Notes under the pieces: model-generated | What the model saw: the letters and a program-made list of their open reading frames with translations, nothing else | What the model was told of the DNA's origin: nothing | The model's database searches: none | In this document: positions 1 to 38,392 of the stretch, piece after piece | Position numbering within the stretch: the stretch's first letter is position 1 | How the letters are laid out: each line of letters starts with the position of its first letter | Translations under genes and position numbers: made by a program | From: Gammaproteobacteria bacterium | GTDB lineage: Bacteria > Pseudomonadota > Gammaproteobacteria > S144-34 | DNA: 38,392 nucleotides | Direction of reading: 5' to 3' | NCBI GenBank assembly: GCA_026989495.1 | Contig: JALSJE010000137.1 | Location: 1-38,392, forward strand

Positions 1-45
1 GTCGTCCGCCGTGATCAGCCGCGCCGTGGTCTCCGCCGTCGCCAT
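1..45 (-). CDS. Start of a gene in the mlaB position (probable STAS protein), cut by the window edge
   Basis: An ATG at 45-43 opens a frame that runs without a stop to the window edge, so only 15 codons are visible (starting MATAETTARL). It lies 25 bp downstream of the mlaC stop on the same strand. In mlaFEDCB operons the next gene is mlaB, a small cytoplasmic STAS-domain subunit of the MlaFEDB lipid transporter. The assignment rests only on operon position, because too little protein is present to see a STAS motif. No strong ribosome binding site is visible. Confidence 0.4.
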   Translation of the reverse strand, partial: MATAETTARLITADD

Positions 46-70
46 GCCCGACCGCCGGTTCCCCGGGCCG

Positions 71-823
71 CTACCGTCGGCGCCCGCCGTCGCCGCGGTT
101 GCGCGCCGCCAGCGTGCGGATCAGGCCTTCGATCCCGCGCGCACGGATCTCGGCAGCGAAGCTCGAGCGGTAGTTCGCCACCAGGCTCACGCCGTCCACG
201 GCCACGTCCACCACGCGCCAGCGCCCGTCGCGACCGCGGCGCATGCGATAGTCGATCTCCACGGGGAAACCCCCGGGCTGGGCGATGCGCGTGCGCACCG
301 TGACCTCGCCCGCGGCCGGATCGCCGCGCAGGGGGAGGTACTCGATGGGCTCGCCACTGTATTCGAGCAGCGCCGTGGCGTAGCTGCGCACGAGCAGGGT
401 GCGGAATTCGCGCACGAAGCGCCGGCGCTGCGCGGGCGTGGCCCGGCGCCAGAAGCGCCCGAGGGCGAGCCGTGCCATGGCCTCGAAGTCGAAGCGCGGG
501 AGCACGTGCGCCTCGACCAGGCCATAGACGCGCTCGGGGTGGGCGGCGAGCGCCTCGTGCTCGGCCTCGAGGGCGGCGAGCACGCGCTCGGCCGTCGCCC
601 GCACCACGGCCACGGGATCGGGCTCGGGCACCGCCGCGCCCGCCCCGCCACGGTCCGGCGCCAGAGACACAGGATCAGCTGCCGCGGCAAGGATCGACCC
701 CGCCTCCTGCGGGCGCAGCGCCGCTCCCCGCGTCTGGCCTCCGCTCCGCTCCGGCCCCGTGTCCGCAGCGCCCGCCCCGCCTGCCCAGGCGAGCACCAGG
801 GCGAGCAGCAGGACCGGGCGCAT
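71..823 (-). CDS. mlaC: MlaC, periplasmic phospholipid-binding protein, carrying an inserted repeat module
   Basis: Periplasmic shuttle that carries phospholipids between the outer membrane and the inner-membrane MlaFEDB complex (family knowledge). The 250-residue product has a signal peptide (about residues 1-19, MRPVLLLALVLAWAGGAGA) and a C-terminal MlaC (Ttg2D-like) domain from about residue 66. That domain includes the typical FDFEAMARLALGRFWRRATP stretch and a late block (EIDYRMRR, WRVVDVAVDGVSLVANYRSSF). E. coli MlaC is about 211 residues. Most of the excess is a module at residues about 18-64 that aligns with a module in the unrelated exported protein at 26719-27306 and with repeat DNA at 33.5 and 38.2 kb. 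The ATG start is supported by the signal peptide. It lies 17 bp downstream of the TolC-family gene, in the mla operon. Confidence 0.9.
   Translation of the reverse strand: MRPVLLLALVLAWAGGAGAADTGPERSGGQTRGAALRPQEAGSILAAAADPVSLAPDRGGAGAAVPEPDPVAVVRATAERVLAALEAEHEALAAHPERVYGLVEAHVLPRFDFEAMARLALGRFWRRATPAQRRRFVREFRTLLVRSYATALLEYSGEPIEYLPLRGDPAAGEVTVRTRIAQPGGFPVEIDYRMRRGRDGRWRVVDVAVDGVSLVANYRSSFAAEIRARGIEGLIRTLAARNRGDGGRRR
633..782 (-). repeat. Divergent unit of the 126-bp repeat family, inside mlaC
   Basis: About 150 bp that aligns over its whole length with 27002-27142. The first 75 bases of each align without gaps up to a shared CCCCGCCTCCTGCGGGCGC block, and both then run through GCGCCGCTCCCCGC and CCCGTGTCCGC. 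This copy has 6 extra bases (TCCGCT repeated) in the hairpin loop region, which adds two codons and keeps the frame. It encodes an AADTG...RGAA.RPQEAG...PVS...RGGAGAAV module next to the signal-peptide cleavage region. Confidence 0.8.
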
Positions 824-840
824 CCTTCCCGGCTGCCGCC

Positions 841-2211
841 TCACTCCCATGCCCCGGTCACCCGCGCCAGGTGCGCCACCGCGAGGTTGTAGTCGTGCAC
901 GGTGGTGAGATAGTCGCTGTGGGCGAAGACGTAGGCCTGGAAGGCGTCCACCAGGCGCTCGGTGCGCTCGAGCCCGGCCTCGAAGTCGGCGTAGGTGGTG
1001 ATGAGCCAGCGCCGCGCCGAGCGGCTCGCAAGCGCCATCTCCTCCACCGCCTTGCGGCCGGCGCGCACCTGGTGCCAGGCCTCGGCCACCTGGAAGGGGA
1101 TGCCCTCGCGCGCGAAGGCCGCCTTGGAGACCAGGGCCTCGAGCTCGGCCTGGGCCTTGGCCACGCGCGCCGGCTGCACCCCCGATGCGAACTCCCACTT
1201 CATGCCGAGCACGGGCGTGGCGCCGGCATGGTAGAAGGGGTCGAAGATGTAGGGGTTGTCGAGGCGGTCGCGGTTGGGGGCGTAGCTCACCGAGCCCACC
1301 ACGCCCGCATAGACGTCGGGCCTGGCCTCGGCCTTCTTGGCCGCCACCAGGGCGCGGCGCGCGCGCAGGCCCGCCTCGAGCTGGGCCATCTCGGGCCGGC
1401 GCTCCAGCGCGCGGGCGATGAGCTCCGGGAGCTTGCCCGCGGGCGGCGGCACCGGGCGCAGGGCGCGGTCGGCGACGGTGAGCTCGGCGTCGAGCCCCAC
1501 GCCCGTCAGCACCTTGAGCCCGGCCAGGGCCACCGCCTCCACGCCCTCGGCCTGGGCCAGGAAGCGCCGCGCCAGCGCCTGCCCGGTGCGCAGGGCGTGC
1601 AGGTCGGACTGGCGTGCCCGCCCCTTGCCCTCCCGCAGCCAGCGCTCCATCAGGCGCAGGGCCTTGCCGATGCGCCGGTCCACGTCCTCGAGCAGGCGGC
1701 GCATGTCGCGTGCGGCGAGGTAGCCGTAGTAGGCGCGGGTGACGTCCCAGCGCACCTCGGCGCGGGCGAGGCGCACCTCCTGGCGCTTGACGTCCACGTT
1801 GCCCTGGGCGGCCTCGGCGTAGCGCTCGATCTTGCCGAAGGTGTAGAGGGGCTTGATGATCTTGAACTGCACCGACAGCCACGGCGACAGCCCGTCGTTG
1901 AGCTCGTAGAGGTCGTCGCGCGGCGTGCAAGAGGTGGTGCAAGTCTTCCCTTCCTTGAAGAAGCCACCGTCCACGCCGGGAGCGATGCCGACGAAGGCAT
2001 TGACGTCGTACCGCAGCCCCCTGTGGCCGAGCGCCTCCTGCAGGAGCGCGCGCGCGGCCTCCACCAGGTGGCGCCGCTCGGCGATGCGCGCGTCCGCGGC
2101 CAGCGCGCGCTCCACCGCCGCCTCCAGGTCGATGCGCTCGGCCGCCAGTGCCCCCGCGGACGTGGCAAGCGCCAGCAGCGCACCCCACAGCAGTGTCCGT
2201 CCTCTCTTCAT
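841..2211 (-). CDS. TolC-family outer-membrane channel protein in the mla operon
   Basis: A 456-residue outer-membrane efflux protein-like product with a signal peptide (residues 1-23, ending SAGALA). It is long, helical and Ala/Arg/Glu-rich, with an internal duplication typical of TolC/OEP proteins: one half runs from the ERIDLEAAVERAL region and the second from about KLPELIARALERRPE. The motifs PLYTFGKIERYAEAAQGNV and AYVFAHSDYLTTVHDYNLAVAHLARVTG are typical of OEP repeats. Cys91 and Cys95 sit in a short loop and could form a disulfide. Its ATG overlaps the mlaD stop by 4 bp and mlaC follows after 17 bp, so it is an integral operon member. E. coli has no such gene in its mla operon, where the outer-membrane partner MlaA is encoded elsewhere. 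A role as the outer-membrane part of this Mla system is inference. Confidence 0.85.
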   Translation of the reverse strand: MKRGRTLLWGALLALATSAGALAAERIDLEAAVERALAADARIAERRHLVEAARALLQEALGHRGLRYDVNAFVGIAPGVDGGFFKEGKTCTTSCTPRDDLYELNDGLSPWLSVQFKIIKPLYTFGKIERYAEAAQGNVDVKRQEVRLARAEVRWDVTRAYYGYLAARDMRRLLEDVDRRIGKALRLMERWLREGKGRARQSDLHALRTGQALARRFLAQAEGVEAVALAGLKVLTGVGLDAELTVADRALRPVPPPAGKLPELIARALERRPEMAQLEAGLRARRALVAAKKAEARPDVYAGVVGSVSYAPNRDRLDNPYIFDPFYHAGATPVLGMKWEFASGVQPARVAKAQAELEALVSKAAFAREGIPFQVAEAWHQVRAGRKAVEEMALASRSARRWLITTYADFEAGLERTERLVDAFQAYVFAHSDYLTTVHDYNLAVAHLARVTGAWE

Positions 2212-2681
2212 TTCGCACCCCCTCCGGCGGCCTTGCTGTAGAGGAACTGGCCGATGATCTTCTCCAGCACCAGCGCCGACTGGGTGAGGCGGATCTCGTC
2301 GCCATCACCCAGGTAGCGCTCCTCGCCGCCCGGCTCCAGTCCCACATACTGCTCGCCGAGCAGGCCCGCGGTGAGGATGCTGGCGCTGGTGTCGGCGGGG
2401 AAGCGGTCGTAGCGACGGTCGATGCGCATGTGCACCACGGCCTCGTAGCGGTCCATGTCGTAGTCGATGGCCACGACGCGCCCGACCTTGACGCCACCCA
2501 CGGTGACGGGGGCGCGCACCTTGAGGCCGCCCACGTTGTCGAAGCGCGCCACCAGCTCGTAGCCGTCGGCCACGTCGAGGGCGCCGATGCTGCTGACCTT
2601 CATGGCGAGCACGAACAGCGCCCCGAGGCCCGCGGCCACGAAGGCCCCGACCGCGATCTCCACCGTCCGCGTCTGCACCAT
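2208..2681 (-). CDS. mlaD: MlaD, inner-membrane-anchored MCE-domain subunit
   Basis: Lipid-binding MCE ring subunit of the MlaFEDB transporter. The 157-residue protein has one N-terminal membrane anchor (about residues 8-27, VEIAVGAFVAAGLGALFVLA) followed by an MCE domain (about 38-116) with YELVARFDNVGGLKVRAPV and GVKVGRVVAID, and a hydrophobic tail (LEKIIGQFLYSK) that would line the central pore. The start chosen is the ATG at 2681, because homologues begin MxxxxxEIxVG; an upstream in-frame start at 2834 would lie deep inside mlaE. It lies 14 bp after mlaE and overlaps the TolC-family gene by 4 bp. Confidence 0.93.
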   Translation of the reverse strand: MVQTRTVEIAVGAFVAAGLGALFVLAMKVSSIGALDVADGYELVARFDNVGGLKVRAPVTVGGVKVGRVVAIDYDMDRYEAVVHMRIDRRYDRFPADTSASILTAGLLGEQYVGLEPGGEERYLGDGDEIRLTQSALVLEKIIGQFLYSKAAGGGAK

Positions 2682-2695
2682 GCCGTCGGCCTCCC

Positions 2696-3472
2696 TCACT
2701 CGAACATCAGGGCGGTAAGCACGAAGTCGAGCCCGAGGACCGCGAGCGCCGTGTGCACCACGGTGCGGGTGGTGGCCCGCCCCACCCCCTCCGAGGTGGG
2801 CACCGCGTCGTAGCCCTCGAAGAGGGCGATCCAAGAGGCCACGAAGCCGAAGACGAGGCTCTTGACGACGCCATTATAGACGTCGTCGTGCAGGTCCACC
2901 TGCGCCTGCATCTGCGACCAGAAGGCCCCGTCGTCCACGCCCAGCAGCCCCACGCCCACGAACCAGCCGCCGTAGACGCCCACCACGCTGAAGATGGCCG
3001 CCAGCAGGGGCATGGCGACGAGCCCGGCGACGAAGCGCGGCGCCACCACCCGCTCGAGCGGGTCCACCGCCATCATCTCCATGCCCGAGAGCTGCTCGGT
3101 GGCCTTCATGAGGCCGATCTCGGCGGTGAGCGCCGAGCCGGCGCGCCCCGCGAAGAGCAGCGCCGAGACCACCGGGCCGAGCTCGCGCACCAGCGACAGC
3201 GCCACCACCACGCCCAGCGACTCCTCGGCGCCGAAGTCCACGAGCGTGTTGTAGCCCTGCAGCCCCAGCACCATGCCCACGAACAGGCCTGAGACGCCGA
3301 TGATGAGGAGCGTGCGCACGCCCACCGCGTGCAGCTGCGCCACGAGGAGCCGCGGGCGCGCCAGCGCCGCGGGCAGCGCGGCCAGCACGCGCAGCAGGAA
3401 AAGGTGCCCGCGCCCGAGACGCTCGAAGAAGCCGATCCCGCGCCGGCCGAGCCGCTGCAGCCAGGCGGTCAC
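2696..3472 (-). CDS. mlaE: MlaE, permease subunit of the phospholipid ABC transporter
   Basis: Inner-membrane permease of MlaFEDB. A GTG start at 3472 gives 258 residues, the family's usual size. It is preceded by a good Shine-Dalgarno (GGGAGGG, about 6 nt upstream), so the longer frame starting at 3538 is rejected. The protein shows an amphipathic N-terminus and about five hydrophobic segments. Family blocks include [40 protein letters not shown] and [20 protein letters not shown]. The C-terminal [20 protein letters not shown] and [14 protein letters not shown] stretches are also characteristic. It is separated from mlaF by an unusual 250-bp spacer, although these genes are normally tightly linked. 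Confidence 0.95.
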
Positions 3473-3722
3473 GGCGCCCTCCCTGCCGGAGACGCCCGCC
3501 GGCCAGAGAGGTTCCGCCCCAGCGGCAGCACCCACCACCCCTCCTGAGGGCGCGCGCCGATTCGCCGCACCTCATCCTTCTCCCCCAGCCCCTTTCCCAA
3601 GGAGGGCGGGGAGGCGGGGTGCGCGGGCGTCGGCGGCCAGGGACGGCCGCCGACGAGCGCGAGCGTCGGTCCTCGCGTACCGCGCAGAATGACTCCCCGC
3701 CCTCCCACGACCCGAGCCGCGC
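3473..3722. other. Noncoding spacer splitting mlaF from mlaE, with a perfect inverted repeat
   Basis: This 250-bp gap interrupts an otherwise nearly gap-free operon. It holds a purine/pyrimidine-biased stretch at about 3570-3615 (minus strand reading GGGAAAGGGGCTGGGGGAG) of the kind seen in dispersed intergenic repeats of many proteobacteria. It also holds a perfect 11-bp inverted repeat, 3628-3638 (CGTCGGCGGCC) with 3645-3655, around a 6-nt loop. There is no T-tract after the hairpin in either direction, so it is not a standard terminator. No convincing gene is seen here. Confidence 0.5.
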
Positions 3723-4559
3723 TCACGGCACGCCCTCCAGCAGGTCGGCGGCGTAGTCCGGCGCCGGATAGTGGAAGGGGACGGGCCCATCCGGCAGCCC
3801 TTGCATGAACTGCTGCACCCACGGCGAAGGGGAACGCGCCAGGGCTTCGGGCGGGCCGTGCTCCACCACCCGCCCGCCGGCGATGACGTAGATGTAGTCG
3901 GCGATGGCGGCGGTCTCCTGCACGTCGTGGGAGACGACGATGCTGGTCAGCCCCAGGGCGTCGTTGAGCAGGCGGATCAGCTGCAGCAGCACGCCCATGG
4001 AGATGGGGTCCTGCCCGGTGAAGGGCTCGTCGTACATGACCATCATGGGGTCGAGGGCGATGGCGCGCGCGAGCGCCACCCGCCGCGCCATGCCGCCCGA
4101 GAGCTCGGCGGGCATGAGCCGGCGTGCCCCGCGCAGGCCCACGGCCTCCAGCTTCATGAGCACGAGGTCACGGATCATGCGCTCGGGCAGACGCGTATGC
4201 TCGCGCAGGGGGAAGGCCACGTTCTCGAAGACGTCGAGGTCGGTGAGCAGGGCCCCGCTCTGGAACAGCATGCCCATGCGCCGGCGCAGGGCGTAGAGGG
4301 CGCGGCGGCCGAGGCGGTGCACGTCCTGCCCGTCCACCTCCACCGTGCCCGCCTCGGGGCGGAGCTGCCCGCCGATGAGGCGCAGCAGCGTGGTCTTGCC
4401 GGTACCGCTGGGCCCCATGACGGCGGTGACCTGCCCGCGGCGGATGTCCATGTCGACGCCGTCGAAGATCACGCGCTCGCCGCGGCGGAAGCGCAGGCCG
4501 CGGATGCGGACGAGGACCTCGTCGCGCCGCGTCTGCGCGCTGGGGGCAGGCTCGCTCAT
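3723..4559 (-). CDS. mlaF: MlaF, ATPase subunit of the phospholipid ABC transporter
   Basis: Cytoplasmic ATP-binding subunit that powers the MlaFEDB complex. The 278-residue product contains a complete ABC nucleotide-binding domain. Walker A is GPSGTGKT (residues 49-56), Q-loop Gln100, signature LSGGM (153-157), Walker B MMVMYDE with catalytic Glu178, and switch His211 (SHD). LSGGM instead of LSGGQ is typical of MlaF. A C-terminal extension (about 245-278) follows the core domain, as MlaF proteins use their C-terminus for dimer contacts. The ATG overlaps the stop of the upstream DUF72-like gene by 4 bp. Confidence 0.95.
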   Translation of the reverse strand: MSEPAPSAQTRRDEVLVRIRGLRFRRGERVIFDGVDMDIRRGQVTAVMGPSGTGKTTLLRLIGGQLRPEAGTVEVDGQDVHRLGRRALYALRRRMGMLFQSGALLTDLDVFENVAFPLREHTRLPERMIRDLVLMKLEAVGLRGARRLMPAELSGGMARRVALARAIALDPMMVMYDEPFTGQDPISMGVLLQLIRLLNDALGLTSIVVSHDVQETAAIADYIYVIAGGRVVEHGPPEALARSPSPWVQQFMQGLPDGPVPFHYPAPDYAADLLEGVP

Positions 4560-5293
4560 CGTGCTCCTGCAGCGTCCCTGCGGGGCGCTCCAGTGTCGGC
4601 GGCGGCCGACGGCCCGTCAACCGCGCTCCCACAGCCCAGCAGCCGGCATATGGTCTCGGCCGCCTCCAGCGCCGCCACCGGCACGCCCCCGGGCGCGTCC
4701 AGGAACAGCAGGGCATCATTCACGCCCGCCGGGAGCTGGGCGAGGAAGGCCTCGATGGCGGCCCGCAGCGCCCGCAGGTCGCGCCCGCCGTCCGGGAGCT
4801 CGAGCAGCCCGACGGCGGCGCCCGAGGCGGATCCTCCCTGCCAGGTCCAGATCCCGCCGGGGCCGTTCGCGTCGGGCGCGTCCAGCACTGGCCAGCGCGC
4901 GGCCAGGCAGGCCCGGGCCGCCTCGCCCGCGCGATCCCGCGCGGCGGGCGCCACCACCGCCCGCAGCCAGGGGGCGAGCCGCTCCAGCGCGCGCCACCAG
5001 GCCCGCCGCGCGAGCGCCGCGCCGGCCGCGAGCGCCTCGGGCGGAAGCGCCGCCACCAGGTCGAAGCCTGCGGGCAGGGCCTCGGCCCAGGCCGCCGCGC
5101 GTGCCGCGGGTCGCGCGCCCCAGGCCGCCGCCGGGACCCAGAGCGCCTCGAACTCGTTGGCGTAGTAGGCGAGCCGCCAGCCCGCGGGCAGGTCCGGCGG
5201 GTAGAAGCCGCCCCGCCAGGCCGGATGCGTCCATCCGACCGCGCCCACCACCACCCGCGGCAGCGGCTTTCGCCTCCCCTCGCCTGCCTCCAT
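4556..5293 (-). CDS. Divergent DUF72 (YecE)-like protein, first gene of the mla operon
   Basis: A 245-residue protein of unknown function. The N-terminus matches the DUF72 opening motif (VVVGAVGWTHPAWRGGFYPP, then LAYYANEFEALWV), which starts the TIM-barrel fold of YecE-like proteins. The middle is Ala/Arg-rich and I do not see the conserved TH, QLP or EFRH motifs of canonical DUF72, so this is a divergent or degenerate member. The C-terminal tail contains AADTGA, identical to the start of the repeat-encoded module seen elsewhere in the window, and the DNA is similar over about 20 bp; this may be a decayed copy or chance. It overlaps mlaF by 4 bp and is divergent from the gene at 5331, with only 37 bp between starts. 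Confidence 0.7.
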   Translation of the reverse strand: MEAGEGRRKPLPRVVVGAVGWTHPAWRGGFYPPDLPAGWRLAYYANEFEALWVPAAAWGARPAARAAAWAEALPAGFDLVAALPPEALAAGAALARRAWWRALERLAPWLRAVVAPAARDRAGEAARACLAARWPVLDAPDANGPGGIWTWQGGSASGAAVGLLELPDGGRDLRALRAAIEAFLAQLPAGVNDALLFLDAPGGVPVAALEAAETICRLLGCGSAVDGPSAAADTGAPRRDAAGAR

Positions 5294-5330
5294 AATCGCC
5301 CGCGTCCCTCCCGGCCTGGCCTGTCCGACG

Positions 5331-6416
5331 ATGCAGCTCGACCTATTCTACGAGCTCTCGGTGCCGCCCTTCGGCGGCCGCGACGAGGCGCAGGTCCTCG
5401 CGGACACGCTCGAGGAGATGGCGCTGGCCGACCGGCTCGGCTTCGGCGCCGCCTGGCTGGTGGAGCACCACTTCATGCCGGGCTACTCCCACAGCGCCGC
5501 ACCGGACCTGATCCTCGCCGCGGCGGCCCAGCGCACCCGCCGGCTGCGGCTCGGCCACGCCATCGTGGCCCTGCCCTACCACCATCCGGTGCACGTGGCC
5601 GAGCGCGCGGCCACGCTGGACCTGCTCTCGGGCGGGCGGCTGGAGTTCGGCTTCGGCCGCGGCTTCTCCCCCGCCGAGCACGCCGTCTTCGGCGTGGACC
5701 CGGCCGCGACCCGGGACCTGGTGGCCGAAGCCCTCGACCTGATCCGTGCCGCGTGGGCGCCGGGCCCGGTCCGCCACGCAGGCGCGCGCTGGCGCGCGGA
5801 AGGCGTGGAGGTGGTGCCCAAGCCCGTCCAGCGCCCGCACCCGCCCCTGTGGATGGCCGCCGTCAGCCCCGAGAGCTACGAGATCGCCGCCGAGCTGGGC
5901 GTGGGCGTGCTGGCGGGCCCCTTCAAGCCCTGGTTCATGGTGCGCGAGGACATCCGCCGCTACCGCGCCGCCTGGCGCCGCCTCCACGGCGACGCCCCCC
6001 CGCGCCCCGGCCAGAACCCCCGGGTGGCCATGACGCTGGGGGTGCACTGCCTGCCGGACGGGCGCGCCGCCCGCCGCGAGGCCGCCGAGGGCTTCGCCTG
6101 GTTCTATCGTCAGCTCCTGGAGCAGACCCGCCCGGTGCTGGAGCGGCTGGTGCCAGGCTACGAGGGCTACCGGCGCTGGGGGCGGCTGGCCGCGCTGCTC
6201 GGGCGGGCGGCGAGCCTGCCGGCGCTCGCGCGCCTCGGCATGGTCGTCGTGGGAGACCCCGGCCACTGTCTGCGCCGCCTGCGGGCGCTGTCGGCGGCGG
6301 GCGTGGACCGGGTGCTGTGCGCCGTGGGCGCCGGCGCGCTCCCCACCGGGCGCGTGCGCGAATCCATGCGGGTGCTGGCGGAGGCCGTGCTGCCGCGCCT
6401 GCGCGGGGACGGCTGA
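5331..6416 (+). CDS. LLM-class (bacterial luciferase-like) flavin-dependent oxidoreductase
   Basis: A 361-residue protein of the luciferase-like monooxygenase superfamily, which uses reduced flavin (FMN or F420). Visible family features are the N-terminal strand MQLDLFYELSVPP, ADRLGFGAAWLVEHHFMPGY (the conserved EHH segment), RLRLGHAIVALPYHHPVHVAE, and GGRLEFGFGRGFSPAEH. These are followed by EALDLIRAAW and the PVQRPHPPLWMAAVSPES stretch typical of the class. The substrate cannot be told from sequence. It is the first gene of the plus-strand run and is followed after 4 bp by an SDR gene. The two could act on one substrate, but both could also be passengers between mla and the exchanger gene. 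Confidence 0.85.
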   Translation: MQLDLFYELSVPPFGGRDEAQVLADTLEEMALADRLGFGAAWLVEHHFMPGYSHSAAPDLILAAAAQRTRRLRLGHAIVALPYHHPVHVAERAATLDLLSGGRLEFGFGRGFSPAEHAVFGVDPAATRDLVAEALDLIRAAWAPGPVRHAGARWRAEGVEVVPKPVQRPHPPLWMAAVSPESYEIAAELGVGVLAGPFKPWFMVREDIRRYRAAWRRLHGDAPPRPGQNPRVAMTLGVHCLPDGRAARREAAEGFAWFYRQLLEQTRPVLERLVPGYEGYRRWGRLAALLGRAASLPALARLGMVVVGDPGHCLRRLRALSAAGVDRVLCAVGAGALPTGRVRESMRVLAEAVLPRLRGDG

Positions 6417-6420
6417 GGCC

Positions 6421-7404
6421 GTGCGGCCCATCGTGCTGACGGGCTGCTCGGGCCGGCTGGGCCCCCTGGTCGCCGCACGCCTCCTGGCCGAGCCCGGCAC
6501 GGCCGTGCTGGGCATCGACCTCGTCCCGCCGCCCGCGTGGCTCGCACGCCATCCGCGCTTCCGCTTCGTGCGCGCGGACGTGCTCCGCGCCGACCTGCGC
6601 GCCGCGCTCGCGGGCTGCGCCGCGGTGGCCCACCTCGCCTTCGTGGTGCTCGGGCGCCGGGCCTACGGCCGCCGCCGGCGCGACCGGGGCTGGATGCGGG
6701 CCGTGAACGTGGAGGGCACGGCCCGCGTGGCCGAGGCCGCGCGCGCGGCGGGCGCGGAGGCGCTCGTCCTCATGTCGAGCGCCGCCGTCTATGGCCCGCC
6801 CCGCGGGGCCGGCCCGGCGCCCCTTCCCGAGACCGTCCCCTGCGCTCCGCTCCCCGGCTTCGCCTACGCCGAGGACAAGGCCGCGGCCGAGCGGGCCGCG
6901 CGCGCGGCGGCGGGCCTGCGGCTCGCCGTGCTGCGCCCCCACGTCATCCTCGGGCCCCGGGCCCAGCCCCTCTTCCGCGCCCTCCTCGCCCTGCCCCTGC
7001 GGCCGGCCGAGCCCGACCCACCGCCCCGGATCCAGTGCGTGGACGCCACGGACGTGGCCGAGGCGGTGGCGCTGGCGCTGCGGCGAGGGACAGGCGCCTT
7101 CAACCTCGCGGCCGGCCCGCCCCTGAGCCTCGGGGAGATGGTCCGGCACCTGCATCCCCGGGCCGTGCCCGTGCCCCGGGCCGCCTGGCGGGCCACCGTG
7201 CGTGCCCTCTGGCCTCTGGTGGGCACGGCCGGGCGGCCCGTGTGGCTGGACGCCCTGGAGCGCCCGCTGGTGCTGGACACCGGCCGGGCCACCCGCGCGC
7301 TCGGTTGGCGCCCGCGCCACGACGTGTATGATTGCCTGCGCCGCACGCGCCGGCCCCCGCCCGGCCCCTGGTTCACGGACCTGCAGCCCGTGGCGCGCCC
7401 ATGA
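6421..7404 (+). CDS. NAD(P)-dependent epimerase/dehydratase, extended SDR family
   Basis: A 327-residue Rossmann-fold protein. The N-terminal dinucleotide motif is GCSGRLG (residues 8-14, the TGxxGxxG pattern), an acidic Asp33 follows beta-2, and the catalytic set is Ser120 (LMSSAAVYG), Tyr149 and Lys153 (YAEDK, YxxxK). This is the architecture of sugar-nucleotide or steroid-type epimerase/dehydrogenases. The GTG start lies 4 bp after the preceding stop and the gene ends in a 4-bp ATGA overlap with the exchanger gene, so it is co-translated. Substrate unknown. The codon bias is as extreme as that of its neighbours, so there is no sign of recent transfer. Confidence 0.85.
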
Positions 7405-8363
7405 GCACCCTGCCCATCCTCGCCGTCCTCGGCGGCCTCGTCCTGCTGGTGGCGGGGGCCGACCGCTTCGTCACCGGCGCCGCCGCGCTGGCCCGCAACC
7501 TGGGCGTGGCCCCCATGGTGGTGGGCCTCACCATCGTGGGCTTCGGCACCTCGGCACCGGAGATGCTGGTCTCCGGGATCGCCGCCTGGCAGGGCAACCC
7601 CGGCCTGGGCATCGGCAACGCCCTGGGCTCGAACGTCACCAACATCGCCCTCATCATCGGCGCCACGGCGGTGCTGCGGCCGCTGCGGGTGCGCTCCCTC
7701 ACCCTGCGCCGCGAGCTCCCGGTGCTGATGGCGGTGACGCTCGCCGCCCTCGCCCTCATGGCCGACGGGCATCTGGGCCGGCTCGACGGGGCGCTGCTGA
7801 TGGGCGGGCTCGCCCTGCTGCTCTATGCGGTGCTGCTGCTCGCCCGGCGCGACCGCCGCGATCCCCTGGCCGCGGAGTTCGCGGCCGAGATGCCGGCGGC
7901 CATGCCCACGGGCCGGGCGCTCCTGTGGCTCGCCGCGGGGCTCGCGGGGCTGCTCATCGGCTCGCGCGTCCTGGTGTGGGGCGCGGTGGCCCTGGCCCAG
8001 GCCCTCGGGGTGAGCGACCTCGTGATCGGGCTCACGGTGGTGGCCGTCGGCACCAGCCTGCCGGAACTGGCGGCCTCGGTGGCCGGCGCCCTCAAGGGCG
8101 AGGACGACATTGCGGTCGGCAACGTCATCGGGTCAAATATGTTCAACCTGCTGGCGGTGCTGGGCCTGCCGGGCCTGATCCGCCCCGCGCCCTTCGAGCC
8201 GGCGGTGCTCACGCGCGACTTCCCGGTGCTGATCGCGCTGACGATCGCCCTCTTCGCGATGGCCTATGGCTTCCGCGGAGAGGGCCGCATCAACCGGTGG
8301 GAGGGCCTGCTGCTGCTGGCGGCCTTCGTCGCCTACGACTACACGCTCTATGCGGGGGGCTGA
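7401..8363 (+). CDS. Calcium/sodium antiporter of the CaCA family (YrbG-like)
   Basis: A 320-residue inner-membrane cation exchanger with about ten hydrophobic segments. Both alpha-repeats of the CaCA family are clear: [13 protein letters not shown] (about residues 48-60) with [16 protein letters not shown], and [13 protein letters not shown] with [16 protein letters not shown]. The GT(S)xPE acidic residues are the cation ligands. E. coli yrbG occupies the same place, just upstream of kdsD and divergent from mla, so this is the positional orthologue. The ATG at 7401 is chosen because it gives a normal short N-terminus and an ATGA overlap; the upstream in-frame start at 7332 lies inside the SDR gene. 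Confidence 0.92.
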
Positions 8364-8366
8364 GCG

Positions 8367-8576
8367 ATGCAGACCGAGGTCTTCCAGGTGCGAAACGTCC
8401 GCTGCCAGGGCTGCGTGACGGCCATCCGCGAGGGTCTCGCGGAGCTCGCCGGGGTGGACGAGGTGGAGGTCTCCATCGAGGAGGGCCGCGTGACCGTGCG
8501 CGGCCAGGGCCTGGAGCGGGCCCGCATCGCCGAGAAGCTCGCCGCCCTCGGCTACCCCGAGGCGCCCGCCGCCTGA
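8367..8576 (+). CDS. Small heavy-metal-associated (HMA) domain protein
   Basis: A 69-residue single-domain protein with the ferredoxin-like HMA fold signature. The metal-binding loop is [11 protein letters not shown] (Cys13 and Cys16), followed by [20 protein letters not shown] and a closing GYPEA. It resembles copper chaperones of the CopZ type, although the loop here is RCQGC rather than the canonical MxCxxC. It begins 3 bp after the exchanger stop and precedes kdsD. This gene is not part of the standard yrbG-kdsD junction. Metal specificity cannot be read from the sequence. Confidence 0.85.
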
Positions 8577-8593
8577 ACGCCACCGCCGCATCC

Positions 8594-9565
8594 GTGAACG
8601 AGCCCGAGCTGCTGCGCCTGGCCCGCGCCGTCATCGAGACCGAGGCCGAGGCCGTGGCCGGGCTGGCCGCGCGCATCGACGCGAGCTTCGCCCGCGCCTG
8701 CCGCCACATGCTCGAATGCGAGGGGCGCGTGGTGGTGCTCGGCATGGGCAAGTCCGGCCACATCGGGGGCAAGATCGCCGCCACGCTGGCCAGCACCGGC
8801 ACGCCCGCCTTCTTCGTCCACCCGGGCGAGGCGAGCCACGGCGACCTCGGCATGATCACCCCCAAGGACGCCGTGCTCGCCATCTCCAACTCGGGCGAGA
8901 CCGAGGAGATCCTCACCATCCTGCCGCTCATCAAGCGGCTCGGCGTGCCGCTCATCGCCATGACCGGCAACCCCGCCTCGACGCTGGCGCGCGCGGCCAC
9001 CGTGCACATCGACGTGAGCGTGCCCCAGGAGGCCTGCCCCCTGGGGCTGGCGCCCACCGCCAGCACCACCGCCACGCTCGCCATGGGCGACGCGCTGGCC
9101 ATCGCCCTGCTGGAGGCGCGCGGCTTCACGGCCGAGGACTTCGCCCGCACCCACCCGGGCGGGCGCCTCGGCCGGCGGCTGCTGCTGCTCATCCGCGACA
9201 TCATGCACACGGGCGAGGCCGTCCCGCAGGTGCGCGCCGGCACGCTCCTGCGCGACGCCCTGGTCGAGATGACGCGCAAGGGGCTCGGCATGACCGCGGT
9301 GGTGGACGGCGAGGACCGCGTGCTCGGCATCTACACCGACGGCGACCTGCGGCGCAGCCTCGACCGCGGGGTGGACGTGCACACCACCCCTATCGAGGCC
9401 GTGATGACGCGCAACTGCAAGACGGTGGGCCCCGGGCTGCTCGCCGCCGAGGCGCTGCAGATCATGGAGGCGCACAAGATCAACGCCCTGCTGGTGGTGG
9501 AGGACGGCGACCGCCTCGTGGGCGCGCTCAACATGCACGACCTGCTCCGGGCGGGGGTGCTCTGA
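8594..9565 (+). CDS. kdsD: KdsD, D-arabinose-5-phosphate isomerase
   Basis: Converts ribulose-5-phosphate to arabinose-5-phosphate, the first committed step toward Kdo in LPS. The 323-residue product has an N-terminal SIS domain (about 44-175) with [22 protein letters not shown], the [13 protein letters not shown] block and [11 protein letters not shown], then two CBS domains (about 205-320; [35 protein letters not shown]). I chose the GTG at 8594, since the protein then starts close to the family N-terminus. No clear Shine-Dalgarno is seen, and an alternative CTG overlapping the HMA stop is possible. Confidence 0.94.
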
Positions 9566-9578
9566 GGAAAGGCGAGGC

Positions 9579-10103
9579 GTGGACGAGATCCTGCAGCGCG
9601 CGGCCCGTATCCGCCTGGTGGTCTTCGACGTGGACGGCGTGCTCACCGACGGCAGCCTCTTCCTCGGCGACGGTGGCGAGGAATACAAGGCCTTCCACTC
9701 CCGCGACGGCCACGGCATGAAGATGCTGCAGGAGGCGGGCGTGGAGCTCGCCGTCATCACCGGGCGCACCTCCAGGGTGGTCGAGCACCGCATGGCGAGC
9801 CTCGGCATCGAGCACGTCTTCCAGGGCCAGCAGGACAAGCTCCCGGCCTTCGAGGCCCTGGTCGCGCGCCTGGGGCTCGCGCCCGCCGAGTGCGCCTACG
9901 TGGGCGACGACGTGGTGGATCTCCCCGTCATGCGGCGGGTGGGGCTCGCCATCGCGGTGCAGGACGCCCACCCCCTCGTGGTGCGTCACGCCCACTGGCA
10001 GACCCCGAGCCCCGGCGGACGCGGCGCGGCCCGCGACGTGTGCGAGCTCATCCTCGAGGCCCGGGGCGAGCTCGAGCGGATGCTCGCGCGTTACCTGGCA
10101 TGA
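9579..10103 (+). CDS. kdsC: KdsC, 3-deoxy-D-manno-octulosonate 8-phosphate phosphatase
   Basis: HAD-family phosphatase (C0 type, no cap domain) that releases Kdo from Kdo-8-phosphate. The 174-residue product shows motif I VVFDVDGVLTDG with nucleophile Asp17 and Asp19, SRDGHGMKMLQEAGVELAVITGR (motif II region), the QQDKLPAF lysine, and YVGDDVVDLPVM (motif III/IV). The GTG start at 9579 follows an AGGAAAGG-like ribosome site. The gene ends in a 4-bp overlap with lptC and works directly downstream of KdsD in the same pathway. Confidence 0.95.
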   Translation: MDEILQRAARIRLVVFDVDGVLTDGSLFLGDGGEEYKAFHSRDGHGMKMLQEAGVELAVITGRTSRVVEHRMASLGIEHVFQGQQDKLPAFEALVARLGLAPAECAYVGDDVVDLPVMRRVGLAIAVQDAHPLVVRHAHWQTPSPGGRGAARDVCELILEARGELERMLARYLA

Positions 10104-10657
10104 GGCGCCTCGGCCTGCTGCTGGTCCCGCTCCTGGGCGCCGCCGCGGTGCTGGCGGCCCTGTGGCTGCGCGAGCGCGCCGCCCCGCCGCCGGGCGCGGC
10201 GCCCACGGGCGCGGCCGCGCCCGTGCGGGACTGGTATGCGAGCGGGCTCGAGGGCTGGGTCCACGGGGCGGACGGCGCGCTGCGCCACCACCTCGAGGCC
10301 CGTGCGGCGGAAGGCTTCACGGACGGGAGCCTGCGCATGCAGGACCCCCGCCTGGAACTGCGCACCCGCGGCGGCGGACGCTGGCGCCTCAGCGCGCGCG
10401 CGGCGCGCGCGCACGGTGGGCGCGTGGTCCTGGAGGGAGACGTGGACGCCCGGCGCGTGGCCGGGCGGCGCCCGCTGCGCCTGCGCACCGAACGCCTGGT
10501 GGCCGAGCCCGGGCGCGACTACGTGGAGACCGACCTGCCCGTCCTGGTCTCGGCGCCGCGCATGCGCACCGAGGCCGTGGGCATGCGCGCCTGGCTGGAT
10601 CGCGACCGCATCGAGCTGCTGCGGGAGGTGAGGAGCCGCTATGGGCCGCGGGGCTGA
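10100..10657 (+). CDS. lptC: LptC, inner-membrane LPS transport protein
   Basis: Bitopic protein of the LptB2FGC complex that passes LPS to LptA. The 185-residue product has an N-terminal membrane anchor (about residues 5-22, GLLLVPLLGAAAVLAALWLR), a Pro/Ala-rich linker and a periplasmic beta-jellyroll region (DWYASGLEGWVHGADG through RMRTEAVGMRA). The start is set by the ATGA overlap with kdsC. The 3' end overlaps lptA by 17 bp. A run of alternating CG dinucleotides at about 10392-10412 encodes an Ala/Arg-rich stretch. Confidence 0.9.
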   Translation: MRRLGLLLVPLLGAAAVLAALWLRERAAPPPGAAPTGAAAPVRDWYASGLEGWVHGADGALRHHLEARAAEGFTDGSLRMQDPRLELRTRGGGRWRLSARAARAHGGRVVLEGDVDARRVAGRRPLRLRTERLVAEPGRDYVETDLPVLVSAPRMRTEAVGMRAWLDRDRIELLREVRSRYGPRG

Positions 10658-11165
10658 GAGCCTCCTGGCCGGCGCGGGCCTGGCGCTGGCGCTCGCCGCG
10701 ACGGGGGTCGGGGCCGCACCGCCCGATGAGCCCGTGCACGTGGAGGCCGACCGGGCCGAGCTGGACGAGCGCCGCGGCATCGGCGTCTACACCGGCCGGG
10801 TGCGGCTGCGCCAGGGCCGCCTGCAGGCGGCCGGAGCGCGCCTGACGCTGCATACCGACGCCGAGGGGCGCCTGGTACGCGCCGTGCTCACGGGCGCTCC
10901 CGCCACCTGCCGGCGCGCGCCCGTGGCGGGGGAGAAGCGGGCCATGGAGTGCCGCGCCCGGCGCCTGGAGTTCTACCCGGCGCAGGACCGGCTCGTGCTC
11001 ACGGGCGCGGCGGAGCTGCGGCAGGGGCCCAACCTGTTCCGCAGCGAGCACATCGTCTATGACCTCGCGCGCGAGCTGGTGCAGGCGGACCCGGGCGCGG
11101 CCGGGGGCGGGCGCGTGCGCGTCACCATCGAGCCCCGGCGCGGGCAGGAGCGCGCACCGCAGTGA
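10641..11165 (+). CDS. lptA: LptA, periplasmic LPS bridge protein
   Basis: Periplasmic OstA-like protein whose jellyroll polymer bridges LptC and LptD for LPS transport. The 174-residue product has a signal peptide (about residues 1-25, [18 protein letters not shown]). The OstA domain then begins [28 protein letters not shown] and contains [26 protein letters not shown]. The ATG lies inside lptC (17-bp overlap) and the stop overlaps the lptB GTG, so the three genes form one coupled unit. Confidence 0.93.
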
Positions 11166-11908
11166 GCGCTCCGCCGGCCGCCGGCTACCGCCTCGCCGCC
11201 GAGGGGCTCGTCAAGCGCTACCGGCGGCGCACGGTGGTGGACGGGGTGAGCCTCCACGTCCAGCCCGGGGAGGTGGTGGGGCTGCTCGGTCCCAACGGCG
11301 CCGGCAAGACCACCTGCTTCTACATGATCGTCGGGCTGGAGCGCGCGGATGCGGGCCGCATCCTGCTGGACGGGCGCGACGTCACCCGCGAGCCCCTCCA
11401 CCGCCGGGCCCGGGCCGGCATCGGCTACCTGCCCCAGGAGGCCTCGGTGTTCCGGCGCCTGACGGTGCTCGAGAACGTGCTCGCGGTGCTGGAGCTCCAG
11501 CCGGGCCTCGACGAGGACGCGCGGCGGGAGCGCGCCGAGGCGCTCCTCCACGAGCTCCAGATCGGCCACCTGCGAGACAGCCCGGGGCTCTCCCTCTCCG
11601 GCGGCGAGCGCCGGCGCGTGGAGATCGCGCGCGCGCTGGCGGCCGAGCCGCGCTACATGCTGCTCGACGAGCCCTTCGCGGGCGTGGATCCCCTCTCGGT
11701 GATCGACATCCAGCGCCTCATCGGCCACCTCACCGACCGCGGGCTGGGGGTGCTGGTGACCGACCACAATGTGCGCGAGACCCTGCGCATCTGCACCCGC
11801 GCCTACATTTTGACCGACGGCCGGATCCTGGCCGAGGGCGAGCCCGCCGCCCTGGTCGAGGACCCCCGGGTGCGCCAGGCCTACCTGGGCGAGCATTTCC
11901 GCCTATGA
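11162..11908 (+). CDS. lptB: LptB, ATPase of the LPS export ABC transporter
   Basis: Cytoplasmic ATPase powering LPS extraction by LptB2FG. The 248-residue product carries Walker A GPNGAGKT (residues 43-50) and Q-loop [14 protein letters not shown]. The signature [16 protein letters not shown] is followed by Walker [14 protein letters not shown] and the switch histidine in [10 protein letters not shown], a block very characteristic of LptB. The start is GTG, in a GTGA overlap with lptA. It is the last gene before the structured spacer upstream of rpoN. Confidence 0.96.
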
Positions 11909-11917
11909 GCCTGCCCT

Positions 11918-12176
11918 AGCCCGGATGTCGCACCAGGACGGCTGCCGGCATGAGGCAACGCAGGGCCGCCCGGAGAAAGCCGGGTGTGCGGCATGCGCGC
12001 TTCGAGGGGACGGCTTGCGCCTGCCGGCAGCCTGCCCCGGCCCTTGCGGCTTTTCGCTCGCGCCCGCTGGGTCTTCGCCCGGGCCGTAGTCCCCGTTACG
12101 GCCCGGGCTCCAGACCGGCGCGGGCGCGGCTGCAAAGGCCGCCATCATCCGGGGCCCCTGATGCGACATCCGGGCT
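11918..12176. repeat. Nested palindromic element between lptB and rpoN, bounded by 15-bp inverted repeats
   Basis: This is the only gene-free stretch of more than 300 bp (11909-12333). Perfect 15-bp inverted repeats, AGCCCGGATGTCGCA at 11918-11932 and its complement at 12162-12176, flank three further palindromes. (a) An 11-bp perfect inverted repeat, GGCTGCCGGCA at 11940-11950 with 12022-12032. (b) Within it, CCCGG/CCGGG at 11969-11984. (c) A perfect 12-bp stem, GCCCGGGCCGTA at 12077-12088 with 12097-12108, around an 8-nt loop. Stem (c) extends outward with GGTCT/AGACC and CGCCCGC/GCGGGCG (to 12061 and 12126). The CCCGGATG-type ends resemble REP sequences. No T-tract follows, and no coding potential is apparent. 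Confidence 0.7.
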
Positions 12177-12193
12177 GGACGCGGCGGGCTTCC

Positions 12194-12222
12194 TGCCTGG
12201 CCACCGGGAAATGCAGTAGAAT
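12194..12222 (+). promoter_or_regulatory. Possible sigma-70 promoter for rpoN
   Basis: A -10-like hexamer TAGAAT at 12217-12222 lies 17 bp after a poor -35 (TGCCTG, 12194-12199), about 110 bp upstream of the rpoN start and just outside the palindromic element. This is the most AT-rich short patch in the spacer. It is a weak motif match only. Confidence 0.3.
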
Positions 12223-12333
12223 CGCGCAAGGGGAACGGCACGCGCAGCGCGCCTCGAGGGAAGCAGCCGGCGGAGCAGGTCCGCAGACGGCCTGCCCGGC
12301 CCGGGCCCGCCGAAGCCAAGCAGGATCCGCACC

Positions 12334-13848
12334 GTGGCGGCCATGAAGCAATCCATCCAGCTGCGGCTGGGGCAGCAGCTCACGATGACGCCCCAGCTCC
12401 AGCAGGCCATCCGCCTGCTGCAGCTCTCCACCGTCGAGCTGCAGCTCGAGGTCCAGCAGGCCCTCGAGTCGAACCCCATGCTCGAGGTGATCGAGGAGGG
12501 CGAGGAGGAGGGGGCGGAGGCACCGGAAGCCGCGGCGGAGCCGCTGGAGGCGGGCGGAGGCGACGGCGAGGCCCTGGCCGGCGAGGCCGGCGGCGAGGGC
12601 CTCAGCGAGCTGCCCGCCGCGGGCGAGGCCGAGGCCATCCCGGAGGAGCTCCCGGTCGACAGCGCCTGGGAGGACGTCTACGACAACGCCTGGCTCCCGG
12701 CGGCGGGGACGGCCGAGGCCGAGGAGCGCGAAGGCAACGACGTGCGCGGGGCGAGCGCCGAGACCCTGCGCGAGCACCTCCTGTGGCAGCTCAACCTCAC
12801 CCCCTTCAGCGAGACCGATGCCGCCATCGCGCTCGCCCTCATCGACGCCATCGACGACGACGGCTACCTGAGCGTGCCGCTGGAGGAGATCCGCCAGGGG
12901 CTCGCCCCCGAGCTGGAGGTGGAGCCGGCCGAGATCGAGGCGGTGCTGCACCGCATCCAGCGCTTCGATCCGGTGGGTGTGGGCGCGCGTGACCTGCGCG
13001 AGTGCCTGCTGGTGCAGCTCACCCAGCTCCCGGAAGGCACCCCCTGGCGCGCCGAGGCCATGCGGCTGGTGGACCAGCACCTCGACCTCCTCGCCGGCCA
13101 CGACCACGTCCAGCTCCGGCGCCGCCTGCGCCTCGACGAGGATGCCCTGCGCGAGGTCGTCACCCTCATCCGCAGCCTCAACCCGCGCCCGGGCTCCGCC
13201 CTGCCCGGCCCCGAGCCGGAGTACATCGTCCCGGACGTGTTCGTGCGCAAGCAGCGTGGCGTCTGGCGCGTGGAGCTCAACCCGGAGGCGCTGCCGCGCC
13301 TGCGCATCAACCCACAGTACGCCGCGCTGGTGCGCCGCGCCGACCACAGCGAGGACAACGCCTACCTGCGCTCGCACCTGCAGGAGGCGCGCTGGTTCCT
13401 CAAGAGCCTGCAGAGCCGCAACGAGACGCTGCTCAAGGTGGCGACCTGCATCGTCGAGCGCCAGCGCGCCTTCCTCGAGTACGGTGAGGAGGCCATGAAG
13501 CCCATGGTGCTGCGCGACGTGGCCGAGGCGGTGGGCATGCACGAGTCCACCATCTCGCGCGTCACCACCCAGAAGTACATGCACACCCCGCGCGGCATCT
13601 ACGAGTTCAAGTACTTCTTCTCCAGCCACGTGGGCACGACCGACGGGGGCGAATGCTCGGCCACCGCCATCCGCGCCATGATCCGCAAGCTCATCGCCGC
13701 CGAGGACCCCCGCCGGCCGCTGAGCGACAGCAAGATCGCCCAGCTCCTGCGCGAGCGCGAGGGCATCAACGTCGCCCGGCGCACGGTGGCCAAGTATCGC
13801 GAGTCCATGGCCATCCCCCCGTCCAACGAACGCAGACGGCTGGTCTGA
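12334..13848 (+). CDS. rpoN: RpoN, RNA polymerase sigma-54 factor
   Basis: Alternative sigma factor for -24/-12 promoters. Region I is the Gln/Leu-rich [20 protein letters not shown] segment, region II is strongly acidic (about residues 50-125), followed by the core-binding domain. A helix-turn-helix ([20 protein letters not shown]) and the RpoN box ([17 protein letters not shown]) lie near the C-terminus. Two starts are possible. The GTG at 12334 (504 residues) has AGGAT at 12322-12326, 7 nt upstream. The ATG at 12343 (501 residues) gives the N-terminus usual in homologues but sits 16 nt from that site. The GTG is preferred on spacing. It heads the rpoN-hpf-ptsN-hprK-rapZ-PTS cluster. Confidence 0.95.
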
Positions 13849-13864
13849 CGAGGAGACCGCACCC

Positions 13865-14158
13865 ATGCAGATAGAGCTCACTGGACGTCACGTGGACATC
13901 ACCCCCGCCCTGCGCGACTACGTGACCGAGAAGCTCGCGCGCATCGACCGCCATCACGCGCCCGACGGCCACGTGCACGTGATCCTCAGCGTCGAGAAGC
14001 TGCGCCACAAGGCCGAGGCCACACTCCATGCCGCCGGCCACGACCTCTACGCCGACGCGACCGAGGAGGACATGTACGCCGCCATCGACGCCATGGTGGA
14101 CCGCCTCGACCGCCAGCTCGGCAAGCTCAAGGGCAAGCTCCATGACCGGCGCGCCTGA
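13865..14158 (+). CDS. hpf: HPF, ribosome hibernation promoting factor (short form)
   Basis: A 97-residue protein of the short HPF/YfiA family, which binds the 30S decoding region during hibernation and promotes 100S dimers. Family features are MQIELTGRHVDITPALRDYV, the basic helix face (EKLARIDRHH), VILSVEKLRHKAEATLHAAG and a long closing helix (YAAIDAMVDRLDRQLGKLKGKLHD). The length fits short HPF rather than long HPF with a C-terminal dimerisation domain. It starts 16 bp after rpoN, with a GAGGAGA ribosome site, and overlaps ptsN by 17 bp. Confidence 0.95.
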   Translation: MQIELTGRHVDITPALRDYVTEKLARIDRHHAPDGHVHVILSVEKLRHKAEATLHAAGHDLYADATEEDMYAAIDAMVDRLDRQLGKLKGKLHDRRA

Positions 14159-14657
14159 GCCCGAGCCCCGAGAGGCCGCGGGCGTGCGCCTGGGCGAGCT
14201 GCTGGCGCCCGAGCGCGTCGCCTGCAACCTCCACGCGGCCAGCAAGAAGCGGGCGCTGGAGCTGGTGAGCGAGCTGCTGGCCTCGAGCGCGCCTTCGCTC
14301 TCGCAGACCGCGGTCTTCGAGAGCCTCATCGGGCGCGAGCGCCTCGGCAGCACCGGCCTGGGCCACGGCGTGGCCATCCCGCACGCGCGCATGCGGGGGA
14401 CACCGCACGCGGTGGCCGCCTTCGTCAAGCTCGACCAGGCAGTGGACTACGACGCCACCGACGAGCTCCCGGTGGACCTGCTCTTCGCCCTGCTCGTGCC
14501 CGAGCACTACACCAACGAGCACCTCGCCCTGCTGGCGCTCGTCGCGCGCATGTTCAGCGACCCGGAGCTGCGCCGCCGGCTGCGCGAGGCGGCGAGCAGC
14601 CAGCGCGCCTACGAGCTGCTCACGCGCTGGCCGCAAGAGCATCCCGCCGGGACATGA
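14142..14657 (+). CDS. ptsN: PtsN, nitrogen-regulatory PTS EIIA protein
   Basis: EIIA-Ntr, a phosphoryl-acceptor regulator of the nitrogen PTS that in relatives controls potassium transport, sensor kinases and related targets. The 171-residue product has the EIIA type-2 fold with the active-site motif GLGHGVAIPHAR (phosphorylated His81 by the family rule) and VDLLFALLVPEHYTNEHLALLALVARMFSD. The ATG at 14142 is chosen; the upstream in-frame start at 14028 lies deep in hpf. It overlaps hpf by 17 bp and hprK by 4 bp. Confidence 0.94.
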   Translation: MTGAPEPEPREAAGVRLGELLAPERVACNLHAASKKRALELVSELLASSAPSLSQTAVFESLIGRERLGSTGLGHGVAIPHARMRGTPHAVAAFVKLDQAVDYDATDELPVDLLFALLVPEHYTNEHLALLALVARMFSDPELRRRLREAASSQRAYELLTRWPQEHPAGT

Positions 14658-15625
14658 CCGCCCCCCTCACCGCCGGCGACCTCTACAAGGCGCTGCGCCG
14701 GCGGCTGGGGCTGCGCTGGGTGGCCGGCCGCGCCGGCGAAGGCCGCACCATCGGGGCCGAGGGCGATCCCGAGAGCGCGGCGCTGCTGGTGGGCCCCCTC
14801 AACTTCATCACCCCCAACCGCATCCAGGTGCTGGGCGCGCGCGAGCTGCGCTATCTGGCCAGCCTCGGACGCGGCTCGCGCGAGGAAGCCCTCGGGCGCC
14901 TGTTCGGTGAGGCGGCCGCGGTGGTGGTGGTGGCCGACGGCGAGCAGCCGCCCGAGGACCTGGCGCAGGCGGCCGAGGCCCAGGCCACTCCCCTGCTCAG
15001 CTCGCGCCTGCCGGCGCAGCAGCTCGTGGGCAACCTCCGCTATTACCTCTCCCACCTGCTGTCGAAGAAGATCACCCTTCACGGCGTGTTCATGGAGGTG
15101 ATGGGCATCGGCGTGCTCATCACGGGCGAGTCCGCCGTGGGCAAGAGCGAGCTGGCGCTGGAGCTCATCACGCGCGGCCACCGGCTGGTGGCGGACGACG
15201 CCCCCGAGTTCGCGCGCGTGGCGCCCGACATCCTGAGCGGCACCTGCCCCGAGGTGCTGCGCGACTTCCTCGAGGTGCGGGGCCTGGGCGTGCTCAACAT
15301 CCGCGCCATGTATGGCGACCGCGCCATCAAGCGCACCAAGTACCTGCGGCTCATCGTGCGGCTCGTGCCCATGGACGACCCGCGCGCCCGGCAGGCCAAC
15401 CGCCTCGAGAGCAGCCGCCGCATCCGCCGCATCCTGGGGGTGCAGGTGCCGGAGATCACCATCCCGGTGGCCCCCGGGCGCAACATCGCGGTGCTGGTGG
15501 AGGCGGCGGTGCAGGACCACATCCTGCGCAGCGAGGGCTACGATGCGGCCAAGGCCTTCGCCGCCCGCCAGCGGCGCGCCATCGAGCAGGAGAGCGAGGC
15601 CGAGCGGGGCGGGGCCGGCACATGA
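14654..15625 (+). CDS. hprK: HprK, HPr kinase/phosphorylase
   Basis: Phosphorylates or dephosphorylates HPr on its regulatory serine. The 323-residue product has an N-terminal domain with LLVGPLNFITPNRIQVLG and a C-terminal kinase domain. That domain has the conserved HGV (His143), Walker A GESAVGKS (158-165), HRLVADDAPEF (the VADD pair) and the HPrK signature LEVRGLGVLNIRAMYG. Its HPr partner in the same operon keeps Ser46. Enteric bacteria lack hprK; its presence here matches other proteobacteria with a regulatory, transport-free PTS. Coupled by 4-bp overlaps on both sides. Confidence 0.95.
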   Translation: MTAPLTAGDLYKALRRRLGLRWVAGRAGEGRTIGAEGDPESAALLVGPLNFITPNRIQVLGARELRYLASLGRGSREEALGRLFGEAAAVVVVADGEQPPEDLAQAAEAQATPLLSSRLPAQQLVGNLRYYLSHLLSKKITLHGVFMEVMGIGVLITGESAVGKSELALELITRGHRLVADDAPEFARVAPDILSGTCPEVLRDFLEVRGLGVLNIRAMYGDRAIKRTKYLRLIVRLVPMDDPRARQANRLESSRRIRRILGVQVPEITIPVAPGRNIAVLVEAAVQDHILRSEGYDAAKAFAARQRRAIEQESEAERGGAGT

Positions 15626-16479
15626 GGCTGGTGGTGGTGAGCGGGCTCTCCGGGGCCGGCAAGAGCATCGCGCTCCATACCCTCGAGGACATCGGCTACT
15701 ACTGCGTGGACAATCTCCCGCTGGCGCTGCTCGAGCCCTTCGCCGAGGAGCTGCTCGCGGGCGGGGACCTGTGGGGCGAGGGCGCGGCGGTGGCCATCGA
15801 CGCGCGCAGCCGCGCCGGCGACCTCGCACGCGTGCCGGGCTGCATCGCCGGTCTGCGCGCGCGCGGCCTCGACGTGAAGGTGCTGTTCCTGCAGGCCGAG
15901 GAGCCGGTGCTGATCAAGCGCTTCTCCGAGACGCGGCGCGCGCATCCGCTCGCCCGCGACGGGGCCGCGCTGCCCGAGGCCCTGCGGCGCGAGCGCGAGC
16001 TGCTCGAGCCCATCGCCGCCATCGCCGACATCCTCATCGACACCACCCGCACCCACATCCACGAGCTACGCGACCGCGTGCGCGAGCGCCTGCACACCCG
16101 GCCCGGCCGCCTGCGCGTGGTGCTGCAGTCCTTCGGCTACAAGCACGGCGTGCCCGCCGACGCCGACCTGGTCTTCGACCTGCGCTGCCTGCCCAACCCC
16201 CACTGGGAGCCCGCCCTGCGGCCCTGCACCGGGCGCGACGAGCCGGTGGCGCGCTTCCTCGAGAGCCAGCCTCTGGTGGGCGAGCTCGCCGGCACCATCA
16301 CGGGCTTTCTGCGCACCTGGCTCCCCCGCTACCAGGCGGAGGGGCGCCCCGTGGTCACGGTGGCGCTGGGCTGCACTGGCGGGCAGCACCGCTCCGTCTA
16401 CATGGCCGAGCGGCTCGCGCGCGAGCTGGCCGGCCTCGGCTGGGAGCTCATCGTGCGGCACCGGGAGCTGCCGGCATGA
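15622..16479 (+). CDS. rapZ: RapZ, RNase adapter / nucleotide-binding protein
   Basis: Member of the YvcJ/RapZ family. In E. coli it directs RNase E to the small RNA GlmZ and so controls GlmS. The 285-residue product has an N-terminal P-loop, GLSGAGKS (residues 8-15), with ALHTLEDIGYYCVDNLP. The C-terminal RNA-binding domain has VLQSFGYKHGVPADADLVFDLRCLPNP, and VVTVALGCTGGQHRSVYMAERLA near the end. No GlmZ-like RNA is visible in the window. It overlaps hprK and the EIIA-Man gene by 4 bp each. Confidence 0.95.
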   Translation: MRLVVVSGLSGAGKSIALHTLEDIGYYCVDNLPLALLEPFAEELLAGGDLWGEGAAVAIDARSRAGDLARVPGCIAGLRARGLDVKVLFLQAEEPVLIKRFSETRRAHPLARDGAALPEALRRERELLEPIAAIADILIDTTRTHIHELRDRVRERLHTRPGRLRVVLQSFGYKHGVPADADLVFDLRCLPNPHWEPALRPCTGRDEPVARFLESQPLVGELAGTITGFLRTWLPRYQAEGRPVVTVALGCTGGQHRSVYMAERLARELAGLGWELIVRHRELPA

Positions 16480-16874
16480 CGGTGGGGCTGCTGCTGGTCA
16501 CCCACGAAGGGATCGCCCGCGCCCTGGTCGCCACCGCCGAGCGCATGCTGGGGCGGTGCCCGCTGGCGATCGCGGTGCTGGAGGTGGGCGAGTCGGCCGA
16601 CCCCGAAGGCCTCGCCGCCGAGGCGGCGCGCCTGCGCGGGCGGCTGGACGAGGGCGACGGCGTGCTGGTGCTGACCGACCTCTACGGCGCCACCCCGAGC
16701 AACGTGGCCCGCCGGCTCGCGGACGAGGACGGCGTGCGCGTGGTGGCGGGCGTGAACCTGCCCATGCTGGTGCGGGTGCTGAACTACCCGCGCCTGCCCC
16801 TGGAGGAGCTCACGCAGAAGGCGCTGAGCGGGGGGCGCGACGGGGTGCTGCTGTGCGATCCGCCCGGGGCCTGA
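16476..16874 (+). CDS. Stand-alone PTS EIIA component, mannose family
   Basis: A 132-residue EIIA domain of the mannose/sorbose family. The phosphorylation site is in the first strand (TVGLLLVTHEGIA, His10). VLVLTDLYGATPSNVARRLA and VVAGVNLPMLVRVLNY are family hallmarks. No EIIB, EIIC or EIID gene accompanies it, so it is likely a regulatory phosphoacceptor rather than part of a sugar permease. The start is set by the ATGA overlap with rapZ. HPr follows after 4 bp. Confidence 0.9.
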   Translation: MTVGLLLVTHEGIARALVATAERMLGRCPLAIAVLEVGESADPEGLAAEAARLRGRLDEGDGVLVLTDLYGATPSNVARRLADEDGVRVVAGVNLPMLVRVLNYPRLPLEELTQKALSGGRDGVLLCDPPGA

Positions 16875-16878
16875 GCCG

Positions 16879-17148
16879 GTGGTCCAGCGCGAGGTCGTCA
16901 TCGTCAACCGGCTCGGGCTGCACGCGCGCGCGGCGGCGCGCTTCGTGGCGCTCGCCTCCGAGTTCGACTGCGAGGTGCGGCTCGCGCGCGGGGAGCGCGA
17001 GGTCAACGCCAAGAGCATCATGGGTGTCATGATGCTCGCGGCCGGCCAGGGCACCCGGCTGCGCCTCGTGTGCGACGGCCCCGACGAGCGCGAGGCCATC
17101 GAGCGCCTGGCCCGGCTCGTGGCCGAGCGCTTCGGCGAGCCGGAGTGA
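16879..17148 (+). CDS. HPr-family phosphocarrier protein
   Basis: An 89-residue HPr/NPr protein that takes phosphate from PtsI and passes it to EIIA proteins. The active-site histidine is His15 (NRLGLHARAAARF). The classical HARPA proline is replaced by alanine. Ser46 is present in the NAKSIMGVMML motif and is the expected HprK target. The GTG start lies 4 bp after the EIIA stop. A REP-like hairpin lies directly downstream, before ptsI. Confidence 0.94.
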   Translation: MVQREVVIVNRLGLHARAAARFVALASEFDCEVRLARGEREVNAKSIMGVMMLAAGQGTRLRLVCDGPDEREAIERLARLVAERFGEPE

Positions 17149-17155
17149 TGGAGCC

Positions 17156-17184
17156 TCCGGGCGCGGCATGATGCCGCATCCGGG
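17156..17184. repeat. REP-like palindrome between HPr and ptsI
   Basis: The stem GCGGC/GCCGC around ATGAT is flanked by CCGG on both sides, and the right arm GCCGCATCCGGGCT resembles the right end of the lptB-rpoN element (TGCGACATCCGGGCT). A second small hairpin (CGCGCCG/CGGCGCG) lies at 17199-17214. No T-tract is seen, so partial attenuation or mRNA stabilisation is more likely than full termination. Confidence 0.6.
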
Positions 17185-17277
17185 CTGACTCGGGAGCGCG
17201 CGCCGCCCGGCGCGTCGAGGCGTGGAGTGCCCGCGCACCGGGCCTGAGCCCCGTGGACCTGTCCGGAAGGAAGCGAG

Positions 17278-19017
17278 ATGGTCCTGGCACTGCACGGCAT
17301 CGCCGCCGCCCCCGGCATCGCCATCGGGCCGGCGCGCAAGCTCGACCCCGGCCTGCCGGAGCCGCGCTGCCGGCGCGTGCCGCCCGAGGCGGTGCCCCGC
17401 GAGGTGGCGCGCCTGCGCGCCGCGCTGCGGGCCGCCGCAGGAGAGCTCCAGGCCTTGCGGTCGCGCCTGCCCCCGGAGCTCCCCGCCGAGGTGGGTGCCT
17501 TCCTCGAGACCCACCGCCTCATGCTCGCCGACCCGGCCATCGCCCAGGCGCCGCTCGCACGCATCCGCCGCGAGCGCTGGGCCGCCGAATGGGCCCTGGA
17601 GCTCGCCCGCCGGGAGCTCGTCGCCGCCTTCGACGCCATCGAGGATCCCTACCTGCGCGCGCGGCGCGTGGACGTGGAGCAGGTCATCGGGCGCGTGGCC
17701 CGGCATTTGGCCGAGGGCCCCCGCCGCGGCGAGCCCCACGGCGGGGCCGCCGGCGTCACGGGCATGGTGGTCGTATGCGCCGAGCTCGACCCGGCGGAAG
17801 CGGCGCTGCTCGCGGGCCAGGGCGCGGCGGCGCTCGTGGTCGAGGGCGGCGGTCCCCTCTCCCATGCCGCCATCCTTGCCCGCAGCCTGGGGCTGCCCTG
17901 CGTCATGGGCATGCACGGGGCCCTCGCCTGGCTGCGCGAGGGCGAGCCCCTCGTGGTGGACGGGCGCGCCGGCGTGGTGCTGGCGGGTGCCGACCCGCGC
18001 CTGCTCGCCGCCTGCCGGCGGGCCGGTGCCGGCGAGCGGCGTGAGCGGCGCGCGCTCGCGCGGCTGCGCGCAGAGCCCGCCCGCACCCGCGACGGCCGGG
18101 AGGTGGTGCTGCGCGCCAACGTGGAGCTGCCGGAGGACCTGCGCGCCGCCCGCCGGGTGGCGGCCGCGGGCGTCGGCCTCTACCGCACCGAGTTCCTCTT
18201 CGCCGGCCGCGCCGAGCCGCCCCCCGAGGAAGAGCAGTACCGGACCTACGCCCGCATGGTGCGCGCCCTGCGCGGCCAGCCGCTGACCATCCGCACTCTG
18301 GACCTGGGCGTGGACAAGGCGGCCGGCTTCGCGCCCGGCCCTGCGCCGGGCACGAGCCCGGCGCTCGGGCTGCGCGCGGTGCGGCTGTGCCTGCGCGAGC
18401 CGGCGCTGTTCCTCGCCCAGCTCCGCGCCATCCTGCGCGCCTCCGCGCACGGGCCCGTGCGCCTCATGATCCCCATGCTCTCCAGCCTGCGCGAGCTGGA
18501 GCAGGTCCTCGCCCTGGTCGAGCGCGCCAAGGCCGAGCTCGCCCGCGCCCGCCGGCGCTTCGACCCCGGCCTGCCTGTGGGCGCCATGATCGAGGTGCCC
18601 GCCGCGGCGCTCGCCGCTGGGCGCTTCGCGCGCCGGCTCGACTTCCTCTCCATCGGCACCAACGACCTGATCCAGTACACGCTCGCCATCGACCGGGTGG
18701 ACGAGCAGGTGGCGCACCTCTACGACCCCCTGCATCCGGCGGTGCTCGCCCTCATCCGCGCCGTGGTGCATGCGGGCCGCCGCGCCCGCGTGCCGGTGGC
18801 GCTCTGCGGCGAGATGGCCGCCGATCCCCGCTACACCCGCCTCCTTCTGGGGCTGGGCCTCACCGAGCTCAGCATCCACCCCGCCTTCCTGCTGGAGGTG
18901 AAGGCAGCGGTGCGCGCCACCCACGTCGCCCGGGCCGCGCAGCTCGTGCGCCGCATCCTGGCCGCGCCCCATCCGGAGGCCGCCGAGCGCCTGCTCGAGC
19001 GCCTCAACGCTTTGTAG
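17278..19017 (+). CDS. ptsI: PtsI, phosphoenolpyruvate-protein phosphotransferase (Enzyme I)
   Basis: First enzyme of the PTS phosphorelay, which autophosphorylates from PEP and phosphorylates HPr. The 579-residue product has the standard Enzyme I layout without the N-terminal GAF domain of PtsP. The phosphohistidine is His196 in GGPLSHAAILARSLGLPC. The PEP-binding C-terminal barrel has GLYRTEFLF, IRTLDLGVDK, FLSIGTNDLIQYTLAIDR and ALCGEMAADP with the catalytic Cys. The ATG has a good GGAAGGA ribosome site. It likely serves both EIIA-Ntr and EIIA-Man in this organism. A terminator follows at 19146. Confidence 0.96.
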   Translation: MVLALHGIAAAPGIAIGPARKLDPGLPEPRCRRVPPEAVPREVARLRAALRAAAGELQALRSRLPPELPAEVGAFLETHRLMLADPAIAQAPLARIRRERWAAEWALELARRELVAAFDAIEDPYLRARRVDVEQVIGRVARHLAEGPRRGEPHGGAAGVTGMVVVCAELDPAEAALLAGQGAAALVVEGGGPLSHAAILARSLGLPCVMGMHGALAWLREGEPLVVDGRAGVVLAGADPRLLAACRRAGAGERRERRALARLRAEPARTRDGREVVLRANVELPEDLRAARRVAAAGVGLYRTEFLFAGRAEPPPEEEQYRTYARMVRALRGQPLTIRTLDLGVDKAAGFAPGPAPGTSPALGLRAVRLCLREPALFLAQLRAILRASAHGPVRLMIPMLSSLRELEQVLALVERAKAELARARRRFDPGLPVGAMIEVPAAALAAGRFARRLDFLSIGTNDLIQYTLAIDRVDEQVAHLYDPLHPAVLALIRAVVHAGRRARVPVALCGEMAADPRYTRLLLGLGLTELSIHPAFLLEVKAAVRATHVARAAQLVRRILAAPHPEAAERLLERLNAL

Positions 19018-19036
19018 GCGCGGAGTCGTCGGGAAC

Positions 19037-19104
19037 CGGGGCCGGCGTCAACCGATCTGCATGCTCAGCTTCCGGCCCGCAGGGGCCGACTGGAAGCCGG
19101 CCCC
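19037..19104. repeat. REP-like inverted repeat downstream of ptsI
   Basis: The outer arms GGGGCCGGC (19038-19046) and GCCGGCCCC (19096-19104) enclose an inner hairpin, GCTTCC-GGCCC (19068-19078) pairing with GGGCC (19083-19087) and GGAAGC (19092-19097) with a 4-nt bulge. The GGAAGCCGGCCCC end is related to the GGGCCGGCTTCC palindrome at 22016-22035. Confidence 0.6.
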
Positions 19105-19130
19105 ACGGAGGGGAACACGGAGGGGAACAC
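19105..19130. repeat. Two direct copies of a 12-bp unit upstream of mgtE
   Basis: The 12-bp unit CGGAGGGGAACA is present twice in perfect tandem, followed by a third partial CGG. It lies between the REP-like hairpin and the ptsI terminator, about 90 bp upstream of the mgtE start. It may be slippage-derived or a protein-binding site; the sequence does not decide. Confidence 0.6.
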
Positions 19131-19145
19131 GGTAAACAGGTAAAG

Positions 19146-19166
19146 GGGCGTCGGACGCCCGTTTTT
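19146..19166 (+). terminator. Intrinsic terminator after ptsI
   Basis: The stem GGGCGT (19146-19151) pairs with ACGCCC (19155-19160) around a 3-nt loop, followed by GTTTTT. This is the only GC hairpin plus T-tract noticed in this GC-rich window. It would end the long rpoN-ptsI transcript and leave mgtE to be read from its own promoter or by read-through. Confidence 0.6.
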
Positions 19167-19216
19167 GGCACAATGTCCGACTTTGAGCGCCACACGCGCC
19201 GAGCGGACCTCACCCC

Positions 19217-20575
19217 ATGCCCGAGACCACCGCACAGCAGCAGGCCGCCGAGCGCCTGCATGCGCTCACCGACGCCCTGGAGGCCGGCACCCTCCAGGCG
19301 GTGCGCGCCATGCTGCACGAGCTCAACCCCGCCGAGATCGCGGGCCTGCTGGAGTCGCTCCCCCAGGACGAGCGCAAGGTGGTCTGGGACCTGGTGGACC
19401 CGGACCTCGAGGGCGAGGTGCTGGCGCACGTCAACGACCAGGTGCGCGCCAGCCTGATCGAGGAGATGGACGACCAGGCCCTGGTCGCCGCCGCACGCCG
19501 CCTCGAGACCGACGACCTCGCCGACATCATCCACGACCTGCCCAACGCGGTCATCGAGCAGGTCCTGCGCTCCATGGACAAGCAGGACCGCCGGCGGCTG
19601 GAGGCCGTGCTGTCCTACCCCGAGGACAGCGCCGGCGGCCTCATGAACACCGACACCATCACGGTACGGCCGCACGTGACGCTGGATGTGGTGCTGCGCT
19701 ACCTGCGCATGCGCGGCAAGGTCCCGGAGCTGACCGACGCGCTCTTCGTGGTCACGCGCGACGACCGCTATGTGGGCGCGCTGCCGCTCACCACCATCCT
19801 GACGCAGGACCCGGACCTCACCGTGGCCGAGGTGATGGACCGCGAGCTCGAGCCCATCCCGGCGGACATGCCCGCCACCGAGGTGGCCAAGCGCTTCGAG
19901 GACCGGGACCTGGTCTCGGCGCCCGTGGTGGACGCCGCGGGCAGGCTCCTCGGCCGCATCACCATCGACGACGTGGTGGACGTCATCCGCGAGGAGTCCG
20001 AGCACTCCCTGATGAGCCTCACCGGCCTGTCCGAGGAGGAGGACACCTTCGCGCCCGTGCTGCCCGCCGCGCGCCGGCGCGCGGTGTGGCTGGGCGTCAA
20101 CCTCGCCACCGCCTTCCTCGCCTCCTGGGTGGTGGGCCTGTTCCAGGACACGCTCGAGAAGGTGGTGGCGCTGGCGGTGCTCATGCCCATCGTGGCCAGC
20201 ATGGGCGGCATCGCCGGCAGCCAGACCCTCACGCTCGTCGTCCGCAGCATCGCCCTTGGCCAGCTCGGCACCGCCAACGTGCGCTGGCTCATCGCCAAGG
20301 AGCTGGCCGTGGCGCTCCTCAACGGGCTGCTGTGGGCGGTGGTGGTGGCGGGTGTGGCGATCGCCTGGTTCCAGGACCTGCGTCTGGGGATCGTGATCGG
20401 CGTCGCCATGGTGCTGAACCTGGAGGTGGCGGCGCTGGCCGGCGTCCTCATCCCCATCGTCGAGAAGCGGCTCGGGGTGGATCCGGCGCTCGCGGGCTCG
20501 GTGGTGCTCACCACCTGCACCGACGTCATGGGTTTCCTCTCCTTCCTCGGGCTCGCCACCCTGTTCCTGCGCTGA
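19217..20575 (+). CDS. mgtE: MgtE, magnesium transporter
   Basis: Mg2+ channel/transporter gated by intracellular Mg2+. The 452-residue product has the cytoplasmic MgtE N-domain (repeats such as LHELNPAEIAGLLESLPQ and LIEEMDDQALVAAARRLETD). Two CBS domains follow (about 137-260), then the connecting plug helix and five membrane segments with LMPIVASMGGIAGSQTLTLV and VVLTTCTDVMGFLSFLGLA. The pore aspartate is in TCTDVMGF. In several hprK-bearing gammaproteobacteria mgtE also follows ptsI (family context, from memory). No strong ribosome site precedes the ATG. Confidence 0.95.
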   Translation: MPETTAQQQAAERLHALTDALEAGTLQAVRAMLHELNPAEIAGLLESLPQDERKVVWDLVDPDLEGEVLAHVNDQVRASLIEEMDDQALVAAARRLETDDLADIIHDLPNAVIEQVLRSMDKQDRRRLEAVLSYPEDSAGGLMNTDTITVRPHVTLDVVLRYLRMRGKVPELTDALFVVTRDDRYVGALPLTTILTQDPDLTVAEVMDRELEPIPADMPATEVAKRFEDRDLVSAPVVDAAGRLLGRITIDDVVDVIREESEHSLMSLTGLSEEEDTFAPVLPAARRRAVWLGVNLATAFLASWVVGLFQDTLEKVVALAVLMPIVASMGGIAGSQTLTLVVRSIALGQLGTANVRWLIAKELAVALLNGLLWAVVVAGVAIAWFQDLRLGIVIGVAMVLNLEVAALAGVLIPIVEKRLGVDPALAGSVVLTTCTDVMGFLSFLGLATLFLR

Positions 20576-20579
20576 GGCC

Positions 20580-22016
20580 GTGGACGGGACCCTCGATCTC
20601 GTCGTCATCGGCACCGGACCGGGCGGCTACCGGGCCGGCGTGCTGGCGGCCCTGCGCGGGCTCGAGGTGGCGGTGGTGGAGGCCGGCGACTGGGGCGGCT
20701 GCTGCCTCAACCGCGGGTGCGTGCCCAAGAAGGCCTGGCACCACACGGCCCGCCTGCTGGCCGCCCAGGCCGGCTTCGCCGCGCGCGGCATCCGCGGCCG
20801 CCTGGAGCCGGATCTCGCCGCGGCCTGGGACCACCAGGAGCGCGTGGTGGCCGCGGTGCAGGACTCCTACGTGGACTACATGCAGCGGCTCGGCATCCGG
20901 GCCATCCGCGGGCGGGCGCGCCTCGAGGGGCCGGGCCGCGTGGCCGTCCAGACCGGCGACGGCCGCGAGACGCTGGCCACACGTCACGTCATCGTGGCCA
21001 CCGGCGCCCGGCCGCACATTCCGCCGCCCTTCGCGCCCGTGCCCGGACGGGTGCTCACGACCGACATGCTCTTCGACGCCCCGCCCCCACCGGGCCGGCG
21101 CGTGGCCGTGGTGGGCAGCGGCGTGGTGGCCACTGAGTTCGCCTTCATCCTGCGCATGCTGGGGCTGGAGGTGGCGTGGCTCGCGCGCTCGCGCCCCTTG
21201 CACCGCACGCGCTTCAGCCCCCAGGCCCTGGGGGCGCTCGCGCGCGCGCTGGAGCGCCACGGTGTGGCCGCACGCGTGGGCGCCGTGGTGGAGCGGGTGG
21301 AGGCGGGCGAAGCCGGCGTGCGCCTGCGGCTGGCCGACGGCGCCGAGGAGACGGTGGATTGGGTGCTGCTCGGCACGGGGCGCGTGCCCGTGACCGAGGG
21401 CCTGGGGCTGGAGGCGGCCGGGATCGAGACCGACGCGCGCGGCTTCATCCGCACCGACACGCGCTGCCGCACGGGCGCGCCCGGCGTCTACGCCATCGGC
21501 GACTGCGCCTCGCCCGCGATGACGGCGAACCACGCGCTGGCCGGCGCCACCACCGCCGTGGGCGACATCCTCGCCGGCGGGGCGGACGGGCCCGCCCTGG
21601 ATGCCGGCCGCGTGCCCTTCGTGGTCTACAGTGCCCTGGAGCTCGCGCGCTTCGGCCTCGACGACGAGGCGGCCGAGGACGCGGGCCACGAGCCCGCCGT
21701 GGGCTTCGCCGCCTTCGAGAGCAACCCGCGCGCGCTGGGGCAGGACGAGGCCGATGGCTTCGTGCGCGTGCTGGCGGACATGGACACGGGCTCGCTGCTC
21801 GGGGCGGAGATCGTGGGCGCCGAGGCGGGCGAGCTCGTCCATGCCCTCACCCTCGCACCGGACCCGGCCCGCGCCCTGGGCTGGGTGGCGGGCGGGCTCT
21901 ACAACCACCCCGCCCGCGCCGAGGAGCTGCTCAACGCCGTCGAGACCCTCGCCGCCCGCTGGGGCATCGACGTGCGGCAATGGCAGGCGGCCGGCGACGG
22001 AGCCCGTTCCGCGTAG
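20580..22016 (+). CDS. Dihydrolipoamide dehydrogenase-like FAD disulfide oxidoreductase
   Basis: A 478-residue class I pyridine nucleotide-disulfide oxidoreductase. It has an N-terminal FAD motif (VVIGTGPGGYRAG), the redox pair Cys42-Cys47 in GGCCLNRGCVPKKA, ATGARPHIPP, and an NAD motif (VAVVGSGVVATEFAFILRMLG). YAIGDC and a C-terminal NHPARAEE (the His-Glu charge relay of the HPTxSE type) complete the set. All catalytic parts of Lpd are present. No pyruvate or oxoglutarate dehydrogenase E1/E2 genes adjoin it, so the partner is unknown; lipoamide, glutathione-type or other disulfide substrates are possible. GTG start 4 bp after mgtE. Confidence 0.85.
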   Translation: MDGTLDLVVIGTGPGGYRAGVLAALRGLEVAVVEAGDWGGCCLNRGCVPKKAWHHTARLLAAQAGFAARGIRGRLEPDLAAAWDHQERVVAAVQDSYVDYMQRLGIRAIRGRARLEGPGRVAVQTGDGRETLATRHVIVATGARPHIPPPFAPVPGRVLTTDMLFDAPPPPGRRVAVVGSGVVATEFAFILRMLGLEVAWLARSRPLHRTRFSPQALGALARALERHGVAARVGAVVERVEAGEAGVRLRLADGAEETVDWVLLGTGRVPVTEGLGLEAAGIETDARGFIRTDTRCRTGAPGVYAIGDCASPAMTANHALAGATTAVGDILAGGADGPALDAGRVPFVVYSALELARFGLDDEAAEDAGHEPAVGFAAFESNPRALGQDEADGFVRVLADMDTGSLLGAEIVGAEAGELVHALTLAPDPARALGWVAGGLYNHPARAEELLNAVETLAARWGIDVRQWQAAGDGARSA

Positions 22017-22115
22017 GGCCGGCTTCCAGCCGGCCGCCGCGCAGGGGCCGCGCCGGCGCGGCGGGAAGCCGCCTCACGGGAAGCGGCATGCCCGGCCCGC
22101 CGGCCGGGACGCAGC
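22016..22115. repeat. Cluster of three REP-like hairpins between convergent genes
   Basis: Three stems lie in tandem: GGCCGGCT/AGCCGGCC at 22017-22035 with a 3-nt loop, starting right after the stop codon of the plus-strand gene; GCGGC/GCCGC in the middle; and CCCGGCC/GGCCGGG near the end. The first has the GGGCCGGCTTCCAGCCGGCC form common in REP elements. The cluster sits between convergent genes (plus stop at 22016, minus stop at 22172) and could act as a bidirectional terminator or 3'-end stabiliser. Confidence 0.65.
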
Positions 22116-22171
22116 CGGGAGAGCCACGTCCCGAAGGGAAGGGAGGATACGGTCAGCGGGCGGGCGGGAGC

Positions 22172-22918
22172 CTATCCGACGCCCTCTCCGATCAGCGTTC
22201 GGGCCTGCTCCAGCAGCGCAGCCGCGTCGTCGCGGCCCCGGAGCGCGCGCTCCCAGCGCGGGAACAGGTTCTGCTCCTCGCGCGCCTCGTGCTTGGCCAT
22301 GGCCGCCGAGAGCATGCCGAGCAGCGTGGCGAGCATGGCCACGTCGCCGGCCTCCGCGGTCTCGCGCGCCAGCACCGCCTGCTCGCGGATCTCGCGGTGC
22401 TCACGCAGCATGATGACCGCGGGATCGTCGTGGGCCAGCGTGTCCGGGTCGCCGTCCAGACGCGGGGTGAGGAGCCGATCCTCCACCTCCATGTGGCGGG
22501 AGAGCCCTTCCTCGAAGGGGCGGAGGCGTGCGAGCGCGCCCGCGAGGTCTCCCGCGTTGGCCGCCGCCAGCGCCTGCGCGAACAGGCGATCGAGCCGCTC
22601 GTGATCGCGGGCGAGCAGGTCCGTGATGCCGCGCAGGGGGGCATCGTCGCGGTGCAGGATGCGCGCGCGCCACTCGGCCGGCCCCGCCCGGGTCAGGGTC
22701 CAGTGCATGCGGTGGCGCAGCGCCAGGGCCGCGCTCTCCAGGGCGAGCGCGGGATCCTGGTCGAAGCGCGCCTCCAGGCACCGGCCAGGAGCGAGCCGCT
22801 CGCGCACCTCCGCCAGCAGCCGCGCCGCCAGCGCGGTGCCCGCCCCCCTCAGGTCCAGCGTCTCCGTCTTCACCTCTCCCGGCACCTCCAAGCCGTGATC
22901 TTTCAGCGCGCCGCTCAT
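22172..22918 (-). CDS. DUF2249-hemerythrin two-domain protein
   Basis: A 248-residue cytoplasmic protein. Residues about 15-92 resemble DUF2249, a TusA-like fold (TETLDLRGAG, PGRCLEARFDQDPALAL, MHWTLTRAGPAEWRARILHR). Residues about 98-225 form a hemerythrin-like four-helix domain with the expected di-iron ligands: His106 (ARDHERLD), His142 and Glu146 (RHMEVED), His174 (LREHREI), and His210 and Glu214 (KHEAREE). Such proteins are linked to oxygen, NO or iron sensing and repair (family knowledge). The ATG at 22918 is the first start fitting the domain. It is last in the minus-strand run, 65 bp downstream of pmbA. Confidence 0.85.
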   Translation of the reverse strand: MSGALKDHGLEVPGEVKTETLDLRGAGTALAARLLAEVRERLAPGRCLEARFDQDPALALESAALALRHRMHWTLTRAGPAEWRARILHRDDAPLRGITDLLARDHERLDRLFAQALAAANAGDLAGALARLRPFEEGLSRHMEVEDRLLTPRLDGDPDTLAHDDPAVIMLREHREIREQAVLARETAEAGDVAMLATLLGMLSAAMAKHEAREEQNLFPRWERALRGRDDAAALLEQARTLIGEGVG

Positions 22919-22983
22919 GGGTTCGTCCGGCACCGCGGCCGGAAAGCCGATTCCCGGGCCGCTCGCATCCGCCGGGGCGCGTG

Positions 22984-24351
22984 TCAGTCGCCGGCCACGG
23001 TCATGCGGCCGACGAGGATGGCGCCGGTGCGCACGCGCCCGCGCCGGTCCACGTCGTCGGCCACCGCCACGATGTCGCGGAACATGCGCGCGAGGTTGCC
23101 GGCGATGGTGATCTCGTGCACGGGGTAGGCGATGCGCCCGCCCTCGACCCAGTAGCCGGCCGCCCCGCGCGAGTAGTCGCCCGTGACGTAGTTGACGCCG
23201 TGACCCATGAGCTCGGTCACCAGCAGCCCCTCGCCCATCTCGGCGAGCAGGGACTCCAGGCCGCCTTCGAGGCTCGGGGCGACGAGCACGTTGTGCACGC
23301 CACCCGCGTTGCCCGTGGTCTCCATCCCGAGGCGGCAGGCCGAGTAGGTGTCGAGCACGTAGCCGCGCAGCACGCCGTCGGAGACCAGGTCGCGCGCCCG
23401 CGTGGCCACGCCCTCGGCGTCGAAGGGCGCGCTCCCCAGGGCCTTGGGGATGTGCGGGTCCTCGCGGATGGCCATCCATGCCGGGAAGACGGCCTCGCCC
23501 AGGCGGTCGAGCAGGAAGGAGGCACGCCGGTAGAGGCGCCCGCCGCGGATGGCCCCGAGGAAGTGGCCGATGAGGCCCGTGGCGACCTCCGCGGCGAAGG
23601 CCACGGGGCACTCGCGCGTGGCAAGCTTGCGCCCGCCCAGGCGGCGGGCGGCGCGCTCGCCCGCGCGCCGGCCCACGGCCTCCGCCGGCTCGAGCTCCGC
23701 CGGGTCCCGCGCCACCGTCCACCAGTAGTCGCGCTCCATGGCCTCGCCCTCGCGCGCCACCACGGCGCAGCTCACGCTGTGGCGCGAGGTCTCGTAGCCG
23801 CCGAGGAAACCGTGGGTATTGCCGTACACCGTGGTGCCGTCGTGGGTGGTGACGGTGGCACCCTCCGAGTTCTCGATGCGCCGGTCCACGGCGCGGGCGG
23901 CATCCTCGCAGGCGCGCGCGAGCGCGATGGCGCCTTCGGCGTCCAGCCCCCACGGGTGGTGCAGGTCGAGCTCCGGCCAGTCCCGCGCGAGGCGGTCCGG
24001 GTCGGCGAGCCCCGCACAGGCGTCCTCGCCCGTGTGGCGGGCGATGGCGAGCGCGGCCTCCACGGCGGCCCGCACGGAGGCCTCGCGCAGATCGGCGGTG
24101 CTGGCGCTCGCCTTGCGCCGGCCGACGTAGACCGCGATGCCGATGCCCTGGTCGCGGTGGAACTCGATGGTCTCCACCTCGCCCAGGCGCACCGTGACCG
24201 AGAGGCCCCGGTCCACGCTGGCCGAGGCCTCGGCGGCGTCGGCCCCGCCGGCGCGGGCGGCCTCCAGCGCGAGCGCCACCAGGCGCTCGCAGCGGGCACG
24301 CTCGGCACGCAGGTCGACTGCCGGGGCGGTGTGGGTCGTGGTCTCTTCCAT
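22984..24351 (-). CDS. pmbA: PmbA/TldE, partner subunit of the TldD metalloprotease
   Basis: The TldE subunit of the heterodimeric TldD/E protease that trims leader peptides (microcin B17) and degrades unfolded peptides such as CcdA. The 455-residue product has the U62 family layout without the zinc HExxxH motif, as expected for TldE. Family segments include TTHDGTTVYGNTHGFLGGYETSRHS, PFDAEGVATRARDLVSDGVLRGYVLDTYSA, ELMGHGVNYVTGDYSRGAAGYWVEGG and the end GAILVGRMTVAGD. It starts 10 bp after the tldD stop with a GAGGAGG ribosome site, so the two subunits are made together. In E. coli tldD and pmbA are at separate loci. Confidence 0.95.
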   Translation of the reverse strand: MEETTTHTAPAVDLRAERARCERLVALALEAARAGGADAAEASASVDRGLSVTVRLGEVETIEFHRDQGIGIAVYVGRRKASASTADLREASVRAAVEAALAIARHTGEDACAGLADPDRLARDWPELDLHHPWGLDAEGAIALARACEDAARAVDRRIENSEGATVTTHDGTTVYGNTHGFLGGYETSRHSVSCAVVAREGEAMERDYWWTVARDPAELEPAEAVGRRAGERAARRLGGRKLATRECPVAFAAEVATGLIGHFLGAIRGGRLYRRASFLLDRLGEAVFPAWMAIREDPHIPKALGSAPFDAEGVATRARDLVSDGVLRGYVLDTYSACRLGMETTGNAGGVHNVLVAPSLEGGLESLLAEMGEGLLVTELMGHGVNYVTGDYSRGAAGYWVEGGRIAYPVHEITIAGNLARMFRDIVAVADDVDRRGRVRTGAILVGRMTVAGD

Positions 24352-24361
24352 TCTCGCCTCC

Positions 24362-25858
24362 TCAGGCCTGGGTGCCGCCCACGGTGAGGCCGTCCACCCG
24401 CAGGGTGGGCTGGCCCACGCCCACCGGCACGCTCTGGCCGTCCTTGCCGCAGGTGCCCACTCCCTCGTCGAGCCGCAGGTCGCTGCCCACCATGGACACG
24501 CGCGCGAGCACCTCCGGACCGGAGCCGATGAGGGTGGCCCCCTTGACGGGACGCGTGATGCGCCCGCCCTCGATCAGGTAGGCCTCGCTCGCGGAGAAGA
24601 CGAACTTGCCCGAGGTGATGTCCACCTGGCCGCCGCCGAAGTTGACCGCGTAGAGGCCGCGGTCCACCGAGCGGATGATCTCCTCCGGATCGTGCGGGCC
24701 TGCGAGCATGAAGGTGTTGGTCATGCGCGGCATGGGCTGGTGCGCGTAGGACTCGCGCCGGCCGTTGCCCGTCGGGGCCATGCCCATGAGGCGCGCGTTC
24801 AGGCGGTCCTGCATGTAGCCGCGCAGGATGCCGTCCTCGATCAGCACGGTGCGCCGGGTGGGGGTGCCCTCGTCGTCGATGCCGAGCGAGCCGCGCCGGC
24901 CCGGGAGCGTGCCGTCGTCCACCACCGTGCACAGCGGCGAGGCCACCCGCTCGCCGATACGGCCGGTGAAGGCGGAGGTGCCCTTGCGGTTGAAGTCGCC
25001 CTCGAGGCCGTGGCCCACGGCCTCGTGCAGCAGCACGCCGGGCCAGCCAGGCCCGAGCACCACGGTCATCTCACCCGCCGGGGCCTCGCCCGCCTCCAGG
25101 CTGACCAGCGCCTGGCGCACGGCCTCGCGCGCGAAGCCGAGCGCGCGGTCCTGCTCCAGGAACCAGCCGTAGCCGAAGCGCCCGCCGCCGCCGGCGGTGC
25201 CCTGCTCGCGCCGGCCCTTGTCCTCGACGATGACGGTGACGTTGAGGCGCACCAGGGGCCGGACGTCGGCGGCCAGGGTCCCGTCGCTCGCCGCCACGAG
25301 GACGACCTCGTGCACGCCCGCGAGCGTGACGATCACCTCGCTCACGCGCGGGTCCTGGCGGCGGGCCTCCGCGTCCACCCGTTCCAGCAGCCGCACCTTG
25401 TCCTCCACGCCCAGGGTCTCCAGGGGATCGATGGGCCGGTAGAGGTCGTGGCCGCCCCGCGCCTGCCACACCTGCACCCTTCCTGCGCCGCCGCTGCGCG
25501 CGATGGCACGTGCGGCGCGCGAGGCTTCCAGCAGCGCCGGCAGCACGATCTCGTCGGAATAGGCGAAGCCGGTGCGCTCGCCGGCGATGGCGCGCACGCC
25601 CACGCCCTGCTCCACGTGGTGGCTGCCCTCCTTGACCCGTCCGTCCTCGAAGATCCAGGACTCCGAGCGGCTGAGCTGGAAGTAGAGGTCGCCGCCGTCC
25701 ACGGCGTGGCCCAGCAGGGTGCCGAGCGCGCGCTCGAGCTCGGGCTCGGCGAGCCCCCCGGGGGCCAGGATGAGCTCGCGGGCGAGCTGCAGGGGATCGG
25801 CCGCTGGAGGCGTGGACGGCGAAGGTGCCTGCACGCTCTCGTGCGTCGTCTCGCTCAT
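24362..25858 (-). CDS. tldD: TldD, zinc metalloprotease subunit
   Basis: Catalytic subunit of TldD/E. The 498-residue product carries the zinc motif [12 protein letters not shown] (HExxxH, about residue 278) and the third ligand region [21 protein letters not shown] near the C-terminus. Other U62 features are [26 protein letters not shown] and [25 protein letters not shown]. The ATG has a GAGGAG ribosome site. Upstream lies the nitrilase-family gene (42 bp), then yhdP, rng and maf. E. coli has the same maf-rng-yhdP-tldD order, so the assignment is firm. Confidence 0.96.
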
Positions 25859-25900
25859 GGGCTCGTCTCCTCGGGAAACCGGCGCAGGCCGCCGCCGGGC

Positions 25901-26719
25901 TCAGCCGCAGCGCAGACGCCGGTGCGCCAGCGCCGGAAAGCGGCCGCGGATGTCGCGCGTGCGCTCCGGGTCCACCTCGGCCACCACCACCCCCGCGCCG
26001 CGCGCGAGCCGCCCCAGCACGCTGCCCCAGGGGTCCACGATCATGGAGTCGCCGTGGGTCTCACGGCCGTTGACGTGGTAGCCGCCCTGGGCCGCGGCGA
26101 CCACGTGGCACTGGTTCTCCACCGCGCGCGTGCGCACCAGCAGCTCCCAGTGGGCGCGGCCGGTGACGGCCGTGAAGGCCGAGGGCACGGCGAGCAGCTC
26201 CATGCCCTGGTCCACCATGACGCGGAACAGCTCCGGGAAGCGCAGGTCATAGCAGATCGCGAGCCCCAGCCGGCCCAGCCCGGTCTCGGCCACCACCGGG
26301 CCGTCGCCCGGCTCGATGGTCTCGGACTCGGTGTAGCGCTCCCCGTCCTCGGGCAGCTCCACGTCGAAGAGGTGCATCTTGTCGTAGCGGGCGACCAGCG
26401 CCCCGTCAGGGCCGTGGAGCAGGCAGGCCGCGCGCACCCTGTCCGCGGCCGCGGTGGCCAGCGGCACGGTCCCGCCCACCAGCCAGATGCCGTGGCGCGC
26501 GGCCTGCTGGGCGAGGAAGGCCTGGATGGGCCCCTCGCCCGGCCGCTCGCGCACGCCGAGCTTGTCGCTCTCGCGCGCGCCCAGGAAGGCGAAATTTTCC
26601 GGCAGCACCACCAGCCGCGCGCCGGCCTCCGCCGCCTGCCCGATGAGCCGCTCGGCCTCGAGCAGGTTCGCGTCCACGTGCGGACCCGAGGCCATCTGGA
26701 TCGCGGCCGCCCGGAACAT
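25901..26719 (-). CDS. Nitrilase-family carbon-nitrogen hydrolase (Nit1/YbeM-like)
   Basis: A 272-residue amidase with the full Glu-Lys-Cys triad: Glu41 (VVLPENFAF), Lys114 (RYDKMHLFDV) and Cys156 (LAICYDLRFPELF). The FDVELPEDGERYTESETI and AVENQCHVVAAAQGGYH segments fit the Nit1/deaminated-glutathione amidase group (YbeM in bacteria), a metabolite-repair enzyme. Exact substrate is inferred. The ATG at 26719 overlaps the stop of the upstream exported-protein gene by 4 bp. The longer frame to 27319 runs through repeat DNA and is rejected. Confidence 0.9.
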   Translation of the reverse strand: MFRAAAIQMASGPHVDANLLEAERLIGQAAEAGARLVVLPENFAFLGARESDKLGVRERPGEGPIQAFLAQQAARHGIWLVGGTVPLATAAADRVRAACLLHGPDGALVARYDKMHLFDVELPEDGERYTESETIEPGDGPVVAETGLGRLGLAICYDLRFPELFRVMVDQGMELLAVPSAFTAVTGRAHWELLVRTRAVENQCHVVAAAQGGYHVNGRETHGDSMIVDPWGSVLGRLARGAGVVVAEVDPERTRDIRGRFPALAHRRLRCG

Positions 26720-27306
26720 CAGCGCCCCTCCACGGCCAGCACCAGCGCCTCGCCGCCGGCCCCCGGGACCAGGGCGATGGCCGCGGGGGGCACGCCCAGG
26801 GCCACGAGCCAGTCGCGCAGCTCGCTCGCCCACAGCAGCCCCGCCTCGCCGCCGGGGTAGCGCAACGCCAGCACGCTCCCCTCGGGGGCGGCCATCCACG
26901 CGCGCACGGCTGCACGCACCGGCGCGAGCGACGCCACGTAGGCCCCGTCGCGGGGCCGGTCCCAAACCTCGGGCGGCAGGCGCCACTCGGGCCCCGCCAC
27001 GGCGGCGCCCGCACCGCCACGGCCCCTCACCCGCGACACGGGCCCAGCCGCACCGGCAGGGTCCAGCCCCGCCTCCTGCGGGCGCTGCGCCGCTCCCCGC
27101 ACCTGCGCGCTCCGCGCGCCCGTGTCCGCGGCGCCCGCCCTGCCGAGGCTCCGCACCGGGACCGGGGGGCTCGGGACCGGGGCCGACACCGACGCCCCCG
27201 CCTGCGGGCGCTGCGCCGCTCCCCGCACCTGCGCGCTCCGCGCGCCCGTGTCCGCGGCGCCTACCCAAAGCCATGCCAGCGCTGGGAAAATCCATCCAGC
27301 CTTCAT
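26719..27306 (-). CDS. Unknown exported protein with two repeat-encoded modules after its signal peptide
   Basis: A 195-residue protein. Residues 1-17 form a signal-peptide-like start (MKAGWIFPALAWLWVGA). Residues about 17-58 are one 42-residue repeat module (AADTGARS...RGAAQRPQAGASV...PVPSPPVPV...GRAG). Residues about 59-103 are a second, divergent module (AADTGARS...RPQEAG...PVS...RGGAGAAV) that aligns with the module in MlaC. Only residues about 104-195 look like an ordinary domain (WRLPPEVWDRPRDGAYVASL, GVPPAAIALVPGAGGEALVLAV), which I do not recognise. The ATG at 27306 is the start giving the signal peptide. The gene sits between yhdP and the nitrilase gene, with a 4-bp overlap to the latter. 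Confidence 0.7.
   Translation of the reverse strand: MKAGWIFPALAWLWVGAADTGARSAQVRGAAQRPQAGASVSAPVPSPPVPVRSLGRAGAADTGARSAQVRGAAQRPQEAGLDPAGAAGPVSRVRGRGGAGAAVAGPEWRLPPEVWDRPRDGAYVASLAPVRAAVRAWMAAPEGSVLALRYPGGEAGLLWASELRDWLVALGVPPAAIALVPGAGGEALVLAVEGR
27002..27136 (-). repeat. Divergent unit of the 126-bp repeat family, inside the exported-protein gene
   Basis: It aligns with the mlaC copy (633-782), sharing the CCCCGCCTCCTGCGGGCGC block, and is continuous in the same orientation and frame with the canonical unit at 27137-27262. Its hairpin core is GCGCGC-TCC-GCGCGC (27105-27119). It encodes the module next to the mature domain. Confidence 0.85.
27137..27262 (-). repeat. Canonical 126-bp repeat unit, inside the exported-protein gene
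   Basis: Exactly 126 bp (42 codons): the CGTGTCCGCG word recurs at 27121 and 27247. It shares nearly the whole sequence with the units at 33496 and 38145, starting GCCCTGCCG and ending CGTGTCCGCGGCGC. The hairpin core GCGCGC-TCC-GCGCGC is at 27231-27245. It is translated in the AADTG frame immediately after the signal peptide. Confidence 0.9.
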
Positions 27307-27433
27307 CCCGGGCCAGCATACCACAGGGGCCGCGGCCCTCCGGCCCCGACGCCGCCCTGCCCGCCTGGCCACGGTCTCACCCATCTCGCCCACCGCGCCG
27401 CCTCCCGTGCCCTTCCCGACATCGGCCCCGCGT

Positions 27434-30400
27434 TCACGGCGCCTCCGCGGCCTCAGGAGCCGGGGCCTCGCCGGAACGGGCGCCCTCGATGCGCTCCACC
27501 CGGGGACGGTCCCAGCTCCCGGTGAGCCGGTACTCGTAGCGGGCCAGCCCCGAGAGGGGATCGTTCACGATGCGCTGGAAGAGCAGGATGGCGGCCCCCA
27601 CCGCCGGGCCGCCCAGCAGCGCCCCCGCCAGCGGCAGGCCGCCGGAGACGTGGGGCGTGACGCGCACGTGCTGGTCGTAGTCGCGCCGGGCGAGCCCGAT
27701 GCGCCCGGCGATCTCGATGCGCGCGCTCGGGCCCTCCAGGGTGAGATTGTGGGTGTAGGCGTCCCCCGCCTCCAGCGTGAAGTCGCCCTCGATCCAGTCG
27801 AAGGCCAGGCCCTTGCCGAAGAGGTCGGAGAAATCGAGGCTCAGCCGCCGGGGCAGCGCGCTGAGGCTGAGGAGTCCGAACAGGCGCCCCGCGCCCGGCT
27901 CCACCTCGCTCAGCCGCCCCTTGACCAGCCGCAGATGGAGGCGGCCCTGCAGACGGTCGAGCGCGATGTCCCAGGGCGGCCCCGTCCAGCTCACGTCCAG
28001 GTCCACGCGCGCATGCCGGGCCGAGAGGCCGCCGGCGTAGCCGAGCAGGGCCATGGCCGCGGCGAGGTCGTCGCTCTCCACGGTGCCCTGGAAGGTGGCG
28101 CGCTCGCGGCCGCCGCGCTCGAGCCAGCCGCCCTCGCCGCGCACCTTGAGCGCCCGGCTGTCCACGGCCAGGCGCCGGATGGCCAGCCCGCCCTCCGTCG
28201 TGGCCGTGAGCACCTCCCAGCGCCCCAGGTCACGCGCGCCCAGGCGCAGCGCCGCCACCACGAGGTCCAGCGGCGGGAGCGAGCGCGGGCCGATGCCGCC
28301 TCCTTTACGCGCGCCGGTCCCTTCCGCCTCCGCCGCCGGGAGGTGCAGGCGCTCCAGCCGGGCGCGCACCGTCCCTCCCGCCCGCCCGGGCAGCCGCACG
28401 CTCCCGGCAAGCCGTGGCGAGCGCAGGGTCAGGTCCCAGCCCCCGTCGGGCGCGCGCGTCCCGGCGAGCGTGAGATCGGGCCAGTCACGGCCCAGCAGGC
28501 GCACCCGCGCGGCGCCCACCGCCACCTCCCGCAGCACCGGGCCCGCCGCCCCGCCCGGGGCCGCGACGCCCGCCGGGGAGGTGGCGGCGGCCGCTCGCGC
28601 GAGCCAGGCGCGCCAGCCGTCCAGGTCCAGCACCTCGGCGCGGCCCGTGAGCACCAGGCCGGGCTCGGCGGGCGCACGGGCCGGCACCCGGCCGCCCAGC
28701 CGCAGGGCACCGGCAGCCCGTCCCTCGGGATCGCGCACCCGGCCCGTGAGCCGCTTGCCGTAGCGGAAGGCGAGCGCCGCCGGCGTCCCGTTCCGCAGGC
28801 TGAGCCGGAGCCAGGAGGGCGCCGCCTCCCCGGGCGGCTTGCCGAGGGGGGCCGGCAGGCTCACCCCCACGCCGCGCAGATCCGAACGCAGCTCGAGCTC
28901 GACGGGACGGCCTGCCCCCGCACGCGGGAGCAGGGCCTCGAGGCGCCAGGCCGCGCCACCGCCGAGGAAAGACGGGAGCGGGCGGCCCGCGAGCCGGCCG
29001 AGCGTGTGAACCGGCAGCCGCGCCGTGGCCGTCAGGCGGGTCCCGCCTGCGCCCGGATCCGGCCGCAGGCGCACCGTGACCGGCCGCCCCAGCAGGCGCC
29101 CTGCCAGACGCTCGGCGGTGAGCCCCCGCGGCTCGAAGGTCACCTCGCCGCCGAGGCGCGTGACGGCGATGCCGCGGCCGAGGTCGCGGAGGGTCCCGCC
29201 GCGCACCCGCACCGTGCCCCGGTAGCGGGGCCGGCGGTCGCGGTGGTGGCGCCCGAGGGGCAGGGCCAGGCTGATGTCCAGCGCCATCGATCCTGCGCCC
29301 TCGACCCGCCCCAGCCAGCGGGTGTAGCCGGGCCCGGCGATGCCCGTGCGGCGCAGGAGCGCGATGCCGTCGGCCAGGGTGCCATGGACATGGCCCGACA
29401 GCTCGAGCACGGCGCCGCGCCCCATGTCCGGAATGGCGATGCGCAGGCCCTCGACCCGCGCGCCGAGGAGCCGCGCCGACTCCACCCGGGCCGAGAGACT
29501 GGCCTGGCTGAAGGCCAGCTCGCCGCGCGCGGCCTGCAGGCGCGGCCAGCCGGAAGCATAGTCCAGGGTGCCCTCCTCCAGGCGGAAGCGCACCAGGAAG
29601 CGCCCTTCCCCGCCCCGGAAGGGAAAGCGGGCCATGGGCCCGCGCAGCAGGAAGCGCCCTTCCGGCGCGCGTCCGCCGCGCACGGCCCGGTCGAGCCAGC
29701 CCACCACGGGAGCCGGGATGACGGCCACCGGGAGATAGGCGGGCACCGGTCCGGCATCGCGGACGGCGAAGGCCGCGGCGAGGTCCACGCGCACGTTGTC
29801 CCGCCGCGCCGGAACACCCCCGGCGACCACGCCGCGCACGGTGGCCTCGAGGTCGGCGTTGCTCACATGCAGCCCGGGGCTGAAGGCGCGCCACCCCTGC
29901 GGGGTGCGGCGCAGCAGCACCAGGCCCTCGAGGCGCTCGGCCCGGAGCGGACCACGGAACACCTTCGGCAGGCGCAGGGTCACCCCGCGCGCGGCGAGCA
30001 CGAGGCGGGCGGCGGTCTCCGTCGCCTGCAGGCGCAGGTCGAGCCCCTCCACCCCCGGGCGGCGCCCCTCGGGCGCGACCGCCAGGTCCTCGACCTCGGC
30101 CTCGAGGCCCAGGCGCCGGTCCGGCGGTGCATCCGGCCGCACCACCAGACGCAGCCGCCGCAGCAGGCCGCGGGGGGCGGCCCGCGTCAGCCGCTCGCGG
30201 GCCCCGGGCCCCAGCACCGCGGCCGCGACCACCGCGGCGTCCTCCACCCGCAGGTGCCGCGCCGCGGCCCGCACCGCGGCCACGTGCCCGTCCGCCCCCC
30301 GGCGAACCGCCACCGCGAAGGCGGCGGGCAAGGGCGCCAGGCCGGGCCGGCCCAGGCGCTGGAAGTCCGCCACCACCAGCCGCCAGCCCTGCCCGGTGCG

Positions 30401-31366
30401 GTGCCAGTCGAAGCGGCCCCAGGCGCGCGCGGCCTCCAGCGGCGGGCGATCCCCCAGCCCGAGGCGGAAGCGCGTGAGCTCGCCGCGCCCGGCGAGCCGC
30501 ACGAGCCGCCGCCCCGCGAGCTCGGCCCACAGGGTGAGGTGGGCGGCGCCCTCGAGGCGCACCTCGCGCGGCAGCCAGCCGCGCACGAGGGGGTGGTCGA
30601 GCCGCAGGCCTTCGACGGCGAGGTGGTAGGTCCCGTCGGGGCTCCCGGCCGCGGCCGTCTCCAGGGGCAGACGCGCGGCGAGCCGCAGGCGCTCGCCCAG
30701 CGCCGCGGGCAGCCGCGTGGCGGCGGCGAGCTCCACGCGGCCGGCGCGCACCACCAGGCGCACGGAGGTCTCGTCCAGCAGCACCGGGGGCACCCCCGGC
30801 GCCTGATAGACCAGGCGGAGGTCGCGCAGGACCACCCCGCCGCGCGCGATCGCCAGGAGCCGCCCGATGAGCGCACCCGCCGGCCCGCGCCGCTCGCCGC
30901 GCGCGCGCAGGCCGAGCACGCGCACGCGCCCTGCCGCGTCCCGGGCCACGGCGAGGGCGGTCCCCTCGGCCTCGATCCGGGCGGGGCGCAGGCCGCCCGC
31001 GCGCAGGCTGCGCCACAGGTCCAGGGCCACGCGCAGGCGCCGCACCTCCAGCCATGGCTGCCCCGTGGCCGGGTCGAGGACGCGCACGCCCTCCAGCACG
31101 ATCTGGGGATGGAGCCCGCGCCAGGCGGCCTCCACGCGCGCCATGCGCACGGGCATGCCCGCGCCCCGGCTGGCCCAGGCTTCGAGCTCGGCCTGGTAGC
31201 GGCCCGCGATCGGCACCAGCAGCCGCGCCAGGCTCACGGCGACGGCCACGGCCACCACCCCGCCCGCCGCTGCGTACCACAGCCCGCGCAGCAGGCGCAG
31301 GCCGGGGCGCCGGCGCGGCGCGCGGCGGGGCCCGTGGGGGCGGCGGGTGCCCTGCTGCTCGCTCAT
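27434..31366 (-). CDS. yhdP: YhdP, giant AsmA-family lipid transport protein
   Basis: A 1310-residue inner-membrane-anchored periplasmic protein of the DUF3971/AsmA2 family (E. coli YhdP has about 1266 residues). YhdP, TamB and YdbH form hydrophobic-grooved bridges carrying phospholipids to the outer membrane. One N-terminal membrane anchor (about residues 29-57) is followed by very long beta-rich sequence. The C-terminal AsmA-like part has GRLFGLLSLSALPRRLSLDF, GDFTLEAGDAYTHNLTLEGP and HVRVTPHVSGGLPLAGALLG, all family hallmarks. It lies 16 bp downstream of rng, as in E. coli. Along with Mla and Lpt genes, it makes this window rich in envelope-lipid traffic functions. Confidence 0.95.
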   Translation of the reverse strand: MSEQQGTRRPHGPRRAPRRRPGLRLLRGLWYAAAGGVVAVAVAVSLARLLVPIAGRYQAELEAWASRGAGMPVRMARVEAAWRGLHPQIVLEGVRVLDPATGQPWLEVRRLRVALDLWRSLRAGGLRPARIEAEGTALAVARDAAGRVRVLGLRARGERRGPAGALIGRLLAIARGGVVLRDLRLVYQAPGVPPVLLDETSVRLVVRAGRVELAAATRLPAALGERLRLAARLPLETAAAGSPDGTYHLAVEGLRLDHPLVRGWLPREVRLEGAAHLTLWAELAGRRLVRLAGRGELTRFRLGLGDRPPLEAARAWGRFDWHRTGQGWRLVVADFQRLGRPGLAPLPAAFAVAVRRGADGHVAAVRAAARHLRVEDAAVVAAAVLGPGARERLTRAAPRGLLRRLRLVVRPDAPPDRRLGLEAEVEDLAVAPEGRRPGVEGLDLRLQATETAARLVLAARGVTLRLPKVFRGPLRAERLEGLVLLRRTPQGWRAFSPGLHVSNADLEATVRGVVAGGVPARRDNVRVDLAAAFAVRDAGPVPAYLPVAVIPAPVVGWLDRAVRGGRAPEGRFLLRGPMARFPFRGGEGRFLVRFRLEEGTLDYASGWPRLQAARGELAFSQASLSARVESARLLGARVEGLRIAIPDMGRGAVLELSGHVHGTLADGIALLRRTGIAGPGYTRWLGRVEGAGSMALDISLALPLGRHHRDRRPRYRGTVRVRGGTLRDLGRGIAVTRLGGEVTFEPRGLTAERLAGRLLGRPVTVRLRPDPGAGGTRLTATARLPVHTLGRLAGRPLPSFLGGGAAWRLEALLPRAGAGRPVELELRSDLRGVGVSLPAPLGKPPGEAAPSWLRLSLRNGTPAALAFRYGKRLTGRVRDPEGRAAGALRLGGRVPARAPAEPGLVLTGRAEVLDLDGWRAWLARAAAATSPAGVAAPGGAAGPVLREVAVGAARVRLLGRDWPDLTLAGTRAPDGGWDLTLRSPRLAGSVRLPGRAGGTVRARLERLHLPAAEAEGTGARKGGGIGPRSLPPLDLVVAALRLGARDLGRWEVLTATTEGGLAIRRLAVDSRALKVRGEGGWLERGGRERATFQGTVESDDLAAAMALLGYAGGLSARHARVDLDVSWTGPPWDIALDRLQGRLHLRLVKGRLSEVEPGAGRLFGLLSLSALPRRLSLDFSDLFGKGLAFDWIEGDFTLEAGDAYTHNLTLEGPSARIEIAGRIGLARRDYDQHVRVTPHVSGGLPLAGALLGGPAVGAAILLFQRIVNDPLSGLARYEYRLTGSWDRPRVERIEGARSGEAPAPEAAEAP

Positions 31367-31382
31367 GGACCGGGCCGGCGCG

Positions 31383-32867
31383 CTACATGAGCACCACGTC
31401 GAACTGCTCCTGGGTGTAGAGCGCCTCGGCCTGGAGCTTGATGGGGCGGCCGATGAAGGCCTCGAGCTCGGCCACGCTCGCCGACTCCTCGTCCAGCAGC
31501 CGGTCCACCACCTCCTGGGAGGCGAGCACCAGGAAGCTGCGCGCGTCGTACTGGCGCGCCTCGCGGATGATCTCGCGGAAGATCTCGTAGCAGACGGTCT
31601 CGGCGGTCTTGACCGAGCCGCGTCCGCCGCAGGTGGGGCAAGGCTCGCACAGCACGTGCTCCAGGCTCTCGCGCGTGCGCTTGCGCGTCATCTGCACCAG
31701 GCCCAGGGGCGAGACCTCGCTGATCTGGCTCCTGGCGTGGTCCTTCTCGAGGCTGCGCTCCAGCGCGCGCAGGACCTGGCGCTTGTGCTCCTCGTCCTGC
31801 ATGTCGATGAAGTCGATGATGATGATGCCGCCGAGGTTGCGCAGCCTGAGCTGGCGCGCGATGGCCTGGGCCGCCTCCAGGTTGGTCTTGAAGATGGTCT
31901 CCTCCAGGGTGCGGTGGCCCACGTAGGCGCCGGTGTTGACGTCGATGGTGGTCATGGCCTCGGTCTGGTCGATGATGAGGTAGCCGCCGGACTTGAGCGG
32001 CACCTTGCGCTCCAGCGCCCGCTGGATCTCGTCCTCCACGCCGTAGAGGTCGAAGATGGGCCGCTCGCCCGGGTAGTGCTCGATCAGGCCCGCCGCCTCG
32101 GGGATGAACTCCTGCGCGAAGGCGAGCGCCCGCCGGTAGGTCTCGCGCGAGTCGATGCGCACCTTCTCCACCGCCCCGCCGATGAGGTCGCGCAGGGCAC
32201 GCAGGGCGAGCGGCAGTTCCTCGTAGACGATGCCGCCGGCCGCGGTGCGCACGGCGCGCTCGCGCAGCGAGCCCCACAGGCGCTGCAGGTAGAGCATGTC
32301 GGCGCGCAGGGCCTCCTCGGAGGCGCCCTCGGCGGCCGTGCGCACGATATAGCCTCCGGCGCCGCACGCGGCCGCCAGCCGCGTCACGGTCTCGCGCAGG
32401 CGCTGGCGCTCGGCCTCGTCCTCGATCTTGGTGGAGATGCCCACGTTGGCGGCCCCGGGCATCAGCACCAGGTAGCGCGAGGGGATGGTGATGTGGGTGG
32501 TGAGCCGCGCGCCCTTGCCGCCGAGGGGGTCCTTGATCACCTGCACCAGCAGCTCCTGGCCCTCGGCAACCAGCTCCGTGATGGCCTCGCCGCGGCGCTC
32601 GCCGCCTTCCGGCCGCAGGTCCTCGCCGTTCTCGCCCGGGAGGCTGCGGATGTCGGAGGCATGGAGGAAGGCGGCGCGCTCGAGCCCAATGTCCACGAAG
32701 GCGGCCTGCATGCCGGGCAGCACGCGGCGGACCCGGCCCTTGTAGATGTTGCCCACCAGGCCGCGGCGGCTCGCGCGCTCGATGAAGACCTCCTGCAGCA
32801 CGCCGTTCTCGACCACGGCGACGCGGGTCTCGCGGGGGGTGACGTTGATGAGGATCTCCTCGCTCAC
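31383..32867 (-). CDS. rng: RNase G
   Basis: Endoribonuclease of the RNase E/G family (16S rRNA 5'-end maturation, mRNA turnover). The 494-residue product has the N-terminal [18 protein letters not shown], an S1 domain from about residue 38 ([21 protein letters not shown]), and the catalytic DNase I-like core. The core has [20 protein letters not shown] and [15 protein letters not shown] with the Mg2+-binding aspartates, and [12 protein letters not shown]. The zinc-link motif is [11 protein letters not shown]. The length and the absence of a long acidic C-terminal scaffold indicate RNase G, not RNase E. The ATG overlaps the maf stop by 4 bp. Confidence 0.96.
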
Positions 32868-33451
32868 GCCCGCTTCCGCCAGACGGGGATGCCGAATGCG
32901 CGCAGCAGCTCGGCGGTCTCGTGGAGCGGCAGCCCCATCACGCCCGAGTAGCTGCCCTCCAGGTGCTCGACGAAGACCGCCCCCAGCCCCTGGATGGCGT
33001 AGCCGCCCGCCTTGTCCCGGGGCTCGCCCGTGGCCCAGTAGGCCTCGGCCTCCTCGCGCCCTACGGGGCGGAAGCGCACGTGGCTCACGGACAGCCGCGT
33101 GGCCTCGCGCTCGCCGTCGGTGAGGGCCACCGCGCTCATGACGGCGTGCGTGCGCCCGCCGAGCGCGCAGAGCATGGCGACGGCCTCCTCGCGGCCGGCG
33201 GGCTTGCCGAGCGGACGCCCGTCCAGCACCACCACGGTGTCCGCCCCCAGCGCCACCCGCCCAGGGGCCTGGCTGGCGCCGGCGCGCGCCTTGGCGAGCG
33301 CGAGCCGGAGCACCAGCACCTCTGGCGCCTCCCCGGGGCGGGGCGTCTCGTCCACGGCCACGGGCAGGACCACGTGGGGCACCCCGATCTGCTCCAGCAG
33401 GGCGCGCCGGCGGGGCGAGGCGGAGGCGAGCACCAGGGCGGGCGCGTCCAT
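32864..33451 (-). CDS. maf: Maf-family nucleoside triphosphate pyrophosphatase (YhdE-like)
   Basis: House-cleaning pyrophosphatase; YhdE-type Maf proteins hydrolyse dTTP, UTP and modified nucleotides. The 195-residue product shows [20 protein letters not shown] (the SxRR active-site loop), [37 protein letters not shown] and [31 protein letters not shown]. The ATG at 33451 fits the conserved N-terminus; the frame extending to 33628 reads repeat DNA out of the repeat's usual frame. It overlaps rng by 4 bp and follows rlmH after a repeat-bearing 215-bp gap. Confidence 0.95.
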
Positions 33452-33495
33452 GGCCTCAAGGTACGGTCCCGCCCCGCGCCCGCGCAAGCGCGCCC

Positions 33496-33622
33496 GCCCT
33501 GCCGGGGCTCCGGCACCGGGACCGGGGGGCTCGGGACCGGGGCCGACACCGACGCCCCCGCCTGCGGGCACCGCGCCGCTCCCCGCACCTGCGCGCTCCG
33601 CGCGCCCGTGTCCGCGGCGCCC
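33496..33622 (-). repeat. Single 127-bp unit of the 126-bp repeat family, between rlmH and maf
   Basis: It matches the 27137-27262 unit almost throughout but has one extra G (CTCCGGCACC for CTCCGCACC), giving 127 bp and shifting the frame. The hairpin core GCGCGC-TCC-GCGCGC is at 33591-33605. This copy appears to be noncoding, 45 bp upstream of the maf start, and in the same orientation relative to transcription as the coding copies. Confidence 0.9.
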
Positions 33623-33666
33623 GCCCACTGGACGTCACGCCCGTGGCACCGGTCACGGGTCCCGGA

Positions 33667-34131
33667 TCACCGGTGGTAGGGATGGCCGCTGAGCAGGGTC
33701 CAGGCCCGGTAGAGCTGCTCGGCCACCACGACCCGTACCAGGGCGTGGGGCAGGGTCAGGGGCGAGAGCGACCAACGGGCGTCGGCGCCGGCGAGGAGCT
33801 CCGGGTCGAGGCCGTCGGGCCCGCCCACCAGCAGGGCCACCGGGCGGCCGCGCGCGGCGCAGCGCCCGAGCCGCTCGGCGAGCCCCACCGTGTCCCAGGG
33901 CTCGCCCCGCTCGTCGAGGGCGACCACCCAGGCGCCGCGGGGGATGCGCCCGCGCAGGGCGGCCGCCTCCCGCGCCCGGGCGGCGGCCACGTCGGCGCGC
34001 GCCCGCGAGGCGGCCGGCACCTCCTCCAGCTCCAGGCGCCAGTCCCGCGGCAGGCGCCGGGCGTAGTCCTCGAAGCCCTCGCGCACCCAGCGCGGCGCGC
34101 GGGTGCCGACCGTGATCAGGTGGACGCGCAC
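33667..34131 (-). CDS. rlmH: RlmH, 23S rRNA pseudouridine-1915 N3-methyltransferase
   Basis: SPOUT-class methyltransferase that methylates pseudouridine 1915 in helix 69 of 23S rRNA. The 154-residue product matches the family across its length: MRVHLITVGTRAPRWVREGF, DYARRLPRDWRLELEEVPA, VVALDERGEPWDT, the SAM-binding knot LLVGGPDGLDPELLAGAD, WSLSPLTLPHALVRVVVAEQLYRAWTLLSGHPYHR. The start is GTG at 34131, fixed by the conserved N-terminus. It lies 10 bp after rsfS, a near-universal pairing. Confidence 0.96.
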   Translation of the reverse strand: MRVHLITVGTRAPRWVREGFEDYARRLPRDWRLELEEVPAASRARADVAAARAREAAALRGRIPRGAWVVALDERGEPWDTVGLAERLGRCAARGRPVALLVGGPDGLDPELLAGADARWSLSPLTLPHALVRVVVAEQLYRAWTLLSGHPYHR

Positions 34132-34141
34132 CCCGTGCCGC

Positions 34142-34510
34142 TCAGGGGGCCTCGGCGGCGCGGGCGTCGTCGCCGCCCACGCCCGACCAGAGCTTCTCGA
34201 GCTGGTAGAACTCGCGCACCCGCGGCAGCATCACGTGCACCACCACGTCGCCCAGATCCACCAGCACCCACTCGGCCGCCCGCTCGCCCTCCACCCCCAG
34301 GGGCCGCACGCCGGCCTCGCGGGTGCGCTCGAGCACGTTGTCCGCGAGCGCCTTGACGTGGCGGTCGGAGGTGCCGCTGGCGATGACCATCACGTCGGTG
34401 ATGCTGGTCTGGCCCCGCACGTCGAGGACCCGCAGATCCACCGCCTTGAGGTCCTCCAGGGCCTCCACCACGATGCGCTTGAGCCGTTCGGTCTCCAGCA
34501 GGGTCTCCAT
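34142..34510 (-). CDS. rsfS: RsfS, ribosomal silencing factor
   Basis: Binds ribosomal protein L14 and blocks subunit joining during starvation. The 122-residue product has [43 protein letters not shown] and [29 protein letters not shown], all RsfS/Iojap signatures. It lies between nadD (30 bp upstream) and rlmH (10 bp downstream), the standard order. Confidence 0.96.
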
Positions 34511-34540
34511 GTCTCTCGCTGCGTGCCGTGCCCGCGTCCG

Positions 34541-35179
34541 CTACGCGCCCGCCCCGTACAGCCTCCGCGCGCGGACGATCTCCAGCGCCGCCTCCGGCAG
34601 GAGATAGCGCACGCTGCGCCCGGCGGCAAGCAGGGCCCGGATGCGCGTGGCCGAGATGTCGAGCAGGGTCACCGGCTGGATCAGGATGCGCCCGGCGGGC
34701 CGGGTCCGCAGGGCCGCCACCTCATGGACCCGTCGCGCGGCCAGCAGTTCCGCCACGGCCCCCGTTCCGGGCAGGTCCGCGCCGGGGCGCCGGGCCACCA
34801 CCAGGTGCGCCAGCTCCGGGATACGCCGCCATTCATGCCAGCGGTCCAGCCCGGCGAAGGCGTCGGAGCCGACCAGCAGGCAGAGCGGCTCCTGGTGGCC
34901 CAGCTCGGCCCGCAGGGAGGCGAGCGTGTCCACCATGTACGAGGGCCCGGGCCGTTCGAGCTCGCGCGCATCGACCGCGAGCCCCGGCTCGCCCGCGATG
35001 GCGGCTTCCAGCATGGCGCGCCGGTCGGCCCCGGAGGCCACGGGGGGATCCCGGTGGGGCGGGCTGCCGCAAGGCAGGAGCCGCACCTCGTCCAGCCCCA
35101 GGGCCTCGCGCAGCTCCACCGCTGCGCGCAGGTGCCCGAAGTGGACCGGGTCGAACGTCCCACCCAACACCCCGATCAT
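34541..35179 (-). CDS. nadD: NadD, nicotinate-nucleotide adenylyltransferase
   Basis: Forms deamido-NAD from nicotinate mononucleotide and ATP. The 212-residue product has the nucleotidyltransferase motif GGTFDPVHFGHLR (residues 6-18, with the HxGH-type HFGH), LLVGSDAFAGLDRWHEW, and the C-terminal ISATRIR motif. The ATG at 35179 is preferred over 35200, because the family N-terminus begins MIGVLGGTF directly. It belongs to the proA-nadD-rsfS-rlmH group. Confidence 0.95.
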   Translation of the reverse strand: MIGVLGGTFDPVHFGHLRAAVELREALGLDEVRLLPCGSPPHRDPPVASGADRRAMLEAAIAGEPGLAVDARELERPGPSYMVDTLASLRAELGHQEPLCLLVGSDAFAGLDRWHEWRRIPELAHLVVARRPGADLPGTGAVAELLAARRVHEVAALRTRPAGRILIQPVTLLDISATRIRALLAAGRSVRYLLPEAALEIVRARRLYGAGA

Positions 35180-35259
35180 GACGACAGACGACGAACACAC
35201 CCCGGGCGAGCGGCAGCGCCTTCCTTGCTACTTGCTACTTGCTGCCTGCCGCCCGCCGC
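35180..35259. other. Short proA-nadD spacer with TTGCTAC tandem repeats
   Basis: The spacer contains a 7-bp tandem repeat at about 35224-35244 (CTTGCTA CTTGCTA CTTGCTG). It is notably less GC-rich than its surroundings. No promoter or terminator is clear. Whether nadD is read from proA or separately cannot be told. Confidence 0.5.
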
Positions 35260-36561
35260 TCACTCGCGCACGTGGCCGTCGCCGAGGACGATCCACTTGA
35301 GCGTGGTCAGGCCCTCGAGGCCCACGGGCCCGCGGGCGTGGAGCTTGTCGGTGCTGATGCCGATCTCGGCCCCGAGACCGTACTCGAAGCCGTCGGCGAA
35401 GCGCGTGGAGGCGTTCACCATCACGGAGCTCGAGTCCACCTCGCGCAGGAAGCGCCGGGCCCGGCTCCAGTCCTCGGTGACGATGGCGTCGGTGTGATGC
35501 GAGCCGTAGGTCTCGATGTGGGCGATGGCCTCGTCCAGCCCCGCCACCACGCGGACGGCGAGGATGGGGGCCAGGTACTCGGCGCGCCAGTCGTCCTCGG
35601 TGGCGGGACGCACCGCCTCCTCGCCCAGGATGACGCGCGCGCGCGGACAGCCGCGCAGCTCCACGCCCGCCTCGCGGTAGCGCCGGGCGAGCTCCGGCAG
35701 CACCCGCTCCGCCACGCCCTCGGCCACCAGCAGGGTCTCCATGGTGTTGCAGGTGCCGTAGCGTTGGGTCTTGGCGTTGTAGGCCACGCGCACGGCCTTC
35801 TCCAGGTCGGCGCGGTCGTCGATGTAGACGTGGCAGACGCCGTCCAGGTGCTTGATGACCGGGATCTCGGACTCGCGGCTGACCCGCTCGATGAGGCCCT
35901 TGCCGCCGCGCGGCACGATCACGTCCACGTAGGCCTTCATGCGCAGGAGCGCCCCCACGGCGGCGCGGTCGGTGGTCTCCACCACCTGCACGGCATCGGC
36001 GGGCAGGCCCGCCGCTTCCAGCCCTCCGCGGATGCAGGCGGCGATGGCGCGGTTGGAGTGGATGGCCTCGGAGCCGCCGCGCAGGATGGCGGCGTTGCCG
36101 GCCTTGAGGCAGAGGCCTGCGGCGTCGGCGGTCACGTTGGGCCGCGACTCGTAGATGATGCCGATGACGCCCAGCGGCACGCGCATGCGTCCCACCTGGA
36201 TGCCCGAGGGGCGGAAGCGCAGCTCCGTCACCTCCCCCACCGGATCCGGCAGGGCCGCGATCTGGCGCAGGCCCTCGGCCATGGCGGCGATGCGCGCGGG
36301 CGTGAGCTCCAGACGGTCCAGGAGCGCGGCGTCCAGCCCCCGGGCGCGCCCGGCCTCCAGGTCGCGGGCGTTGGCCTCGGCGAGCCGTGCGGCCTGGTCC
36401 TCGATGGCCTGCGCCATGGCCGCGAGCGCCGCGTCCTTGGCCGCGGTCGGGGCGCGCGCCATGGCGCGGGCGGCGGCGCGGGCGCGCGCGCCGAGCGCCT
36501 CCATGTAGGCGGCGACGTCGTCCATCTGGATGTCGGGCTGGGCGGCGGTGGTCTCGCTCAT
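35260..36561 (-). CDS. proA: ProA, gamma-glutamyl phosphate reductase
   Basis: Second step of proline synthesis: NADPH-dependent reduction of gamma-glutamyl phosphate to the semialdehyde. The 433-residue aldehyde-dehydrogenase-fold product has [42 protein letters not shown], the [13 protein letters not shown] loop, and catalytic Cys271 in [14 protein letters not shown]. The C-terminal [20 protein letters not shown] matches the family end. The ATG overlaps the holA stop by 4 bp. proB is not in the window. Confidence 0.96.
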
Positions 36562-37604
36562 GCCGGCTCCGTGAGCTCACGGGCCGCGGGGAGGCCCCCC
36601 CGGCCCCGGGCCAGAAGGAGGGCCAATTCTACCAGCTCGCCCCAGGGGTCGCCGGGCTCGGCCCCCTTGACCACGCGGTCGGCGCGCGCGGCCTGGGCCA
36701 GGGCCGCGCGCAGGCGCGCCGGGGGCAGGCGCCGCAGCGCCGCCACCACCAGCGGCCGCCGCCGCTCCCACACGCCGTGGGCGGCCGCCACGGCCTCGGG
36801 CGAGCGCCGCCCGAGCTCCGGCGCCATGGCTGCGAGCGTGCGCACCTCGCGCGCCAGCACCCACAGCACCAGCGCCGGCGGCTCGCCCTCGGCCTGCAGG
36901 GCCGCGGCGATGCGCACCACCCGGGCCGCCTCTCCGGCCAGCGCCGCGTCGGCGAGGTCCTGCGCGTCGTAGCGCGCGCTGTCGGCCACGGCCGCCAGCA
37001 CGGCCTCGGCGTCGACCGGGCCCGGACCGTGCAGCAGGCGGATCTTCTCGAGCTCCTGGGCGGCGGCGAGGAGGTTCCCCTCGGCGCGCTCGGCGAGCAG
37101 CCGCGCGGCCTCCGGCTCGAGCGCGAGCCCCAGGCGCCGGCCCTCCTCCCGGATCCAGCCGGGCAGACGCGCCCGCTCCAGGGGCCAGACCTGCACCACC
37201 ACCCCCGCCGCCTCCACCGCCCGGTGCCAGGCCGCACGCTGGGCGCCGCGGTCGAGGCGGGGGGCCGTGATGAGGAGCAGCGTGTCCGGGGGCGGGGCCC
37301 CGGCGTAGGCGGCGATGGCGCGCCCACCCGCCTCGCCGGGCTTGCCCGTGGGCAGGCGCAGGTCCAGGAGCCGGCGCCCGCCGAAGAGCGAGAGGGCGCC
37401 GGCGGCCTCGGCCAGCGCGCCCCAGTCGAAGCCGGGCTCGGCGTGGAAGAGGCGGCGCTCGTCGTAGCCCAGCGCGCGGGCACGGGCGCGCACGGCGTCG
37501 GCCGCGCGCGCGGCGAGCAGCGGCTCGTCTCCGTGGATGAGGTAGACCGGGGCGAGCTCGCCCTGGCGCAGGTGACGCTCGAGCTGCTCGGGCCGCAGCC
37601 TCAC
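36558..37604 (-). CDS. holA: HolA, DNA polymerase III delta subunit
   Basis: Clamp-loader delta subunit that opens the beta sliding clamp. The 348-residue product begins with [30 protein letters not shown], the typical delta opening. It contains [31 protein letters not shown], an [17 protein letters not shown] block and the C-terminal [27 protein letters not shown]. The start is GTG at 37604, in a GTGA overlap with lptE. The lptE-holA order is standard in Gammaproteobacteria. Confidence 0.95.
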
Positions 37605-38113
37605 CGCGACGATGCCCCGATCGCCCCAAGCCGGCGCAGGATCCGCGCGACCAGGTCGCGCCGCAGCTCGGCGCGGATGAGGGCCTCCTGGTCGCTCGCC
37701 CCGAGGGCCTGCGTCCGGTCGTACAGGTAGGGCCGCGCCAGCGTCACCGTCGCGGCAGCGAGCAGGCGCCGCCCCCCGGGGCCGCGCAGGGCCACCGTCA
37801 CGGTCTCATAGAGCTCGTACTCGAGCACGCGCGCCGAGGAGCCGCTCACCGAGCGCGTGCGCCGGCCGGCCTGGTGGCCGCCGAGCTCCACCACGGCCGT
37901 GGCACGCGCCGGGTTGCGCACGGGGGCCGCGCCGGCCGCCCGCAGGGCCGCCTCCACCTCGCCGCGCAGCGGCTCGGGTCCGCTCACGTAGGGCCGCGCG
38001 AGCGCCGGCGGCAGGTCGAGGCTCCCGCGCAGGTGGTAGCCGCAGCCGGCCGCGAGCGCCGCGAGCAGCGCTGCCGCCACGAGGTGCGGCGTCCGGATCC
38101 AGTGGCTCGTCAT
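37601..38113 (-). CDS. lptE: LptE, LPS-assembly lipoprotein
   Basis: Outer-membrane lipoprotein that plugs the LptD barrel and completes the LPS export path begun by LptBFGCA. The 170-residue product has a lipoprotein signal peptide with lipobox LAAGC (Cys24) followed by GYHLRGS, the family signature. YVSGPEPLRGEVEAALRAAG, YELYETVTVALRGPGG and AELRRDLVARILRRL also fit. The ATG at 38113 has a GGGGGAG ribosome site. The frame stays open upstream through the repeat array, but the lipobox spacing makes 38113 the true start. leuS usually lies upstream and may be beyond the window edge. Confidence 0.93.
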   Translation of the reverse strand: MTSHWIRTPHLVAAALLAALAAGCGYHLRGSLDLPPALARPYVSGPEPLRGEVEAALRAAGAAPVRNPARATAVVELGGHQAGRRTRSVSGSSARVLEYELYETVTVALRGPGGRRLLAAATVTLARPYLYDRTQALGASDQEALIRAELRRDLVARILRRLGAIGASSR

Positions 38114-38144
38114 TGGTCTCCCCCTACACCGGCCGCGCCCGCCC

Positions 38145-38270
38145 GCCCTGCCGGGGCCCCGCACCGGGACCGGGGGCTCGGGACCGGGGGCCGGCACCGA
38201 CGCCCCCGCCTGCGGGCGCTGCGCCGCTCCCCGCGACTGGCCGCTCCGCGGCCCCGTGTCCGCGGCGCCC
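38145..38270 (-). repeat. 126-bp repeat unit 1 of the tandem array upstream of lptE
   Basis: Exactly 126 bp, starting GCCCTGCCGG and ending CGCGGCGCCC, followed at once by a second copy. The hairpin core here is GGCCGC-TCC-GCGGCC (38239-38253), instead of GCGCGC-TCC-GCGCGC at 27 and 33 kb. The two changed positions in each arm compensate one another, so pairing is kept. The AADTGPRSGQSRGAAQRPQ frame is in phase with lptE. Confidence 0.92.
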
Positions 38271-38392
38271 GCCCTGCCGGGGCCCCGCACCGGGACCGGG
38301 GGCTCGGGACCGGGGGCCGGCACCGACGCCCCCGCCTGCGGGCGCTGCGCCGCTCCCCGCGACTGGCCGCTCCGCGGCCCCGTGTCCGCGGC
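38271..38392 (-). repeat. 126-bp repeat unit 2 of the tandem array, cut by the window edge
   Basis: The 122 visible bases are identical to 38145-38266 by direct comparison. The array continues past the window, so copy number is unknown. The frame that would enter from an upstream minus-strand gene and stop at TAG (38126-38124) is open across the whole array, so the array could also be a C-terminal tail of that gene. Confidence 0.92.

Follow-up and report, generated by a model that had tools for sequence, protein, structure and literature searches.

A repeat unit inserted in frame behind the MlaC signal peptide is probably one copy of a small, genus-specific mobile repeat

The window (the whole stretch of DNA analysed, 38,392 nt) belongs to a genome of 2.5 Mb, G000, which was compared with two congeners, G001 (WGBS01000330.1) and G002. 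Near its left end lies mlaC, recognized by its PF05494 domain (192 bits, against a gathering score of 26) and by its neighbours, the genes for MlaD and MlaE (table 1). Read from the N-terminus, the product consists of MRPVLLLALVLAWAGGAGA, ADTGPERSGGQTRGAALRPQEAGSILAAAADPVSLAPDRGGAGA and then AVPEPDPVAVVR... (translation of 74–823, minus strand), so that 44 additional residues stand between the signal peptide and a domain that begins only at residue 76. The insert is bounded in the DNA by identical 14-nt direct repeats, GGCGGGGCGGGCGC, exactly 132 nt apart. AlphaFold2, given an input alignment of two sequences only, assigns a pLDDT below 50 to residues 1–65 and models the MlaC domain with confidence. 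On this model the secreted protein probably carries the inserted stretch as a disordered tail at its N-terminus; the 44 residues would be kept on secreted MlaC, where they appear to be tolerated rather than functional. An in-frame GTG upstream of mlaC (844–842) overlaps the stop codon of the preceding gene. That gene, which encodes an OEP/TolC-type outer-membrane efflux protein (841–2211, minus), stands between mlaD and mlaC, as it does in G001, and its overlap with the possible GTG start amounts to 4 nt (GTGA).

Table 1. Features of the window, with positions counted from its first nucleotide.
Feature	Position	Strand	Remarks
Predicted MlaC signal peptide MRPVLLLALVLAWAGGAGA	767..823	minus	read from sequence
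mlaC	74..823	minus	translation and PF05494 MlaC domain, residues 76–239
Inserted repeat unit of mlaC, 132 nt including one flanking direct repeat copy	636..767	minus	encodes ADTGPERSGGQTRGAALRPQEAGSILAAAADPVSLAPDRGGAGA; absent in both congeners
Left flanking direct repeat GGCGGGGCGGGCGC, target-derived	768..781	minus	
Right flanking direct repeat GGCGGGGCGGGCGC	636..649	minus	
Hairpin GGCC-GGA-GC-GGA-GC-GGA-GGCC, 21-nt class, in mlaC unit	736..756	minus	
Empty target site ACCGCGGCGACGGCGGGC, mlaC 3' end	82..99	minus	filled in contig C89, with the 18-mer duplicated
Degenerate partial repeat copy, start of mlaE	3475..3576	minus	G001 and G002 also carry a unit at the mlaE start
Gene for secreted protein, family unassigned; two tandem units directly behind signal peptide	26722..27306	minus	G001 orthologue (L127) without units
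Repeat unit 1 of the 26722–27306 gene, 126 nt	27132..27257	minus	
Repeat unit 2 of the 26722–27306 gene, 126 nt	27006..27131	minus	nearest to the mlaC copy within the window
Repeat unit upstream of Maf-like gene, 127 nt	33491..33617	minus	no longer a multiple of 3
Tandem repeat unit upstream of LptE gene	38140..38265	minus	
Second tandem unit by LptE gene	38266..38391	minus	contig end falls inside the array

The first-pass annotation had proposed that this part of MlaC is a repeat-encoded segment between signal peptide and mature domain, and the proposal holds: the segment is in frame and lies exactly at the junction. The DNA that encodes it matches the gene at 26722–27306 with 122 bits (77% over 164 nt), against 40 bits for the best of 200 dinucleotide shuffles. 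The closest relative of the mlaC copy within the window is unit 2 of that gene, in agreement with the likeness to its second module noted earlier; the ungapped alignment of 75 bases is likewise real, its length having been understated (about 100 nt). A comparison with MlaC of related genomes, suggested as a check, found the protein without the linker in both G001 and G002. There the sequence ...LAAAQAA is followed at once by the mature protein, the signal peptide running straight into APVPEADPVAVVR or APAPEADPVAVVR. MlaC N-termini are generally variable and the genome is very GC-rich, features that might suggest an ordinary variable linker with a chance likeness to another GC-rich gene. This reading has practically no probability left and was rejected on the shuffle test, on the dozens of copies found genome-wide and on the linker-free congeners.

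The annotation had limited the repeat to mlaC and one other gene; it is instead a genome-wide family, with further copies in the window too. Within the genome G000 itself, blast gives 48 matches at E ≤ 1e-3. A 26-nt core pattern is found at 38 sites, the reversed-pattern control at none. A profile search, run on stretches round matches, yields 56 matches, 46 of them 100 nt or longer, and the 2.5-Mb genome contains at least 46 full-length copies. Profile matches in the congeners, where partial stretches were covered, number at least 14 in G001 and at least three in G002. By covariance model, copies occur in three of 274 genomes of the class, all three in the window's genus, and a DNA search of 37 relatives agrees with this restriction, bar two short, weak matches in other families. 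Viral contigs searched with one exact core pattern, plasmids searched at the DNA level for distant likeness, and the window searched with Rfam at the gathering threshold gave no match. The genomes are draft assemblies, broken at copies of the family: contig C107 opens with a unit (G000:C107:1–125) very similar to those of the window-end array (38140–38392), in which the window's contig ends. Two short copies of about 50 nt, 131–132 nt apart, are present in all three species (G000:C99 11817–11999, G001:C56 3755–3940 and G002:C63 1862–2042) and are probably an older shared insertion; the G000 pair sits inside a GltD-like oxidoreductase. On the same G000 contig, a second MlaC paralogue, about 50% identical (G000:C99:1075–1671), has a repeat-family copy just past it, at 862–1005.

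Alignment of 54 near-complete copies divides the unit into a conserved half of about 66 or 72 nt and a fast-diverging half of about 60 nt whose length is kept. The conserved half comprises GCCGCGGACACGGG, followed by a 15- or 21-nt hairpin and by GCGGGGAGCGGCGCAGCGCCCGCAGG; the diverging half ends in ..CGGCACGGCGGGCG. Unit lengths are mostly 126 or 132 nt, with 125, 127 and 128 also occurring, several of those intergenic. Since lengths other than 126 or 132 nt are exceptional, insertions stay in frame. Three stems are supported: (i) start with middle, (ii) the internal hairpin and (iii) middle with end. In 13 distinct copies, the paired fraction of stem cells is 97.7%, and five pairs have changed on both sides. 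Covariation in the stems reaches 0.150 in these copies; shuffles give 0.040, and slid stems no more than 0.020. Kinship among copies inflates such counts, but the slid controls keep this kinship. In 21 copies the hairpin shows complete (100%) pairing, with CG, GC and AU as alternatives, and the 21-nt hairpin class shows the same kind of paired change. By eye, the unit ends have an imperfect inverted likeness to each other. A single long end-to-end palindrome with terminal inverted repeats was not found in the units, whose stems join start to middle and middle to end. Within the conserved half the entropies at the three codon positions are 0.61, 0.56 and 0.45. There is no third-position excess, and the conservation is therefore that of a nucleic-acid structure and not of a peptide. 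Each of the six reading frames is open in 31–35 of 37 copies. The earlier label of a 'module' thus fits in so far as the segment is present in frame; it does not fit a protein domain under selection, base pairing being what maintains the conserved half.

Five independent sites can be compared in an empty and a filled state: the mlaC N-terminal site, the mlaC 3' end, and the genes for a TlpA-like thioredoxin, glutathione synthetase (GshB) and the 26722–27306 protein. The TlpA-like protein carries a net insert of 42 residues (126 nt) relative to both congeners, and GshB contains two units, about 84 codons, that both congeners lack. The mlaC 3' end varies within the assembly itself. Contig C89 ends in the 3' region of mlaC and overlaps the window over positions 1–191. 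Relative to the window, C89 carries exactly 132 additional nt, in frame, with ACCGCGGCGACGGCGGGC (18 nt) on both sides; the left flanks are identical over 92 nt, and the right flanks differ by one substitution and one single-base indel. This site is empty in G001 too. Judged by these sequences, the two contigs, C137 of the window and C89, look like empty and filled alleles in one population, and their difference would be a recent insertion or a recent loss. Over about 60 nt the C89 unit (G000:C89 13987–14118) and the N-terminal mlaC copy are identical in their conserved halves, and they differ in the other half. No close match or donor for the variable half of the C89 unit was found in the assembly, so precise loss of an older insertion is as possible as a recent gain. 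With the same gene present in both states within a single assembly, the long-standing problem of the movement of such repeats and their tolerance by the host can be tested directly.

Further in-gene copies were assigned by coding scores, reading frame and Pfam instead of orthologues, which makes them less certain than the five sites just compared. Their hosts are a P-type ATPase, the tail of an RNB-domain RNase, an ABC_transp_aux protein, a molybdopterin oxidoreductase and a DUF3426 protein. An SLT-type lytic transglycosylase, for which no orthologues were found in G001 or G002, carries a copy behind its signal peptide, and a GATase protein is a host in G001. Some in-frame hosts show split or extended Pfam domains. 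Antisense copies occur in the genes for an M16 lipoprotein and an Fe-S protein. Frame use is uneven: of the 15 in-gene loci, including a partial one, 11 share one of the six frames (approximately 1e-5 corrected for six frames). This strong preference, the position of the unit behind the signal peptides of four hosts and the start of the congener mini-ORFs (described below) in the same frame would suit a frame-1 peptide that acts as a functional protein module, a periplasmic linker or sorting signal, spread for its usefulness. Such a role is nonetheless very improbable. Codons lack third-position bias and conservation tracks base pairing; the hosts include cytoplasmic GshB and a cytoplasmic domain of the P-type ATPase; two hosts carry the unit antisense and two in frame 2; and the segment is predicted to be disordered. 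The junction of signal peptide and mature protein, regarded in the first-pass annotation as the least harmful insertion point, is indeed tolerated, but it is one among several, alongside loops, C-terminal tails and gene junctions. In such genomes, N-terminal extensions are not to be taken as adaptations by default.

Units between genes show a second arrangement. In the arrays of G001 and G002 at mlaB–mlaF and before mlaE, units start with GCCGTGAGC. Each GTG opens an ORF of 43–51 codons that closes at the TGA of the next GTGA, and the chain extends to where the following gene begins. Units with a frameshift in these arrays are read through. In the window's species, most copies have lost GTGA and are read through, the mini-ORF arrangement being only partly there. 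That species has no unit at the mlaB–mlaF junction, where the congeners do, and presence and absence are therefore reciprocal between species.

The segment in mlaC is probably a single unit of a mobile repeat that is small, non-autonomous and genus-specific, and that works like the Rickettsia palindromic elements (RPEs) and the mycobacterial interspersed repetitive units (MIRUs). The proposed working is as follows. (i) The repeat would target GGCGGGCG-like sites, of which a short stretch is either duplicated or shared. (ii) Each insertion would lengthen the target by exactly 126 or 132 nt; both lengths are divisible by three, and most frames contain no stop. Within a gene, the result would for this reason usually be an in-frame, probably disordered extension. 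(iii) Insertions would persist where two genes meet, after signal peptides, and in loops or tails. (iv) By analogy with MIRUs, units within polycistronic transcripts that form the 43–51-codon mini-ORFs on GTGA stop/start overlaps could let translation pass from gene to gene. Spread may be by transposition or by recombination. The target motif GCGGGCGCC reads in frame as A-G-A, a signal-peptidase box, which may favour insertion at that point. Direct repeats of 18 and 14 nt flank the two mlaC sites, and clean single copies mostly share with their flanks only a short GGGCG core plus 0–8 nt. A long target duplication of fixed length was considered as a general rule and is not supported by this short sharing.

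The main competitor, possible yet clearly less probable, is a minisatellite and not a mobile element: chance GGCGGGCG-rich sites would recombine with units and copy one period, and slippage would enlarge the arrays. The motif GGCGGGCG is common to unit ends and targets, tandem arrays of two or three units are frequent, and the two mlaC copies, with conserved halves identical over about 60 nt and differing other halves, have the form that gene conversion would give. Such a process accounts poorly for single units found in either orientation at dozens of unrelated places, each with precise whole-unit boundaries, and for insertions of exactly one or two units.

No transposase could be tied to the family, and the search showed no copy of it near the genome's sole Y1 transposase. 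A REP-type element moved by this RAYT (Y1) enzyme is accordingly a highly improbable identity for the repeat, even though a GGAG-like tetranucleotide stands beside the palindrome (GGGGAGCGGCGCAGCGCC) and the genome encodes one PF01797 protein. The PF01797 gene sits among a different, GGCCGGCTTCCAGCCGGCC-like repeat, and the tetranucleotide is lost in the G001 subfamily (GGCGAATCGG). The window also contains two 30-nt repeats in inverted orientation (19078–19107 and 22012–22041), of the type GTAGGGCCGGCTTCCAGCCGGCC, which belong to a REP-like family; similar repeats appear crowded round the single Y1 (RAYT-like) transposase (L081, G000:C114). A partial reverse transcriptase (PF00078; L102, G000:C56) lies beside what looks like a CRISPR-associated gene. 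As to how a mobile repeat would choose its sites, a rather unlikely proposal is that it does so by base pairing. The internal CGCCCGC, which pairs and covaries with the unit's own GCGGGCG end (G-C to T-A), would also read a GCGGGCG target. The insertion itself would proceed through a structured intermediate, either single-stranded or RNA, which brings in a fixed 126 or 132 nt with a freely diverging loop of about 60 nt. If true, this would be a frame-preserving insertion system without earlier description.

No earlier description of the present repeat family was found in the literature searched, and several known systems invite comparison. RPEs are units of 105–146 bp that occur between genes and in frame inside unrelated conserved protein genes, the latter habit being their hallmark; for the RPE-modified enzyme Gmk, translation and activity were demonstrated (PMC2229807, PMC10969869). 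The present family, a repeat within the range of about 105–150 bp, likewise occurs in frame in unrelated genes and in intergenic DNA. It differs in its lineage, in its GC-rich sequence, in forming tandem arrays, in having two separate stems in place of one end-to-end palindrome, and in that one half of the unit changes freely while its length stays constant. Because the end-to-end palindrome is missing, the family is said to work like RPEs and is not classed as one. It offers a live case outside Rickettsia in which short repeats add new segments, in frame, to essential enzymes as well as secreted proteins. The enterobacterial MITEs ERIC/RU-1 and YPAL/RU-2 measure about 127–168 bp and have open frames, and ERIC-type repeats form occasional in-frame fusions, one bearing a signal peptide (PMC2759123, PMC2229807). 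ERIC, however, has end-to-end pairing of terminal inverted repeats and TA termini, neither of which is seen here. The beta-proteobacterial repeat element (BRE) is GC-rich, tandem, of variable copy number and intergenic, sometimes wholly within coding sequence (PMC3110155). The present family resembles it in being GC-rich and tandem and in lying both between and inside genes. BRE is shorter (about 90 bp) and present across a class, whereas the present family was found in one genus, and in-frame analysis is absent from that account (PMC3110155). MIRUs stand in tandem at the gene junctions of operons and insert at start codons, forming a mini-ORF coupled by a –4 overlap (PMC12548453). The GTGA-chained mini-ORFs at junctions in G001 and G002 are alike in arrangement; in contrast to MIRUs, the present family has many in-frame copies inside genes, and in the window's species GTGA is mostly lost. 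A single family thus unites MIRU-like mini-ORFs at gene junctions with RPE-like insertion inside genes.
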